Shown: one piece after another, positions 1-64,000 of the stretch
Layout: each line of letters opens with the position of its first letter
Position numbering within the stretch: position 1 is the stretch's first letter
IMG/VR virus record: IMGVR_UViG_3300023174_000067
Location: 1 to 64,000 of that record
DNA length: 64,000 nucleotides
DNA from: a virus
Reading direction: 5' to 3' (one strand)
Notes under the pieces: generated by a model
The model's database searches: none
What the model was told of the DNA's origin: nothing
The model's input: the letters and a program-made list of their open reading frames with translations, nothing else
Program-made: the position numbers and the translations under genes

Positions 1-985
1 TATAATAAAAAGTATCTGTGGTTTCCGCAGTTAAAGAACTATCCAACCAAAATGTTTGTCCTGATATTGTTTGATAACCAAAATATTCTTTAGAACCTAA
101 ATAACCTGTAGAACCAAACTTAGTATAATCTTCATTTAAAGTTGATTTCAATCCTGCAGGACTAACTGACCATGGAATATTCATATTCCAAACTTTAACA
201 TCTGTTGCACCTAAATCACAAATAGAGTCAAAATTAATAACTTCAGGTGGCCAATAACTTTGTGGTGTATAGGTATCATATAATGCCGTCATACCTGAAG
301 GATATATGAATATTCTATTATCCGCACAACAACTTGTACCTGAACTCATTCCACTAAAATTAGGTAAGGCTCTATCAAATGTTAATATATTATTTAAACT
401 ATCATAACCTTGTATTTTATAAAATAAAATTGGAAAGTTACCGCCTATAGAACCACAACCATTTTGTCCATCATAATAAACAACCGCATAGTCTCCAACC
501 GCAGGTGTTCCTGAAGTTGTTGCACAACTACTTGAATAAATAAATGTACTAGCAGAACCACAATAATCACACGTATTTAAATACCATTCTGCAGTTTTAG
601 TATAAGACGATAAAGTAATTGCCGACCACTGATATGGGTCTCCAGTAAAAAATCCTCTTACAGAAGCAACATTATATATCGGAGTAACATCTGATTCTTG
701 AACTGCTAAACCATATGTATTACCACTCGAACCATTAACATAATACGGATATTTAACATTCATTTTATTAGTTTGGGGTTGTTGTGTTGTGTTTTGAGCG
801 TTAAATGCAGATTCTAAAATAAATGTATTTGATTGATTATAACCATTTATGGCATTATAACATATTTCACTATCACCTACCTGAAAATATTGAATATTTA
901 ATCTACCTTCTGAAAGTTTTTGTCTTCCAACGTCAGTAAATCTTGTGTTTATTAATCCTGATGTATTTTTAATTATATAAGCCAT
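1..985 (-). CDS. Virion structural/fibre protein, C-terminus beyond left edge (partial)
   Basis: An open frame starts at an ATG at 985 and stays open to base 1, giving 328 visible codons with no stop, so the C-terminus lies outside the window. The N-terminus (MAYIIKNTSGLINTRFTDVG) is followed by a segment ending RQKLSEGRLNIQYFQVGD. Its opening residues look like a particle-attachment module. The rest is rich in Gly, Ser, Thr, Tyr and Asn with scattered Cys pairs (for example NTCDYCGS and GTSCCADN), like the neighbouring fibre proteins. It lies 14 bases after the stop of the preceding gene, and a TATAAATA sequence on the same strand overlaps that stop. No enzymatic motif is seen. It is most likely the next member of the adhesin/fibre array. 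The reading frame is certain, the function only general. Confidence 0.8.
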   Translation of the reverse strand, partial: MAYIIKNTSGLINTRFTDVGRQKLSEGRLNIQYFQVGDSEICYNAINGYNQSNTFILESAFNAQNTTQQPQTNKMNVKYPYYVNGSSGNTYGLAVQESDVTPIYNVASVRGFFTGDPYQWSAITLSSYTKTAEWYLNTCDYCGSASTFIYSSSCATTSGTPAVGDYAVVYYDGQNGCGSIGGNFPILFYKIQGYDSLNNILTFDRALPNFSGMSSGTSCCADNRIFIYPSGMTALYDTYTPQSYWPPEVINFDSICDLGATDVKVWNMNIPWSVSPAGLKSTLNEDYTKFGSTGYLGSKEYFGYQTISGQTFWLDSSLTAETTDTFYY

Positions 986-996
986 ACGTTAATAAA

Positions 997-1004
997 TATT
1001 TATA
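997..1004 (-). promoter_or_regulatory. TATAAATA box (T4 late-promoter-like)
   Basis: The minus strand reads TATAAATA, the consensus of T4 late promoters, 11 bases upstream of the ATG at 985. It overlaps the stop codon of the upstream gene. In a genome this AT-rich the 8-mer also occurs by chance, so the call is weak. Confidence 0.3.
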
Positions 1005-2364
1005 CTTGATAAATTTGTGGTTGTTGTGTTACATTTACCAAATTTCTGTTTAGTTGACAACATTGACAAGATGTTTGTATGTTTTCAAAAGATAAGTTAA
1101 TATCAACCCATCCTTTAGTATAACAAGTTCCATCAACACCTCCATTTGTTTTGGTATCAACACCATAAATTGCGTTAACAACTAAAGTGTCTCCATTAAC
1201 CAATGATATACTATTTGAACTATAGGTATTATTTTTACTATACAAATAGTAAGCTTGATTACATGTTGATGGTGATATTTGAGAAAAACTACCTAAACTA
1301 TTTTCAATAATAGTTAACCCGCCTCCATTTTTATAAATTGTATGTTGTGTCGTATCAAAATCAACAGAACCTGGTTGTAAATAATTTAAACTATAATTCA
1401 TAGAGTAATCAAAAGTTATAGTTTCTCCTAACGGTATTAAAGATGTATCATATGTAACACTAGCTAAATAATATTTCATATTACCAACACTTTGTAATTC
1501 ATTAATTGTTAAATTACCTGGTATTGAAAAATATGAAATTGGTGTTGATTGTAACTCTACCGATTTACTAATTATAAAATCATTAACAGGATATTTGGCA
1601 TATATTGTATATAAACCCGAATTTAAATTATTAAAAATCCCTGTAGTATTTGTAAACATATAACCATCAATAGAATATGACCAACTTCCAGTAAATCCAG
1701 TACCTCCAATCACATATGCTGTTATTGCACCATCATTAATTCCAACACATGATGGATTATGATTATCTAACATAAGTAAAACATTATTGAAAGATGACGT
1801 ATTGCAATTACCTTCCTGTGAAATTATTTCAAAAGAATTTGATTTAACTCCAACACCAAACCAATTGCTCAAAGGTAAGTCTCTAGAATCTGTTGACCTA
1901 AATACAACTCCATCAGATGAATATCCATTCATCTCCCAATAACCATTATTATTCCAAGTAACATCTACGGATTCATTAGTATATACTGACTTATCATTAA
2001 CAATATTACCATTATCACAAACCGAAATGGTATTACTTTCTTTTGTTTTTAAATTATTAATTGTTAGACAAAAACAAGTTCCATCTTCTTCACCTATAGT
2101 TGATTTTAAACCAAACCCATATATTAAATTTAATTTTTGATAATCATCGCAATAATTGTTATAAAGATAAATAACGACTGCATTATCAGGAACCTCAATA
2201 TTGAGACCAGAATTTAATTGACTGATAGTAATTCCAGTCGCAATAAAATGACTCGGATATAATGTTACTAAACTACCTAATGAACCATTATCAACTGTAT
2301 TATAGTAAACACTATACGGTCCATGAGACGTTCCAAAAGTATTTTGTATTGTATAATATTTCAT
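1000..2364 (-). CDS. Fibre/adhesin protein with SprB-like repeat
   Basis: A 454-residue protein with an ATG start (MKYYTIQNTFGT). The first 190 residues form an unrecognised beta-rich domain. Around residues 200-275 there is a SprB-type repeat: a Cys in the context NPSCVGINDGAI, a GGTG turn, an aromatic strand SWSYSIDG, then LNSGLYTIYA. The remainder is Ser/Thr/Asn-rich and ends in a Cys cluster (TSCQCCQL). SprB repeats occur in surface adhesins of gliding Bacteroidota, so a virion protein that binds the host or its exopolysaccharide is a reasonable inference. There is no signal peptide. It sits 15 bases after the preceding fibre gene and is probably co-transcribed with it. It has no Thr-Pro linker, unlike its upstream neighbours. 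Confidence 0.7.
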   Translation of the reverse strand: MKYYTIQNTFGTSHGPYSVYYNTVDNGSLGSLVTLYPSHFIATGITISQLNSGLNIEVPDNAVVIYLYNNYCDDYQKLNLIYGFGLKSTIGEEDGTCFCLTINNLKTKESNTISVCDNGNIVNDKSVYTNESVDVTWNNNGYWEMNGYSSDGVVFRSTDSRDLPLSNWFGVGVKSNSFEIISQEGNCNTSSFNNVLLMLDNHNPSCVGINDGAITAYVIGGTGFTGSWSYSIDGYMFTNTTGIFNNLNSGLYTIYAKYPVNDFIISKSVELQSTPISYFSIPGNLTINELQSVGNMKYYLASVTYDTSLIPLGETITFDYSMNYSLNYLQPGSVDFDTTQHTIYKNGGGLTIIENSLGSFSQISPSTCNQAYYLYSKNNTYSSNSISLVNGDTLVVNAIYGVDTKTNGGVDGTCYTKGWVDINLSFENIQTSCQCCQLNRNLVNVTQQPQIYQV

Positions 2365-2378
2365 TTTTTAATTTTATT

Positions 2379-5042
2379 TTATGTTTTACTACAAGAAGCT
2401 GTTGTTATTTTTTCACACAGTTGCGTACTTGGGTTATAATTATAACCGCTCGGGCAACTATAGTTAGTACAAAATCCTTGTCCATAATTAGCGCCTCCAT
2501 TTTTAAAACTACTGGTTGAGAATATAATATTTAAAGACGATATCGAGGTAGTGTTTGTTAATTGTGATAATGTATTATCGTATATTTCCGCAGCGTACCC
2601 ACCAATCGAACCAACATTTGTACATGATAACTCAATAGTATGTTGTCCTGCCGTTAATGTGACAGGATATATGTGCCAAAATTGAAAATTATATACAGGA
2701 TTTGGTGTTGTAGTTGGGTCAACTTGATTAATTATAATATTAGAATCAATTTTAATTGTACTATAATTATCACCCGCAATACCAATATAATAAGTTTTAG
2801 TAGATGGTACATTGATTGTAGAACAAAGACTTAATGTACCAGGATATGGGGGTACGTTAAGTCCCGTTGGATTACAATTGTTTCCGTTTGTAGTTCCAGG
2901 CCAACAAGGATTATTATTTGCCCATATAATACAATTATTCATTCTACCTCCCCAAAAATTTGATACCGAATTTGTTGTACCACCAGGGATTGGTGATGAG
3001 GAAGTAGCTCCGTTAAATGCATATGTTCCGCTTATTGAGTTTCCACTGACGTTATATCCGTTTACATTATAAATTAAAGTACCATATATTCCGTAGGCCC
3101 CAGTATTGGGTACTCCATCTCCAGGTGTCAACGTACTTACTACTGTTGGTGATGTTGTTTCTAATTTTTGACAAGATTGAGTTGATGTGCCGACAACAGT
3201 AAATCCTGGAGGACAATTACACGGCACTTGACAGACGTTTAAACTCGCAATCGTATTATTTTGAGGACAATCACTATATAAAATTTGTCCATTATTTCTT
3301 GTTATTCTAACCCAAGTTAAATTAGCATGAGGTGCCGCTCCACAACTATAATCATTATATGTTATCATTGCAGCTATTAAAGTTAAATTAATTGTATTCC
3401 CATTACCCGCAGCCGCAATAGATTGAGCTTGAGACTGACTAATAACTGTTCTAGTATATCTAGATTTAATAGTTCCCGCCCATGTACCTGTAATACCTGA
3501 TGGAGTATTTCTATAATCACCACATATTCGTGCACCAGATTGACTAACCGCACCTAAACTAACAGTTGACCCACTAGCATTATTATTTAATGAATCACCA
3601 ATGTACACACCATTTCCATATATTTCAAAAAACGCTCTATTACAACTGTGACCCCCTTGTCCTGGCCAAGAACTAATTGAAAGTAAATTTGGTGTTACAA
3701 CTCCATTCTCATCAACTTTTGTACGATACTGAGCAGGTAATAAATCATAATCAGCTTGTGTATCAATATATAATGTTTCAATAATTAATCCATCCAAACA
3801 AGTAACAACAGGACTACTTGGTGTTGATGGTGTTGGTGTCATAGTTAATGTTGGTGTTGGAGTAAGTGTCGGTGTTTGAGTTGGGAATATTTGTTGAATA
3901 TCAGCATCATAAGTACAATCTTTTGGTGTATAAATAGTACAGGTTGTTTGAGCACTTAAATCATACCAATAATCATAAACAGTTACATTATACGTACCAT
4001 TTGGTTGATTAAATTGTGTTTGACCTGTAAGAATATTTCCATTTGGTGTTGTCCAAAAAACATTATATGGTGCAGTTCCTCCTGTTATATTTACTGATAT
4101 AATCCCATCAAAAGCCTCAAATACTGAAGGATTTTTTACATTACATTCTATACCGAGTGGTAATATTGTAATAATTTCACAATCATTTTTAGTTTCACCT
4201 GATTCAGAAGGAGTATAACAAGGTTGACATTTTCTATCATTACAATTATTTGCTGACTGAATACCTTGAGTTATATTTAAAATATCATATTTTTCTTGAG
4301 TTCCTTTAATAACCGTATAACACTTATTTTCAGGTGCAACAACAATAGTACTTCCAACAACATAATTAATATTTTTTGTTGTATAACTAACTAATTGATA
4401 CTGTTTACCGTCACAACAACCACTAACAATATCCGAATAATTAACTGTTGTAATTGTTGGTGTTAATGTCGGAGTTCTTGTTGGAGTTATGGTTGGAGTT
4501 GGGGTTGGAGTTCTTGTTGCCGCAGGGGTTCTTGTTGGAGTTTGAGTTAAAACTGGCGGTAATGTTCTAGTTAATGTTGGTGTTGTTGTTTGAGTTGGAG
4601 TTACAGATTGTGTTGGTGTTGATGTTGGTGTTCTTGTTGGAGTTAAAGTTACGGATTGTGTTGGAGTTAAAGTCGGTGTTGTTGTAGGTGTTGGGGTTGG
4701 GGTATTTGTTGGTACTCCTTCAGTACAATCAACATAAAGAAAATTAAAGTCGCTTGATGGTGATATATTTGTAATAACAACATTATCTATATTTAACCCA
4801 AGTCCATTAGGTCCACATCCATAATCTATATTGGCATAATCATCTCCAATCCCAATAGTTATTGTTTGACCAATGAACGTAGGTGATGAGCTCCCATCAG
4901 TATATACATCGTACGTTATTGTCACCACAGAACTAGCGGGTGACGATAAAAAAAACTCAATTTGACTTAAGCTAACTCCTCCAGGAGCAAATTGACAGGA
5001 TATAAAATCTAAATTATATGTTATACAATTATTAATTGCCAT
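2379..5042 (-). CDS. Multidomain tail fibre/adhesin with Thr-Pro linkers, SprB-like repeat and PA14-like domain
   Basis: An 887-residue modular protein. Residues 1-108 are a beta-rich N-terminal domain ([13 protein letters not shown]). Residues 110-200 form a Thr-Pro linker of the [15 protein letters not shown] type. Around 290-370 there is a SprB-like repeat ([18 protein letters not shown], then GTYNVTVYD). A second short Thr-Pro linker covers about 384-414. Around 694-827 there is a segment with the layout of PA14/fibro-slime domains ([16 protein letters not shown], then [15 protein letters not shown]). The C-terminus is Cys-rich with [10 protein letters not shown], recalling short Cys-loop repeats. 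Two bases separate it from the 73-residue adaptor-like gene upstream, so the two are almost certainly co-translated. A receptor-binding or capsule-binding fibre is inferred. The exact ligand is unknown. Confidence 0.75.
4440..4713 (-). repeat. Thr-Pro linker repeat (coding)
   Basis: A degenerate repeat of roughly 6-12 bases that reads GT-rich on the plus strand (variants of gttggtgtt and gttggagtt). It encodes about 90 residues of alternating Thr and Pro with Leu, Gln, Arg or Val interruptions. The same nucleotide motif recurs in four other genes of this window. Confidence 0.9.
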
Positions 5043-5043
5043 G

Positions 5044-5265
5044 TTATATGTCTATATTATTTTTAATTTCACAACCATTTGCATCAATAACTTTAACTCC
5101 AACCGCACCAAATTGGGAATATGGATTTGGAACCAAAAAACTATAAGGTATATCAACATTGTTTATTTGAGCCCTATATATACAGTTTAAATATTGGTCA
5201 TTACATAAATAAACCGTAAATGGTTCTTGACCCGTTAAACTTGTTATTGTTACTTGTATTCCCAT
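5044..5265 (-). CDS. Small adaptor-like virion protein, homologous to N-terminus of neighbouring fibres
   Basis: A 73-residue protein ([20 protein letters not shown]). Its pattern of a short strand, G-x-x-P-F/Y-x-V-Y-x-C, a second Cys about 8 residues later, and a final [13 protein letters not shown] closely follows the first 70 residues of the fibre at 12059-14629 ([14 protein letters not shown], then [11 protein letters not shown]). It also follows the region upstream of the Thr-Pro linker in the gene at 20297-21454. In those two genes the module is fused to a linker and a distal domain. Here it stands alone, with the linker-bearing partner starting 2 bases after its stop. It is most likely a particle-attachment or polymerisation module. 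The biochemical role is unknown. Confidence 0.65.
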
Positions 5266-5280
5266 TTTTATAAATATTTT

Positions 5281-8200
5281 TTATACAGGACAAACTCCAT
5301 TTGTTAATCTTATCTCCATAACATCAAATATACCATAAGAAACCGCAGGGAATGTCTTAATACCATTTGATGTTACTTGTATTGTATGAACTAAAACTGA
5401 ATTCTTATATAATCTAAGACAAGTAAATTGTGAATTATAATTGGTAATTGTCACTGATACAGGAAACGAATATGTTCCTGTACCTAAAGCATAATCTCCA
5501 GGAGTTGCGGGTATTGACCCTTCATTTATAGCATAAAAAGCTGGGGTAACACCATTAATTGTTGCAGTATTTCCCGCACTAACGGTATTATTAACCACAA
5601 AGGTGTTAGAACTACTACATGTACCAATATTAACCGCACCTCCAAAACTATATGGTAATTTTATACAATAATTTATTGAATCTCCACCATTAACATAAAC
5701 ACTTCTACCTATACCATCACAATCATTAAAATTAAATGTCCTACCTAATGGTCCCCCAAAAAGTTCAAACTCGGCACATCCTTGAGATACTACACTTGGG
5801 GTTGGTGTTGGACTAGAAGTTTTTGTTGGTGTAGGTGTTAACGTTGGAGTTCTCGTTAATGTTGGTGAAGGTGTTCGTGTAGGTGTTAATGTTGGTGTAT
5901 TACTTGGTGTATTACTTGGTGTATTAGTTGGTGTTACAGATTGAGTTGGTGTTTGTGTTTGTGTCGCATTTGGAGTTTTAGTTAAGGTTGGAGTTGTTGT
6001 TGGTGTTAATGTTGGTGTTGATGTAGGTCTTTGAGTTCTCGTAAGTGTTGGTGTTTGTGTTAATGTTGGTGTTGCGGTTAACGTTGGTTCAGGACTTAAA
6101 CAATTATCACAATCACTATACTGACCTAATATCGCCTTTAAGGTCGCGTTACTTGAATTATCCGATAATCCTTTGTAAGTAACACAGAAAGTACCAATAT
6201 TTGAAAAATTAACAGATAACACATCCCCAATATTCACATTATTATAACCCAACAAAGAAAAACTTTCATTTACATAATATTCATACCCAAATTCACAATC
6301 AATCAATTTTTTTGTTTTATTACATACAAAAACATCATCAAGTAAATCATATGTCGCCCCTCCATAAAAACATAAATCTCTAAGAGGTATTGTAGGTGTT
6401 GGGGTTGGTGTTAAAGTCGGTTCAGGTCCAAAAGTTGTAGCACTTAGAGTCATTGTTAAAGTACTACAATTAGATGTCGATGTCGGAGTTATTGTTGGTG
6501 TGGGCGTTGGACTATTACTCGGTGTTGGGGTTGGTGTTTGACTATTTTCAGGAAAATCACAGTTAAATAACGCATTAAAATCAACAGTATCACACGGATT
6601 ATATGTTGGTGTTGGTGTAGGTATGCAAATACCAGAAGATAATTCATCACAAAGGTCAGGACATTCAGTATTACATGGTGATTTACCAAATAATATACAA
6701 GTTCCTCCTAATGTATCAGATAAACACCATCTTGAATTATCAAAATATATATATCCGACTGTTGTTCCTCCTGTATAAAAACTATTTCCGTTATAGAATC
6801 CTGCGGTTATATAATTACCATCATACAATAATCCAGCATTTAAACAATATTCTGTTTGAGAACAACCTCCAGTACAAGAAACTGATTCACTAATAAAACA
6901 ATTATCACAATCAATGAATGGTCCTGTTACAACATTTGCCGTGTAAATATTTGTTAACGATGAATTATAGGTGATACAAGTTGCACACCCTGAAAAAATA
7001 TCCGTAGATAAATGATATATCGAATTTTCATTATAACTACCCGTATTAATTAAAACATTAAATTGGTCATATGGTGGACAACAATCTTCAAAAGAAAAAA
7101 CACACTCACCATTATCAACTAAACAATCAACACAGCTTAACAAATCATCACCATAATCATTATCCACACTAATTGCATCATAAGATGAACCAACACCAGA
7201 GTACGGTACGATTCTAACGCATCCAATAAATCCATCACACGTAATATTATATACCATATCCTCACTTAATAATCCATATTGAGAATATAAATCATCCGTA
7301 AAGTTAATAAGTAAATTTGTCCCATCACAACATTGTGTTGCTTGGTATTGACAAAATCCACTATATAACACATACCCACTCCCTCCAACATCAGAATATA
7401 CTTGTCCCCATATTGTCGGCGTATTACCTGTTGGGCCATAAAACCCATCAGCAGCTTCAGTTCCTGTTGAGCAAGGGTCAACTGAACAATATGGTGTTGA
7501 GCAAGTCCCATACATTGTTTGACCAATAGGACAATAAATTCCAAGTGAGTCCCCGAAATTAGCAAATACTAATTGTGGAGTCCCTATTACTTGTCTAGTT
7601 GAAAATAATGTACTAGCAGTAAGAGTAGAATATGTTGTAATTCCAGTTAATTGAGCCGTAGTTAATCCTGTATAAATTTCAAAAGTTGCAGTTGTACAAC
7701 AAGAAGCACTACATGGATATGTTGAAAAATTAAATACATCCGAAAAAGCGTAATCAAAAATATATTCTCCTGGTGTTAATGTTATTGGAAATACGTGATT
7801 CCAACTTATTGCATATGATTGCAAACTATTTCTCCTGTCTATAACACCATCGGCACCTATAGTATTTAAAATATTACAGTTGTTTGAATTATTAAAACTA
7901 TTATTATTTAACCTTTTAACAAACCATTCACCATTTATTTTTAATGAAAACAAATCGTCCGCAGCCAAAAATAAATGGTATTGTTGTGTTGTTGTTGCGG
8001 TCATACAAAATCTTCCACCAACCCATTGATTTAGTCCCGTTGCATACTTAATGGAACCTTTCATAAAGGCAGAATTTAATGAGTTTTTCCAAACAGTTGT
8101 TGTACCTGTTGTCAAAACACTAACAGGATTACCCGCAAGATTTGAATCATAATAACCATAAAATTGAGCAATTTGACTATGATTGGTTGGAATATTAATC

Positions 8201-8541
8201 CCAGTTCCATCATTTATTATTGCTGTTTGACCTACTGAAATTGTAACCGCACTTGTTGTTGGGTTAAATCCCGCATTATTTACAAAGGTAAATGGTTTAG
8301 GTAGTAAAGTTGTATCCGCATAGAATAATGTACCATTAGCTGGTGCTGCATTTTGGTCACCTTGTACAAATGTAATTGTTGTTCCGTTAACACCACTTAA
8401 TGGTGCCGTTTGAGTTGGAACGTTATATATTGTCGCCCCAGTTGTAAAGTCCATATCAATATAATATGGTGATGTAATTAATGAATCACACGTACCAGTT
8501 ATTGTTGGACTATAAACTAAATTAATTAAATTACAAGGCAT
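5281..8541 (-). CDS. Large modular tail fibre/adhesin with three Thr-Pro linkers and PA14-like domain
   Basis: A 1086-residue protein ([20 protein letters not shown]). Residues about 165-275 look PA14/fibro-slime-like ([17 protein letters not shown], then [19 protein letters not shown]), a fold often used to bind glycans. Residues 330-630 hold repeated Cys-containing units of the kind seen in Bacteroidota adhesins ([23 protein letters not shown], with [11 protein letters not shown] between). Thr-Pro linkers lie at about 637-687, 704-717 and 815-914. The C-terminal domain of about 170 residues ([20 protein letters not shown]) also resembles a segment after the adaptor module in the 12059-14629 fibre ([15 protein letters not shown]). 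No signal peptide or membrane helix is present. A virion fibre is inferred from composition and neighbourhood. Confidence 0.75.
5800..6095 (-). repeat. Thr-Pro linker repeat (coding)
   Basis: Encodes about 100 residues dominated by TP, LT and QT dipeptides (residues 815-914 of the protein). It shares the gttggtgtt-type nucleotide motif with the other linkers. Confidence 0.9.
6390..6630 (-). repeat. Two short Thr-Pro linker blocks (coding)
   Basis: Two shorter Thr/Pro/Ser blocks at about 6390-6430 and 6480-6630, separated by a segment containing [17 protein letters not shown]. They belong to the same family as the longer linkers. Confidence 0.8.
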
Positions 8542-8565
8542 ATTATTATCTTACACTATAAATAA

Positions 8566-9546
8566 TCAGTTATTTGTTTTTTTAACCAAAGATTTCATAA
8601 CTTCAACATATTTTATTGTTGAACTGTTTTTGTCAACATAATTAAAATAGTTTTCATCGTTTTTTAATTTATCTAACGGATTTTCATTTATAAATTCTCC
8701 TTTATAAAATTTAGTCGTTTTCATACTATCTATGATTCCTGCCATATGGAGTATAGGTCTCTTTTCATAAATATCAACTCCATCGGTTGCCCAAGAAAAA
8801 TTTAAATCTTCAACTATTCTTGTTTCTTTCCCTAATCTCCATAAATTCCAAAGTACTGACCACATTTCAGCAGTCCAAAATTGTATCTCACCAGGACTAA
8901 TCGGAAATCTCTTATGATAATCTTGCATTTGGTCATATAATTTGTCGGAGTCTTCATATATTTTATACCAATCTTCCCATGTCGTATTTTTAATTATATA
9001 CTGACCACCACCTGAATTTTCTTGGTTACATTTGGTACATTCAATACTGATACCAACAACGTTAGTCATTTCATAAATCAATTGATTTATTTTAGAATTT
9101 TGATGTTTTTCTTCATATCTTTTACAAACATCCATAATATAATTGTATCCAATATACCCTTTGGTATCAGCCAAATAACAAATATCATCTTTAAGATATT
9201 TGTTTAAATTAGGTAGTTCTCTAAAAATAATATCCGCATCGTGTAAAAAAAATACTTTTCCATATTCAGGAAACTCTTTTAACCATTTAGAAATTAAAAA
9301 TGGTTTAACACTTGGTATATAATATTTTTTAATTCTATCATCAGGATAAAAATGAACATTATATCCTTTATCTCTTAATTTTAACGCACCTTCCGATGGT
9401 TCAGTATTACCATTTATCATTCCAAAAATGATATGTATTTGAGAAGGTTTAATTCCTTTTTCAACAAAATTATATCCATAAATTTCGCATTGCCAATGAA
9501 AATAAGGTACATCAGGTTGTGCGGTGACAAATAATAATTCCGACAT
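8566..9546 (-). CDS. GT-A-fold glycosyltransferase (HPAT/serine-galactosyltransferase-like)
   Basis: A 326-residue soluble protein. It starts with a strand (ELLFVTAQPDVPYFHWQCEI), has a donor-binding DxD motif in FFLHDADIIF near residues 97-106, a SGGGQYIIKNT segment near 176-186 and a C-terminal W-T-A-E-M-W-S-V-L-W block followed by FSWATDGVD and a final conserved-looking His (ILHMAG). This order (DxD, GG-Q-Y, acidic W-rich block) resembles the plant and bacterial hydroxyproline O-arabinosyltransferase / peptidyl-serine galactosyltransferase group, which glycosylates repetitive Pro/Ser/Thr-rich proteins. The assignment to that group is from memory and is tentative, while the glycosyltransferase fold itself is well supported. 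It lies among fibres with Thr-Pro linkers, so a virion substrate is plausible. The start is the ATG at 9546, with an AT-rich leader. Confidence 0.65.
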   Translation of the reverse strand: MSELLFVTAQPDVPYFHWQCEIYGYNFVEKGIKPSQIHIIFGMINGNTEPSEGALKLRDKGYNVHFYPDDRIKKYYIPSVKPFLISKWLKEFPEYGKVFFLHDADIIFRELPNLNKYLKDDICYLADTKGYIGYNYIMDVCKRYEEKHQNSKINQLIYEMTNVVGISIECTKCNQENSGGGQYIIKNTTWEDWYKIYEDSDKLYDQMQDYHKRFPISPGEIQFWTAEMWSVLWNLWRLGKETRIVEDLNFSWATDGVDIYEKRPILHMAGIIDSMKTTKFYKGEFINENPLDKLKNDENYFNYVDKNSSTIKYVEVMKSLVKKTNN

Positions 9547-9580
9547 TTTTTTTATTTAATAATAATATTTAATCTATTTT

Positions 9581-9611
9581 TATAAATAGAGTTGGTTTTG
9601 ATATATTTATA
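9581..9611. promoter_or_regulatory. Divergent promoter region with TATAAATA on both strands
   Basis: TATAAATA is present on the plus strand at 9581-9588 (28 bases before the ATG at 9617) and on the minus strand at 9611-9604 (57 bases before the ATG at 9546). This is the only divergent gene junction in the window, so both genes need a promoter here. The motif matches the T4 late-promoter consensus. Use of a gp55-like late sigma factor is inference. Confidence 0.5.
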
Positions 9612-9616
9612 TTCAT

Positions 9617-9793
9617 ATGAAACTAATTAAAACCATACAAAGACTAGTTGAAGAATCTGAAAGAGATTATTACGCAGCTTGTGATAGATGTGCTGACGAA
9701 AGAACAATCAACCGACTTGAAAAAAACTATCTCGATACCTTAGAATTAATGAAAAAAATTAATAAAGTTGATAAAGACAAAAAGAAGGATTAA
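9617..9793 (+). CDS. Small charged helical protein, only rightward gene in the window
   Basis: A 58-codon frame (MKLIKTIQRLVEESERDYYA onwards) running ATG 9617 to TAA 9791-9793. The product is highly charged, with many Lys, Glu and Asp, predicted helical or coiled-coil, with a C-D-R-C pair near residues 23-26 and a Lys-rich tail (NKVDKDKKKD). It has its own TATAAATA box 28 bases upstream. It ends inside a perfect palindromic terminator shared with the opposing gene, so the surroundings support a real transcription unit. No family is recognised. A regulator or inhibitor is possible but there is no direct evidence. No overlapping reading frame on the other strand competes with it. Confidence 0.7.
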   Translation: MKLIKTIQRLVEESERDYYAACDRCADERTINRLEKNYLDTLELMKKINKVDKDKKKD

Positions 9794-9804
9794 TCCTTCT
9801 TTTT
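9779..9804. terminator. Bidirectional intrinsic terminator (perfect 26-bp palindrome)
   Basis: Positions 9779-9804 are exactly self-complementary: AAAAAGAAGGATT and its reverse complement. They give a GC-containing stem bordered by T-runs on both strands. It sits between the converging ends of the plus-strand gene (stop 9791-9793, inside the palindrome) and the minus-strand gene whose stop is at 9805-9807, so it can end transcription from both sides. Confidence 0.85.
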
Positions 9805-12042
9805 TTATATAACAAAAGTTGGGTTAGTATAAACAACACTTCCTCCACTATATCTATAAGCTAAAATTGGTGGTCCACTATAAACACCATTTGTTATTGT
9901 ATATCCACTTATATCAAAATCAGATTGGTTTAATGGGTTAGTTAAAGTAATTGTATAAAAATATTTATAATTATCCCTATAAACACTTCCATACCAATTC
10001 GCAATAGAGCCGTTGAAATAATTTGAGCAGCATGATGCACTAAAACTAGGTATTAATGTTGCAGGACTACCTGAAAATGGATATGTATTAGTTTCAAAAT
10101 CTAAAGTCCTATATCCTCCGTATCTAGGTGTTGAAGTAGCATTTGTTATTCCAGATGTAATTCCTTGTATTAAATAAACTAAGTTTTGAAAATAAAATCC
10201 ACTATTTGGAAACGAATATATAAATGTTGTATTTCCTGTTGCATAAAGATTTACTGTGTAAACAGCTTCATTTGTTGATGCTGAACATCGTAAATCACAA
10301 GATGTAAATCCGCTACCAATTAAATCTGAAATTGTTACTGATGTAATTGATAAATAATAATTTCCTCCTGTTGTACCAGTTTCAATATATGAGGACGGAT
10401 GTAATACATACGTATCATACGAAGTTGGGTCAGCACAAAAATCTGGTGTAGATGAAGTTGGAAAATTAATAAAAATATTACCATAATATCCTAAATTAGT
10501 TGGATTTGAATTATATAAATAACCATTTAAAGTGTTATTTTTAACATAATTCCATTGGTTATAATAAGCACTAATCATTGCGGAGCTGCCCGTAATACTA
10601 TATATTCCTGTCCCTAAAGTTGATATACTTCTTTGAAAATATGTTGTTGTTGTGTCTGTACCACATAAATGATTTGTTGTGTATCTAGTATTGTAATTAC
10701 AGGTTGTTTGTGGAAAATAATTAGAATATGAATAATTATTAGGTCTTGTTATGTTCGAAGTATTTGGGGAAATTCCGTACCAATAAGCCGCGGTCGATAC
10801 TGAGGAATTAGGAAACCCATAATAACCAATCGGATTACTATAATAAGAATTAACATAAAATTTAACATAATCACTATTAGCAAAATCATAATAAGTACAA
10901 CCTGAGACATCAAATAAAATCATATTAACACCACAAGAACCTGTAATTCCAGTTATGCTACTACCTATTATTTTAAAATAATCATTATTGGTTAAACAAT
11001 CAGAACAACCATATGTTTCTTTACATGTAAAATAAAAATCCCAATTAGTATTTACTGTGCTAGGTGTAACTTCAATTATAATTTTATCACCATTTGATAT
11101 TGTTAATCCAGTTAATGTTGTTATTTTGTTATAGAAATACTGAGTTAAAGCACTTTTTGTTATTGACGAAGTACTAAAATTATTACTCGGAACTAAATTA
11201 CCTACCCAAATATCTTCTAAACCAATTAAAGTACTGTAGTTTTGACCACTAAGACTAAGTTTTAACCTATCTGGAGCATTTTCACCTTTAAACGCCCACA
11301 CAATAAATTTAGTAGATGCCGAAATTTGAAATGTAACTAAAACAGGTTGAGCCGTTAATTGAGAGGTCGTAGAAAATTGTATATGATGATTATAGGCCGA
11401 ATAAGGATAAGAAATATTTGTATTAGTTGTATTATCACATCGATATGCATCAACCGTTATAGGGGTTAAACAATCTAATAAACTTAGAATTTCTCCTGTT
11501 GCAGTTCCTCCTGTATTAGAAAAACTATACCCGCTAATTATCACATTTTCTAATACAGGGTAATATGTACCTTCTTGAGCAGGTATTGATGAAACACCAC
11601 TAAAAGGATGATTATATTGATGAGGAAATGTTGTCCCGCTTCCTGTCGAAAACGCTATTGTTGTTGTACTATTAGGACCGTACCAATTTATAAGATATTC
11701 AGTAATATTTGCCTGACAAGTACCTGTTAATATTCCCGAAGATATAGTACCAACCGTAGTTGCACTATAATTTTTTAAACCAAAATGACAAGTATCACAA
11801 GAAGCGGTAGACATTAAATTAATATCCACAAAACAATGTGAAACATTATCTATTAATCTTATGTTATTTGTACCATCGGGTGCAGTTAATACATAAGGAC
11901 ATTGATTACCTGTTATTGATGATAAAGGAACATTAGAATCAATTAACGTCCAACCTGTATTATAATCAGAATAGATATTAATTGTACTACTCAAAGTAGT
12001 ATTACCTGTATTTGTTAAACATAAACTAACCGTTTGTGACAT
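9805..12042 (-). CDS. Large fibre/adhesin protein without Thr-Pro linker
   Basis: A 745-residue protein (MSQTVSLCLTNTGNTTLSST). It is rich in Ser, Thr, Asn, Tyr and Gly with regularly spaced Cys pairs (STASCDTCHFGLKN, KETYGCSDCLTNNDYFKI, SFSASCCSNYFNG). The CDTCHFGLKNYS and CSDCLTNNDYFKI segments begin similar units of roughly 150-250 residues, suggesting three or four tandem domains. No enzymatic motif, signal peptide or membrane helix is seen. The gene ends at the bidirectional terminator and begins 16 bases after the DUF285-repeat fibre. It is probably a distal fibre or decoration protein. I recognise no named family. Confidence 0.65.
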   Translation of the reverse strand: MSQTVSLCLTNTGNTTLSSTINIYSDYNTGWTLIDSNVPLSSITGNQCPYVLTAPDGTNNIRLIDNVSHCFVDINLMSTASCDTCHFGLKNYSATTVGTISSGILTGTCQANITEYLINWYGPNSTTTIAFSTGSGTTFPHQYNHPFSGVSSIPAQEGTYYPVLENVIISGYSFSNTGGTATGEILSLLDCLTPITVDAYRCDNTTNTNISYPYSAYNHHIQFSTTSQLTAQPVLVTFQISASTKFIVWAFKGENAPDRLKLSLSGQNYSTLIGLEDIWVGNLVPSNNFSTSSITKSALTQYFYNKITTLTGLTISNGDKIIIEVTPSTVNTNWDFYFTCKETYGCSDCLTNNDYFKIIGSSITGITGSCGVNMILFDVSGCTYYDFANSDYVKFYVNSYYSNPIGYYGFPNSSVSTAAYWYGISPNTSNITRPNNYSYSNYFPQTTCNYNTRYTTNHLCGTDTTTTYFQRSISTLGTGIYSITGSSAMISAYYNQWNYVKNNTLNGYLYNSNPTNLGYYGNIFINFPTSSTPDFCADPTSYDTYVLHPSSYIETGTTGGNYYLSITSVTISDLIGSGFTSCDLRCSASTNEAVYTVNLYATGNTTFIYSFPNSGFYFQNLVYLIQGITSGITNATSTPRYGGYRTLDFETNTYPFSGSPATLIPSFSASCCSNYFNGSIANWYGSVYRDNYKYFYTITLTNPLNQSDFDISGYTITNGVYSGPPILAYRYSGGSVVYTNPTFVI

Positions 12043-12058
12043 ATAATATTATTATTTA

Positions 12059-14629
12059 TTAAGGATAAATACCTCCATCGACTATTGTCCAACTATAAGT
12101 ACCTCCTGTTAATGTGTTTTTCGCAGTTTGAGCGGTAGCTCCACTATATTTTATTGCTCCAAAGTTGGCCGTAACACCCGTCTTAAGAGCCTTTGTAGAC
12201 CAAGATATAAGTAAATTATTATAATTATCAATACTATAATTTGAACTGGTTTTTCCTGTCATAAAGTTAACAAGGGTTGTTGCACTTATTGGGTTCCAAT
12301 TACTAATATCTTGATTAAATGCCGCAGCTTGATTAAACATATCACTCATACCAACCACTTTAGATACATTCCAATTACCAATAGGTTGATTAAATGAGAC
12401 TGCCGCTTGGAACATACCTGACATGTCAGTAACTCCACTTGTTGTCCATCCACTTATTGTGGTACTACCGCTATTATTAAACTGAGTTGCCGCATAAAAC
12501 ATACCATTCATATCTGTCGCCGCAGACGTATTCCAAGAACCGATATTTTGATTAAACTGATTTGCACTTTTAAATGTACCATTAAATGTTACAACTTTTG
12601 AAACATTCCAATTACCAATTGGTTGATTAAACGCACCAGCACTACTAAACATTTGTTGCATATATAACGCATTACTCATAGTCCACGCACTAATCGAGGG
12701 ATTACCTCCATTATTAAAGCTACTAGCCCCTTCAAACATACCTCTAAATTGAGAGACTCCTGATACAACCCAATTTCCTATGTTTTGATTAAACGGTGTT
12801 CCACAGAACATTCTAGCAAAACCCCCACTATAATAACTCGTATTATTGTTAACTTTTCTTGTATCCCAAGAACCTATAGGTTGATTAAATGGCGATGAAT
12901 AAAACATATGTCCCATAACAGTAACCGCAGATGTTGTCCATCCACTTATTGACGGACTTCCTCCATTATTAAATGCCGATTGGGCAAACATATAAGCAGT
13001 ACCAGTGACTTTTCTAATATCCCAAGCACCTATATTTTGATTAAATGAACTTCCCAAATAAAACATATAATTTGTACTAACACAAGCCGACATTGTCCAA
13101 GCTGAGATTGAACTACTACCTCCATTATTAAATGCATACGCCGAATTAAACATATTATCGGCATATTGTAATTTTGAAACATCCCAATTACCAATATTTT
13201 TATTAAAAGAACTTGCATTAATGAACATACTTTGAGCATTCGTTACATTTGACATCGTCCAACCGCTTAAATTATCATTAAAATTTGTTGCCGATGCAAA
13301 TGTAGACGCCATATTCGTAACTCCTGATGTATTCCACAAATTAACATTATTAATTGTTGTCAATGATGTACATGCCGAAAACGTACCTCCTAAAACAATT
13401 GTACCAGTTAAATCAAGAACATCAGTAGTTCCTGTCAATTTTAAATTACTACAACCAGCAAAATAATATCCCTGATTTGTACCAAGCCTAATTGGACCCC
13501 ATTTATCTACATGAAGTATTTTTAATTTATCTCCCGAACCATTATATTGCCAACCTGTTAAATTACCTGGTCTAGCATATATCTTAACCGTATAATCTCC
13601 CGAACTTGAATATGTATGAGTTGTTGTCGCCGCGCTCCAAACATTAATAGGGTCTATATTACCATCACCCCAATCTACAATACAGTTATAACTACCTGTA
13701 CTAATAAATGGTAGTTTTAATTGATTTGTACTTGTACTTGTAGTACCAGTATTTGTTGTCCTAAATAAAGCTTGGAAGAATGGTAATACTTCTGTTGGGG
13801 TTGGTGTTTGGGTTGGGGTATTTGATAAAGTTGGTGTTTGAGTTGGAGTATTTGATGGCGTATTTGTAGGACTTAAAGTTGGTGTTTGAGTTGGAGTATT
13901 TGTTGGAGTAGGTGTTGGTGGATTAACATAACTAAATCCATATCCTGACATTGCACAGTCACGAATAGATGTAACAGTTGGTGTTAAAGTTGGTGTTGCC
14001 GTTAATGTTGTTGTTTGAGTTGGTGTGTTAGTTGGTGGAACACTTTGAGTTAATGTAGGAGTTAGTGTAGGAGTATTTGAAGGAGTATTAGTTTGAGTTA
14101 AAGTTGGAGTATTTGTCGGTGTTAATGTCGGTGTTAATGTTGGTGTTAATGTTGGTGTATTTGTTGGCGTTAAGGTAGGTGTCGCAGTTAATGTTGGGGT
14201 TGGAGTAGGAGTTGATTCATAACAACATTCAATTAGAGTTGAATTACCATTACCAGATAGTTTTATGACACCATAATAATTTTTAACACATCTATATGTT
14301 GTAGTTGATGCACTAATATTTTCTGTTGTTGCCGTAGTATCACTACATTGAATATATTTGAAAGTTGAACCTGACAATCCTCCATACAAACTAAATTGTA
14401 AACAAGCATTATCTAAGAAGTGAATTGATTCACAATTATTACTGTCAATCATTTTAACCATTACAGTTTGAGCGAATTCAAAAATACTTGGAATTGTAAA
14501 TCCTGTTATTGGAGGAACGTTACTTGTCACAATTCCAGCAAATTGACAATTAGTATTTGAAATATCACAAACATAAACATTGTATGGTGGTGTACCCGAT
14601 ATACTTAATATTTCAAGAAATGATGACAT
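12059..14629 (-). CDS. Tail fibre with Thr-Pro linkers, PKD-like domain and BspA/DUF285 repeats
   Basis: An 856-residue modular protein. Residues 1-70 are the adaptor module shared with 5044-5265 ([14 protein letters not shown]). Residues 75-135 are a small Cys-containing domain. Thr-Pro linkers lie at about 138-218 and 235-280. A PKD-like strand with VDWGDGN is near residue 316, followed by [15 protein letters not shown]. From about residue 395 to 800 there are about 16 DUF285/BspA-type repeats of 20-25 residues ([20 protein letters not shown] type, with NMF, FN and IGNW anchors). The end ([20 protein letters not shown], then [10 protein letters not shown]) is the usual C-terminus of such repeat arrays. 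DUF285 repeats are common in bacterial surface proteins and form solenoids. A receptor-binding fibre is inferred. Confidence 0.8.
12270..13400 (-). repeat. DUF285/BspA-type repeat array (coding)
   Basis: Tandem units of about 65-80 bases, each encoding a FNQ-x-I-G-x-W ... MF pattern. Neighbouring units keep strong nucleotide similarity, for example the repeated ccaattaccaat and ggttgattaaa plus-strand stretches. This suggests recent duplication or gene conversion. Confidence 0.85.
13790..14215 (-). repeat. Thr-Pro linker repeats (coding, two blocks)
   Basis: Blocks at about 13790-13925 and 13975-14215 are separated by a short segment with [16 protein letters not shown]. They use the same gttggtgtt/gttggagta nucleotide units as the other linkers. 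Confidence 0.9.
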
Positions 14630-14669
14630 ATATTTTTATATTCTCTTTATTTAATAATTATAAAACAAT

Positions 14670-17600
14670 TTATGATTTTGTCACCTGAAAGTTCGCTAAA
14701 CACGCTCTATCAGTACCTGTTGTTGAAACTTGAACTATTATATAAAATGTTGATGGTATTGTGACATTACCGATAGCACTATTTGCCGCATTTTGACTAT
14801 TTGCACTAGAACCCGCAAAGTTTCTACTATAAAAAGAACCTGATAACGTCCAATAATTTCTATTCATAGGAATATAGATATTTGGAGTCGCAGCATTATA
14901 ATTTGCTATCTGAGTTGCTCCAGTTATACTTGCTGATGTATTAATATAATATGTTATTCCAATTATATTCGTACTACTCGCAGTAGTTGTAACAACAGTA
15001 TCTATTTTTAATAAGTCACCATCCGAAAAATTACTTGAGGATATCGCTGAAGAAAAAAATGTACTAGCACCTGAATTAGTCTGAAGAGTATTTGAACTAC
15101 TTTTATAAAGAGAGCCAGTCGCTAAACTTGCAAGTGGAAATGTATGAAGTACTCCTGTACCATCTACAGTTAGTACCGTTGAGTCTACTGCAGATTGTAA
15201 TCCAACAAATTTAACAGGGTCTGTCGCAGCGGTCACTGTTAATTTATTTGTTGGTGATGTTGTTCCCAAACCAACCAATCCATCATTTTTAATATAAATA
15301 CCTTCCAAAAATACTGAACCATTCTTGACTTGGAATGTCATATCACCCGCATAATTACCAACTCCACCTGATGTGGATATAAGTCTACTACCTATTCTTG
15401 CAACACCTGTAGCATTAGTCCCAATACCATGTTGGAAAGATAATAAAGAGTATGTGTTAAGTGTTGTACTTTGATTATTAACACCAATAATTGCATTATA
15501 GGTATTAATGTCAGTAATATTTGTATTTTGGGTTGCCCTAATTACGTTTGTATTACCAGTATTAACAACCTCTAATTTATATGTTGGATTACTAGTTCCA
15601 ATACCCACCTGATTTCCACCATCCATTACTAATAAATTTGGTTGTGTTGATGAACTAAACTTTAATGAATTAGTACCTATATTAACAACTCTATTACCCG
15701 ATAATATACCATCACTATTATATATGGTTGTGGCACTTGTTGATAATCCTGATGTTGCAATTTTATGTAAGACACCATTACCATCAATAGTTAATAAGTC
15801 AGTATCCGTTGACGCAGATATACCAATAAATTTAACAGGGTCAGTAGTTGCACTTACGGTTAATTTATCTTGAATTCTTGTTGTACCGCTCACATCTAAT
15901 TTATAAGATGCGTCCACAGGATTAGTCCCAATTGAAACATTTCCATTATTAAATACCCTTACCTTTGTATTTCCACTTCCAGGAGATACTGTATTAATAT
16001 CAACATTAGAACCTCTACTACTAAGTTCTAAAGAACTACCTGAATAAATTGTTTCTATAATAAATCTATTTATACCTAGCGTATTTGTTGTACCGTTAGC
16101 AGCAATTTGACCAACATAATTACTACCTCCTAAATCATTTAAAAATCTTATTGCAACTCCAGAAGTATTACCAGAATTAGAATTTTCTAATAAAAGATTT
16201 GAATATCCATTATTACTACCCGATAAAGTCAATGTTGGATTATTTGAACTATATGTAATTCTACTATTACCACCTACATCTAATTTATAAGAAGACACTG
16301 TAGTTCCAATACCAACATTACCACCACTCAACATTAATGTATTTGGTTGAGTTGCCGAACTAAAATAAAGAGTACGAGTACTTAAATTAACACTTCTATT
16401 TGCTTGTAAGGTTCCACTAGAGTTATATATATTAGTTGTTGTTAATCCTGTAGTTAATCCAGATATTGGAGATGTATGAACAACACCTGTTCCATCAACA
16501 GTTAATATATTAGTATCGCTTGCTGATTGTAACCCAATAAATTTAACGGGGTCAGTTGATGCCGATACTGTTAATTTATTTGACGGTGATGATGTCCCAA
16601 TACCAACATTACCTAAAGTATCAAGTATAAAATTAGTATTTCCTGACGCTCCTCTTATCACATAATTCCATCCTGCATTATCTAAATAAGTAAATCCAAC
16701 ATTTGGAGATGTAACATATGTTTGTAATGTACCTCCAGTTAATGACCAACCAGGATTAAATGTCACAGATTGATTCGCCGTAACGTTATTACTCGATATT
16801 TGTAATACTTTATTAGTATTATCACCAAAATTAAATAACCATGCACTACCTAATCCAAAATTGTTTGTAAAATAATATTCATAACCACCACCTGAATGTG
16901 GTATATTATAAAGCTCATATCCACTACCCATTCTAAAACTAGCATTACCAGTATTTGTATAATATGTTTGTTGGTATCCTCCACCATTTACATCTAACTT
17001 ATATGATGGACTTAATATTCCTATACCAACATTTCCGCCACTCATAACAAGTGTATTAGGATTTGTTGTAGAACTAAAATTAAGAGTATATGAACTTAAG
17101 TTAACAACTCTATTACTTAATAAAGTACCGTCACTTGTATATATTGTCGCCGCGGTAGTTGTTATTGCCGAAGTAGCAATTTTATGTACAACTCCTGTAC
17201 CATCCATAGTTAATAAATCAGTGTCGGTTGAAGATTGTACCCCTACAAATCTTACAGGGTCTGTCGATGCGGATATGTGTAATGAATTTGTAATAGCTGT
17301 CGTACCAACACCTAATTTCCCACCAAAATAATTATTATCTTGACTACCTTGCTGATAAATTCCCCATCCATTAGTTATACCCGTAAACGCACTTTTCATT
17401 GGTGCGATATATAATCCCATAATATTGGTAACATTTAGATAAGCATTAGCATTATAATATCTAATACCTCCCGCAGTATAAAACATAAATCGTTCCATTG
17501 TAGAACCTGATTTACCATACGCATCTAAATACCCACCATATAATCCGTACCAACCATTAAAAGTTTTAAGTACATTTGTTGTAACTGTTGTAACATCAGG

Positions 17601-20267
17601 CCATGTATCAAATTTACCAAAAATTGAGTAGTTTGAATGAGCTAAATCGTTTCCACTATTATATGTTATACTTCCATTGGTAGTTGTTGCTCCAAATCCT
17701 ACTGAACCATATAAACCAGTATGTACACTATCCCAAGCATATTGTGTTAAACCACTAACACCCGCAGGTGCAATATCATAAGTTCTACCTGTTAATAATT
17801 CAGTATGTCTTTCAGCCCTAAATGTTTGAAATTCACTTGTTATTGCACTTGTTGTTCCCGAATCACCCTTAAACCAATTATAAAATTGAACCATTGGTTT
17901 ATAAGCTAAATAAGAACTTGGTGTTGTATTTTTTATTTCAAATAAAGTTGAGTTAGTATTTGCAGTCCTTACTATTCCATCAGTTAATGATGTTGTTGTT
18001 GCCGTTAATGTACCACCTAAAACAACATTATTATTTGTACGTGTTAATCCATTTGTAAATGTTAAAGTACTTCCGCTAACACCTGATAACGGATAAGTAT
18101 GTAAAACACCTGAACTATCAACACTAACTAAATTTGTGTCCAATGTATTTGCAGTTAACCCTACAAATCTAACAGGGTCAGTTGATGCCGAAACAGTTAG
18201 ATTACGATATATTGTAACTCCTGAAGTTTCAAACGTCACCAAATTACTTCTATTATTATTTGAAGTACCATTACCTATAACATACAATGTTGACGCTGAA
18301 TTTGTTGTACCTGTTAGATTAAACCATCCAGACACTTTCATATAATCATATTCCGCAATTGTTCCTCTACCTTCAGCATGTGAATACATACCATACGTAA
18401 ACGCACTTAATCCTTCAGCGTGTGAGTATTGTCCTATTGACCTTGTACTTCTACCTTCCGAATGTGACGCAGTTCCATTTGAATTAGTGAAAGCACCTTC
18501 AGCGTGAGAATACTGACCATTAGATGTTGTTCCACTACCTTCAGCATGAGACGCAAAACCAATTGATTTAGTACTATATCCCTCAACATGAGAACCAGAA
18601 CCTTCCGAAACATTTCCCGTACCAAGGTACTTATAATATGTTGTTTCTAATTTAGGAAAAAATGTAAATGTTGATTCATCCGCTAAAGAATCATATGTTA
18701 TTGATTGTATTGTAGGTGCGGTATAATAATATAAATTAAGAGCAATTGAATCATTATTAGGACCTCCTTTTATAGTAAAATTAGGTACTTGGTAAGGTTG
18801 TGTTAAAAAACTATAATCTCCGTTAACAACTATAGTATTTACATCACTAAAAACAACAAGACTAGAAAAACTATACGGATATATTGTATCGGTATATTTA
18901 AAAAGACCTATAGATTCAGTGAAAACATACTCTAAACCATCACTATAAAATCCAATACCTTCTGAATGTGAATAACCACCAATCGATACAGTTCTATATC
19001 CTTCAGCATGTGATGATACCCCTTTCGATATTGTCTCATACCCTTCAGCGTGTGATGAAGTACCACTCGATATAGTATCACTACCTTCAGAATGCGACGC
19101 ACTTCCTATTGATTTCGTTAATATTCCTTCGGAATGAGATGAACCCCCTAAAGAAATTGATAATGTACCTTCAGAATGTGAATAAGTACCTACAGCCGTT
19201 GATTGAACTCCTTCTGAATGAGAATAATCACCTATAGATTGGGAATGTCTACCTTCTGAATGTGATTCATGACCACCGATAATTTTATCGGCACCTAAAG
19301 AATATTGTAGATTTGTACCAATATTTGCCTCAGTAGTTGTTACAGTAGTATCAATTAAATTTATTACTGTATTAATACCATTAAAAATAACAGATTCTAT
19401 TTTAAACCCATCAATACCATACGTATTATCATAATCGCTATCATCTAAAATTGCGTAAGTATAAATTTCATTTGTTACATCTCCGTAAGAAGAATCTAAT
19501 ATAATAATACCATTATTAATATTTGTTGAGTGATACCCATATATACCTGTAGTTGTTTCACTACCCTCAGCATGAGAATAAGGACCTAAAGCAACGCTAT
19601 AATTTCCCTGTTCTAATTTTTCTAAAATAGTAAAAGTACTACCAGTCCCTCCACTAAAAGTTAATGTTGTACCTGTTTGAGTTACTATCCTATCCCCCTG
19701 TATTGTATCGTCACCTGTATATAATGTTGGAGTTGTTCCTCCTGTAATTAATAATCTCCATCTCGCATTCGCTCTTGTAACACCACTAATACCTTCAACT
19801 GTTGACGCCGTCCAAGCATTTATGAAATTTTGACCCGCAACTGTAGTGTTTTTTACTTGAGTATCATACAAATTATAAACTACAGTATTAGTTGCAGCGG
19901 TAGCTGCATTCCATAAACTCTCATAATTATCTATTTGAAATTGATATGCTTTATTTGTTTCTTGAACATACGCAACCATACCTAATCTTCTTCTACCCGA
20001 AGAAAAATTATCAGAATTTAAAGAAATATATGTAGGATTAAATGGCGTTCCATTACCAACATAAAAATTAATAGGTATCGTATTACCCGTTGATTGTTGT
20101 AATCCAACACCCGAAAAACTTAAAGATAAATCACTTATATTTGCAACCTCAACCCATCCACCAATACCTAAAATACTATAATTAGTACCTTGAACTGACG
20201 TTCTAGGTACACTATAAGGTGAAGATAATAATTGAGCATTTAATGGATTTTTATATGGAAACGACAT
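14670..20267 (-). CDS. Very large trimeric-type tail fibre with YadA-head-like SHSEG repeats
   Basis: A 1865-residue protein, the longest in the fibre array. Residues 1-220 form an N-terminal attachment region (MSFPYKNPLNAQLLSSPYSV). At about 222, 326-437 and 552-642 there are 14-residue repeats with S-H-S/A-E-G followed by S-I-G or S-x-G (for example YSHSEGVQSTAVGTYSHSEG), the pattern of YadA/Hia head repeats that fold as left-handed trimeric beta-rolls. Five modules beginning S-A-S/T-T-D-P-V-R/K-F-V/I-G start near residues 694, 999, 1236, 1474 and 1682. Each continues to D-G-x-G-V-L/V-H, and several are followed by NVGIGT..PSYKLDV. The C-terminal 180 residues are an unrecognised domain with no sign of a peptidase S74 intramolecular chaperone. 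A long homotrimeric fibre is inferred. Confidence 0.8.
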   Translation of the reverse strand: MSFPYKNPLNAQLLSSPYSVPRTSVQGTNYSILGIGGWVEVANISDLSLSFSGVGLQQSTGNTIPINFYVGNGTPFNPTYISLNSDNFSSGRRRLGMVAYVQETNKAYQFQIDNYESLWNAATAATNTVVYNLYDTQVKNTTVAGQNFINAWTASTVEGISGVTRANARWRLLITGGTTPTLYTGDDTIQGDRIVTQTGTTLTFSGGTGSTFTILEKLEQGNYSVALGPYSHAEGSETTTGIYGYHSTNINNGIIILDSSYGDVTNEIYTYAILDDSDYDNTYGIDGFKIESVIFNGINTVINLIDTTVTTTEANIGTNLQYSLGADKIIGGHESHSEGRHSQSIGDYSHSEGVQSTAVGTYSHSEGTLSISLGGSSHSEGILTKSIGSASHSEGSDTISSGTSSHAEGYETISKGVSSHAEGYRTVSIGGYSHSEGIGFYSDGLEYVFTESIGLFKYTDTIYPYSFSSLVVFSDVNTIVVNGDYSFLTQPYQVPNFTIKGGPNNDSIALNLYYYTAPTIQSITYDSLADESTFTFFPKLETTYYKYLGTGNVSEGSGSHVEGYSTKSIGFASHAEGSGTTSNGQYSHAEGAFTNSNGTASHSEGRSTRSIGQYSHAEGLSAFTYGMYSHAEGRGTIAEYDYMKVSGWFNLTGTTNSASTLYVIGNGTSNNNRSNLVTFETSGVTIYRNLTVSASTDPVRFVGLTANTLDTNLVSVDSSGVLHTYPLSGVSGSTLTFTNGLTRTNNNVVLGGTLTATTTSLTDGIVRTANTNSTLFEIKNTTPSSYLAYKPMVQFYNWFKGDSGTTSAITSEFQTFRAERHTELLTGRTYDIAPAGVSGLTQYAWDSVHTGLYGSVGFGATTTNGSITYNSGNDLAHSNYSIFGKFDTWPDVTTVTTNVLKTFNGWYGLYGGYLDAYGKSGSTMERFMFYTAGGIRYYNANAYLNVTNIMGLYIAPMKSAFTGITNGWGIYQQGSQDNNYFGGKLGVGTTAITNSLHISASTDPVRFVGVQSSTDTDLLTMDGTGVVHKIATSAITTTAATIYTSDGTLLSNRVVNLSSYTLNFSSTTNPNTLVMSGGNVGIGILSPSYKLDVNGGGYQQTYYTNTGNASFRMGSGYELYNIPHSGGGYEYYFTNNFGLGSAWLFNFGDNTNKVLQISSNNVTANQSVTFNPGWSLTGGTLQTYVTSPNVGFTYLDNAGWNYVIRGASGNTNFILDTLGNVGIGTSSPSNKLTVSASTDPVKFIGLQSASDTNILTVDGTGVVHTSPISGLTTGLTTTNIYNSSGTLQANRSVNLSTRTLYFSSATQPNTLMLSGGNVGIGTTVSSYKLDVGGNSRITYSSNNPTLTLSGSNNGYSNLLLENSNSGNTSGVAIRFLNDLGGSNYVGQIAANGTTNTLGINRFIIETIYSGSSLELSSRGSNVDINTVSPGSGNTKVRVFNNGNVSIGTNPVDASYKLDVSGTTRIQDKLTVSATTDPVKFIGISASTDTDLLTIDGNGVLHKIATSGLSTSATTIYNSDGILSGNRVVNIGTNSLKFSSSTQPNLLVMDGGNQVGIGTSNPTYKLEVVNTGNTNVIRATQNTNITDINTYNAIIGVNNQSTTLNTYSLLSFQHGIGTNATGVARIGSRLISTSGGVGNYAGDMTFQVKNGSVFLEGIYIKNDGLVGLGTTSPTNKLTVTAATDPVKFVGLQSAVDSTVLTVDGTGVLHTFPLASLATGSLYKSSSNTLQTNSGASTFFSSAISSSNFSDGDLLKIDTVVTTTASSTNIIGITYYINTSASITGATQIANYNAATPNIYIPMNRNYWTLSGSFYSRNFAGSSANSQNAANSAIGNVTIPSTFYIIVQVSTTGTDRACLANFQVTKS

Positions 20268-20296
20268 TAATATGTTTTACTATAATTATTCAAGTT

Positions 20297-21454
20297 TTAA
20301 CTTTTAGTTTGACCTTTAAAATAAAAACTATTTGTGGCTGGTGTTCCTGGCGGTAATAACGATGTTGATGAGAAATATAAAACCCTATACGTTCCCACAG
20401 GTATCGCACCTCCTGAAGTTACTGTAACATTAGATGAACATATATTTGAATCAGGTGTTGCTAAAACATTAAATGTACATGGCGGTGACGAATAACCTAT
20501 CTGAACTGTCATACTATTTAAAACTCCTCCAACACCACTAATTGGTATCCAAACAGAATAAAAATAATATTCATTTGGGTTTATATTTGAGGTTGTTACC
20601 GTTATTGTATTAAAAGTATATTGATTGATTGAGCACCCATAAGAATCTGTACCAGAACCTGGTAATTGTCTAATGCTACCATTAAAATTAGATACGGGCG
20701 TTATAAAATTACCATCACTACCTAACGTAAATCCTGAATAAGAAATATACTTATTCATCATATAACTATAATTCGGGTCCGAATAATTTGCCCATCCTCC
20801 ACTATTATAACCATACCAATTTACATTAGTATCTACAGTAACACCATCCGATAAATAATACATATAAGACCCTAACTTATAAGCAGAACTTGTTGGTCCA
20901 GAACTATCTTGCGGTTCAGGAACTACATAAGCATAAAAAGTTCCAACGGGAGTATTTGTTAATGTTGGTGTATTAGTTGGAGTACGAGTTGGAGTACGAG
21001 TTGGAGTATTCGATGGTGTATTAGTTTGCGTTAAAGTATTTGTCGGAGTATTTGTCGGAGTGTTAGTTGGAGTATTTGTCTGACTTAATGTTGGAGTTTG
21101 GGTTAAAGTAGGTGTTTGAGTCTGAGTCAGTCCTGGTGTTTGAGTTAATGTCGGAGTTTGTGTTAATGTAGGTGTATGTGTTGGAGTTTTGGTTAATGTT
21201 GGAGTTTGAGTTTGAGTAGGTGTTAGAGTAGGTGTTTGAGTTAATGTCGGAGTTAATGTTGGTGTTTGAGTTAATGTCGGAGTTTGTGTTAATGTAGGTG
21301 TAGTTGTTGGTGTTGTCTCAACACAATTATAAACATTTTTTATTTCACAATTATCGGCATCAATTATTTTTATTAAAATTGCAGGAGCATTTGTGAATCC
21401 GCTAGGTATTGGTAATACGATTGCAGGTGGTACCGATGTTGTGATTCCTGACAT
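20297..21454 (-). CDS. Fibre protein with adaptor module and long Thr-Pro linker; start codon problem
   Basis: From the first ATG (21454) there are 385 residues: the tail of the adaptor module ([15 protein letters not shown]), a Thr-Pro linker over residues 47-170, and a distal beta-rich domain of about 210 residues ([20 protein letters not shown] onwards). In the same frame, upstream of this ATG, the rest of the adaptor module is intact ([19 protein letters not shown]). It extends to a TAA just before 21544 but contains no ATG, GTG or TTG. The homologous genes begin about there, and the codon where an ATG is expected (21544-21542) reads ATC. Either translation starts at a rare codon, or the start was lost by mutation or a sequence error. 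The true gene probably spans 20297-21544. Confidence 0.75.
20945..21315 (-). repeat. Thr-Pro linker repeat (coding), longest block
   Basis: About 124 residues of [13 protein letters not shown]-type sequence, the longest linker in the window. The nucleotide units gttaatgtcggagttt and gttggagta recur with few changes. Confidence 0.9.
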
Positions 21455-21556
21455 GAATACACAATTACTTTCAAAAACATCACAAGCATATATTTGATAT
21501 GGTGGTGTTCCTGATATGGTTGATATTTGTAATGATTTTGCGATTTTTTAAAAATA

Positions 21557-24500
21557 TTAATATAGTGTTAATGATACTCCGTATCCTCCAGGTGTCGCTC
21601 CTGATAATTTAGTTCTTGCCAATTGTGATGCGGTTGATGCGGTACCCACTAGTATTATTTTAGAACTTCCAAATCTTGTACTATACGACCAAGTAGTTCC
21701 TGTTAAATCATTCATTAAATTATCAATTTCAGTAGTTGTAAAGTAATTAGTCGCCGATAATGAAGGAACAATATTTAGATAGTTCATATTTGGAGCCCAA
21801 ATTCTTCCCGCAGTATAATCTTTTATTGTGTGCGTACCTGTTAAACTTATATACCAAGCATTAGGTGGTAGATTAGAAATATCACCAGTTAGACTATTTA
21901 AACCACCAACAACAAGTACCTTAATATTACTTGGGAAAGTACTTGTATTTCCTGATAATTTATTATATCCACCTAAGAAAAAGTCCGAAACATTTACACA
22001 AATATCAGATGATTGACCTGAAACAGTATTTAAACCTGTTAAATTAAAATATTGGGTCGTACCACCAATTGTTGAACCTGTTGGCATATTAACAATATTA
22101 CCATAAATTGAATTACTACCTCTAAGTTCTAAAGTATTTAATTTTTTTGGTAAGTTATTTATGTCGCCTGTAATTGTATTAGTAGTTGGTGAAGAGTCTA
22201 TATTAGCGACAACCAATGTTCGTAATAAAGTATGTGCTGATAATGATAAAACATTACCACTTAAATAATTATACCCATAGGCAACAAATGAACTTCCACT
22301 AATAGGTATATTTGATATATTACCATTTAAACTATTATACCCATATATATAAAAATTAGTAATTCCTGAAGGAATATTTACTGTATCACCCGATATAGTA
22401 TTGTTACCCCATATACCAAAGAATGTTAATCCAGATGGTATATCTTTAATATCACCTTTAATCGTGTTTGTTCCACCATTAATATAAATTGATGTCATTC
22501 CTGATGGGAAATTTATAGTATTACCACTTAAATCATTTGTCTCACCTCCTCCTAACGTTATTGATGTTAATGTGTTTGGTAAGTTGTCAATATCTCCTCT
22601 TAATTTACCTTTTAAACTATAAAAAGTTTGCATTGTTCTTGGGATTTCAGATGTATATCCTGTAAATATTGAATTAACATTTGACAATAATGTCATCCCT
22701 GTTAGTTTAGATAATTCCGAACCTGTAATTAACATAGATGCATTTGTACCTCCTGTTCCTATTCCTGAATCAGTGTACAATCTTCTTACTGACCCTAAAT
22801 TATAAGATAAAAGTTTAACATCTCCACTGAAAGCACTGCCTGTATATGTATGAATTAATGAAGTACTAAGACCTGAAGGATAATTTGTTGACGTACCGTC
22901 TCCCCAAGACATGGTATAGGCCGAGATAGTGTCAACAATATGTAATCTAACCGAATTTAAATCATTAACTTTTAATGTGAAACTTTCATACAAAGAATAA
23001 GATGTTGATGCCGTACAATTAGGTAATGACGTATCAGTAACTGTTACAGTATAAAGTCCAGGATTTAATCCACCAATAACTCTTGTTGTTTGCCCACCTG
23101 GTGACCACAAATATGTCACAGCGCCATAATTACCTGTTGTTGTTGCGGTTATACTACCATCACTAACCCCGTAAGTCGGATTCGTACCACTTAAAGATAC
23201 TTGTACTAAACAAGGTGGTCGTGTTCTTGTAGGAGTTGGGGTTGGGGTTTTTGTAGGAGTTGGGGTTGGGGTTTTTGTAGGAGTTATCGATGGTGTTGGA
23301 GTTGGGGTTAGTAACACACAATTACCCGAATTTTCAGGAATTGTATTAAAAACTAAATATCCACTGTTATCCACCCATGACCCAATTGGATTTCCATATC
23401 TAAAAATATTTCCTTTTGCACAAGGTGGTGTTAAACCAGATGTTTCCCATCTATTAGTAACATCATTAAAAAATATTGTTATTGTACAACCTAATGTGTA
23501 TATCGTTCCTTGCCATGCAGGATAACCATTTATTACCGCATATGTTGTAAAAAGTATTTGTGTTGGAGTAATTGCTTCAATTACAAATGACGCCAATAGA
23601 CAATCAGGAAAATTCTCACAACATATGTCATAATCAACTTCAACTTTAATTGTAACTTCCTTATCACCTAAAACAAAAGTACAATCAGTATTTAAATTTA
23701 ATAAATTAGAATTTAGATTAGCAATTATTGAACCCATATTTGGTACGGTATCCAATAAAGCAGTTAATGCATCAACATATTCTTGGTCTGTCGGATAATT
23801 TAATAATGATGTTGTTGTATAAAAATTACTAGTATACGCCGTTCCTCCAACATTTAATAAAATTATAAAGTCAGCACTATTTAAAACACAATTAATATTT
23901 CCTTTAGTTAACTCATAATAACCTTGATTTAACATTTGAGAAAATCCTAATTTACTTGATGGTGTATCTGTAAAAACATTTTTACAAACATTAAATAACT
24001 CATATGACGTGTTTCTACTACTACAACTTATAATTGTTTGTGTTTTCGCAGAACATCCTAAAGCATCAGTAACACTTAAACTATAGGTTCCTCCAGTTAA
24101 ACCATAAACATAAACTCCTGTTTGACCATTAACATTTGGAGACCAATTTAAAGTTAAAGGTGAAACTCCTCCTGTTATCAACGCATTTATTGTCCCATCA
24201 CTACCATTACCACATCCTGTATTTGTTAAAATAACATTAAGATTAGTACTTGAACCAACTGATAATTGAGTTGTTTGTACACAACCATTTTGATTTCTAA
24301 TAGTCGCAGTATATAAACCCGCATTTAATCCACTGAAAGTGACCGAAGTATTTGTTGTATTTAATTGTTGTCCATTTATTTGATAAGAATACGAACCTGG
24401 AGTATCAACGGTTAAAGTAATCTTTCCATTAGGTAGTCCACAAGTTGTATTAACTGATGTCGCAGTAAAATCATACTGACTATTATTTAAAAGTGTTGCG

Positions 24501-25726
24501 TTTGTTTGATATTGACAACCACTAGGATTTGTAACACTAACCTGATAAGTTCCTGGAGATAAACCAATAAATGTTAAATTTGGTGATGGAGTTCCACTTG
24601 TTCTTATATTACCCAAACTATCAGTTAGTGTGTAAGTATAAGGTGTTGCACCACCAATAACACTAACAGTAATACTACCATCATTAGCCCCACATGTGGT
24701 TGAATTAGTTGTCACACCTATAACTGAAAATGTATTTGGAGTGGATAACGTTGTTGTTCCACTAGTTGTACATAACCCAGCATCAGTAATATTTAAAATA
24801 TAAGAACCAGCACTTAATCCAGTGAATGTAGGATTAGTTGAATACGTAACTTGACTATCTCCATTAGATAAAGCACAGTAATATGGTCCACTACCTCCGC
24901 TTAAAACCGCCGTTATTTGACCATTTGATTGAAAGCATCCAGGTTGACCTAAAACAAACGAAACAATACCTACAGGCAGTACATTATTTATTGTTGCATT
25001 TTTTGATTTTACACAACCACTACTATCTGTAACAGTAACTGAATATGTTCCCGCCGTTAAACCACTAATTGATGATGTGGTTTCTCCATTATTTGCCCAC
25101 AAATAAGTATAGGGTGGAGTACCTGTTTGTCCTGTAATATATAATTTTCCCGTATGTCCTAAACAATTCGAATCTTCAATAACAAAGAACCCATAATCAA
25201 AAGTATCTGATGACTTTATTATACAAGTAGCCGTACTACCTGAACAACCTCCGTTATCAAAACACTCAACATAGTAAGTATCCGCACTTAAATTATTAAA
25301 GATTTGAGACCCATTTCCTGTACTAGCGGAAGTTACAAATCCATTTGTTAAACTATATAAATTATAACTAACGGGACTATTTAATGTTGTTGCAGTAACA
25401 ATCAAAATACCATTAGAGTCATTACATGTAGTATTAATCGAAGATGTCGTTAAACATATACCTGAAGATATAAATAAGTTTACATATAATTGTTGATTTG
25501 GAAACGTTGTTGAGTCAGTAATTAAAATTTGATATGTTCCCGCAGATAATCCTGTCCTAATTGAACTATCCCCATAAGGAACAGTTGTGTCTACCCCTAA
25601 ATTTGGACTATACCATTCTACCGTATATATTGAATTTGAACCTCCATTAGGATATAAATCCAAAACACCAGATGAACTATTTTGACAGTCACCTGTTATT
25701 AATAAATTATAATTTAGTAATGCCAT
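21557..25726 (-). CDS. Giant adhesin-like fibre with SprB repeats, Thr-Pro linker and GDI-type solenoid
   Basis: A 1389-residue protein. Residues about 1-565 contain seven or more SprB-type repeats (GTPPYTYLWANNGETTSSIS, then GLTAGTYSVTVTDSSGC), known from the gliding adhesin SprB of flavobacteria. Residues 566-800 are two non-repeated domains, including EVTIKVEVDYDICCENFPDC. A Thr-Pro linker lies at 804-837 and is followed by another SprB-type unit. Near residue 937 a PKD-like WGDG strand begins a 450-residue region of about 20-residue units (I-x-G-D-I-x-N-L/I-P-x-G-L-T). This resembles a leucine-rich-repeat-like solenoid. Its ATG overlaps the upstream stop (TAATG), so translation is probably coupled. 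A host- or matrix-binding fibre is inferred. Confidence 0.8.
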   Translation of the reverse strand: MALLNYNLLITGDCQNSSSGVLDLYPNGGSNSIYTVEWYSPNLGVDTTVPYGDSSIRTGLSAGTYQILITDSTTFPNQQLYVNLFISSGICLTTSSINTTCNDSNGILIVTATTLNSPVSYNLYSLTNGFVTSASTGNGSQIFNNLSADTYYVECFDNGGCSGSTATCIIKSSDTFDYGFFVIEDSNCLGHTGKLYITGQTGTPPYTYLWANNGETTSSISGLTAGTYSVTVTDSSGCVKSKNATINNVLPVGIVSFVLGQPGCFQSNGQITAVLSGGSGPYYCALSNGDSQVTYSTNPTFTGLSAGSYILNITDAGLCTTSGTTTLSTPNTFSVIGVTTNSTTCGANDGSITVSVIGGATPYTYTLTDSLGNIRTSGTPSPNLTFIGLSPGTYQVSVTNPSGCQYQTNATLLNNSQYDFTATSVNTTCGLPNGKITLTVDTPGSYSYQINGQQLNTTNTSVTFSGLNAGLYTATIRNQNGCVQTTQLSVGSSTNLNVILTNTGCGNGSDGTINALITGGVSPLTLNWSPNVNGQTGVYVYGLTGGTYSLSVTDALGCSAKTQTIISCSSRNTSYELFNVCKNVFTDTPSSKLGFSQMLNQGYYELTKGNINCVLNSADFIILLNVGGTAYTSNFYTTTSLLNYPTDQEYVDALTALLDTVPNMGSIIANLNSNLLNLNTDCTFVLGDKEVTIKVEVDYDICCENFPDCLLASFVIEAITPTQILFTTYAVINGYPAWQGTIYTLGCTITIFFNDVTNRWETSGLTPPCAKGNIFRYGNPIGSWVDNSGYLVFNTIPENSGNCVLLTPTPTPSITPTKTPTPTPTKTPTPTPTRTRPPCLVQVSLSGTNPTYGVSDGSITATTTGNYGAVTYLWSPGGQTTRVIGGLNPGLYTVTVTDTSLPNCTASTSYSLYESFTLKVNDLNSVRLHIVDTISAYTMSWGDGTSTNYPSGLSTSLIHTYTGSAFSGDVKLLSYNLGSVRRLYTDSGIGTGGTNASMLITGSELSKLTGMTLLSNVNSIFTGYTSEIPRTMQTFYSLKGKLRGDIDNLPNTLTSITLGGGETNDLSGNTINFPSGMTSIYINGGTNTIKGDIKDIPSGLTFFGIWGNNTISGDTVNIPSGITNFYIYGYNSLNGNISNIPISGSSFVAYGYNYLSGNVLSLSAHTLLRTLVVANIDSSPTTNTITGDINNLPKKLNTLELRGSNSIYGNIVNMPTGSTIGGTTQYFNLTGLNTVSGQSSDICVNVSDFFLGGYNKLSGNTSTFPSNIKVLVVGGLNSLTGDISNLPPNAWYISLTGTHTIKDYTAGRIWAPNMNYLNIVPSLSATNYFTTTEIDNLMNDLTGTTWSYSTRFGSSKIILVGTASTASQLARTKLSGATPGGYGVSLTLY
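23215..23315 (-). repeat. Thr-Pro linker repeat (coding)
   Basis: A short block encoding about 34 residues of TPTPTKTPTPTP type, with near-identical 24-base units (gttggggtttttgtaggagt on the plus strand). Confidence 0.85.
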
Positions 25727-28692
25727 TAACTACAAGATATTGATAAATTTAACCCAACATTTAGTTGAAGTTGTTTATTTGTAAAATACGGTTCACACCC
25801 CGAATTAGAAACATACAAAGTATTTCCACTAACTAAATAATCTAACCCATAATTTAATAAATTAGGTAAATAGTTGTTAATTGCCGTTACCCAATTAGTA
25901 TCTGTTGGAACATCTAATATTCCCAACCCACTATAAAATTTTTCTTGAATCAACACTTGAGAATCCAATCTTAAATCTAAATACCAATCAGTTGATAATG
26001 TATTGTTGTCACAACCAACTAATGAATTGGTGTTTATATAAGCAGTTAATGTCTGATTAAGTACATCTTTAAAGTTTTGTACATTTATATAATTTGGATT
26101 ATCCCAAGGATATAAATAACACTCTATCGTTTCATCGATACAATTAGTTGGGAATATAGTTCCTCTAATTGAACATGGTATACAAGGTACTGGTACTAAT
26201 TGACATCCTCTTTGAACTCTATAAACAAATTTTTGTCTGTGAAAAATTGAGTTCTCGTACTTTGTTCCCGCTAACCAAATTGTTGTAGCAGGAATCATTT
26301 GTTCAACTAATCTAATCCAATAATCCCCCAAACCATTTACATAATCCATCATGGTTTGGTATGTATAATTATTATTTGGAACATTAATAGCTTGCTGGGA
26401 GTCCAAATATCTCCAATATATTGATTGTAGTGTTGGATATCCACTAGTTTTTCCATCGGAAATTGTCAATCTATTTCTAACATTAATCATGTTTAGATAA
26501 AATGTTTGAGCAAATTCAAAAAACGATTTTTTCTGAGGTTGTGGATTTATAATTGTTCTGTCTATTCCTCCAGGATGTGGATATGGTGTTGTTAATCCCG
26601 TACTCGGTATTGGGTAATCATATTTTCTTGACATATACCAAACATCATACAATAACCCTTGAGCAGGATTTAAAAATAAATCCACGTTTTTAACATTTAA
26701 AGCTAACTTATCATCACCAATGTAGTAATATGCATCATATCCAACCGCACCATTACCTATTCTAAGACCAACATCAGTAACAGGCCAACTTTTTTTATTA
26801 TCTGCAATTTTTCTTAATTTAAAACCTTCTTTCATGTATGGGAAATATCTAAACCTATCAAGATATTTTTGGCCATATGTAAATTGTTCAAATTCAGTTT
26901 GAATACTAAAATTCATCCCTGTAAAAACACTAGACATTTTATTTATTCTTTGCGGGCTTTGATGGTCTCTAACTAATTCAAACCAACCAGCACCTTTTTG
27001 AAAGAAATAATCTTCAGTATCTGGCGGTGACATTGGGAATCCTTTATCATCCACAGGATAATCTGTTTTAGTTACATCTGCATCCCCACTTATTTGTTCT
27101 GTTGTAAAACCACTATATGTTTTACCTTGTATTTTAAAAACAACTTGACTACTATAAACAGGTAATTCTTCAACATAAGTTCCTATCGATATTTGAGCAT
27201 ATCTATTTTCAAAATCACCCATGTTTATTCTTTGTCCTGCAACATATATATGTTCATTAAACTCAACTAATGCCTCAGGAGCTCCAACAAGACGTAACAA
27301 CGCCTCTATTGATTTTCTCGTACCCTTAGATTTAAAAAGATATGCCGAATTTAAAATTAAATTTCGATAAAATTGATAATTTAATTCTGTCGGTGTTTCA
27401 GCTCTAGAGTATCCTGGATATTGTATTTTACTATCATTACCAAAAACAGATTTTAAAAAATCATCTTCTGTTATTGGCGAAATATTTATTTTCCAACCTA
27501 AGGTGGCTGCAAGGTTTTTTAATAATTGTGATGGTATGTCATTTTTAACGGTATAGTTAACAGAATTCATATATGCTAACGCATCAATATATTTTTTAAC
27601 ATCGTCAAAACTTCTACCATATAATGTTAATATTTTTTGAACTCTTTGGTCCTCGGTATCAAATTCTTTAAAAGCATCTGTTGTTAAAAATCTAGTAACT
27701 AAATTAGTTCTAACTGAATCTAATCCTGCCGCAATTTCATTTAAATCACTTAAATAGTTATCAAATGAACCTGTTCTTATATCTAAATTCCAAATACCAT
27801 CTAAAGGCCATGTTATTTTTTGATAATCTACATATGAGGTCCCGTCATCCGTAAGTTTAGGAATTTGGAATGTCGCCGTATATTTTGGAACTATTAATCT
27901 ATTTAATAAAAATTGTTCTACCTCATCAAACGGTTCAATAAAAGATTTATCACTGTAATAACTGTTTGGTCTTATTACTAATGTTTTAGTAGTTTGCGAT
28001 TTATTATCAAATGGATTTCCACTAACCAATATTTGAACCGTTCCCGACATCAAACTATAAGAAGGAGTTAAAAATAAAATAGGATATTCACTATCTTCAA
28101 TAAACAAAGAATATTTTGAATATTCAACCGTTAAATTTCTTAATGGGGATACCTGATTTTCTTTTAGAGATAAGTTTCTTGTTGAGTTTACTGAAAAATC
28201 AATTTCGAAAGGATTTAACATTTTTTGAACATCAACATCAAACTGAGTTGTATGTTCTATATTATCATAAGTACAATTTGTTGCGGTATATCCTGTAGTA
28301 AAATCATATTTTAAAGAATATACTTCAATTGCAGCTGGAAAATAATTTATTATTTTTTCTATTGATGTTGATAATCTTTTTGTTAAAGAACCATATAAAT
28401 TAAATCTTGTTATTTCACTTAAATCAAAATTTGGATATACTCTAAATTCTTTAGATATTATTGTTTTAGACTCTAAAACATTTGAAATATTTAATGTATC
28501 TAAAGATATTGGTTCTGAAAAAGCCCCAATATTAAATTGTCTATTTGATTTCTCAACAGTTGACGTAGTAAATTCAAAATTACCTTGCGTTAGTCCTCCT
28601 CCTTGAGTTAATTGGAATCCAACTAAATCATCAGAAAAAGTTCCAGCACCGCTAGAAGGTCTTGGTGGATATCTATAGAATTTTCTCGCCAT
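25726..28692 (-). CDS. Baseplate/fibre-attachment protein (P2 gpI-like region)
   Basis: A 988-residue protein (MARKFYRYPPRPSSGAGTFS). The N-terminal half is beta-rich. From about residue 330 it has a helical segment (FDTEDQRVQKILTLYGRSFD, then QLLKNLAATLGWKI), then FKSKGTRKSIEALLRLVGAP near 455-475. The order of a helical pair, a G-T-R/K-x-x-I/L-x-x-L-L-x-L-x-G motif and a beta domain recalls tail protein I (P2 gpI) and related baseplate-to-fibre connectors. The C-terminus carries a Cys-rich stretch (VQRGCQLVPVPCIPCSI). The start codon overlaps the upstream stop by one base and its own stop overlaps the SprB-fibre ATG, so it is translationally coupled on both sides. Its position between wedge genes and fibres fits a fibre anchor. 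Confidence 0.6.
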   Translation of the reverse strand: MARKFYRYPPRPSSGAGTFSDDLVGFQLTQGGGLTQGNFEFTTSTVEKSNRQFNIGAFSEPISLDTLNISNVLESKTIISKEFRVYPNFDLSEITRFNLYGSLTKRLSTSIEKIINYFPAAIEVYSLKYDFTTGYTATNCTYDNIEHTTQFDVDVQKMLNPFEIDFSVNSTRNLSLKENQVSPLRNLTVEYSKYSLFIEDSEYPILFLTPSYSLMSGTVQILVSGNPFDNKSQTTKTLVIRPNSYYSDKSFIEPFDEVEQFLLNRLIVPKYTATFQIPKLTDDGTSYVDYQKITWPLDGIWNLDIRTGSFDNYLSDLNEIAAGLDSVRTNLVTRFLTTDAFKEFDTEDQRVQKILTLYGRSFDDVKKYIDALAYMNSVNYTVKNDIPSQLLKNLAATLGWKINISPITEDDFLKSVFGNDSKIQYPGYSRAETPTELNYQFYRNLILNSAYLFKSKGTRKSIEALLRLVGAPEALVEFNEHIYVAGQRINMGDFENRYAQISIGTYVEELPVYSSQVVFKIQGKTYSGFTTEQISGDADVTKTDYPVDDKGFPMSPPDTEDYFFQKGAGWFELVRDHQSPQRINKMSSVFTGMNFSIQTEFEQFTYGQKYLDRFRYFPYMKEGFKLRKIADNKKSWPVTDVGLRIGNGAVGYDAYYYIGDDKLALNVKNVDLFLNPAQGLLYDVWYMSRKYDYPIPSTGLTTPYPHPGGIDRTIINPQPQKKSFFEFAQTFYLNMINVRNRLTISDGKTSGYPTLQSIYWRYLDSQQAINVPNNNYTYQTMMDYVNGLGDYWIRLVEQMIPATTIWLAGTKYENSIFHRQKFVYRVQRGCQLVPVPCIPCSIRGTIFPTNCIDETIECYLYPWDNPNYINVQNFKDVLNQTLTAYINTNSLVGCDNNTLSTDWYLDLRLDSQVLIQEKFYSGLGILDVPTDTNWVTAINNYLPNLLNYGLDYLVSGNTLYVSNSGCEPYFTNKQLQLNVGLNLSISCS

Positions 28693-29600
28693 TATTGTAC
28701 TATATTTGTAAAGTTTTTACTAAAATCAATATTATTTCCTCTATCTTCTCTAACCTCGTATAATAATTTGTTAAAGTCGTCTCTAATCTCAAATAAATTG
28801 TATTGTTTATATATATTATTTGCAGTATCGTAAATAGTGTATATACCATCATCAATTGATTTGGTTTGATTACCATAAAGAGCAATTGCTAATGTGGAAA
28901 TATCATGTTCAACAATCTCAATATCAATTGTTATTGGATTAAAAAATGTATTTGTAATAATAATATTTTGAGCGGGTTGTCCAATAAATGGTGTTGCATT
29001 TGGTTTGTTTGTTGGTGATGAGGATGGCGTTACAGTACAAAACATTAAATTGGAAATACCCTCAACATACCTATATCTAACTGCCTTTTGAGAGGTATTT
29101 GTTAAATTTTGTAAAACAGGTTCACAGAAAAAATTAGACGTAATTACTCTATAAAAATTAGGTATTTTAGTACCGTCATCATTTAAATATTCTACTCTGA
29201 ATCCGACTAATCCTTGAGCGACAAATTTATTTTTATACTCTGTTGGGACATTGTTTAAATCAATTACAATACCTTTAACATTAGGTAAAGCACTTAAAAC
29301 ACCGCAATCAGTTATAGATGTTCTTATTTGTGCAGGTCTAATATATAATGTATAAATCCCTAAATTATTAAATTCATTTGCGGGTAATTTTAAATTATAT
29401 AACCCACCAAGAATTTCAATATTGGCATTTCCTCCTGTACTTGCATTATTAAAATAAGGTCTAAGTATACTAGAAGCATTTAATTTTTTTAGTGTAAAAT
29501 TATCGGTAACATCTCTAGATGCCGTATAATTTAATATTATTTCAACATCTTCTGGTGAAACATCTGAAGGTCGTATTGTTCCGTAAGCTCCTATTGCCAT
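28692..29600 (-). CDS. Structural protein of the baseplate/fibre-attachment block
   Basis: A 302-residue protein (MAIGAYGTIRPSDVSPEDVE). It appears mostly beta-stranded with a short helical C-terminus (IRDDFNKLLYEVREDRGNNI). A segment of Ser/Pro/Asn (VTPSSSPTNKPNATP) may be an exposed loop. The G-T-I-R-P-S-D-V-S-P-E-D opening looks like a virion attachment arm. No family is recognised. The stop overlaps the start of the next gene (TAATG), showing tight coupling with the gpI-like protein. Its place between that gene and a PKD-bearing protein suggests a baseplate or fibre-connector component. Confidence 0.6.
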   Translation of the reverse strand: MAIGAYGTIRPSDVSPEDVEIILNYTASRDVTDNFTLKKLNASSILRPYFNNASTGGNANIEILGGLYNLKLPANEFNNLGIYTLYIRPAQIRTSITDCGVLSALPNVKGIVIDLNNVPTEYKNKFVAQGLVGFRVEYLNDDGTKIPNFYRVITSNFFCEPVLQNLTNTSQKAVRYRYVEGISNLMFCTVTPSSSPTNKPNATPFIGQPAQNIIITNTFFNPITIDIEIVEHDISTLAIALYGNQTKSIDDGIYTIYDTANNIYKQYNLFEIRDDFNKLLYEVREDRGNNIDFSKNFTNIVQ

Positions 29601-29638
29601 TTTTATTCTTTATTTAATAAATAGTTTATTAGTCTTTT

Positions 29639-30811
29639 TTAAAAGTTATTTTGATTTATAAATTTAAAAAACTTGTATCCGTATTCTTTTAAGTCTCCAA
29701 CATTGTCAACTTCACCAAGTCTTTCAATTCTTTCTAACGCACTGTTTTTACCCCTTTCAATATAAATGTCAGATTGAACTTCGGGGTCACTAACTATATT
29801 AATCAATGATTCTTGTTTTGTCATTGCCGATTGGACCATCCAATTAGAGGTTAATCCAGAACTGTTGAAGAAATATACCGTCTTACCGTCAGGTAAATCC
29901 AAATATTGAGCGCCTTCAATAGTGTATCCTGTATATGATGGACCAATACTATTTATCTCACCAAATACGACTCCATTGTTTATTATTGGTACATGAATAG
30001 GGTATTTGTTAACCCCATATCTTTCTAATTCACTTAATCTTGAGGTTGTATATCCTGAAACAACAAATGGTACTGAAACATAATTGTTTGAGGTTTGTGC
30101 TGATATTTGATTAATCGCGTCTCCATCAAATATAAAATCATAAGATATTGGTGTTGCCGACCAAGAACCTACATTAGGAGTAAAATATGCGGTTCCTTTA
30201 GGATTTGTTATAGTTGTTGCGGTAAATGGTACCACCACCTTTTTCTTAACCGTATTAACACCCCAAGGTGTTGTCTGAGTTAATGTTATTGTATATTTAC
30301 CACTATTCAAATAATCATGAAAAATAAAATTAGGTGATGTTGTCGTAACTGTTGTTTGTGGTTGACCATCCCCCCAATCAACTTTATATGTTGATAGTTT
30401 TAAAAAATTCTTTAGTTCTTTTTCAGAGGTGTTATAAAAATAATATCTATTTGGTAAAATAGTAGTTGCTGAGAATACAAAATTTTTAACAACATCTGCC
30501 TGTAATATCGCACCATCAAAAACTGAAAAATATCCAATATCAACCGCAGTTTCTCTTAATAATATTGGTATTGTTAAGTCTGTTAATATTGAGTTACCTT
30601 TTGTTCCTCCAGTAACTACTTGAGACATAGACAATAAAACATTTGTATTTCCAGTAACAAAAACTGTACTACTTGATATTGATGATATATAACAACAAGT
30701 ACCTGTAATACCCGTTATTGTATAGGAATACGCAGTATATGGGTGAGATTGTAAATCATTTAAAATATTTTCATTACTTATCTTAATATAATATCTATCT
30801 TCGTTTATCAT
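29639..30811 (-). CDS. Structural protein with PKD-like domain
   Basis: A 390-residue protein. Residues about 105-195 form a PKD-like domain: an aromatic-rich strand, KVDWGDGQPQ near residue 142, then FHDYLNSGKYTITLTQ. PKD folds are common in surface and virion proteins as spacers or glycan-binding modules. The C-terminal 60 residues are charged and helical (SDIYIERGKNSALERIERLG). The upstream gene's stop overlaps its ATG at 30811 (TAATG type). Role: probably a baseplate-proximal decoration or connector protein. No T4 equivalent is recognised. Confidence 0.65.
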   Translation of the reverse strand: MINEDRYYIKISNENILNDLQSHPYTAYSYTITGITGTCCYISSISSSTVFVTGNTNVLLSMSQVVTGGTKGNSILTDLTIPILLRETAVDIGYFSVFDGAILQADVVKNFVFSATTILPNRYYFYNTSEKELKNFLKLSTYKVDWGDGQPQTTVTTTSPNFIFHDYLNSGKYTITLTQTTPWGVNTVKKKVVVPFTATTITNPKGTAYFTPNVGSWSATPISYDFIFDGDAINQISAQTSNNYVSVPFVVSGYTTSRLSELERYGVNKYPIHVPIINNGVVFGEINSIGPSYTGYTIEGAQYLDLPDGKTVYFFNSSGLTSNWMVQSAMTKQESLINIVSDPEVQSDIYIERGKNSALERIERLGEVDNVGDLKEYGYKFFKFINQNNF

Positions 30812-31629
30812 TATGGATTTAAATATTCATACCATTTTATGGGATTTCCGCTACCCCCTATTAATATATCAGTACCCGTATTTATATCATAAACTTTATA
30901 CGTATAATTAGTATAATCTAAAATAACTTTATAATAAAAATATCTTTCTTGATTAAAATTAAATTTATTAATACCCGTTAAATTAGCTTGTGGTCTATTC
31001 ATCATTTTCACAAAAACACCTGTTTTTGCATCGAAAAATTTGGCGGTCATGTAAAAGGTATTAATATTAATAAAATCTCTATTTTTTAACCAATAAACAA
31101 AAAACCCTTCTTTATCACCTAAAAAATCTAATTTAAATACTGGTGTTTTAATATCTCTTGTATTCCATCCAATTATTTGTGGTGTTGTTACACCTTGTTG
31201 TGTGGGTAATATTATTGTAACATAATTTGTTTGGTCCTTTTGATTTGTTGTGTCATATAAATCTAACTTAAAAAATGATTTTTTAAATGAGTTTGCATAA
31301 TAATATATTTCTTTTGGGGTAAATCCCTGCCAAGTATATGACGTAACCCAATCAACAGATGTTGATGCTGATGTAGCTCCTGATGGTAAAAAATAAAATT
31401 CATAATTAATATCTGTCAAATTAGGCGTTAATGAATTCGGATTTCTAGCATGCTCAAATCTTGCAACTTCAAAATCTTTATCTTGATTTAATACCTCTTT
31501 AACAGTTTGTTTTTCGTAGTCAATGAGACTATTACTTCTATCAAGTAAATCCCAATTAATTTCAATAGGAATATCAATATCCTTATCATTAATTGTTGGT
31601 TGTAATATTTTAAATTTATTCACAATCAT
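30811..31629 (-). CDS. Structural protein, unknown family
   Basis: A 272-residue protein (MIVNKFKILQPTINDKDIDI). It has a mixed alpha/beta composition with many aromatic residues, no Cys and no membrane segment. The middle (YNFYFLPSG-like and FVYWLKNRDFININTFYMTA) suggests beta strands. The ATG lies 14 bases inside the end of the preceding gene in another frame, which points to translational coupling. It is placed between two baseplate-region structural proteins and is most likely a virion component. I do not recognise its family. Confidence 0.55.
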   Translation of the reverse strand: MIVNKFKILQPTINDKDIDIPIEINWDLLDRSNSLIDYEKQTVKEVLNQDKDFEVARFEHARNPNSLTPNLTDINYEFYFLPSGATSASTSVDWVTSYTWQGFTPKEIYYYANSFKKSFFKLDLYDTTNQKDQTNYVTIILPTQQGVTTPQIIGWNTRDIKTPVFKLDFLGDKEGFFVYWLKNRDFININTFYMTAKFFDAKTGVFVKMMNRPQANLTGINKFNFNQERYFYYKVILDYTNYTYKVYDINTGTDILIGGSGNPIKWYEYLNP

Positions 31630-33424
31630 CAGTTATTGGTTGAGAAATTGTTGTTGTGTTTTCAGCAATATTTCCTTCTGGAAATACTCTAAAAATAATT
31701 TTAGTTGATGGGTAATGAGAACCATTAGCAAATGGATAATCTAACCCGTATCCTTCATCATCAATAAACCCATACGTATATATATCCCTCCAAATTAGAG
31801 AATTTTTATAATTCGAATAATACGCATAATCAGGACACCCATCTATATCTTTAATACTCCCTTCTTCCAAATATGTCGAATAAATACTTAATGGTATTCT
31901 ATGGTGTGGTTGATAATAATATCCTTCAGGATTTGGTATTATATTAATTAAATTAAATGGATTTGCATTGTATATATAATCGATAACAAATAAATCATTA
32001 TTATATACGAATTTATGATATAATTCAGATATTATTCTTTCTTTCTGTTCAAATTGATTAAACTCACAATAATCTCCGTCTATAGTATCTCCACTTTTTA
32101 AACACTCATTATAGTAAAATTGAAACTGATTACCATTAAGAGTTTTTGTATAACTATTTGTAGGTATATTTGTTTTATTAACAGATTCGTTTAGTACTGA
32201 CCAATAAGGAGAAACTGTATACTCTATATTATAACTATACCCTTGTCTTAACGCAGGATATCCTGGTATTGTTGGGTTTAGTGGTTTATTAAACCAACCA
32301 AAATAACCTCTATTTATTATTGTAAAAAATAATTCGGTTATTGGTCTATTAAGATTATCTCTATATAATGAGATATCAATGTCTTTTGAAAAAGATAACA
32401 AATATGATTGACACCCTTCTTTTTTAGCTATTCTAGCAGTTGTGTCTGGAGTTAAAGAACTATATTCATATTGCCTTTTATTATTAAATATATTTTGTTC
32501 AAATCCCGCATTTGTCAATATTGAATCATCAACATTAGTTATTATTTTATTTCTTCTAACATAGTAAATTGATTTTGTTTCGGCAGAATTATTTATATCA
32601 ACGATTCTTTTAAAAGTTCCCTCAGAGGAATTAGAAAATGAATTACCCGTAAATCCATTATTAAAAATATTAAAAATAAATTTTTCAGAATTATATCCTT
32701 CATTACCCAACGAATAAACTTGGAATAATTTATTTCCATTATACCCATTCCATCCTATAATATTTAATTCAACATATTCACCTTCACTAAGATTATGTTC
32801 TACAGGACATACAAATGATATTAAACTTCTACCATTCATAGAATAAGGATTAACTATATAAAAAGGTATTCCATCACCAGATGTCCATGTTACAGTATTA
32901 TTTTGAGTTCTATAATATTGTAATGTTTTACTATAATCATTTTCAAAACCATAACTAATATACTGAGTCCAATTATACGTAGATGCACTTTTATTGAAAA
33001 ATTCGACATGTGGTGTTGTCGTACCTGAATTTACAGTATAACCAGAAACATTATTATCAACTCTTATTAAATCAAATTCAAAATATTGAGGATATCCTGA
33101 CCAATTAATACTACCAAAAGAATTTTCCGCATTAACATAATATAATATATTGGTGAACGGTGAATAATTCAAACTACCTAAACTTGTAGTCCCCGAATAT
33201 GCGTTATAAAAAATAAAATCAATTTCGGCAGTAGGCCTAAACATTGATGATGCCTGTCTCTCGTCATCAAAGACTTGCGCCAAATTTACCACGACATTTC
33301 TGTCAAACTCATCCATTTCTTTTTGAGTTCCATCCAAAGTAACATTAATCAATAAATCAGTATCTATTGACCCTTGGTATCTTTTAGACCCCAATACTAT
33401 TTGTGTATCTTTTCTATTACTCAT
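31616..33424 (-). CDS. Baseplate-region structural protein
   Basis: A 602-residue protein (MSNRKDTQIVLGSKRYQGSI). The N-terminus includes a helical stretch EFDRNVVVNLAQVFDDERQA, followed by a long beta-rich, Tyr/Asn-rich body and an acidic tail (ITDDCE). Its ATG overlaps the last 8 bases of the 1900-residue gene upstream and its end overlaps the next gene by 14 bases. By position after gp6 and a gp7-position protein it could fill the role of T4 gp8, but no sequence similarity to gp8 was recognised and it is almost twice as long. General structural role is likely, specific role unknown. Confidence 0.55.
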   Translation of the reverse strand: MSNRKDTQIVLGSKRYQGSIDTDLLINVTLDGTQKEMDEFDRNVVVNLAQVFDDERQASSMFRPTAEIDFIFYNAYSGTTSLGSLNYSPFTNILYYVNAENSFGSINWSGYPQYFEFDLIRVDNNVSGYTVNSGTTTPHVEFFNKSASTYNWTQYISYGFENDYSKTLQYYRTQNNTVTWTSGDGIPFYIVNPYSMNGRSLISFVCPVEHNLSEGEYVELNIIGWNGYNGNKLFQVYSLGNEGYNSEKFIFNIFNNGFTGNSFSNSSEGTFKRIVDINNSAETKSIYYVRRNKIITNVDDSILTNAGFEQNIFNNKRQYEYSSLTPDTTARIAKKEGCQSYLLSFSKDIDISLYRDNLNRPITELFFTIINRGYFGWFNKPLNPTIPGYPALRQGYSYNIEYTVSPYWSVLNESVNKTNIPTNSYTKTLNGNQFQFYYNECLKSGDTIDGDYCEFNQFEQKERIISELYHKFVYNNDLFVIDYIYNANPFNLINIIPNPEGYYYQPHHRIPLSIYSTYLEEGSIKDIDGCPDYAYYSNYKNSLIWRDIYTYGFIDDEGYGLDYPFANGSHYPSTKIIFRVFPEGNIAENTTTISQPITDDCE

Positions 33425-36400
33425 TTAAACCTTTTTGTCCTAAATATTTTTCAAAAAATCTGTTTAATGCGGTTTTTCCTTTGGTTAGACCAAAATAAAA
33501 ATACCACGGAGCACCACCTAACGCAGGATTATTATTCAAGGGTGGAGTTGTGTATTGATATTGACCTATGGATTCTAAGGTCGAACCATTTGTCCATATT
33601 GCAGGTAATGTTCCAGTTGCAGTAAATTGTGTACCAGTCGCATTTGAACCTGCACCCACGTTTGTAAAATCATCTCCTAAATTATAATCAATAATAGTAT
33701 ATACTCTACCCACAATTAATGTCCCACTATTAGTGACAATTGGTTGAGTTATTTGTCCAAAAATATAACCTCTATAATCCCAAGAATCACTTATTACCCC
33801 ATACGGATAAGGACTATATATTCTATCTAATAATTGATATTTAATTGCAAAAATATCTGAGGTATTTGTTGCCCAATTATTTTGTTCATTCCCAAAAATA
33901 GTGTTTGAACCATTTATATTCCATTTATAATTTGGAACTACTTGTGATTTAAATGGTTCATAATCATATCTAAATAAACCGTTGTTTGGGTTGTACCTAA
34001 TTGTTCTTCCTGGCGAAATATAATCTCTAACCCGAATATCATCTTCAGATGAATTGAAGAATATTCCCATCATTGGGTTAGATGTTCCTCCGTTTGCAAC
34101 AATAACACTTGGGTTTGGTACCGCCGATGTATAATATTCCGAATCTAACGGTACGACACCAATCTGAGTATTTATTGCGGATGTTTGTGCAAAGTCACCA
34201 TCAACTCTTTGTCCTGCTCTTGAAAATAAATTTTTGATACTACCAGTAAAGCCTGGTAAAAAATCATTCCAAAAAGACCTATTAACCATTCTAGTTACTG
34301 CAAAAAGATTAACTAAAGTGTCTTGATTATTGTAAGATGTATTAATTAATTTATCAACATTATATCCATTAAAATTACCATTTAAAGTTATCTCTTGTAA
34401 GAATGCACTTCTTGGTCCCAAATTCATTATTGTTGTTGGATATTTTAAATTTCTTTCGTTAGCACCTTTAGCTGGGTCTGAAGAGTACGGTGAACCAATA
34501 AATTGACCTTGTATTGTATATGGAGATGAACGATAATAAAAGTTATTCGATTCATACTGTAATACAACAACTTTAGCAGGATAAACTCTTTTTCTAACTT
34601 GATTAAGTTTGTTATAATATGTGTTAATTTTAAATGGAAACGCATATAAATTTCCATTTATCCAATTATTAACAAAAACTTGACTTAAAACTCCACTACA
34701 CAACGCATACATAAACTTAAATCTTGAAATATATTCTTCTAGTTGATTTATGTCTCCGTTTTGACCAAATAAACCCCAAAGAGGTCTACTAACAAATATG
34801 TAACACCCATATTCTACTTTATCATTAGCGGAACAATTAGGGTCAATATTAAAAGATAATCCATCTCCTTGGTAACAATTTAAATCTTTCATAGTATTAC
34901 AAGTGAAACTATTAAGAATATTATTATCTATACCATCAATATCTGATGGGACGCTAGTATCTACAGAAGAATTGAATGTTCCTACCGTAGAGGGTGTTCC
35001 AACAGTTTGGGTAATTCCATTAGAAACACTATAAGCATATGCATCTCTATTATTCTGTAAAATAGGACTATTATCACCTGACACTATGGTATCAGTACTT
35101 GGTAACCTATCGCACCTCATAACAATGTTATTTGGATTAGACATTGTAGTTGTTATTGTAGGATAAATAGGACTATATGTTTTCAACCCTCCATTTGAAT
35201 CCATATAGAGATAACTACCTCCAACTATAGACTCATTTAAAATATATTTAGCATCGTCTCGGCCAAAAGAAGTTAATAAATAAGTATATTTTGGTGGTGA
35301 GGATGACATACCATCAGTATAAATGGTTATATTATTTGAACTATTAGTTGTATTAATTACAAAAAATTTAACCACAATTCTATCTGTTGATAATAACGGA
35401 ACTGAAGATGTAGTATATGTTAATGCATTTTCTGAATATGTTGATGTGATATGAACCTCATTGGATTGAAATAAAAAAGTTTCATTATTAGAGATATCTT
35501 TTTTATACACTTCAAAATGAATAAACGAATCCGTTGACGTTGAAATAAGATTTAGTGTCCAAGTTCCTGCGGGAATAGTTGTTTGATTTGGCGAATTTGT
35601 CGCGGTAACATACTCACTTCCGACAGGAATATATCGTGAAATTCTACTTCCATTTGACCAAGTAATAGGATTTCCGTTATATATGAAAACAGTACCATTA
35701 TTATTGTTAGGTGCTCCTCCAGGTACAAAGTTATCACCACCATTAAACTGTACAATTTTATATTTATTACCCGCAACTAAAAGACCTCCAGTATTATATC
35801 CAGGTACAGTTTGTGTGACAAACCAAACAGTTGAATTTCTATCAGGACTTAACGTATTACTCTGTGTTGTATTTAAATAAAATATTTTACCGTCACTATT
35901 GGTACTTCCTGCACCAAGATAAAATCCGTTGTTTATTTTGGATGTCAAATCAGTTACTCCATTATTATTACCCACATTAACATAATTAATTAATGGGTCT
36001 GAAACAAATACAGGAGGAGGATTTGAAGTGATTGTATCATCTAATCTTGAATAATATCTTAAATTATTTGTGGTATATGATATGTAATTTCCAGGTGTAA
36101 AAATATAAGATGGAAAAAATACATTTTTCCCATTATTTGGTGTGTTGTTATTTGTTGCTAAACTATTTTCAAAACATATGTTATCTCCTGACGCACCCCC
36201 AATAGATGTATCTATTCCTTGTATTGGAATATTTAATCTATAGTCAGAATTAATTAGAACCGCATTTGCATTATTGTATCCAAAAATTTTCCCCAATCCG
36301 ATTTGGGTATTATATAAAGGACTGTATTGGTCAACCCCTCTTTGTAATAACACTATATATAACCCACTAGCACCCGAATTGTTAATTCCTAAACAATCTG

Positions 36401-39119
36401 AAATATTTGCCACACTTAAAATTGTTGTGTTGGTAACACTATCTGTTTTATATATATAAACCTTTCCTTTAAGTATATCGGCCAATGAACCATTCAGAGG
36501 TGACGAATTTGACTTAGAAATAAAATCTGTCATTGTCATACCTGTTATTACTTGAAAATATTCAATATCAGATTGAAATGCGTACGCCTTTACTTCCGTA
36601 AAATTATTTGGTAATGTATAAGTTGTTTGTTGATTACCTATTTTATTTAAAGGATTTGAATAATTTACAGTTATTGAACTTGGATAATTTGTGGTACCTG
36701 TAACATTTCTTGTTCCAAAAACGTTTCTTGTTCCTCCTGTGATATTTGGGTCAGTAGATTTTTTAACATCAGTAAAACTAAACAAGCTGCTGGCAGAAAA
36801 TATTGCCATGTTACCTTGTACGTTTACCACTACCGCTATGATATTATCTAAATGTGAATTCGTATTTACAGATGGATTATACTTTACAGATATTTGATTT
36901 ACACCTCCATTGTCATTATAAAATTTTCCTTTAGTGTTGAATGAGTTTATTCTTTCGGCAAAAGGTAAGTCGTTAGACCTATAACTAATAGTAGGAAATA
37001 ATTGATTTGTTGGTCTCAAATTATTTCCTGAAATAATTTGTATAATGGGGTCACTATCGTTAAGTGTAAATCCTTTAAATATGGATGGAATATTACTACC
37101 GTTATTAATCCATAATGGATAATAACTTCCAGGATTTAATTGTCCTTGATATCCAAAATTAACAAAAAATCTACCAGCTCTTGTTGAGGTTTGTGCTGGT
37201 AATGGTGTTGGTGGGGTTCCTGCGGTTCCGTTTCCATCATCATCTTCTTTTTCACAGGTACAAGTATCACAATCAGGATAGGTAATCATTGGCAATCTTA
37301 TATCTGGAAAATTATCAAATGGTTGGTTACAATCTATTCCTATTCCGCTACACAATCCATCAAAAGGACAATAACTAAGTGGCCATGGAAGACAAATATT
37401 ACATATACCACATAATATTATTGTAAAAATACCAATAACTATATTCAAAACCCAAGCCGAAACACTATACGCAATTATAATAGGATACATTAAAAATCCA
37501 ATAACCGTCATTAAAAAATTAATAATTAACCACATTAATGTTGTATGAAACACCCCATCATTAACAGGATATTTATTAGATGTATCTTCGCAAGTATCAT
37601 CATCAATTCTTTTTATTCCTATAAACCTTTCTCTAACTTTCCTTCTTTTATCTAAATCAACAAATTGTGATACCGTATACACTTTATTATAATCATATTC
37701 ATAAAAATAATCTTCACAATTTATTATACTTAAAATATCAGGATTTGTAACACTAACTTGGCTAGTTGTATAAGCAGACCAATCTAAACTAAACGCATAT
37801 GAACTTTGAGCCTCGTAATAAGGTATAGCACCTAATTGTCCACTTAATGGGTCAATATTGCCTTGATTATTACTAGTATCCCATCCCTTTTCTTTGATAT
37901 TTGGAACTAAATAATAACCCCTTTTATAATCCTCGTTGATATTTTTACTTTGTTGCCACTTTATTTTAAATCGATACTTACCTTTTGTCGGAATACCAAC
38001 ACTTGGGTCTTCAGATAAGACCAAATCACCAAATTCATTTGTGTAAACATAATCCAAATTCATTGGTATATCGAACAACCATGTTCCATCCCCATCAATT
38101 AAATGTCCTCCATTTGGTAAATTAGCCCTTTCCAATACTGGTAACCCATCTGAATCTTGATATATTGTTTGAGTAATTCCAATGATTTCTCCAGGTCCCG
38201 TAATCATTTTACATAAATCTCCTGTCGCCTTTTGAGCCCTACCATTTTGCTTCACCCCTGATTTTTCGTTTGAACTCATTAGAGAACCCATAAAAATAGC
38301 AGTTGGTTTTATGTCAATATTAGCTTCCCCTGTTAAATCAAAATCGACTCTATTAATACCAATTTGGCAAACTTCAGGTTGACCCCAAAATGGTAATATC
38401 TCTACTGTTTTACTTATGGTAATAATCTGAGGTAGCTCATTAAAATTTGATGATGCCTTAAATTTCACACCGTCAAATTGTTCTTCATTTGCAATTCCCA
38501 TTCTAATCAAATCCTGAGGAGACAATGAGAAAGGACCTATATCAGATAGGTCAACATTCATAACTAATGTTTGAGTTCCTGTTGGAACACCAAAAATTAA
38601 AAAGTCACCGCTATCATTTGTCGATACTGTAAATTTATAATACTTGTCGTATAACTCAACAACCGTTTGGTTTGTTAACGCATCTGTTCTAGTTGGAAAA
38701 GTACCTGTTGGTACATGTTCAGAATATGATGGTATATATGGTAATAGATTATACACATACCCATCTTCATTTCTTTGTTCTAAATTTTTATAAGGGTATA
38801 TTGCATTTATTACAGGATTCTCTTCATCTTCAGGTAGTATTGGTATAAAGATTGAAACTCGGGCATTTGGTATACCATATCCATTATTGGCAAAAACTCT
38901 ACCAGCGATAACCCCATAATCGGAACACATTCTAGTATAGACATCTTGTTGTCTAATTTTTAATGATAAGATTTCTAATTGTTCAAAATCTTGGTCTATT
39001 AAAACTTGAATATTTTTATCCTGACCAGGTGTTGTCCTAATTCTATACGATTGACCCATTAATAATCTCTTTAAAAGATAAATAGTTGATGGTGCATTTT
39101 TGAGAGAGCGTAGATGCAC
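33417..39119 (-). CDS. 1900-residue baseplate protein (gp7 position) with carboxypeptidase-regulatory-like domain and membrane-type hairpin
   Basis: The start is a GTG at 39119. An internal ATG at 39056 is the alternative, but the 21 residues between them (HLRSLKNAPSTIYLLKRLL) look like genuine protein. Residues about 45-75 are helical (DFEQLEILSLKIRQQDVYTR). Around 75-215 there is a carboxypeptidase-regulatory-like fold (GRVFANNGYGIPNARVSIFI, then DSGDFLIFGVPTGTQTLVMN). Residues about 522-580 are strongly hydrophobic, forming two or three potential membrane helices. A Cys-rich stretch and DCDTCTC follow up to about 640. The remaining 1250 residues are beta-rich. It follows gp25 and gp6 in the gene order, where T4 has gp7. 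It is an inferred wedge protein. Confidence 0.65.
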   Translation of the reverse strand: MHLRSLKNAPSTIYLLKRLLMGQSYRIRTTPGQDKNIQVLIDQDFEQLEILSLKIRQQDVYTRMCSDYGVIAGRVFANNGYGIPNARVSIFIPILPEDEENPVINAIYPYKNLEQRNEDGYVYNLLPYIPSYSEHVPTGTFPTRTDALTNQTVVELYDKYYKFTVSTNDSGDFLIFGVPTGTQTLVMNVDLSDIGPFSLSPQDLIRMGIANEEQFDGVKFKASSNFNELPQIITISKTVEILPFWGQPEVCQIGINRVDFDLTGEANIDIKPTAIFMGSLMSSNEKSGVKQNGRAQKATGDLCKMITGPGEIIGITQTIYQDSDGLPVLERANLPNGGHLIDGDGTWLFDIPMNLDYVYTNEFGDLVLSEDPSVGIPTKGKYRFKIKWQQSKNINEDYKRGYYLVPNIKEKGWDTSNNQGNIDPLSGQLGAIPYYEAQSSYAFSLDWSAYTTSQVSVTNPDILSIINCEDYFYEYDYNKVYTVSQFVDLDKRRKVRERFIGIKRIDDDTCEDTSNKYPVNDGVFHTTLMWLIINFLMTVIGFLMYPIIIAYSVSAWVLNIVIGIFTIILCGICNICLPWPLSYCPFDGLCSGIGIDCNQPFDNFPDIRLPMITYPDCDTCTCEKEDDDGNGTAGTPPTPLPAQTSTRAGRFFVNFGYQGQLNPGSYYPLWINNGSNIPSIFKGFTLNDSDPIIQIISGNNLRPTNQLFPTISYRSNDLPFAERINSFNTKGKFYNDNGGVNQISVKYNPSVNTNSHLDNIIAVVVNVQGNMAIFSASSLFSFTDVKKSTDPNITGGTRNVFGTRNVTGTTNYPSSITVNYSNPLNKIGNQQTTYTLPNNFTEVKAYAFQSDIEYFQVITGMTMTDFISKSNSSPLNGSLADILKGKVYIYKTDSVTNTTILSVANISDCLGINNSGASGLYIVLLQRGVDQYSPLYNTQIGLGKIFGYNNANAVLINSDYRLNIPIQGIDTSIGGASGDNICFENSLATNNNTPNNGKNVFFPSYIFTPGNYISYTTNNLRYYSRLDDTITSNPPPVFVSDPLINYVNVGNNNGVTDLTSKINNGFYLGAGSTNSDGKIFYLNTTQSNTLSPDRNSTVWFVTQTVPGYNTGGLLVAGNKYKIVQFNGGDNFVPGGAPNNNNGTVFIYNGNPITWSNGSRISRYIPVGSEYVTATNSPNQTTIPAGTWTLNLISTSTDSFIHFEVYKKDISNNETFLFQSNEVHITSTYSENALTYTTSSVPLLSTDRIVVKFFVINTTNSSNNITIYTDGMSSSPPKYTYLLTSFGRDDAKYILNESIVGGSYLYMDSNGGLKTYSPIYPTITTTMSNPNNIVMRCDRLPSTDTIVSGDNSPILQNNRDAYAYSVSNGITQTVGTPSTVGTFNSSVDTSVPSDIDGIDNNILNSFTCNTMKDLNCYQGDGLSFNIDPNCSANDKVEYGCYIFVSRPLWGLFGQNGDINQLEEYISRFKFMYALCSGVLSQVFVNNWINGNLYAFPFKINTYYNKLNQVRKRVYPAKVVVLQYESNNFYYRSSPYTIQGQFIGSPYSSDPAKGANERNLKYPTTIMNLGPRSAFLQEITLNGNFNGYNVDKLINTSYNNQDTLVNLFAVTRMVNRSFWNDFLPGFTGSIKNLFSRAGQRVDGDFAQTSAINTQIGVVPLDSEYYTSAVPNPSVIVANGGTSNPMMGIFFNSSEDDIRVRDYISPGRTIRYNPNNGLFRYDYEPFKSQVVPNYKWNINGSNTIFGNEQNNWATNTSDIFAIKYQLLDRIYSPYPYGVISDSWDYRGYIFGQITQPIVTNSGTLIVGRVYTIIDYNLGDDFTNVGAGSNATGTQFTATGTLPAIWTNGSTLESIGQYQYTTPPLNNNPALGGAPWYFYFGLTKGKTALNRFFEKYLGQKGLNE

Positions 39120-39158
39120 GTATTATAAACATAAACGTATTATCTAATAAATAAATTA

Positions 39159-41000
39159 TTAACTAATAGATACTGTTTGGAAATTTTTAACTTTGATTCT
39201 AATATCTTTATTAGGATATCTAATTTGATATATTTGATTGGGTAATGCAAATAAAGTTCCATCAACAGGTTGAATTTCTTTGGTTGCGGAATCTTTATAC
39301 GCCATTGATGTCTCAGAAGATGAATATTGACCTCCTAAATTATTGAATACTTTTAATTCAGTTATTGATATAACACCATTTTCGGATTGTATGATTCTAT
39401 TTAATTCAGATAGATTAACATTTTGACCTAACTGTCTTGTTAATGGATTAAAATATGTGTTGATTTTATCAATAACAGAAGCAATAACCACATTTTGATT
39501 TTGACTTGAATCTAAAACAATTGATAATTCAAATCCCAAGTCTATCACTTCTGCAGTTTCAACTGAAATGTAATCATTAACCATTCTATAGTTTGACAAA
39601 TATTCCGCAATATTATTTATTAAAGTATTTGAAACTATTTGAGTTAAAGAACCTGAAGTGTCATATGATAAAATTTTAACTCTAACTTTATTATCTTCTT
39701 CAACTATTGCAACCTTTGCGGGAGCCCCAAATGTTGAAGGCATTTTTCTAATTAATGCTTCGTAGTCATTGACGGTAACCGCTCTATCTTGTGCTGCGAA
39801 ATTAAAAGAAACAAAGTTTCTTATTTCTTCTAAAGTAGGTAATCCTGCACCACCAATAGCCGCTGTTACGTTTTCGCATTTTAAAGAATTTACCACAGAA
39901 GTATTTGTGGCTTCAGAAGGTCCATTAACAAAAAATGATACTGTTCCAATCTGATTAATAACTTTAACACCTAAATTTGTTGCTAAACCACCACCTACTC
40001 TATATTGAATAAATAATGTGGTATTTGGTTTTAAAGTACTACCTAATGAGAAATTATTTAAATATGTTTGCATACTTTGAACATTAATTCCATTTCTCGC
40101 AAACTCTCTAAGTTGGTCATCTGCTGATGTATTACCACCACCAAATGTCATTTTTAAAAATCCTTGTGGTGTGTATTCAGTTATGAATCTATCATTTGTT
40201 GTTATATACTTACCAACTTTTATACCAGGCATATCTGATGGTTTTGTTGGGTCTTCAATAAAAACTTTATCTTGAACTAAAGCATCTACTTCATACCATT
40301 TACCAACAGGTGATAAAAATTCTTGAGCGGTTGGCACATTTGAATAATTAGTTCCGTCTTTTTGAATTACCGCAGTAACACCTAATACATTTTTTTCAGG
40401 TAAAAATAATTCAAAGAAGGGTCTAACATCATTAGGTGTTATTGTTTGTTTAAAAACCTTTGTTAATCCATTAACAACTAATTCTCTTTTTGTTATGGTA
40501 TAATTAACCAATACATTATTACCATTAAAGTTTGGTTTTTTAGTTCTATTTAAAAATCCTTGAGCATTATACGGTGAGTTAAAATCAATATCATTTACTG
40601 TTTCAAATATTTGACCAGCACCAACAACTTGACTACCTCTTCTCAATGTTCCTTCATATCTTTCATCATCTTTATCACCATTAGCAGGTACTGTTATTGA
40701 AAAATCAACTAAAGATACCGAAGGTCTCTGACCTGGTAATTTTAATCCGTAAGTTCTAGCGATATTAAAAATTGATGATTTCTGTTGGGCATATTGTAAT
40801 ACAGTTTCTTGAATACTTCTATCAATATGATAATGTAAATTATCTGATATTGCAGCATTTAAATCTAATAAAACCGAAAAAACTGAGGCGTCATTGAAGT
40901 TATCAATTAACTCAGGATAATAAAGTTTTGTAAAGTTTATTAATTCCGTTCTTATAGCTTGGAAATCCCTTACTGTATATGATATTCTTTTTTCTGCCAT
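39159..41000 (-). CDS. Baseplate wedge protein, gp6/baseplate J-like
   Basis: A 613-residue protein, close to T4 gp6 (660). The N-terminus (KRISYTVRDFQAIRTELINF, then YYPELIDNFNDASVFSVLLD) is the usual opening of gp6-like proteins in large myophages, with the D-x-N-A-x-x-S-D-N-L-x-Y-x-x-D helix after it. The middle holds AAQDRAVTVNDYEALIRKMP near residue 400, the hallmark 'RAVTxxDYExLI' segment of baseplate J/gp6 proteins. A C-terminal domain follows (RIIQSENGVISITELKVFNN). In T4 gp6 forms the dimeric ring that holds the wedges together. It is preceded 5 bases upstream by gp25, the same pairing as in most contractile systems. Confidence 0.88.
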   Translation of the reverse strand: MAEKRISYTVRDFQAIRTELINFTKLYYPELIDNFNDASVFSVLLDLNAAISDNLHYHIDRSIQETVLQYAQQKSSIFNIARTYGLKLPGQRPSVSLVDFSITVPANGDKDDERYEGTLRRGSQVVGAGQIFETVNDIDFNSPYNAQGFLNRTKKPNFNGNNVLVNYTITKRELVVNGLTKVFKQTITPNDVRPFFELFLPEKNVLGVTAVIQKDGTNYSNVPTAQEFLSPVGKWYEVDALVQDKVFIEDPTKPSDMPGIKVGKYITTNDRFITEYTPQGFLKMTFGGGNTSADDQLREFARNGINVQSMQTYLNNFSLGSTLKPNTTLFIQYRVGGGLATNLGVKVINQIGTVSFFVNGPSEATNTSVVNSLKCENVTAAIGGAGLPTLEEIRNFVSFNFAAQDRAVTVNDYEALIRKMPSTFGAPAKVAIVEEDNKVRVKILSYDTSGSLTQIVSNTLINNIAEYLSNYRMVNDYISVETAEVIDLGFELSIVLDSSQNQNVVIASVIDKINTYFNPLTRQLGQNVNLSELNRIIQSENGVISITELKVFNNLGGQYSSSETSMAYKDSATKEIQPVDGTLFALPNQIYQIRYPNKDIRIKVKNFQTVSIS

Positions 41001-41005
41001 ATAAT

Positions 41006-41476
41006 TTAAATATTAAGTATTATAAAATCTTTAGAGCCAAACGCATCTTCGGTTATTGCATAGTCAATTCTAACTACCGCAGTATATTCTTTAGTATTAG
41101 TACCTGGTACTCGATATATTCTATCATCTTTACTATCGGTTTGAGTGATATATGTAGGTTTAGTACTTTCTTCCTCATTTGTCGCAGCATTTATTGATAT
41201 ATTTGTTATTTTTAATTGAGGTAAGAATTTTTCACACGCTTCTCTAATATCTTCTTCTATATTATTAAATGTCGGACTATCTAATGGTTCAAAAATAAAC
41301 TCATATAATCTAGTCCCAAAATCAGGTAAAAAATACCTAGACCCTTTTCTTGTTAATAACAAATGTATTAAATCAGTTTTAATCTCATCATTAGCCGTTT
41401 GAGTTAATTTTAAATACTTACCTTCAGTCGAGGGAATAAAGGGGAATGCAATACCATATGTTTTACCATCTGCCAT
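41006..41476 (-). CDS. Baseplate wedge protein gp25 (GpW/Gp25 family)
   Basis: A 156-residue protein. Around residues 43-70 it carries RKGSRYFLPDFGTRLYEFIF followed by EPLDSP, which matches the family's R-x-x-R-x-x-x-P-x-F-G-x-x-L ... E-P core including the E-P pair of the 'EPR'-type motif. Upstream is an N-D-E-I-K-T-D-L-I-x-L-L-L-T helix and downstream an I-E-E-D-I-R-E-A helix, as expected. Gp25-family proteins join the sheath initiator to the gp6 ring in phage tails and type VI secretion baseplates. Residues 95-125 include a polar insert (NEEESTKPTYITQTDSKDDR). The family call is firm. Confidence 0.9.
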   Translation of the reverse strand: MADGKTYGIAFPFIPSTEGKYLKLTQTANDEIKTDLIHLLLTRKGSRYFLPDFGTRLYEFIFEPLDSPTFNNIEEDIREACEKFLPQLKITNISINAATNEEESTKPTYITQTDSKDDRIYRVPGTNTKEYTAVVRIDYAITEDAFGSKDFIILNI

Positions 41477-41494
41477 AACAATAAATATAATGTA

Positions 41495-41689
41495 TTAGTC
41501 TTTTTTTATGTTAGTTATACCTTTTTCGTGTCTTGGTTCATATGGACAATTTAAACATCGGTTTCCACAACAATGTCCTCTACTTAAATGATAGTCCTCA
41601 GTAAAAACTAATAAACCCTTTTCATTAAAATAATAATAAGAAGGGAGAAGTTTATCCTTCTCCCTAATTTTTTGTTCTATGTTTTCCAT
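41495..41689 (-). CDS. DUF5522-like small Cys-rich protein
   Basis: A 64-residue protein with ATG 41689 (MENIEQKIREKDKLLPSYYY). A longer reading from 41731 runs into the ribonucleotide reductase gene and is not needed. The core is F-N-E-K-G-L-L-V-F-T-E-D-Y-H-L followed by RGHCCGNRCLNCPYEP, the CC-G-N-x-C-x-x-C-P-Y signature of DUF5522 proteins found mainly in Bacteroidota. The four Cys could bind a metal. The ATG is one base after the reductase stop, so translation is probably coupled, and a redox or metal-related helper role for the reductase is a speculative reading of this pairing. Confidence 0.75.
   Translation of the reverse strand: MENIEQKIREKDKLLPSYYYFNEKGLLVFTEDYHLSRGHCCGNRCLNCPYEPRHEKGITNIKKD
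41642..41665 (-). other. Hairpin in coding sequence just after the reductase stop
   Basis: A 9-bp perfect stem AGGGAGAAG / CTTCTCCCT with a 6-base loop, about 26 bases after the reductase stop and inside the first codons of the DUF5522-like gene. It is followed on the minus strand by TCTTATTATT, a weak T-rich tail. It could be a partial terminator or an RNA processing/stability element. Confidence 0.5.
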
Positions 41690-41690
41690 A

Positions 41691-43559
41691 TTATTTAATC
41701 TCACATCCCGCAGCTCCACAAGCGATTTCACCGCTTAAATCAGTATTATCTTGTAATTCTACAATCTTACTTAAATCAATACTGTGTAATGATTTAAACA
41801 TTCTTTCAAATGTCTCTTTATCACAATCCTCAAAAGGGGCTTGTTTATAAGAATGGTCAGAATAGGGTAATACCGAAAGACCATTATAGAAATCACGATT
41901 ATTCCAAAACCACTCACCAGCTAATTCCCAATCTTCAGGTTTTAAACTTACGGTTGCCGATACGTTATGAGTATTTGAACCACTTCTGTGTCCAGGTCTA
42001 ACCCATTCTTGAGTAATCTTTTTGATTCTATCAAGAAGTTGGAATGGACTTTCAGTTCTTAAAATTGCTCCTTCTGGTGCCTTTTGTGGTACTGAGATAA
42101 CCGCTGTGTCGTGTGGACGGAAATATTCGTCCTCAACAAGTTCAGGGTGATTAATCGCAAGATAATTATAAATTGCTTCATTCTTACCTACACGAACTCT
42201 TCTAACGTAGTAATCATTATGCCATGCGTGGATACCACTTGATGTACCTAATGTTAATGATGTAGTACCTGCTGGTTTAACAGTTGTTGTTCTTGCTGAT
42301 TTGTTAATCCCGATAAGTTCCGCAACTCTTGAGTTTTCTTCTTTAACAAGATTTGCAGCTTCTTTCATATCATATCCAAGAACTACACCTGAACCAATAC
42401 CTGTCATAGATACCCCGATAAGAGCCTCTTTCTCAGTTGTTCTTTTCCAAACATCACGAAGATAATGGAAGTCAGTATAACCCGCTTGTAATGTTCCGAT
42501 GAACGCCGCTGCTTTAACACGATTGTTCAAATCTTCTTGTGATTCGATGTCAGATACATTTACCTCACAAAGATTACAGAATTGATTTGGACGAAGTGCA
42601 ATTTCACAACAAGGATTAGTACCCCAATCTTTATCATTTGTAAAATAGATTCCTGGTTCACCTGCTCCTGAAGCCTCAACTCTTTTCCATAAGTCCATGA
42701 AGAACTCTTTGGTAATTTTGTGTCTTACAAGTGCCGCTGAGTTATTAGCTCTTCCTCTTTGTGGATTATTCTCCCACCATGCACCTGCTTTACAAGCAAT
42801 CATTTCGTGGTCATCTGCACTGAACAATGAGATAAGTGCAGCTCTTCTAATTCCACCCGCAAGAACTGCATCTGCGATATGACAAACCATATCATGAACC
42901 TCAATAGGACTTAATTTATCACCATCTTCTCTTGCTTCTAACATTCCTTGTAGTTTGTGAAGACAATCTTTAAGTGGTTGAGGACCTGGTGCTTTACCAC
43001 CTGATGTTACAAGTTGAGCCCCTTTTGGTCTGATATCTGAGAAATCAAATTCAGGCATTGACAACTGTTCTCCGAAATAAGATTTGAACAACACTTTGAT
43101 TGCGTCAGCCCATCCTTCAATAGAATCTCCAATTAAAAATCTTCTTTTTCTGTTTGGGTTTGGTTTTCTGATTTCAGGTAATCTCTCAACATGATGTTTT
43201 TGTACTGAGTACCCGACACCTGTTCCACCCAAAAGTAAAAACATTGACTCCGCAAATGCGTCCAAATGGTCTATAGGTAGGTAAGCACAATTATAAATTC
43301 TGTTTGGAGAAATTTCGATTGGTTTTCCACCAAATTGCATCGACCTCATTGAGGGTAATACTTTTTTATCATACACATATTTGTATACCTCAACAATCTC
43401 ACTTCCGAGTTTTGGGTATTTTTTAATGTGCATATTCATGTTTCTGGTTACTAATTCTTCCCAAGTTTCTCTTCTATCAAGTTCGGGTAAAAATTTGGCG
43501 TATTTCATATACACCGTAATGTCAGACAATATCTTCTGAGATGCGTCCATTTTGTTCAT
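41691..43559 (-). CDS. nrdJ: Class II (adenosylcobalamin-dependent) ribonucleoside-triphosphate reductase
   Basis: A 622-residue protein resembling the monomeric B12-dependent reductase of Lactobacillus (739 residues). Features in order: LPSMRSMQFGG near 69-78, IYNCAYLPIDHLDAFAE with Cys91, LLLGGTGVGYSVQ at 108-120, GGIRRAALISLFS near 235, and TNPCCEIALRPNQFCNLCEV at 314-332. Within the last, Asn315, Cys317 and Glu319 match the catalytic Asn-x-Cys-x-Glu (thiyl Cys), and Cys328 lies 11 residues on, like the second redox Cys. The C-terminal pair Cys614/Cys619 (CGAAGC) keeps the CX4C spacing used for re-reduction. It makes deoxynucleotides without oxygen or a second subunit. It sits between helicase and baseplate genes, 14 bases after the helicase. 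Confidence 0.9.
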   Translation of the reverse strand: MNKMDASQKILSDITVYMKYAKFLPELDRRETWEELVTRNMNMHIKKYPKLGSEIVEVYKYVYDKKVLPSMRSMQFGGKPIEISPNRIYNCAYLPIDHLDAFAESMFLLLGGTGVGYSVQKHHVERLPEIRKPNPNRKRRFLIGDSIEGWADAIKVLFKSYFGEQLSMPEFDFSDIRPKGAQLVTSGGKAPGPQPLKDCLHKLQGMLEAREDGDKLSPIEVHDMVCHIADAVLAGGIRRAALISLFSADDHEMIACKAGAWWENNPQRGRANNSAALVRHKITKEFFMDLWKRVEASGAGEPGIYFTNDKDWGTNPCCEIALRPNQFCNLCEVNVSDIESQEDLNNRVKAAAFIGTLQAGYTDFHYLRDVWKRTTEKEALIGVSMTGIGSGVVLGYDMKEAANLVKEENSRVAELIGINKSARTTTVKPAGTTSLTLGTSSGIHAWHNDYYVRRVRVGKNEAIYNYLAINHPELVEDEYFRPHDTAVISVPQKAPEGAILRTESPFQLLDRIKKITQEWVRPGHRSGSNTHNVSATVSLKPEDWELAGEWFWNNRDFYNGLSVLPYSDHSYKQAPFEDCDKETFERMFKSLHSIDLSKIVELQDNTDLSGEIACGAAGCEIK

Positions 43560-43573
43560 TTTTCGTTTTTAGT

Positions 43574-44956
43574 TTATTTGTTTTGTGATTCTCTTTGTTT
43601 TCTCTTCTCCAATAACTCTTTAACTCTGTTCTTTTGTTGTTCTTCTTTGTTTTCTTCAAACCCTAAGAATGTTACGGAACTTTCGGTATCAATAACCAAC
43701 AGTTCATTATCAAATTTACAGTTCTCAAAGATAATTCCATCGGAGCCAATACGAGATTTTGTGATAGCGATTGTCGCCAATTTCATTTCTTTTTGCTGTA
43801 GAGTTTTAGCGACTGAAATGATAACATGTCCAACTTGAGCTTTTTTAATGGAGCCACCCATTTGGTCTGTGGTAACGACCTCAGAAGATATTGAACTTCT
43901 GTTACCTTGTGTTGCGGTCCAACCTACGATATTAAGTTCATGACACATAGCCTCAAACCCTCTCATAACTGAACCTTCACTTTTCCACTCATCACCAAGA
44001 TTTTTATCAGGGACAACACAATCAATATAGTCCAAAAGAACCATATCAATTTTATTACCCTCAGCAATCATCTTTCTTAGTTGGTTTTTAATTTGTAACA
44101 TAGTCATTGTGTCTGACGGTAACTTTTTAAGTACTAACTTATTTGGCATCGTTTCTTTGATTTCAGTAATTTTTTTCATTACTTCGTCTTTCTTATTGGC
44201 CAATTCATCAGGAGAAATTCCCGTCCACAATGTAAAATGTTTTCTTTGTATAATCTTTGGGTTGTCCTCAAAAAATATTTGAAGAACATTATATCCAAGA
44301 TTAAATGCGTGGTTTGCAACTTTTGTAAGTAATGTTGATTTACCTACACCCGTTGGGGCTAATATCACACCAATCTCTCCTTTAGCTAAACCACCCTTAA
44401 GTAGTTTGTCTATAGATGGTATCCCCATCGGTACTGGATGTCTAAAATCGTCATTTAACACTTCATCAAGATTGTGGAACACATCCTCAGTTCCTTTATC
44501 AACCTCTCCAACCTGTAAAGCTTCTCTAACCATCTCTTCTAACGTATCGTAATTCTCAAACTCTCCACCATCAATAATCTTTTGAGCTTTACCCATTACT
44601 TTCTGTAACTCTTGTTGTTTACAGAACTTTAATGCCTTTTCCTGAACAAACGTCACACCTTCAAACGGTGCCTCTTTCACTTGCTTAATTGTATCTAAAA
44701 CAATCTTTGCCGCAAGTTCTTGTGAAATTTCTGACTTAGCGATTTGTTCCAAAGTATCAAACGATGGTGTTGATTCATACTTCTTATAATACTCTCTAAT
44801 CATCTGTATGATGATTTTAAAGTATTTATTTTCGAAGTAATGTTGTTCAATAACATCTATTATTGAACGAGAAAATTCTTTATCTAAAACAAGTTGATTA
44901 AGAAGTTGGATTTGAAAGGTGTTACCTAAATAATTAAAATTTTTGTCAGAATTCAT
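43574..44956 (-). CDS. Replicative DNA helicase, DnaB/T4 gp41-like
   Basis: A 460-residue RecA-fold helicase. The N-terminal helical domain (residues 10-150) is followed by the phosphate-binding loop LAPTGVGKST at 199-208, the Walker B region MVLLDYIDC near 305-313 and a TATQGNR motif at 347-353 as in DnaB motif H4. The MGIPSIDKLLKGGLAKGEIG stretch before the Walker loop is the standard entry to the RecA domain of DnaB-family helicases. T4 gp41 is 475 residues, so the length fits. It unwinds the lagging strand ahead of the fork. It is close to a nuclease and UvsX, as a replication/recombination block. No primase domain is attached, so primase must be encoded elsewhere. Confidence 0.88.
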   Translation of the reverse strand: MNSDKNFNYLGNTFQIQLLNQLVLDKEFSRSIIDVIEQHYFENKYFKIIIQMIREYYKKYESTPSFDTLEQIAKSEISQELAAKIVLDTIKQVKEAPFEGVTFVQEKALKFCKQQELQKVMGKAQKIIDGGEFENYDTLEEMVREALQVGEVDKGTEDVFHNLDEVLNDDFRHPVPMGIPSIDKLLKGGLAKGEIGVILAPTGVGKSTLLTKVANHAFNLGYNVLQIFFEDNPKIIQRKHFTLWTGISPDELANKKDEVMKKITEIKETMPNKLVLKKLPSDTMTMLQIKNQLRKMIAEGNKIDMVLLDYIDCVVPDKNLGDEWKSEGSVMRGFEAMCHELNIVGWTATQGNRSSISSEVVTTDQMGGSIKKAQVGHVIISVAKTLQQKEMKLATIAITKSRIGSDGIIFENCKFDNELLVIDTESSVTFLGFEENKEEQQKNRVKELLEKRKQRESQNK

Positions 44957-44985
44957 GCAATTTGTCTTTATGTAAATGATAAATA

Positions 44986-45438
44986 TTAGACCTCAAGCGG
45001 AAGTCCAAGGTATTCGTAAGTTAAATTTTCTTCTGAAAAAATGTCAGTCAAATCTTTAAGTATACTTTTCAAGTAAGGACGTACATCTACCGTATATCTA
45101 ATCTTAGGTGGATAAAGTTTAGCATCATACTGTCTATGACAAATTGTCTCATCTCCGACTTTGATGTACATGTTAAAATATTCAACATCATCTGTCATTG
45201 ATGTATTCATAACTTTTGGGTCTTGTTCAATAAATGATTTGTTGTCCATCATATAAACAACGGTTTTCCACTTCAAGTCATTTTGTAACTCATTTTTAAT
45301 TTGAAACATTAGGTCATAAAGTTCAAATGAGTTTTTAACTCTTGGATTGTAATCTCTAACATTGTAGAATCTTTGTACGATAATGATATCGTTAAGTGTT
45401 AACAAAAATTCCATTTTAGTAATGTCCATCTCTTTCAT
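44986..45438 (-). CDS. Hypothetical protein in the replication block
   Basis: A 150-residue protein (MKEMDITKMEFLLTLNDIII). It is mixed alpha/beta and charged, with helices such as SFELYDLMFQIKNELQNDLK and a C-terminal helix DVRPYLKSILKDLTDIFSEE. It has one Cys and no membrane segment. It is placed between the 5' nuclease (17 bases upstream) and the DnaB-like helicase (29 bases downstream), so a helicase-loader or replication-accessory role is possible by position only. I recognise no family and see no resemblance to T4 gp59. Confidence 0.55.
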   Translation of the reverse strand: MKEMDITKMEFLLTLNDIIIVQRFYNVRDYNPRVKNSFELYDLMFQIKNELQNDLKWKTVVYMMDNKSFIEQDPKVMNTSMTDDVEYFNMYIKVGDETICHRQYDAKLYPPKIRYTVDVRPYLKSILKDLTDIFSEENLTYEYLGLPLEV

Positions 45439-45455
45439 GTTTTGTTTTTTTTTGG

Positions 45456-46445
45456 TTATTTTTTCTTTTCCTTTCGGGTTAATTTTAAAAATGGTTTAAG
45501 GAAATTAATCCAAGCGTTGTCATCTTTTGGCAAATACTTAAACAATCCGTCCTCCATCATCATCTTCATCAGATTTTTATATCCCCTATCTGTGGGGTCA
45601 ATTCTTTCTTTATAAACTTGTTCCACTAACTCTTTCGCATCATCTGTAACAAGTGGGTTTCCTAAATCTACAATTTTTAAATTATTAGTATAAAACTCTT
45701 CTCCAAGTATACCATTTTTTGAGTGTCCTGTCAAAATTTTACCAACAATTTTTGGAACTTTCTTTTCTTGCTGTAAAATCCTAGCATTATCTAATAATTC
45801 GGTAATACTGCAGGGTTTTGTCAACATCTGTGGGAATAACTTAACCAATGTCTTTTCACCAAGTCCATCAATACCTGATATGTTATCTGACTTATCACCA
45901 ACAAATACTTTTGTTAGTAATACATTTTGATGGGGGATGTCAACTTTGTTAAGTGATATCTTATCACCGAATTTATAGTATTCTTTCTTAATAGGAGAGT
46001 AAATTTGGACTCTTTCTGATATGAGCTGGGTTAAGTCCTTATCCGCCGAGAAGATGGTTATATTCTCATCTAATGCAATCTTACAGTATTGTCCGATTAA
46101 GTCATCGGCTTCATTATGGGGAACCTCGACTTGTCTTACAAATACTTCTTCCAAGTATTGTTTAACTCTTTGTCTTTGATTTAAGTAGGACTCATATTGT
46201 TCCTCACTCATCTCATTTCTTCTTTGTGCCTTATAGTTGGGGTATAATTCTTTTCTAACTGATGTATTGGACTCACTGTCCCAACAAACAATTACCTTGT
46301 CGTAATTTCTTTCTTCTAAATGTTTTCTGATTGTATTAATGAAATGATATATCCCTCCGATATGTTCATTCTTGTTAAATAAATCCCTAACTCCATTATA
46401 ACCTATCATATACAGGTTATTCCCATCAATTAAAAGTGTTTTCAC
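45456..46445 (-). CDS. 5'-3' exonuclease / T4 RNase H-like flap nuclease
   Basis: A 329-residue PIN/FEN-type nuclease, close to T4 RNase H (305). Metal-binding motifs appear in order: LLIDGNN (Asp7), VCWDSES (Asp56), RKELYPNYKAQR at 64-75, NEADDLIG (Glu112, Asp114, Asp115), FSADKDL (Asp135, Asp137) and FVGDKSDNISGIDGLGEKT near 181-199, the last being the H3TH DNA-binding motif. The enzyme removes RNA primers and 5' flaps from lagging-strand fragments. It has a Lys/Arg-rich tail (FLKLTRKEKKK). It lies upstream of the helicase in the same direction and is probably co-transcribed. Confidence 0.88.
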   Translation of the reverse strand: MKTLLIDGNNLYMIGYNGVRDLFNKNEHIGGIYHFINTIRKHLEERNYDKVIVCWDSESNTSVRKELYPNYKAQRRNEMSEEQYESYLNQRQRVKQYLEEVFVRQVEVPHNEADDLIGQYCKIALDENITIFSADKDLTQLISERVQIYSPIKKEYYKFGDKISLNKVDIPHQNVLLTKVFVGDKSDNISGIDGLGEKTLVKLFPQMLTKPCSITELLDNARILQQEKKVPKIVGKILTGHSKNGILGEEFYTNNLKIVDLGNPLVTDDAKELVEQVYKERIDPTDRGYKNLMKMMMEDGLFKYLPKDDNAWINFLKPFLKLTRKEKKK

Positions 46446-46516
46446 TTAACCATTTGTGAGGTGATAAAATATTGTTTCTAAATTAAGTATAGTTGTAAGT
46501 TATAGGTAAGTCAATT

Positions 46517-47632
46517 TTATTTTTTTTCTTTACCACTATCTTGAGTAGCATATTTAATACCCATAATTGTACCAACAATTGAAAATGCATTTGTTAACAA
46601 CACACTAAACATATTACTCCAAGTTGAGCCAATAATTTGTGTTTCCTTTCCCATCATAATTGCCGTCCAATATAACATAGTTGTTACGATTCCTACTCCT
46701 ACAATTACCGCTAATGCGCATTTAACAATGATTTTAATTAACTCACTTTGACTCTTTTTCATCACCACATCCAAATCATTCAAAGCCGCATTCTTTTCTA
46801 TTTCTATAGAATCTTTAAGTTTTTGTGAATTATCTAACTCTAATTTCAAGTCTTTTGTTAGTGTTTCTATTTTATTTTTACTGATAACGGTTTCAGTTAT
46901 ATCAGTAGCAATTTTGATTACACTTGTAACATTTCCCTTACTATCTAATATGGGATTATATGTGGCTTGTAAATAAATAACACTACCATCCACTTTTTTT
47001 CTCTCAACCACACCTTCAAAAAACTTACCACTTCTTAAGGTATCCCAAAATATTTTATACTCATCTGACTTTGAATACTCATAACTAACAAAGATACTAT
47101 GATGTCTCCCAACTATTTGATTTTTTTCGTTGGGTTTATATCCCATCGCTTGTAAAAATAAAGTATTTGCATCTAAAATGAAACCATCAACATTAAAAGT
47201 AATACTTGCCGTACTTCTGTTAATTGCTTCTAATTGTTTTTTACTATTCGCAATTGCCGTAATGTCAGTAGCAACTTTCATTATTTTAGTAATCTTACCA
47301 CTATCATCAAAAATAGGATTGTATGTCGCTTGTAAGTTGATAAGGGTACCATCTTTTTTTATTCTTTCAAATTCTCCTGAATAATACTTTCCACTTCTTA
47401 AAATGTCCCAAAACTTTTCATACTCCGATGACTTTGCGTAATCTTTACATACAAAGATACTATGGTGCTTACCAATAAGTTCATTATATTCATCAACACC
47501 ATATCCCATCGCCAACAAAAAAATGTCGTTTACACCCAAAATGATACCTCCTAGGTCAAAATAGATAATGGCATTACTTCTATTAATACCTTCAAGTCGG
47601 CTTAATAGTTCTTCTTTAGATAAGTTTTTCAT
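46517..47632 (-). CDS. PAS-PAS-coiled coil protein with two C-terminal membrane helices
   Basis: A 371-residue protein. Two PAS domains lie at about 10-130 and 132-250, each with the chemoreceptor-type motif (GKHHSIFVCKDYAKSSEY and GRHHSIFVSYEYSKSDEY, then LQATYNPIFD or LQATYNPILD, closing with ATDIT). The two are near-duplicates. Residues 250-300 are a coiled coil (KIETLTKDLKLELDNSQKLK). TM1 is about 302-330 (IIVKCALAVIVGVGIVTTML) and TM2 about 337-362 (NMFSVLLTNAFSIVGTIMGI), followed by a short charged tail. No histidine kinase, GGDEF or MCP signalling domain is present. It follows the UvsX terminator, so it probably has its own promoter. Function is unknown. A sensory membrane or holin-like protein is conceivable. 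Confidence 0.7.
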   Translation of the reverse strand: MKNLSKEELLSRLEGINRSNAIIYFDLGGIILGVNDIFLLAMGYGVDEYNELIGKHHSIFVCKDYAKSSEYEKFWDILRSGKYYSGEFERIKKDGTLINLQATYNPIFDDSGKITKIMKVATDITAIANSKKQLEAINRSTASITFNVDGFILDANTLFLQAMGYKPNEKNQIVGRHHSIFVSYEYSKSDEYKIFWDTLRSGKFFEGVVERKKVDGSVIYLQATYNPILDSKGNVTSVIKIATDITETVISKNKIETLTKDLKLELDNSQKLKDSIEIEKNAALNDLDVVMKKSQSELIKIIVKCALAVIVGVGIVTTMLYWTAIMMGKETQIIGSTWSNMFSVLLTNAFSIVGTIMGIKYATQDSGKEKK

Positions 47633-47682
47633 AGGTTGGTTTACTATAAATATTTTGTAAAAAGTAAATAGTTAATAAAAAA

Positions 47683-47717
47683 AATAAATAAAAAAACCCT
47701 CCTTTATGGGGAGGGTT
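47683..47717 (-). terminator. Intrinsic terminator after uvsX
   Basis: On the minus strand AACCCTCC (47717-47710) pairs with GGAGGGTT (47702-47695) across a 7-base loop and is followed by a run of T. It begins 22 bases after the uvsX stop and lies before the PAS gene. Confidence 0.85.
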
Positions 47718-47738
47718 AATTTTGTTAAATTAATATTT

Positions 47739-48734
47739 CTATTCTGTTATTTCTACTTCTTCTGATTCTTCTAATGATAATTCACCATCACCTGATAATA
47801 TTGCATTCCAATATTGTGAGTAATCTTTTTTGTATTTTTCCAAATCTTCTTTGGTATCTTGAATATATCCGTTATGAACGGCTATTACTTTTCCATCCTT
47901 GTACCCCAAACCATTTACGTGGTTTTTAAGGATTGATACTTTTGTTCTAATAGCGTAAGATACTGTTCTACCATTCTTGGTTGCAGTAATGTGATTGATA
48001 CCTGCGTTCTTTTGATTACCAAATAAGAACACCAATGATGACGCCAACCATAAAGCCTCACCACCCTTCGCCTTAATTGTAGGTTGTCCAAATGGATTGT
48101 CAGGTAACTCAACCCAAGGCTGATTAACTACAACCATTGAGTTATAATACGGATAATCTTCTTTCTTTGATTTGGTGATTCTTGAATGAACTCCCATACC
48201 AATCTTATCCGCCAATGTAGCCGCATTATGTTGTTTGCCGCCCTTACCATCGAATGTCATTTTACATGGAATAGAACCAACTGAATCCCATAAGAATAAT
48301 AAGTTATACGGAACCTCACCTTTTTCTTGAGCATCCAACACTTCATTAATAAAGTCAGTAACCTGCTCAATATAATCAAATGAATCATTAAAGATAAAAT
48401 CCCCATCCCACTCTCCGTTTTCATTCTTTGTTGCTTGTAATCCTAACTCAACTGCGTGGTCCCAACTCCATTTCTTTTCTGTAATAATGAATACAGGTAA
48501 ATGCCCTTTCTTTTGAGCATCCGCGGCTGCAAGTATCATCGCGGTTGTCTTACTACTATTACTATGTCCCAAGAACATATTAATACCTCCCATTACAGGA
48601 CCTGGTATTCCACAAGCATTATGGAACGCTTCACCACAATTGTAGTAGTTTGTTTCTTTATATTTTGTTTTGGTTGAGAACTTATCTTTTATATTCCCAA
48701 TTCCGCCAATATCTTTTTTCTTAATTCCTGCCAT
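47739..48734 (-). CDS. uvsX: UvsX/RecA-like recombinase
   Basis: A 331-residue protein starting at the ATG at 48734 (MAGIKKKDIGGIGNIKDKFS). An in-frame upstream extension to 48809 overlaps the phosphoesterase and is unlikely. The Walker loop is GHSNSSKTT at residues 56-64, lacking the usual Gly before Lys, a deviation also seen in T4 UvsX. The Walker B strand is LLFLWDS near 145-151. VVVNQPWVEL and IKAKGGEALWLASSLVFLF follow, as in the L2/DNA-binding region of RecA-fold recombinases. The acidic tail (SLEESEEVEITE) resembles the regulatory tails of this family. It promotes strand exchange in recombination-dependent replication. An intrinsic terminator follows directly. Confidence 0.88.
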   Translation of the reverse strand: MAGIKKKDIGGIGNIKDKFSTKTKYKETNYYNCGEAFHNACGIPGPVMGGINMFLGHSNSSKTTAMILAAADAQKKGHLPVFIITEKKWSWDHAVELGLQATKNENGEWDGDFIFNDSFDYIEQVTDFINEVLDAQEKGEVPYNLLFLWDSVGSIPCKMTFDGKGGKQHNAATLADKIGMGVHSRITKSKKEDYPYYNSMVVVNQPWVELPDNPFGQPTIKAKGGEALWLASSLVFLFGNQKNAGINHITATKNGRTVSYAIRTKVSILKNHVNGLGYKDGKVIAVHNGYIQDTKEDLEKYKKDYSQYWNAILSGDGELSLEESEEVEITE

Positions 48735-48747
48735 AAATTTTACTATT

Positions 48748-49491
48748 TTACATTCTAAATATAGTAAAAGTATTTGAATTATCCAATAGTATTGCGGTTC
48801 TATTTTCAACCCAATCTCCTGAATTTAGATAATGACCGTCTTCAGTCATCGTGTTTGAAGGTTGGTGTATGTGTCCACATATAACACCATAACACCCTTT
48901 TTTGTGAGCCATCTTTACGGCTTCGGATTCAAAATCATTTATAAAGTTTGTAGCAGTTTTGACCCCATTTTTAATTTCTTGTGATATTGACTTATATGGT
49001 AATTTCCTCCACGCTCTATATCTATTATACCACCTATTTAACCACAACGCCATATCGTATCCAACCGAACCAATTTTTGCCAACCATTTATATTTGGTAA
49101 TAAAAACATCTATCTTATCTCCGTGAAAAACATAATAATGTTTCTTAACAAAAAAATCATCCGTTGTATTATCATATAACTCCAAAACATAATCTTCCCT
49201 AACTTCAATCTTACCCAAATCAATATCCATAAATTCGGTTAAAAATTCATCGTGGTTTCCCCTAATCCATATAACCTTTGTTTTTTTTGATAACTTTAAA
49301 AGTTTTGTAATAACTTTTGTGTGAGTGTTCTTCCACTTAGAACCTCGTTTAAGCGCCCACCCATCAACAATGTCGCCATTTAATATTAATAAATCGGTGG
49401 GGTGAGAATCAATAAACTCAATAAACTCTTTTGCTTTTGAGTCCTTTGTTCCGAGATGCAAATCAGAAACAATTATTGCTTTATATTTCAT
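48748..49491 (-). CDS. Calcineurin-like phosphoesterase, LpxH-like
   Basis: A 247-residue protein starting at the ATG at 49491 (MKYKAIIVSDLHLGTKDSKA). The TTG three codons earlier is less likely. All metal-binding blocks are present: SDLHLG, LNGDIVDGW, WIRGNHDEF, VFHGD and CGHIHQP, then YLNSGDWVENRT. The combination GDIVDGW ... GNHD ... VFHGD ... GHIHQP ... NSGDWV is typical of the UDP-2,3-diacylglucosamine diphosphatase (LpxH)-like group of Bacteroidota, which act in lipid A synthesis. Whether this copy has that activity is unknown. Its ATG overlaps the stop of a 30-residue membrane peptide (ATGA). Together with the glycosyltransferase further upstream it may form an envelope-modifying unit. 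Confidence 0.82.
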   Translation of the reverse strand: MKYKAIIVSDLHLGTKDSKAKEFIEFIDSHPTDLLILNGDIVDGWALKRGSKWKNTHTKVITKLLKLSKKTKVIWIRGNHDEFLTEFMDIDLGKIEVREDYVLELYDNTTDDFFVKKHYYVFHGDKIDVFITKYKWLAKIGSVGYDMALWLNRWYNRYRAWRKLPYKSISQEIKNGVKTATNFINDFESEAVKMAHKKGCYGVICGHIHQPSNTMTEDGHYLNSGDWVENRTAILLDNSNTFTIFRM

Positions 49492-49580
49492 ATCCCACAA
49501 ATTAATTTTGTAAGGATTATTAGTGTTGCGGCAGTTGATACAACAATAAACTCAAAATTAATATCTACTTTTTTTTTCAT
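49488..49580 (-). CDS. 30-residue single-span membrane peptide
   Basis: An ATG at 49580 overlaps the glycosyltransferase stop (ATGA), and its own TGA at 49488-49490 overlaps the phosphoesterase ATG in the same way. The 30-residue product begins MKKKVDINFEF and continues with a hydrophobic segment IVVSTAATLIILTKLICGI. It has the Lys-rich start and single hydrophobic helix of a membrane peptide. The double ATGA overlap is good support that it is translated. Function is unknown. Membrane anchoring or interaction with its two coupled neighbours is inferred. Confidence 0.65.
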   Translation of the reverse strand: MKKKVDINFEFIVVSTAATLIILTKLICGI

Positions 49581-50275
49581 ATCCAATAATTAAAATCCTG
49601 TTTAAAAAACTCATCGTTATTCCTATTCCACCAACACATAACCATAAGTTTTATCATATACCATAAACCTTTTTTCTCAAATCTTCTAGAAGGAGTATAA
49701 ACAAAAAGATTCTCCACTCTAAATTTATTTGGTACAATCTTAGAACTAAGATGGTAGTCCTCGGCAATTTTATCTTCATTATTAAATCCATTTAATTTAT
49801 TAAAGGTGTCGGTCTTAAACAACATAAATCCACCTAAAGCAAATGGTGTTGTTTTTGAACTAAACCATTGTATAACATTAAATATTTTATAAATCCAATC
49901 AAACTTACCATCTATTGTTTTAAACTTACAGGTCATCAAATCATACCTTCCTATTATCATTTTATTCAAACATTTAACAATTAAATCATCTTGTTTAATA
50001 TGAATATCCGCATCCAAAAATAAAACATAAGGCGTCTTGACTAACTCAGCTCCTTTGTTTCTAGCAACTGATGGTAATCCACCACTAATTATCTTTATCT
50101 GTTCTTTATATTTTTCTTGGAATTCATTAAGTAAAATAATACTTTCTTTATCAGTAGATGAGTCCGCAATAATTATTTTGAACTTTTCGGTTTGACTTAA
50201 AATAAAAATGAGGGTCTCAATTATAAGAGAACCCTCATTTTTACAAGGTATCACTATTGTAATATTTTTATTCAT
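49577..50275 (-). CDS. GT2 family glycosyltransferase
   Basis: A 232-residue protein (MNKNITIVIPCKNEGSLIIE), the classic GT2 opening. The donor-binding motif is YVLFLDADIHI near residues 87-97. PFALGGFMLFKTDTFNKLNG and AEDYHLS follow, the latter with the ED pair typical of the catalytic region. An aromatic, Lys-flanked segment near the C-terminus (WYMIKLMVMCWWNR) could lie on the membrane. Length is short for GT2 (no extra C-terminal domain). Its stop overlaps the start of a membrane peptide, and an LpxH-like phosphoesterase follows, so an envelope or lipopolysaccharide substrate is possible. The first 24 codons contain a strong terminator-like hairpin. Confidence 0.82.
   Translation of the reverse strand: MNKNITIVIPCKNEGSLIIETLIFILSQTEKFKIIIADSSTDKESIILLNEFQEKYKEQIKIISGGLPSVARNKGAELVKTPYVLFLDADIHIKQDDLIVKCLNKMIIGRYDLMTCKFKTIDGKFDWIYKIFNVIQWFSSKTTPFALGGFMLFKTDTFNKLNGFNNEDKIAEDYHLSSKIVPNKFRVENLFVYTPSRRFEKKGLWYMIKLMVMCWWNRNNDEFFKQDFNYWI
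50204..50242 (-). other. Strong terminator-like hairpin inside the GT2 coding start
   Basis: A 12-bp perfect stem (AAAAATGAGGGT / ACCCTCATTTTT), extended by three more pairs after a single-base bulge and followed on the minus strand by ATTTTAA. It covers codons 12-24 of the glycosyltransferase. It has the form of an intrinsic terminator or attenuator but is fully coding. Confidence 0.6.
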
Positions 50276-50312
50276 CTAATATAAATATTACATAAAAAAC
50301 TTAATAATTTTT

Positions 50313-50681
50313 TTATATGAACTTAACGTTATAATAAATTTGATTGTTAATTGGTTTTGAACAATAAACTAAAACTTTTAATCCTAAATTAATTCGATTT
50401 TGAATATTAGTTATTGTTTCATATTCATTGATTATATATGGAATATCATTATACCTTATATTGTTTGATTGAGTTATTAATATGTTCTCATTATCAATGA
50501 TAGAATCTAATAAAATAATAGATTCGTCAACAAATTCTTTACTGTATAAAGAACTTTGTGTTTGTAACAAATAAGACATAGTATCTTGAAATCCTTGTCT
50601 CTTATAAAAATCTCTAGCAATACCAAGATTACTATTGTCCATAAAATAATTATCCTCTAATAAATCGATTATATTTGCCAT
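50313..50681 (-). CDS. Small hypothetical protein after gp32
   Basis: A 122-residue protein starting at the ATG at 50681 (MANIIDLLEDNYFMDNSNLG). An earlier in-frame ATG at 50717 would make the stem of the gp32 terminator code for protein and is rejected. The N-terminal half looks helical (GIARDFYKRQGFQDTMSYLL), the C-terminal half is a mix of strands. It has one Cys and no membrane segment. It lies between the gp32-like gene with its terminator and the GT2 gene. No family is recognised. A minor virion or regulatory protein is possible. Confidence 0.55.
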   Translation of the reverse strand: MANIIDLLEDNYFMDNSNLGIARDFYKRQGFQDTMSYLLQTQSSLYSKEFVDESIILLDSIIDNENILITQSNNIRYNDIPYIINEYETITNIQNRINLGLKVLVYCSKPINNQIYYNVKFI

Positions 50682-50690
50682 ACTATTAAT

Positions 50691-50721
50691 ATTAAAATGG
50701 GTGAGGACATACCTCACCCAT
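50691..50721 (-). terminator. Intrinsic terminator after the gp32-like gene
   Basis: A 10-bp perfect stem (ATGGGTGAGG / CCTCACCCAT, 50697-50706 and 50712-50721) with a 5-base loop, followed on the minus strand by TTTTAATATT. It begins 15 bases after the gp32-like stop, consistent with a strongly expressed single-strand binding protein gene. Confidence 0.85.
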
Positions 50722-50735
50722 CATATTTTATTTAA

Positions 50736-51566
50736 TTAAAATGGTAATTCTGAATCGGTTTCAGAATCCATTTGTGGGTCACCGCCTAACATAACCTCAG
50801 AACTTGATGAATCACCAAACACATAACCACCCTTATCACTATCCCATCTTGGAGTTTCTCCACGGGCAATTGCTTCAAGATAATCTGTTTGTTTTTTAGA
50901 ATAAACATCTCTCCATGTTAACTCATCCTTAAGCCACTCATCAGCCTGAGCTTTTTCAGTGTGTACAGGACTTGGGTCATCATACATAACCGTTTGTATA
51001 ATTGTATAATCCTTACCTTTTGGTGTTTTAGCTTTCGCCAATTCGATGATTAAATCTCTACCTTTTTCAGGGTCAGTAACATCACCTTTAGCTCTCCAAA
51101 TGGGAATGATTTTATCAAGAACACCTTCGTTCTTATAATTGTGCTTGAAACGCCAGAACTTAACACCTTCTTCAGGTTTATCTCTGTCAATAACTTTAAC
51201 AATATAGAACTTACGCGACCTATATTGACTTGCTAATTGTTTATCCGATTCTTTACCAGTGGATATTAATTCTTCGTAAACTTCGTTGAGGGGTGAACGT
51301 TCGTTGTCGTTCTTTGCTGGGTCATAAATTTTATTCCATTGACCTCCTACCTGTACTTCGTGGAACCACGCTTCTACAAATGGTGAACTACCATCTTTGG
51401 TTGGTAAAATTCTAATTCTCTTCTGTGCTGAATTTTGATTTTGCGGGAGAATCGCGGCGAAGTATTTCTTCATCCTCTCTTCCTGAGACATTTTATTACC
51501 TCCTGAACCGCTTGACTGTTTTGATTTTTCGTACTGTGCTAAGACTGAATCTAGTGTTGACATCAT
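50736..51566 (-). CDS. Single-stranded DNA-binding protein, gp32-like
   Basis: A 276-residue protein (two adjacent ATGs, MMSTLDSVLAQYEKSKQSSG), close to T4 gp32 (301). The order is a short basic N-terminal arm, a core with aromatic/basic strands (RIRILPTKDGSSPFVEAWFH, then KFYIVKVIDRDKPEEGVKFW and WRFKHNYK), and an acidic C-terminal tail (DPQMDSETDSELPF), which in gp32 recruits replication partners. Unlike T4 gp32 there is no Cys at all, so the zinc-binding site is missing. It coats single-stranded DNA during replication and recombination. It is followed by an intrinsic terminator. Confidence 0.85.
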   Translation of the reverse strand: MMSTLDSVLAQYEKSKQSSGSGGNKMSQEERMKKYFAAILPQNQNSAQKRIRILPTKDGSSPFVEAWFHEVQVGGQWNKIYDPAKNDNERSPLNEVYEELISTGKESDKQLASQYRSRKFYIVKVIDRDKPEEGVKFWRFKHNYKNEGVLDKIIPIWRAKGDVTDPEKGRDLIIELAKAKTPKGKDYTIIQTVMYDDPSPVHTEKAQADEWLKDELTWRDVYSKKQTDYLEAIARGETPRWDSDKGGYVFGDSSSSEVMLGGDPQMDSETDSELPF

Positions 51567-51629
51567 AATTTAAGTTTTATTTAATTTTATTAATAACTAA
51601 ATATAAACTCAATTAACGTCTTTGTCAAA

Positions 51630-52304
51630 TTAAATTCCGAAATTTTTATTTGGTCCTTCGGGATTAAATGATGTTCTTATATCTGACGGTGAAAAATTAT
51701 CAACATCATCTGTAGTTAAAACATATTCATTTTTTCCCGTTTTTTGCATGTCTTGTTCTTTGTCTACAAAGAAATCAGTTAGTTTTTGATTATATGGACC
51801 AGAATCCAAACTTCTTAATTCAAGTTTTTCTTGTGGTGTTTTAGGACGAGTTTTTTCTATGGTCGCTTCTAATGAATTTATTTTATTAACTAAATTATCC
51901 ATTTCACCTAACTTAGATTCTAATCTTTCAATATGAGCAAATAATTCTTCAAAATAATCATCTTGTTTTTTAGCAATTTCTTTTTGGCTACTAACTAATT
52001 CAGTCACATCCAACTCTTCAGTATCTTCATCACCTTCTTTATCTTCAGATTCTCCCTTATTATCTATTTTTTCAACGTCAGGGTCATTTTCAACATCAAC
52101 AGGTGTTGGTTCATCTCCTGCAGGTGCATCTCCTCCTGCCGCTGGCGGCGGTGGAACATCTCCTCCTGGTGGAGGCGGTACATCACCCGCTGGCGGCGGT
52201 GGAACATCTCCTCCTGGTGGCGGTGGTGCGTCTTGTTCCATAATGTACTTATTTATAGTACGATATCTATTTAATTCTTCTATTATTTTTTTATCTATTG
52301 ACAT
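51630..52304 (-). CDS. Structural or scaffold-like protein with Pro-rich repeat
   Basis: A 224-residue protein. After a helical start (MSIDKKIIEELNRYRTINKY) residues 25-60 contain four units of P-P-P-P-G/A-G-D-V type, then an acidic segment (EDKEGDEDTEELDVTEL), a coiled coil near 105-155 (ELFAHIERLESKLGEMDNLV), and an extended C-terminus (VDNFSPSDIRTSFNPEGPN). The layout of disordered arm, coiled coil and short tail suggests an assembly, scaffold or tail-length-type protein. It directly follows a 74-residue gene of the hub cluster and precedes gp32. No family is recognised with confidence. Confidence 0.6.
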   Translation of the reverse strand: MSIDKKIIEELNRYRTINKYIMEQDAPPPPGGDVPPPPAGDVPPPPGGDVPPPPAAGGDAPAGDEPTPVDVENDPDVEKIDNKGESEDKEGDEDTEELDVTELVSSQKEIAKKQDDYFEELFAHIERLESKLGEMDNLVNKINSLEATIEKTRPKTPQEKLELRSLDSGPYNQKLTDFFVDKEQDMQKTGKNEYVLTTDDVDNFSPSDIRTSFNPEGPNKNFGI

Positions 52305-52307
52305 GAC

Positions 52308-52532
52308 TTAATCGTTTAACAATTGTTTGACACCTGAAACAGTTTCAACTCTTACTTTTTTATTTTTAGACATTATATCATCTACTCTTTCAATTAAACC
52401 ATCTTTCATTCGGATAGTATAACAATCACCTGTATCCAAGTCACAAACTTGTTTACTTCCATCACCTAAATCTTTTTCTGTTGTTCTTGTGTTTTTACCT
52501 AAGTAATTATCTAAAATTAATTTTGCACTCAT
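52308..52532 (-). CDS. Small hypothetical protein of the hub cluster
   Basis: A 74-residue protein with ATG at 52532 (MSAKLILDNYLGKNTRTTEK). An in-frame extension to 52574 is possible but overlaps the AT-rich leader and has no added domain. The sequence includes KQVCDLDTGDCYTIRMKDGL with two Cys, followed by a basic segment (SKNKKVRVETVSGVKQLLND). It ends 4 bases before the next gene. No family is recognised. Location in a structural operon suggests a minor virion or assembly protein. Confidence 0.55.
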   Translation of the reverse strand: MSAKLILDNYLGKNTRTTEKDLGDGSKQVCDLDTGDCYTIRMKDGLIERVDDIMSKNKKVRVETVSGVKQLLND

Positions 52533-52579
52533 AATATTTTTATTATAAATATCTAACTTTAATGAAAATTTCAATTTTA

Positions 52580-55500
52580 TTAAAATCCTATAGTAGGATT
52601 ATTAGCAATCTCTAACGCTTTTTCAACTATATTATATAATTCATTATAACTTTCAACATTATTAGTTTTTGAGGCGTTATATTCATTTATTGTTAAATTA
52701 TTATTCCAATATCTAGTATATGCCTCAACCATACTAGAAGGAGTATTATTAATCTGTGGCGATTTTGCACCCCATCTATACTCTAAAAATTTACACATAT
52801 TTTGAATACTATCAAAACAAGCATATGGTTGTGATTCTCCTTGTCCATCTATTTGACATAAAAATTCTTTTTTTAATTGTCCAGTTAGTTTATCACCAGG
52901 CCAAGAAGAATTATTTGGGCCATAATTTAATCTCGCACCTGAATAGTTATTATTCCAACAAACAAATTCATTAGAAGTATAAGAATTAAGATATACAGTA
53001 ACAAAAGAAATAATTTTGGTGATTTTAGGATTACTTCCGCCTGTTATAGTTGTTTTTATAGTATTAATCATATCTTGAAGATTAATTCTATTTTCACTTT
53101 GTGTCGCAGCACTGAATTTAAGTGTTTTACTATAAAGTGAAGGTATTTTACCACTACAATTACTTGTTACGGTATCTATTTTTTGTAAATTACTAGTTTG
53201 TGAATTAACAGCATTTGCATTATTAGTTTGAGTCGCACCAACACTATTTGTACTAACACCTTGTTTAAGTTTATTACTTATTTCAGTAAGTAATTCTTTA
53301 GTTAGTGTTTGTAAATAATTATCTATTTTTGGTAATGCAAATATTTGTTGTCTAGTTCCTTTGAATGTTGTTTCAAACTTACCAGGGGTGATGTTATGTT
53401 TAACACTTGTAATATAGTACGGACCATAAAACATTGGAACATATCTCAAATTAAAATACATTGTAGGTTGTATCATAACATTACCCATACACTGCACTTG
53501 GGCTTCGTATGACCTTTTCTTATAAAAATCCCATAACGAAACATTCTGAGTCGCACTACTTCTACCATTTGCTTGGTTTATAGTATTATTTAATTGAGCT
53601 AAAGATTCTGAGGTTTCTTTTCCTAAATTTTGTGAAATATCAAAATGATGAAATATATTTTGGTTTCTAATTCCAATATCAACATTAAATGCTACCACTT
53701 TATTAGATAATCCCCAATCTTGTTTATTATTTAAATTATCTAATAATGGTGACTCACTAGACCTTCTCAATTCAAAAGAATCATTTCTAAATCTATTTGT
53801 TGTATTTTTTCCAGTGTCAGTATGTTCACTACCAACCGCAGAATATGTACAAACCAATTTTGGTGATGAACTTCTTGTATCAACATTTAAAAAAGTACCA
53901 AATAAGTTATTTCCAAATTCAAGAGTACCTTCAGTTTTAGGTATATTATCTTTTTGAACTTCCTGAACATTATAATAATTAATATATGCTGGATGCATTA
54001 AACAAGTAAAATGGTGAGTTCCTAATAAAGAACTTATATAACTAAAAACAGAAGCGGCTTCATTCATATTTGCAAATAAGTTTCTAGTCTTAATTGGGTC
54101 TATATAAATTTTATCACCAATATTTCTATTTGCCCTATCTAATAATAGAACATCTTCCATAAATGTTGTTTGACTATAATCATATCCCGCAATCCAAGTA
54201 TCGTTTAAAGCCTTAAATGATTCCCATAGTTCTAATGGTGTTTGTTCTCCTTGTAATGCCTTTGTCTTTGGAGCTTCGTCAACAATTTCAATATTTGGTA
54301 ATTCTTTTTGTAATTTTGTAAAAAGAGAATTAAATACTAAGTCGGTAAATTTTTTATTGTTTAATAAATAATTGTCAATTGAGTTAACAAACTTTTTATT
54401 ATTATAATTTGGGTCTATTTTTTTTTGTGTTGCGTATATTTTAATTAAAGGTGCCAAGATTTTAACTGAGTCTGAAGTAAACTCAATATTGTTATCCACA
54501 AAAAAATCTGTTATAGTACTACCACTATTTGTATATCTTATACCATCAATAGTAGAAAATCCAACATAAGATTGCAAATCAATCCATACTTGTGGATTCG
54601 CACTTTTTGACGCAGCAATTGTAGTGGTTCCTCCTGACGTAGGTAAAGAATTAGGTATATATGGATTAAATGTTATTTTATCTTCAACATAATTTACTGT
54701 TGAAAAACTATCAAACAATTTTCTATCAAAATTAGATGGATTACCATATTTCACAACTACATCATACTCCATAAATCTTTGTATTACATTAACCGCATCT
54801 TTTAATTGATTAGATTGAATATTTTGTATGATTTCATTTGAATTATTTGCAGTGACCTGATTAACTGTTAATAAATCTATCATTAACAATTGAAAATTCT
54901 TATAGGTCGTATCTAAGTCTGTACTTAACGTGTTTATCACAATACGATTTTCCGTTAAATCATCAACTTGTTGTACCTCATACTCATATTTTGATTTTGA
55001 GAATTTTAAGAACTCGTTCTCCATCATATCTAAAATTTCTTTGTTGAATACAGAAAATATTTCTTCCATAGTAGTATAATCGGCATTATCTCCAAATGAA
55101 AATGATTCTTGAGCTGAGTCGGTACCATAAAATACTGTTTTCATATATTTGTATGGTGATGGAATGTCAATTTTAGAATTATCAAAATAACCGTAATTAG
55201 GTAATGACCAGAATGTTCTAACACTACCGTTTATAACTGCGGGATTTGATTTAACAGGTAATAATAATTTACCACTATCTTTAAAACATTCAACTTGAAC
55301 TTGATTAACGTTAGTACCAAATGATGGTACAACATATTGTTTTTTATTTTTACTGTCAATAAGAGTACAACTCCATGGTCTAAATCTTAGATTATCATTT
55401 GGATTAGCAGTATCAAATCCTGCTGTTTTATCAAATGATGATGAATCAGTATACGTTAATGTAAACCCACTAGGTGAAACTAATTGATTTTGAATTTCAC

Positions 55501-58500
55501 TATCAGTGTAATTATAAAACAAATCATATCCCCTACAAAACAAATTAAAATCATTAATAACTTTTGGATAAAATCCAACATTCATTTCGGTTAATGTTGT
55601 TGTTCCCGCCGTTGATGTTTTTTGAAGAGTTATTGATTGATTAACACCTCCAATATTTAAATTATATGATTTAGAATTTGAATTTGTTAATGGGTCAAAA
55701 TTATAAGTACCATCAAAATTACTCCATACATTTTGTAAAATATCCGTACCACTTTCAATCCAAACTTTATATCTATGCCAAATAGAACCATACTTTAAAA
55801 TCCAAGCATACGGTATTTTATGTATGGCACCAAATTTTTTAAAGGTTGCAAAAATGTAATCTAAATCAGTTGTATTAGAATTATTGTATGTTTTATATTT
55901 CTCTCTTAAAGTTCCTAATGGCAAACTATTAAGGAATAAAAAGGCTGATGAAACATATGGATGCGTATTTCCTGTTAACCAATTATAAACCCCCTGTTGA
56001 ATTGAATTAACAAAATATGGAGTGTTTAATATAGACGTTGTTTGTATACTACCAACATTACCACTGTAATAGTTATAATAAACACTACCTTCAGTTGGTA
56101 ATTGATTTTTAATACCTATGTTTGTAGTCCTTGCAGAATAAAAAGGTTTAAGTGTTACTAAACTAACATCAGGTGTTGTAATACTATAAAAATTAAAATT
56201 TGTAACGGGTCTTTTTTCAGTAGATTTAGTTGTAGGACTAAAATTAGAAATCATTTTTTTATCAGTATTAATTTCTAATGTTTTAGTAGTATTATATAAA
56301 TTAAACTCAGATGTTCCTGACCCATTAGCCATATTGGTCTTAAACCACGAAGAATCTCCTGTAAATGGAATGGTATCCGTTAAGTCAGTACTATTACTTG
56401 TTGTATTAGTTAAATATATTTTTAGTTTATCTAACTGTGCTGGTAATGGTTTAACAATATTAACACCAGGACTAATTATGGAATTATTTAATATAACAAA
56501 ACTATTATCAACTTCTTGTTGGATATATGGCGTCACAAAAATATCTCTAATGTACTTTTGCCAACTTTCTCCGACCCCATCGTTAGATACGTGAGCCAAA
56601 TATGGTACAAAGTTATTTGATGTAAAACCATATTGTTTTAACTTTTGTAACAAATAGGGTGCGTCGGTGGTTAATGATTCTTTAATATTATTAAATTCAG
56701 CCTCAGCAATTAAATCTGAAATTTCATTTTCAGAGTTAGGTTTCATAAATCTTTGATAATTTGAAGCCAAAAATACTCTTTCCCAAATTTCATACATAAA
56801 TTTAGATTCCTGTTTGTTTGAAAAAATACTATTACTTGTTGGAAAATCTAAAGCGTTTAATGAAACTCTATTTATTGATTGAGCTTCATTAGTTGTTGTA
56901 CCTCCACTATCATTTTCAGGTTTTATAGTTGCTCTTCCTTTTATATATTCTTCAACAAATTCAATTTCAGGCCAAACACCATACAAAAACCCTTTTGTTT
57001 TTGATATGAATTTAGAATCACCAGGATATGCTAATTCATACCTCTCCCCTTTATCATCATTGGTCTCATTAAAATATTGAGGCCATGGATAAATTGGTAT
57101 TAAATTTTTACCGTTAACCTCTGTAGAATCTTTAGCATCTACAGATTGTACAGTTCTATTTGTATCTAAAATAGCATTAACTCTTTCTTTAGTTTCTCTT
57201 TGTTCCCAAGCCGCAGAATGAACATCACACATAAGTCTTAGAAAGGCTTCACTACTGGCTAAAAACACCGCCAAAACATTTCTTAATATTGGCTTAAACC
57301 CTATACCTCCATCATTAGTTTCAAGTCTATCGGATAATATTTTTGATAAAACATTTTTTATTTCTTCAACTTTAGCTGCAAGTTGATTAAACATTATTTC
57401 AATTTGACTAACAAACGAGTTTTTACCCTCAAAATAATACCAATAATATTTAAGATTTAAATTTTCATCGATTTCAATTGAATTTAATACAGCTTGAACG
57501 TCAGCCCTAAATTGAGTATAAGCTGCAACATCTTGATTTGGTCTTTTTTTAGTTCTTTGATAAAACGTTTCATCATAATCAATATCGTCAGGTTTAATTT
57601 GAGGTATTGGTATAAAATCATTATAATCAATATTATTGTCTATTGTCGCTTGATTTTTATGTCCTTGGATGTCATATCCTCCTGGTTTACCAAAAGTTTT
57701 ATTATCACTTAACTGCTTATTATATGTCTCAATAAGAGACTGTAATTTTGAAATTGCCGCATCTCTAAGCCCTTTATCTCTTGTGAATTTATTAAACGTG
57801 TAAATTCTTCTTCCCGTATTTTTTTCAATAAAAAAATTCTTATCGTCCATATAGGTATAAAACCAAGAAGTACCTTTACCATAAAAAATATCTTTTTGAT
57901 ATTCAATTAATATGTTTTTATAATTTTCCGCATCGGTTAATGGAGATAAATCAGCCAATGTAAAACTGTTAGCAATATTTTTTTCTAAATTTTCTAACCT
58001 AACTAATAATTGTTGTACAGTTAACTCAGGAAAATTCTCAGGTATTAACCCTTTTGATTTATATTCTGAATAAACCTCATTTATCTTTTGTTGACCTTTA
58101 GAAATATTTCTTTGTATTACCGTTCCGTTTGTATTTCCAACGGAATTTTGAGCACTTTGTGGACCAGCATTATTTGTTGGTGATATTATGTACTTTTGAT
58201 TATACATAAACGGTAATGCTAATAAATGTTTTATCTGTAAACTAGTAAGTACATTATATTTATAAGCAAAAAATTCGACTGTTATTTTAAAATTACCACT
58301 ACCCGTATCAAAACGAGCATTAAATTTTCTTAAAGATAATTGGTATTTTATCGCCTTACCAAAATATCCCTTTAAAGTTAAATAAAATATAGGGTACGGA
58401 TAATTAAAAAACACCGCATATGGTGAGTTTTCACCTTTTTCAAATAAAGCTCTTCCTCTAATATCCTCCATTTCAATTGTCACTTTGGGAAAACCCGCCA

Positions 58501-58945
58501 AATCTGTTTCAACACTTATTTGACTAATTAGTAATAATTGAGTATCCACGTTATTACCTACTGTTTGTGAAATACTAGGTGATTTATCAGAACCTGAAAT
58601 ATTATTTTTAGTTTCAATAATTTGATTAATTCCTTTTCCTCCAACAGAATCCAATCCCGTTATTTCATCCAAATATTCATTAGACAAAAAGGTATTATCT
58701 CCAGGTTTTAAAAAGTTAACCGTAGCAATTGATATTTTTTGATTATTTAAATTACCGTTATCGTTAACGGCTAATCGAGTTCTGGGTAATAGTGTCGCCT
58801 CTAAATTGGCGTAGTAAACCAAATTCTCATGTTTGAGTAATCTCTCTTTAACATTACCCTGACTATCAATTGTTTTGTTCGGGTCTACTAATACAATATT
58901 TTGATAATCAAATTCAACCAGTATATTTTCATCGTTATCTACCAT
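52580..58945 (-). CDS. 2121-residue baseplate hub-like structural protein
   Basis: A very long protein (MVDNDENILVEFDYQNIVLV). Residues about 150-260 are beta-rich (LISQISVETDLAGFPKVTIE, then FFNYPYPIFYLTLKGYFGKA). The centre has helical and coiled-coil regions and repeated Asn/Thr-rich beta segments. Near residues 1832-1852 is NLRYVPMFYGPYYITSVKHN followed by ITPGKFETTFKG. It resembles the closing strand pattern of hub proteins of the gp27/gpD type (G-x-Y-x-V/I-x-x-V-x-H-x-I-x-x-G-x-F/Y-x-T). The last 190 residues form an extra domain (GKIPSLYSKTLKF to NNPTIGF) with Cys pairs and FLEYRWGAKSP. It overlaps the gp53-like gene by 11 bases. A hub or spike-bearing role is inferred. Confidence 0.6.
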   Translation of the reverse strand: MVDNDENILVEFDYQNIVLVDPNKTIDSQGNVKERLLKHENLVYYANLEATLLPRTRLAVNDNGNLNNQKISIATVNFLKPGDNTFLSNEYLDEITGLDSVGGKGINQIIETKNNISGSDKSPSISQTVGNNVDTQLLLISQISVETDLAGFPKVTIEMEDIRGRALFEKGENSPYAVFFNYPYPIFYLTLKGYFGKAIKYQLSLRKFNARFDTGSGNFKITVEFFAYKYNVLTSLQIKHLLALPFMYNQKYIISPTNNAGPQSAQNSVGNTNGTVIQRNISKGQQKINEVYSEYKSKGLIPENFPELTVQQLLVRLENLEKNIANSFTLADLSPLTDAENYKNILIEYQKDIFYGKGTSWFYTYMDDKNFFIEKNTGRRIYTFNKFTRDKGLRDAAISKLQSLIETYNKQLSDNKTFGKPGGYDIQGHKNQATIDNNIDYNDFIPIPQIKPDDIDYDETFYQRTKKRPNQDVAAYTQFRADVQAVLNSIEIDENLNLKYYWYYFEGKNSFVSQIEIMFNQLAAKVEEIKNVLSKILSDRLETNDGGIGFKPILRNVLAVFLASSEAFLRLMCDVHSAAWEQRETKERVNAILDTNRTVQSVDAKDSTEVNGKNLIPIYPWPQYFNETNDDKGERYELAYPGDSKFISKTKGFLYGVWPEIEFVEEYIKGRATIKPENDSGGTTTNEAQSINRVSLNALDFPTSNSIFSNKQESKFMYEIWERVFLASNYQRFMKPNSENEISDLIAEAEFNNIKESLTTDAPYLLQKLKQYGFTSNNFVPYLAHVSNDGVGESWQKYIRDIFVTPYIQQEVDNSFVILNNSIISPGVNIVKPLPAQLDKLKIYLTNTTSNSTDLTDTIPFTGDSSWFKTNMANGSGTSEFNLYNTTKTLEINTDKKMISNFSPTTKSTEKRPVTNFNFYSITTPDVSLVTLKPFYSARTTNIGIKNQLPTEGSVYYNYYSGNVGSIQTTSILNTPYFVNSIQQGVYNWLTGNTHPYVSSAFLFLNSLPLGTLREKYKTYNNSNTTDLDYIFATFKKFGAIHKIPYAWILKYGSIWHRYKVWIESGTDILQNVWSNFDGTYNFDPLTNSNSKSYNLNIGGVNQSITLQKTSTAGTTTLTEMNVGFYPKVINDFNLFCRGYDLFYNYTDSEIQNQLVSPSGFTLTYTDSSSFDKTAGFDTANPNDNLRFRPWSCTLIDSKNKKQYVVPSFGTNVNQVQVECFKDSGKLLLPVKSNPAVINGSVRTFWSLPNYGYFDNSKIDIPSPYKYMKTVFYGTDSAQESFSFGDNADYTTMEEIFSVFNKEILDMMENEFLKFSKSKYEYEVQQVDDLTENRIVINTLSTDLDTTYKNFQLLMIDLLTVNQVTANNSNEIIQNIQSNQLKDAVNVIQRFMEYDVVVKYGNPSNFDRKLFDSFSTVNYVEDKITFNPYIPNSLPTSGGTTTIAASKSANPQVWIDLQSYVGFSTIDGIRYTNSGSTITDFFVDNNIEFTSDSVKILAPLIKIYATQKKIDPNYNNKKFVNSIDNYLLNNKKFTDLVFNSLFTKLQKELPNIEIVDEAPKTKALQGEQTPLELWESFKALNDTWIAGYDYSQTTFMEDVLLLDRANRNIGDKIYIDPIKTRNLFANMNEAASVFSYISSLLGTHHFTCLMHPAYINYYNVQEVQKDNIPKTEGTLEFGNNLFGTFLNVDTRSSSPKLVCTYSAVGSEHTDTGKNTTNRFRNDSFELRRSSESPLLDNLNNKQDWGLSNKVVAFNVDIGIRNQNIFHHFDISQNLGKETSESLAQLNNTINQANGRSSATQNVSLWDFYKKRSYEAQVQCMGNVMIQPTMYFNLRYVPMFYGPYYITSVKHNITPGKFETTFKGTRQQIFALPKIDNYLQTLTKELLTEISNKLKQGVSTNSVGATQTNNANAVNSQTSNLQKIDTVTSNCSGKIPSLYSKTLKFSAATQSENRINLQDMINTIKTTITGGSNPKITKIISFVTVYLNSYTSNEFVCWNNNYSGARLNYGPNNSSWPGDKLTGQLKKEFLCQIDGQGESQPYACFDSIQNMCKFLEYRWGAKSPQINNTPSSMVEAYTRYWNNNLTINEYNASKTNNVESYNELYNIVEKALEIANNPTIGF

Positions 58946-59258
58946 AATAAAAGAAATAATTATTTAATGCCGCTTCGTAATCCTGTACAGAAGCTACTAA
59001 AGGAAATGGAATTGTCAATAGAGCACCGTCAGGAATATTCCATTCTAATCCACCAAATTCAGGATTTGCTTGTAATATTAACCAACCAAAAAATGGTGAG
59101 TCATAAAAATCCTGACTTATTTTATCAAGTCTACTTACACCAACTTTATAAAAATATCTTTTATCTGATGATTTTCCTGGTATTTTAACAAACGGAACTA
59201 CGGTTTGTTCCCCATTTATTAAAAAATTAATGTATCTATTAAAATATAAGTTACTCAT
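58935..59258 (-). CDS. Baseplate protein gp53/LysM-like
   Basis: A 107-residue protein (MSNLYFNRYINFLINGEQTV). Residues 38-100 contain V-S-R-L-D-K-I-S-Q-D-F-Y-x-x-P-F-F-G-W-L-I-L-Q-A-N-P followed by WNIPDGALLTIPFPL. This is the R-L-D-x-I-A-x-x-F-Y-G-x-x-x-x-W-x-x-I-x-x-A-N ... I-P-x-G pattern of gp53 and related LysM-like baseplate proteins. In T4 gp53 clamps the inner baseplate to the hub. Its ATG overlaps the stop of the giant protein upstream by one base and its end overlaps the next gene by 11 bases, so translation is probably coupled. T4 gp53 is 196 residues, so only the LysM-like part is present. Confidence 0.75.
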   Translation of the reverse strand: MSNLYFNRYINFLINGEQTVVPFVKIPGKSSDKRYFYKVGVSRLDKISQDFYDSPFFGWLILQANPEFGGLEWNIPDGALLTIPFPLVASVQDYEAALNNYFFYYGR

Positions 59259-62200
59259 TATAATAATTTATTTTTTCCGTTAAATACCGCTTTATCAGTA
59301 TTTGAATTACCTATTTTATATATGTTTTGTAACCTAACACTCTCATTTTGTGTAGTTCCGCTTGGAGCCGTTTCAAAAGTAAATTTTCTAACTTTTCCTT
59401 TAACAAAGGGATTCCAAGATTTATAATTTTGAGTATATCCGCTTGTAAATACTTTTAAAACATCTAATTCGTAATCATGTTCCCTTTTGTAATCCACTTT
59501 TTTAACATTAAAACTGGTATCAAAAACATTAGCCATAGTAAGACCATTAGCCTGTTCATTTTCAATTCCATTTAAAACTGAAGTCCTAAACGCATCAAAT
59601 TCTGTTAATATTCTTTTACTCATCATAGTATAAAATCTTCTTTCAGCTTTAGAACAGTCACTACATGATGGAAAATCAAAACCAAGACCGTCCGCCTTTG
59701 GTGGAAATTTAATATCATTGTTGTCAAAAGTAACATCTATTAATCCGTTTTCTTTTAAAAACTCATAATATGTTTTTAACTTATCTGAACCTGATTTATA
59801 ATCAGTTATTAATTCTCCATAAGTATCTCCTGAAGTTGTTGCCGAAGTAGAACCACTTTGTACTCCTGTTGTTGCAGATATATTATAAATTTCAGTACCT
59901 TGGTCTTGTTTTATGTAACCATCGTGTTTGGTATCAACAAAGTCTAATTTTCTCATTGTTAAAATTAAACTTTGCTCTTCTGTCACAAAATTAGATGTTA
60001 CTTGACTCAACGTGTTTCTAATATCTATGTCAGCTAAATCTACTTCATTAATTAGATTTGATTTTAATTTTAATATTGAAGATTGCGAAAATTCTTCTCT
60101 GTACACTTTTTGTAAAAATTCAAACCCTGGGTCAGTTTTACTTTTAACACTTCTTATATCTTTTTCAATTTCATTTCTTAATAAACCTAATTCTTTCTCA
60201 AATCTATCGGACTTACCCCAAAGTGACGTTGAATTTGGTGATGTAAATTCACAAGTTTTACCATCAGTATAATTTCTTTTAGCTGAAAATAAATTATAGA
60301 TTGGTAAATTATAATTTGTAATAATTTCATTTGTTTTACCATAAATTACATCAATATATGATTGACCTCCTCCATAAAATTCATCCATTATTTTTTGATA
60401 AGTAATTGTACCTGTGGTTCCACTATCAGTAACATTTTTCTCCTGAATAACACCTATTGTATTTCCACCTCCATTTTCAAGATTATTCTTAACATCATTA
60501 ACTCCAACTGTTGGTTGTTCATCTAATATAGCTTTAACTAAATCAGCATCGATTTTTTTAAAGGAATCATCAGTCCAATCCGCCCTTTCATCGTACATTT
60601 CAGTATTAGCGTAATAATTAAACGACAACGCATTTTGTAATTTATCAATAGGTCCTTTTAATCCTTCACCACCAACAATATCAAAAGATAAACTTATCTT
60701 AGCTATCATAGGTTGAACTCCAATACCTTCAGGGTTTAAATCAAAAATTAATGGGTCGTATGTTATTTGTAAGCTGTTTGGTATTATTTTAGTGTGGTAA
60801 AAATCACCAACTCTTAAAACTAAAACAGGTGGTGCACCAAAAGAAGTATTCACTGAATTATTATATTTTGGTTTTCCATCAATACCTATAACAGGTATTG
60901 TATCACCAGGTCTCATACATTGTTGTAAAAATGTTAATCTAGAATTTAATCCCTCAGGTGTTGTAGAATGAAATACTGGGTCAAAATATCTTATTTTTTC
61001 TTTAATTGAATCATAAATAAACGGATTATTTTCTTTTATTATTTCAAAATAATCACATTCAGATAAAATATATCTTAATATTTTTTTACTAATTCCATCT
61101 TTAATTTTTTGATTAGTTGTAATTGTTGGCGGTATGGGAACTCTTGGTTTATAACCTGGAGGAGTTTTAACTGTGTTAGATGTAATAGTACCTCCACCAC
61201 TTCCTGTAGCTCCCGCTCCATCACCATTTGGATTTTGTTTTTGTGGTTCGGGTTTGGTAACAATTACTTTTGAAATTGCGGTCCTTCTACAAGCCATTGC
61301 ATTAGGTGAATATATCTTATCATAAGGGGTTTTATTTGTATCATTATCAGTACAATTAAATCCCTGAGAAACTGTAACACCATCTGTTGTTTTTGGAGAA
61401 ACGGTAGCATCCTCACCTTGGGCCGCCCCGTTAGTTATTTTTAAACTACCATCTTTAAAATATTCACTTAATATACTAACATTTTTAATATAATTTTCAA
61501 TTGAATTAATTCTTCTTTTAGATAGATTAACATTATATGATTTAGTTGCGGGTGCAGATGCGCTAGCAGTTAATACTATTTCAACAGATGGTTTTGTTGT
61601 ATTTTGAGGACCAGCTTTAAAAGCCTTAAAAAATTCATCTATTTTTTTATAGAATTCTTCCGTTTTAGTATAGTTAAATTTAATAGTTGAAAAAAACTGA
61701 GATACTGCAGTTTTATTTGATGGCGTTGCCGCTCTTGTTAAATAAGTGGATTCCTTTCCAATATAATTATTATACAAGGTATTCCATTGTTGTGTAGTTG
61801 TTGTATTATTTGTATTAACACAATCAGGACAATCATTATCAAAATAATAAGCGTATCCTTCAAACGCTTTTAAATCAGGGACTTGAATATCACTTGTTTT
61901 AACATCTACTTTATCAGGAGTTGCCGTTGAGTTTGTAGTATTACTTCCACCTATTTCATCTCCAACAACTTTAATATCTTCTTGAGTTAAATAACCATTA
62001 TTCATAACATATTGTTGCATTTCATACAACTGGTTAGTTGGTATTGTATTCCATCTTTTAGCTAACTCATATATATCAAACTTTAAACATCCTGCAATAA
62101 ATGAACTAACAATATCATTAACTCTTTTAACGTTTGATTCGTTTTTTAATTCTTTTTGTGCTATTGTATTTAAAATTGATGGATGGTCAACAACTATTTT

Positions 62201-64000
62201 CCAACTTAATGTACCACTTCTTTTAGTACTTTTGTAAGTATAAACAGGTTCAGGTCTTCCAAGGAAATCTTGAGGTGTGAAAGATGGTGATGATGATTCA
62301 TTAAAACTTATATCATACGGTGGAAACCACATAATTCTACCACCATTAGGACCTCTTTCACATTCAGGTAAGTCATTATATGTAAATCCTGGTCTATTTG
62401 AAGTCCTCCAAGCTAAATTTTCTACTGAGAACATATATTTTTTAACCTTACCATTAACAATATTTGTTGAGCCAGGATTTTTTGTTGGTGTTATATTTAG
62501 ATTATATGTGTTATCTAAAATAGAATATCCAAATTTTCTAATATTTCCATCTGTTTTTTGTAAATCCGCAAACGTTAAATATGGAGTGTCTTTAGTAAAA
62601 ACTCTACAATAAACATTAGTAGATTCAAATGAGTTTTTAGTTTTATTACTATATTCAACAACTTTAGAACCTTTTGTTATTTCTTTATACCCATCATTAA
62701 AAACTTTACTCAATTGATTAATCGCATTACCAGCATGTGATAATCTTTTAGAACCGTTTGGTGTCGAATCAACAATCCTTTGTGTTTGGTCTAATATGGA
62801 ACTTTGTTTAAAATCATAGTTTTGAGAATCATAAGTTTCTAATTCTGATTTTACTAAATTAAATTGACCATCTTCTTGTGTATATTGGTCTCCTCCAACA
62901 GTAGCTTTAAATCCTGGATTGTTATATTTTGGTGATGTCCAAACTAATCCTCCTGTTACTCCTCCTCCATCACTTGGAGATATTCCATTTAAACCAAAAT
63001 TAAATGTTAACCCATTTTCATATTGATTAGCAACTTCAGTTGGTCCATATACAGGAGCTTTAACTTCAAGTCCCCAAGGATTTATTGGTACTTCTCCTGA
63101 TGGTGATGTAATTCTACCTGGGTCTAAATTTTTACTTCCAACATAATAACCTCCCCTTGTTGGTAAATCCAATAAACTTCTAATTCCACTTCTTACTATA
63201 TCACCAACCTCACCTAATAATGATTTATCATAATCGGGAGAATATCTATTAAATCCTAATTGATAATATAATTGAGCCTTTTGTCCTTCTCCTGTATAAT
63301 CTAAAAATAATTGAGACGGTGATTGTTCATGTAAAAATCTACCAAATAATTTACCGATTGCAGTATCTCTAGGGTCTTTACCTCCTGAAAATGCCGAAGA
63401 TATTTGACCAAATAAATTTAAACTTTGTGAGTTATCTATAAAATAATTTCCAGGTATTACTGAATTTGGTATATAAACGCCTTCAAGTCTATTACTAAAA
63501 TCCATTGACGCCGTTTGCGGACTATTTGGTCTTGTAATACCCCAATCTCTTTCAATCAATGGAGTCTTACCTTGTAAAATTTGAGTTGCTTGGTCTGAGC
63601 TTCCAATTGCCGAAGTTAAATTAACAACACCTAATGTGTTCTTCTTTATTTTAACACCGATTCTATCTTGAAAATATTTTTTTAATGTTCTAGCACCTAT
63701 TTGAGCAATAAAAGAATCTTGTTGTAATGTACCATCACTACCTGTTGGATTTTTTTGAAATAGTATTTGGTACGGTGTATATGTTGAGGGTACAAAACTT
63801 AATGGTTCTGCGTATTGTTTAAATGTTGGTACTCTTTGAGTATTATTAATTGATACTAATTGTATTGTTTCTTGTGGAGCATACTTGTTTTGAGTGGGTA
63901 TATGTTTTTCAATTGGTTCACTTAACTTAGGTAAGTTACCAACAAATGATACACTATATGGTCCTAAATTGGATTTTGTATTGGCTAACCCTCCAACATC
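59258..64000 (-). CDS. Giant baseplate/tail protein with OmpA-like segment, N-terminus beyond right edge (partial)
   Basis: The frame is open from the stop at 59258 to base 64000, 1580 codons, with no start required inside the window. A TTG at 63559 is only an internal Leu, and the upstream part (for example GARTLKKYFQDRIGVKIKKN) is clearly protein. Visible residues about 770-910 resemble an OmpA C-terminal peptidoglycan-binding domain (FFSTIKFNYTKTEEFYKKID, then VEIVLTASASAPATKSYNVN and LSKRRINSIENYI). Near the middle is PVLVLRVGDFYHTKIIPNSL, then QPMIAKISLSFDIVGGEGLK and NYYANTEMYDERADW, which resembles a recurrent tail-protein domain of giant myophages. It overlaps the gp53-like gene by one base. 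A baseplate or tail-tip role is inferred. Confidence 0.65.
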   Translation of the reverse strand, partial: DVGGLANTKSNLGPYSVSFVGNLPKLSEPIEKHIPTQNKYAPQETIQLVSINNTQRVPTFKQYAEPLSFVPSTYTPYQILFQKNPTGSDGTLQQDSFIAQIGARTLKKYFQDRIGVKIKKNTLGVVNLTSAIGSSDQATQILQGKTPLIERDWGITRPNSPQTASMDFSNRLEGVYIPNSVIPGNYFIDNSQSLNLFGQISSAFSGGKDPRDTAIGKLFGRFLHEQSPSQLFLDYTGEGQKAQLYYQLGFNRYSPDYDKSLLGEVGDIVRSGIRSLLDLPTRGGYYVGSKNLDPGRITSPSGEVPINPWGLEVKAPVYGPTEVANQYENGLTFNFGLNGISPSDGGGVTGGLVWTSPKYNNPGFKATVGGDQYTQEDGQFNLVKSELETYDSQNYDFKQSSILDQTQRIVDSTPNGSKRLSHAGNAINQLSKVFNDGYKEITKGSKVVEYSNKTKNSFESTNVYCRVFTKDTPYLTFADLQKTDGNIRKFGYSILDNTYNLNITPTKNPGSTNIVNGKVKKYMFSVENLAWRTSNRPGFTYNDLPECERGPNGGRIMWFPPYDISFNESSSPSFTPQDFLGRPEPVYTYKSTKRSGTLSWKIVVDHPSILNTIAQKELKNESNVKRVNDIVSSFIAGCLKFDIYELAKRWNTIPTNQLYEMQQYVMNNGYLTQEDIKVVGDEIGGSNTTNSTATPDKVDVKTSDIQVPDLKAFEGYAYYFDNDCPDCVNTNNTTTTQQWNTLYNNYIGKESTYLTRAATPSNKTAVSQFFSTIKFNYTKTEEFYKKIDEFFKAFKAGPQNTTKPSVEIVLTASASAPATKSYNVNLSKRRINSIENYIKNVSILSEYFKDGSLKITNGAAQGEDATVSPKTTDGVTVSQGFNCTDNDTNKTPYDKIYSPNAMACRRTAISKVIVTKPEPQKQNPNGDGAGATGSGGGTITSNTVKTPPGYKPRVPIPPTITTNQKIKDGISKKILRYILSECDYFEIIKENNPFIYDSIKEKIRYFDPVFHSTTPEGLNSRLTFLQQCMRPGDTIPVIGIDGKPKYNNSVNTSFGAPPVLVLRVGDFYHTKIIPNSLQITYDPLIFDLNPEGIGVQPMIAKISLSFDIVGGEGLKGPIDKLQNALSFNYYANTEMYDERADWTDDSFKKIDADLVKAILDEQPTVGVNDVKNNLENGGGNTIGVIQEKNVTDSGTTGTITYQKIMDEFYGGGQSYIDVIYGKTNEIITNYNLPIYNLFSAKRNYTDGKTCEFTSPNSTSLWGKSDRFEKELGLLRNEIEKDIRSVKSKTDPGFEFLQKVYREEFSQSSILKLKSNLINEVDLADIDIRNTLSQVTSNFVTEEQSLILTMRKLDFVDTKHDGYIKQDQGTEIYNISATTGVQSGSTSATTSGDTYGELITDYKSGSDKLKTYYEFLKENGLIDVTFDNNDIKFPPKADGLGFDFPSCSDCSKAERRFYTMMSKRILTEFDAFRTSVLNGIENEQANGLTMANVFDTSFNVKKVDYKREHDYELDVLKVFTSGYTQNYKSWNPFVKGKVRKFTFETAPSGTTQNESVRLQNIYKIGNSNTDKAVFNGKNKLL

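Follow-up and report, generated by a model that had tools for sequence, protein, structure and literature searches.

Organization of the locus

The window, the whole stretch of 64,000 nucleotides analyzed here, covers the first part of a virus record (IMGVR_UViG_3300023174_000067) of 134,633 bases, which carries contractile-tail genes and has its tail sheath beyond the window. An open reading frame (ORF) on the minus strand (8566-9546, ATG start) encodes a protein of 326 amino acids with the motif FLHDADIIF at residues 100-108. The gene is one of a series of long ORFs on the same strand, and baseplate genes (gp25, Baseplate_J) are found further along. The original prediction described a DxD glycosyltransferase with this motif among five ORFs with Thr-Pro linkers. 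All of these are present in the sequence: Thr/Pro-rich stretches in the window fall in exactly the five ORFs named, and the linker coordinates agree within ~60 bases, with one extra patch at 3771-3917. The long alternating TP runs are directly visible in the linker sequences; composition alone is able to satisfy the loose Thr/Pro window test, since, when each protein is shuffled, some such window still arises in 192 of 1000 shuffles. The features of the locus are the following:

2379..5042, minus strand: fiber-like ORF with Thr-Pro linkers at 3771-3917 and 4419-4763; candidate acceptor
5281..8541, minus strand: fiber-like ORF directly downstream of the enzyme gene, with Thr-Pro linkers at 5761-6102 and 6367-6570; candidate acceptor
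8566..9546, minus strand: predicted PHROG 4417 glycosyltransferase, 326 aa, GT-A fold (profile E 4e-62; pLDDT 96.4, pTM 0.93; UGGT E 1e-6, glycogenin E 1e-5)
8746..8748, minus strand: H267, invariant C-terminal His in the 31-homolog alignment; putative metal ligand
8860..8871, minus strand: A226-E227-M228-W229 at an xED-like position; A, M and W invariant, residue 227 E or D
9232..9240, minus strand: D103-A-D105, putative DxD metal/nucleotide-sugar motif; both Asp invariant in 31 homologs
12059..14629, minus strand: fiber-like ORF (DUF285 repeats) with Thr-Pro linkers at 13757-13954 and 13970-14242; candidate acceptor
20297..21454, minus strand: fiber-like ORF with Thr-Pro linkers at 20912-21079 and 21131-21319; candidate acceptor
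21557..25726, minus strand: SprB-repeat fiber-like ORF with a Thr-Pro linker at 23165-23353; candidate acceptor
49577..50275, minus strand: second glycosyltransferase of the window, GT2 (PF00535, E 3e-16); may extend the glycan

In the ORF at 12059-14629 the DUF285 repeats, which are of the Mycoplasma type, are joined to the Thr-Pro linkers. The SprB repeats at 21557-25726 are of the Flavobacterium gliding adhesin type, which hints at a Bacteroidota host.

Further along the record, a second array of Thr-Pro fiber genes (85922-100003) harbors a PF11397 GlcNAc transferase (E 8e-72), lying between fiber genes, as well as an HtrL/YibB protein and a GT34-like protein. It is followed at 102659-115513 by a GT2 enzyme, a weak group-1 glycosyltransferase, FkbM, TylF and a fusion of HAD and nucleotidyltransferase domains. 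This large glycosyltransferase repertoire (loci L519 and L520, 85922-115513) is possibly a second virion-glycosylation block, and the virion of the window's phage may possibly bear a multi-sugar glycan.

Family membership and predicted fold

Searches of Pfam, NCBIfam and PDB sequences returned no relative of the 326-residue protein. Its sole match was PHROG 4417 (E 4.4e-62, residues 6-320 aligned to positions 3-291 of the 293 in the profile), to which it therefore belongs; the entry is named "prophage pi2 protein 34" and its function is listed as unknown. Pfam gave no family for the window protein at E ≤ 1 and chance-level matches only for its relatives; no GT8 or GT24 sequence profile was matched, and the likeness to these enzymes is one of fold. 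Weak matches to HopBF1 and to TAL effectors from the sequence searches look like chance and were discarded.

The AlphaFold2 model (pLDDT 96.4, pTM 0.93) yielded 197 Foldseek matches in the PDB at E ≤ 0.001. The 50 matches listed are all glycosyltransferases or a sugar-phosphate transferase, mostly of GT8, GT24 and other GT-A types. The nearest solved folds are the catalytic domain of UGGT (GT24, E 1e-6), then glycogenin (E 1e-5) and XXYLT1 (both GT8), at modest TM-scores, mostly 0.4-0.57. In the viral structure library, two close relatives with uninformative names head the list, followed by GT8-type proteins. GT-A enzymes generally possess a DxD motif plus a metal-binding C-terminal His. In an alignment of 31 diverse homologs (25-69% identity to the window protein), D103, D105, G180, Q182, W224, A226, M228, W229 and H267 are invariant, so that a GxQ motif (G180, Q182) accompanies the DxD and the His, the putative metal ligands. 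Because its structural neighbors are GT-A glycosyltransferases and the DxD and His are invariant, the protein is, by its predicted fold, a GT-A enzyme of a family without other annotation. The DxD glycosyltransferase call is thereby upheld. The kinship that had been proposed with the hydroxyproline O-arabinosyltransferase and peptidyl-serine galactosyltransferase group finds no support, as Pfam gives no match and the closest solved structures belong to GT24 and GT8 enzymes.

Relatives of the enzyme were found in 206 IMG/VR stretches (the best 80 of the 206 at 62-74% identity) and in at least 74 named phages. The hosts of these 74 are mostly Lactobacillus, Enterococcus, Staphylococcus and Lactococcus, with one Arcanobacterium and one Chryseobacterium; PHROG 4417 spans phages of Firmicutes, Arcanobacterium and Chryseobacterium together with uncultured aquatic phages. 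No relative turned up in a scan of bacterial genomes with the window-type alignment.

Thr-rich stretches in relatives of the window's phage

In 77 of 80 loci of the window-type group, the enzyme has a Thr-rich gene at most two genes away, compared with 134 Thr-rich genes among the 731 other genes of those loci. Chryseobacterium-type relatives often carry, at many loci, an internal poly-Thr linker (PTTTTTTTIAPTTTTTTT) in the fiber just upstream.

Thr-Pro linkers behave differently from poly-Thr. Although TPTPT codon runs occur in 17 of 17 large enzyme-bearing records, long contigs picked solely for TPTPTLTPT encode the enzyme in just 2 of 26 cases and lack it in the other 24; one enzyme-lacking relative with such linkers is G016. 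Since most Thr-Pro linkers occur without the enzyme, the linkers alone need no such enzyme, and the survey of related phages speaks against the pairing that had been foreseen; a partnership confined to Thr-Pro linkers was rejected for this reason. Runs of (ACN)6, which in frame would encode poly-Thr, separate enzyme-bearing from enzyme-lacking records better (25/26 vs. 7/28, p 4e-8). Both the ACN and the TPTPT runs were counted without a frame check, in records of which several are near-identical and the counts hence not independent, and the argument therefore rests on protein-level tests. G081, a divergent enzyme-bearing record, is without a poly-Thr run. As a separate observation, the sequence of G016 (L371:775-6848) contains low-complexity repeats and long open frames on both strands.

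The tail sheath of the window's phage (record 68716-72054, ~59 kb from the enzyme) contains a poly-Thr insert (KTTTTTTSTTTTTTQSNPCVTTSTTSPYTTTTTTQP). When sheaths are aligned, a Thr-rich insert at this site is present in 16 of 17 enzyme-bearing and 3 of 13 enzyme-lacking records; with near-identical records among them, these counts too are not independent. The three exceptions among the latter measure 86-95 kb and are possibly incomplete fragments. The enzyme-bearing record without the insert (G039) has poly-Thr codons adjoining its enzyme. Poly-Thr and Thr-Pro interchange at the sheath site, and the enzyme-bearing G038 has Thr-Pro only; this suggests that Thr-Pro may also be an acceptor, but not the diagnostic one.

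Poly-Thr tails beside the enzyme gene in Gram-positive phages

In phages of Gram-positive hosts the enzyme gene immediately follows a major structural gene. In phiFL1A and PMBT8 this gene encodes the major tail protein, in 4995_1 the major capsid protein, and in 1706 the "major structural protein" (with P1046 showing the same position). One small gene intervenes between the structural gene (major tail or capsid) and the enzyme in TPWB06 and PLE3. The neighbor protein carries poly-threonine in 1706 (...GVTTTTTTTTTTHHD) and in phiFL1A (...GTTTTTSTTTTTTSSTTTTTTTQASSK). In 18 of 26 non-redundant Firmicutes loci, 12 residues of the upstream neighbor include 7 or more Thr, whereas any other position reaches 0-2 loci. 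In each of the ten isolates read, either a virion protein or a gene near the enzyme bears poly-Thr; in PMBT8 it is on a short tail-protein ORF, and in Lactobacillus plantarum phage Bacchae the tagged genes beside the enzyme lack annotation. Firmicutes members of the family have poly-Thr and no Thr-Pro linker. The tag also occurs on non-adjacent proteins, namely capsid and tail of 1706 and two or three proteins of Bacillaceae prophages. A search of the freely accessible literature for poly-threonine phage proteins gave nothing relevant. In Staphylococcus phage PMBT8 (L257:117-4545), the short ORF with poly-Thr at its end is immediately preceded by several endonuclease-like ORFs that lie among the structural genes.

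For an unselected comparison, three structural-protein families were collected regardless of the enzyme, with queries trimmed ahead of the tail: the phiFL major tail protein, the PLE3-type capsid protein and the phi13-type tail protein of Bacillaceae prophages. Tail and enzyme are both present at 35 loci and both absent at 56, and no locus is discordant (29, 40 and 0 for the phiFL and PLE3-type families together; 6, 16 and 0 for the phi13-type family). The Fisher p of 5e-26 overstates the evidence, because the loci are not independent and many are near-duplicates. Parsimony on the core trees requires at least 2, 3 and 5 changes in the three families, pointing to about ten (at least 10) independent joint switches of tail and enzyme. 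In the capsid family, homology between L315 and L318 ends at the last core codon and restarts past the enzyme gene, so that tail and enzyme form one cassette. The capsid cores of L346, with tail and enzyme, and L347, without them, are 99.7% identical.

Proposed function and alternative explanations

The gene at 8566-9546 very likely encodes a metal-dependent GT-A enzyme that glycosylates Thr in low-complexity Thr-rich stretches on the phage's own virion proteins. Candidate acceptors in this phage would be the poly-Thr insert of the tail sheath together with the Thr-rich and Thr-Pro linkers of the surrounding fibers. The acceptor may be a portable tag, C-terminal on the capsid and tail-tube proteins of Gram-positive phages and internal in the sheath and fibers of the window's phage. 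The predicted fold, the conserved motifs, the position of the gene and the co-occurrence are what the sequences show; catalysis, metal dependence and O-linkage to Thr are steps that we infer. The enzyme would add the first sugar or extend one, and other glycosyltransferases of the record could do the extending. Speculatively, a hydrophilic coat could keep the linkers extended or shield the particle from antibodies, proteases or wrong adsorption.

Comparative genomics lends good support to a phage that would glycosylate its own Thr-rich virion stretches. As a phage virion glycosylation system would have it, the enzyme gene is linked to structural genes bearing an acceptor-like stretch. The idea that the phage glycosylates its own fiber linkers thus survives in part: the enzyme is genetically tied to Thr-rich stretches of the virion, while the narrow pairing with Thr-Pro does not hold. 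Judged from sequence comparison, the family-wide partner of the enzyme is poly-threonine on capsid, tail and fiber proteins, of which Thr-Pro is at most one form. Phages with a PHROG 4417 enzyme very probably sugar-coat their particles through an undescribed enzyme family. The broader picture is likely as well: PHROG 4417 would represent a widespread, modular system of virion O-glycosylation, in which unrelated phages acquire and lose, as one unit, a poly-Thr or Thr-Pro tag on any exposed virion protein and the one dedicated transferase that recognizes it.

It appears rather unlikely that the enzyme merely extends a glycan begun on the Thr-rich stretch by another phage or host enzyme. GT8-type enzymes commonly extend glycans, and the record encodes many other glycosyltransferases, including the PF11397 enzyme within the second linker array. 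However, temperate phages of ~40 kb carry the two-part cassette of tail and enzyme with no second annotated transferase adjoining, which favors initiation.

Dedication of the enzyme to mucin-like Thr-Pro fiber linkers, akin to the plant Hyp/Ser glycosyltransferases, is improbable. The position of the gene inside a Thr-Pro fiber array, the codon runs of its large enzyme-bearing relatives and the swap at the homologous sheath site, with Thr-Pro alone in G038, would fit it. The many Thr-Pro contigs that lack the enzyme, the Firmicutes members with poly-Thr in place of Thr-Pro and the want of a Pfam match argue otherwise.

Tail and enzyme could also have been swapped together as adjoining genes with no functional tie, as their single contiguous cassette in the capsid family would allow. 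Simple hitch-hiking of this kind is very improbable, since tags also occur on proteins not adjacent to the enzyme (1706, the Bacillaceae prophages, the sheath ~59 kb away), and the link holds across unrelated phages.

Modification of phage DNA, considered on account of VPE25 and then set aside, or of host wall or LPS polymers for superinfection exclusion, is hardly credible: such roles are known for other phage glycosyltransferases, but VPE25, whose DNA is reported to be glycosylated, reportedly has a separate beta-glucosyltransferase for it (PMC4999554), and it would be left unexplained why structural proteins gain their poly-Thr tails strictly together with the enzyme.

Comparison with known systems

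If glycosylation of Thr-rich virion stretches is indeed the role of the enzyme, a function would be gained for a protein family of at least 74 named phages and 206 IMG/VR stretches, and the otherwise puzzling poly-Thr at the ends of major capsid and tail proteins would be accounted for. Virion glycosylation would become predictable from sequence and testable in cultured phages (Lactococcus 1706 and P1046, Lactobacillus plantarum Bacchae). Poly-Thr tails adjoining the enzyme gene could be used for annotating both tail and gene, and a short peptide tag paired with its own enzyme suggests itself as a means of glycosylating proteins.

The protein is a direct member of PHROG 4417, and a function is proposed here for a family listed as unknown. 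The GT-A fold is common to the protein, the catalytic domain of UGGT (GT24) and glycogenin and XXYLT1 (GT8); at ~10% identity and TM-scores of 0.4-0.57 there is no sequence-level relation, and the protein is assigned to neither family. Plant HPAT (GT95) and SGT (GT96) enzymes would likewise have a Pro/Ser/Thr-rich protein as substrate, and the Pfam search gave no match to them. Virion glycosylation is known in mycobacteriophages (Freeman et al., 2023, Cell Host Microbe, cited in PMC12619734). Compared with that system, as far as the citing paper describes it (PMC12619734), the present one involves the PHROG 4417 family and poly-Thr or Thr-rich acceptors that are portable between proteins; what appears to be new is an enzyme family with a recognizable, portable acceptor tag across unrelated phages.

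Follow-up and report, generated by a model that had tools for sequence, protein, structure and literature searches.

What does a phage do with a protein that carries two sensory PAS domains, ends in a pair of membrane helices and has no recognised signalling output? This question is raised by a gene in the 64,000-nucleotide stretch of viral DNA that we analysed (the window, positions 1 to 64,000 of IMG/VR record IMGVR_UViG_3300023174_000067). We address it through the architecture of the protein, the genes that relatives carry at the same site, and the company that its membrane tail keeps in other phages.

A tandem PAS protein with a conserved membrane tail

The gene is a single intact ORF of 371 codons (371 aa) with an ATG start, located at 46517-47632 on the minus strand, as are all the parts described here. 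Pfam matches PAS_3 (4e-23) and PAS_9 (8e-22) to two stretches of the protein each, and the PAS_3 match extends across the whole domain in both with 81.9 bits (cut-off 25.6). PAS1 (residues 13-125; 47258..47596) and its tandem duplicate PAS2 (residues 134-247; 46892..47233) are 55% identical, are both present in the AlphaFold model, and share an identical signature, with Asn, His and Trp matching N34, H53 and W70 of Aer. Behind PAS2, a long signalling helix or coiled coil (residues 246-297; 46742..46897) is continuous with the first membrane helix, TM1 (residues 298-326; 46655..46741). A short outer loop and the second membrane helix, TM2, then make up a core that is invariant among homologues (residues 331-363, TQIIGSTWSNMFSVLLTNAFSIVGTIMGIKYAT; 46544..46642), and the translated sequence ends in a short charged tail (residues 364-371; 46520..46543). 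The AlphaFold model, for which the alignment held 44 homologues (mean pLDDT 83, pTM 0.44), consists of the two PAS domains and an unbroken helix (246-326) that reaches from PAS2 into the membrane, where a short loop leads to another helix (332-368); hydropathy places the membrane helices at about residues 298-326 and 338-360. Judged from the sequence, basic residues lie on the cytoplasmic side of the membrane helices, and both termini may be cytoplasmic (predicted N-in, C-in). Pfam finds no kinase, GGDEF or MCP domain in the 371-aa protein, and none for MCP even at E<=1. An earlier note on this DNA had described these coordinates and parts, with two near-duplicate PAS domains, a coiled coil, two membrane helices, a short charged tail and no such output domain. 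The description proved correct throughout, and the PAS-PAS-coiled coil-two-helix architecture is well supported.

We refer to the C-terminal module, the coiled coil plus two membrane helices, as CC-2TM. Searching viral contigs with the full-length protein returned 159 relatives, the best 80 of them at 74-97% identity, and a search with the tail only returned at least 595 confirmed relatives. A pattern scan finds the module behind three front ends, namely two PAS domains, one PAS domain, or a small EGN-motif domain of ~40-60 residues; for one small-domain protein, AlphaFold gives a 114-residue helix with the same hairpin as the window protein. CC-2TM holds the most conserved part of the protein. 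Across 64 homologous coding sequences about 0.3-0.45 of synonymous comparisons differ, and residues 331-360 have zero protein variation with synonymous codons differing in about 43% of comparisons. By coding-sequence comparison the window ORF is genuine, and purifying selection on it is strong. Selection and conservation rule out chance or a misread ORF, and a constraint acting on the tail at the DNA level is ruled out by the variation of synonymous sites.

Of 57 distinct homologues, 56 carry the 33-residue core without a change and the remaining one is truncated; in a second set all 57 members have it unaltered. Both sets were fetched without the core. Among relatives fetched through an adjacent receiver gene (described below), TM2 is nearly, not fully, invariant, with Met/Ile, Ala/Ser and Val/Ile exchanges. 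Searches by TM2 pattern were cross-checked against the sets fetched without TM2 and by receiver only, and we reject selection bias as the source of the invariance, since TM2 is near-invariant in these independently fetched sets as well. Such conservation is far above what is usual for holins and could point to a fixed partner instead of a pore.

No CC-2TM tail was confirmed in a bacterial collection of one genome per species. The tail and the short form have no match among 50,697 phage records and none in Pfam over the cut-off, and their PHROG matches are weak and to families of unknown function (best phrog_1544, 1e-5). BFVD holds two phage proteins that may be members of the family, one called a 'histidine kinase' (34% identical over the PAS pair) and one uncharacterised, of 218 aa (51% identity). 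CC-2TM proteins form a large phage family that has apparently not been described.

One gene at the site of a three-gene operon

The small-domain form of CC-2TM belongs to a conserved phage operon, where it stands third, behind a PAS histidine kinase and a stand-alone receiver. The kinase is a membrane PAS histidine kinase with a HATPase_c match over the cut-off (53.5 bits), and the receiver, of about 145 aa, matches Response_reg over the cut-off (31.7 bits). The H, N and G boxes of the kinase and the Asp, Ser and Lys of the receiver are conserved. By these residues the operon in L326 and L353, two close relatives of the window phage (L353 comes from a 192-kb record), encodes a two-component system, with an H/N/G-box kinase and a receiver whose Asp is the predicted phosphate acceptor. 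A search with the receiver only, chosen to avoid bias, returned at least 593 confirmed relatives, of which 80 were kept; CC-2TM begins within 20 bp downstream of the receiver in 78 of 78 of these loci, and a kinase lies upstream in 72 of 72, wherever the locus had enough DNA.

Some operon kinases (in L285, L328, L291 and L323) have a different N-terminal half with an apparent signal peptide and a long helical region, which suggests that the kinase input domains vary too. The operon is also found in L366, L377 and L382 (304, 291 and 274 kb), which are of jumbo-phage size, so the system is not confined to T4-sized genomes. In L250, an ORF that by eye resembles SmpB, a tmRNA-binding protein, is located just upstream of the operon's kinase.

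The PAS-fused form is found apart from these partners. Neither a kinase nor a receiver lies beside the PAS-fused gene in any of 257 loci, and a receiver is present in none of 18 long records with the fused form (the window record included), compared with 13 of 13 with the small-domain form, once in each. Every long record has one CC-2TM gene, in some cases as two aligned pieces, and the whole window record contains no HATPase_c or Response_reg domain. The site itself is bounded by a UvsX-like recombinase (47739..48809) and a 5'-3' exonuclease/RNase H (45456..46445), both on the minus strand and both assigned through PHROG. In L353 and L326 the gene order is UvsX, x159, histidine kinase, receiver, CC-2TM, exonuclease, unk150 and DnaB, and the kinase, receiver and CC-2TM genes, with a small gene before them, occupy the exact site of the window gene between UvsX and the exonuclease. 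The surrounding proteins are closely similar to those of the window phage, at 98.8% identity for UvsX (L353), 95% for SSB, 93.7% for DnaB, 90% for unk150 and 86.6% for the exonuclease (in both relatives). The exclusion of the receiver, together with the operon at the same site in a close relative, identifies the window gene as a one-component replacement of the phage two-component system, and this replacement at the same locus is well supported.

A tree of 111 PAS domains bears on the origin of the fused ones. These make up a single clade (support 100/99), and they group with the PAS of operon-type phage kinases, including that of L326, apart from all sampled bacterial PAS (100/97), on few columns and a small bacterial sample drawn from a few genome and plasmid loci. 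Both PAS1 and PAS2 fall within the fused clade, suggesting that the pair was duplicated after fusion. The simplest history would be that the PAS of a phage kinase was joined to CC-2TM and displaced the kinase and the receiver.

Lysis genes beside the hairpin and its possible role

We clustered the neighbours of CC-2TM at 151 non-redundant loci. A GH19 peptidoglycan hydrolase is the most frequent, at 70 loci, ahead of an 87-aa two-helix membrane protein (57) and an M15 peptidase (40); these are followed by a Phage_holin_4_1-like holin (24), a GH24 lysozyme (12) and proteins that, by eye only, we take to be spanins. Counted per flank of the fused loci, endolysins fall off from 86 of 197 at 0-1 kb to 12 of 177 at 1-2 kb and 0 of 543 at 2-8 kb, with profiles that were built from genes within 4.5 kb and favour near matches; an endolysin is present in 38 of the 43 fused loci with both flanks long. 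An independent check with four Pfam families (GH19, M15, amidase-2 and GH24) in 30 long records places 23 of 36 endolysin-family matches no further than 3.5 kb from CC-2TM, where 1.7 would be expected (nominal P 8e-23; the records are related and the true weight is less). Gene order and endolysin type differ between phages, in otherwise different neighbourhoods, which ties CC-2TM to lysis genes generally and not to one inherited block. In hundreds of viruses, the CC-2TM hairpin tends to adjoin the genes that burst the host.

Two small proteins found near CC-2TM deserve mention in their own right. In lysis cassettes the 87-aa two-helix protein (L015 7476-7739 and 56 other loci) accompanies the fused form more regularly than any other; it has no confident Pfam or PHROG match and may represent a holin not described before. 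A multi-helix membrane protein of 115 aa (MNYKYILLS...WPGRFVSFVTGI; L285 3320-3667, L043 3242-3589 and others), with no Pfam match, occurs downstream of both forms at 11 loci.

In the window phage and its relative, the gene sits among recombination and replication genes, not lysis genes. Pfam finds no GH19, M15, amidase-2 or GH24 endolysin in the 134.6-kb (134,633-bp) window record, and no endolysin, holin or spanin was recognised there by six home-made profiles, the four Pfam families and a scan of membrane ORFs. The record is linear and may be incomplete; if it is not, this phage would have an unusual lysis route. A single amidase is encoded in the record of the relative, about 52 kb from CC-2TM. 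With this location among replication genes and no endolysin in the record, the lysis link of the window phage is by homology. Among phage records, the window UvsX matches only the Flavobacterium 'immuto' group (37% identity), which makes a Bacteroidota host likely. Elsewhere in the window, 5281-39119 holds a succession of very large genes, of up to 1900 aa, whose products have a tail- or fibre-like appearance.

The placement of the family's hairpin beside lysis genes in other viruses suggests that the window protein probably senses the state of the host before lysis, and a lysis role for it is probable. We favour, with moderate confidence, a one-component, sensor-gated lysis regulator in which the PAS signal passes through the coiled coil to the membrane hairpin. 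The tandem cytoplasmic PAS domains, probably FAD-bound, would read the redox or energy state of the host, and a conformational signal would travel along a long, presumably dimeric, coiled coil to a two-helix hairpin in the inner membrane, which would in turn promote or restrain the onset of lysis. In related phages the phage PAS kinase and stand-alone receiver presumably control the hairpin module; in the window phage the PAS domains would have been fused straight to the module, with the kinase and receiver gone. Of the earlier note's proposal, the phage-encoded sensor with a membrane tail and a plausible link to lysis holds up, relatives being found in lysis cassettes, but its holin-like tail fares less well: many of those cassettes contain a further small membrane protein or a Phage_holin_4_1-like holin, and the tail may instead be an antiholin-like regulator.

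The favoured regulator is composed of two sub-cases. CC-2TM may itself be a sensor-gated holin with both ends cytoplasmic that would oligomerise in the inner membrane when the input switches, an idea that fits the two helices with their cytoplasmic basic residues and the adjoining endolysins. In 10 of 64 fused cassettes an endolysin is present and no other holin-like gene is recognised, and a survey of ORFs of at least 60 aa in the window record found a C-terminal hairpin of this kind in the window gene only. However, the full protein and the short forms match no holin family in Pfam or PHROGs, nor does the tail in PHROGs; the conservation is atypical for holins; and a second small membrane protein stands alongside CC-2TM in most cassettes. 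Another holin-like protein is present in 35 of 43 well-covered fused loci, indicating that CC-2TM need not make the hole. Like class II holins, CC-2TM has two membrane helices by hydropathy and model, with a topology that may be N-in, C-in, and its family has a lysis-cassette neighbourhood, but it differs from them in its large cytoplasmic sensor, a continuous helix of 80-114 residues and the near-invariant TM2, besides the missing family match. A gated holin is possible, but taken singly rather unlikely.

The second sub-case, an antiholin-like timer that restrains an adjacent holin until the PAS domains or the receiver signal, seems to us doubtful on its own to the same degree. The restrained holin would be the 87-aa two-helix protein or the Phage_holin_4_1-like protein. 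The 87-aa companion lies near CC-2TM in 51 of 64 fused loci, but is missing from the other 13 and from most short-form loci with flanks, and profile comparison finds no relation of the tail to it or to the holin_4-like protein. The long cytoplasmic lever of the AlphaFold models suits a regulator, and there is a precedent for signal-dependent timing in the lysis inhibition of T4, which acts through the antiholin RI and the holin T (PMC11413866). Lysis inhibition in T4 (holin T, antiholins RI and RIII) likewise uses phage membrane proteins that time lysis upon a signal, but it involves no PAS domain, kinase or receiver, and RI is periplasmic and believed to read a periplasmic signal. No relation between the T4 lysis proteins and CC-2TM was found in the family libraries.

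Outside the favoured regulator, the module may instead target host physiology or superinfection (membrane energetics, phage exclusion or host signalling), its proximity to endolysins reflecting only a shared late operon. In the window phage and its relative the gene has recombination and replication genes for neighbours, not lysis genes, which is consistent with this, and a near-invariant TM2 could suit a fixed membrane partner in the host. Endolysin proximity nevertheless recurs across endolysin types, gene orders and different neighbourhoods, and we regard a target of this kind as unlikely.

The sensed signal, known systems and meaning

The type of PAS domain bears on what a sensor-gated lysis regulator would sense. 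All 232 PAS domains examined, from fused proteins and operon kinases, have Asn, His and Trp where Aer has N34, H53 and W70, and Arg takes the place of Aer N85. In Aer, His53 and Asn85 contact the flavin (PMC9668731), and the Arg at the latter position counts against our reading. Trp is reported to matter most for FAD binding, His and Asn playing a secondary part, and at least two of the three are kept in each FAD cluster, among them the FAD redox cluster types NifL, MmoS, Aer and AerC (PMC10468136); the phage domains likewise have at least two of Trp, His and Asn at the site, with the Trp in the F-alpha helix. The PAS domains of BdlA are also predicted to bind FAD (PMC8694187). A fold search places the window PAS among PAS structures, and the FAD redox sensor MmoS ranks first in both sequence and fold searches (structural Z 16.5). 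The window PAS domains probably bind FAD, and redox or energy state is our best guess for the signal.

BdlA and Aer share this PAS type, which is in tandem in BdlA, and the FAD-binding Trp and His, but their output is an MCP domain in place of the coiled coil and two-helix membrane tail. The possibility that the window protein is a captured host PAS-PAS-MCP protein that has lost its MCP output is suggested by this likeness and by the best plasmid matches, mostly PAS-MCP proteins at 37-48% identity, but is very improbable given that no part is as conserved as the tail, which PAS-less proteins share, that the tail was not found in the scanned bacterial species genomes, and that the fused PAS cluster with those of phage histidine kinases, their nearest relatives, and not with sampled bacterial PAS.

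Other known systems resemble parts of this arrangement. LytSR with LrgAB/CidAB in Gram-positive bacteria likewise has a sensor kinase and a receiver that control holin- and antiholin-like membrane proteins. LytSR is host-encoded and its receiver is a transcription factor, whereas the phage operon has a bare receiver domain and the window form lacks a receiver altogether. PAS domains are absent from both T4 RI/T and LytSR-LrgAB, and so is a bare receiver with a membrane protein as its target. VqmA of VP882 is an example of a phage-borne quorum receptor. Such receptors are likewise phage sensors that decide the time of lysis, but they are DNA-binding transcription regulators (PMC7790227), whereas the window protein has a membrane tail and no DNA-binding domain.

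Nothing direct on two-component control of lysis by phages was found in the literature searched, and phrases of the type 'phage-encoded histidine kinase' returned no paper; subscription journals and preprints were outside the scope of this search, and an earlier description is possible. Tentatively, and with somewhat less than even confidence, we suggest that phages of aquatic bacteria have a dedicated lysis signalling module that reads host redox or energy state, as a two-component system acting on a hairpin, not on DNA, and in a fused one-component PAS version. Known phage lysis clocks are intrinsic to the holin or respond to superinfection (PMC11413866). If true, a two-component or PAS-gated lysis switch in phages would tie lysis to the physiological state of the host. 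Tail and receiver searches each confirmed more than 590 relatives, which makes the family a large one, and the natural swap of a three-gene operon for one fused gene at one site offers a direct comparison of one- and two-component signalling with the same output.
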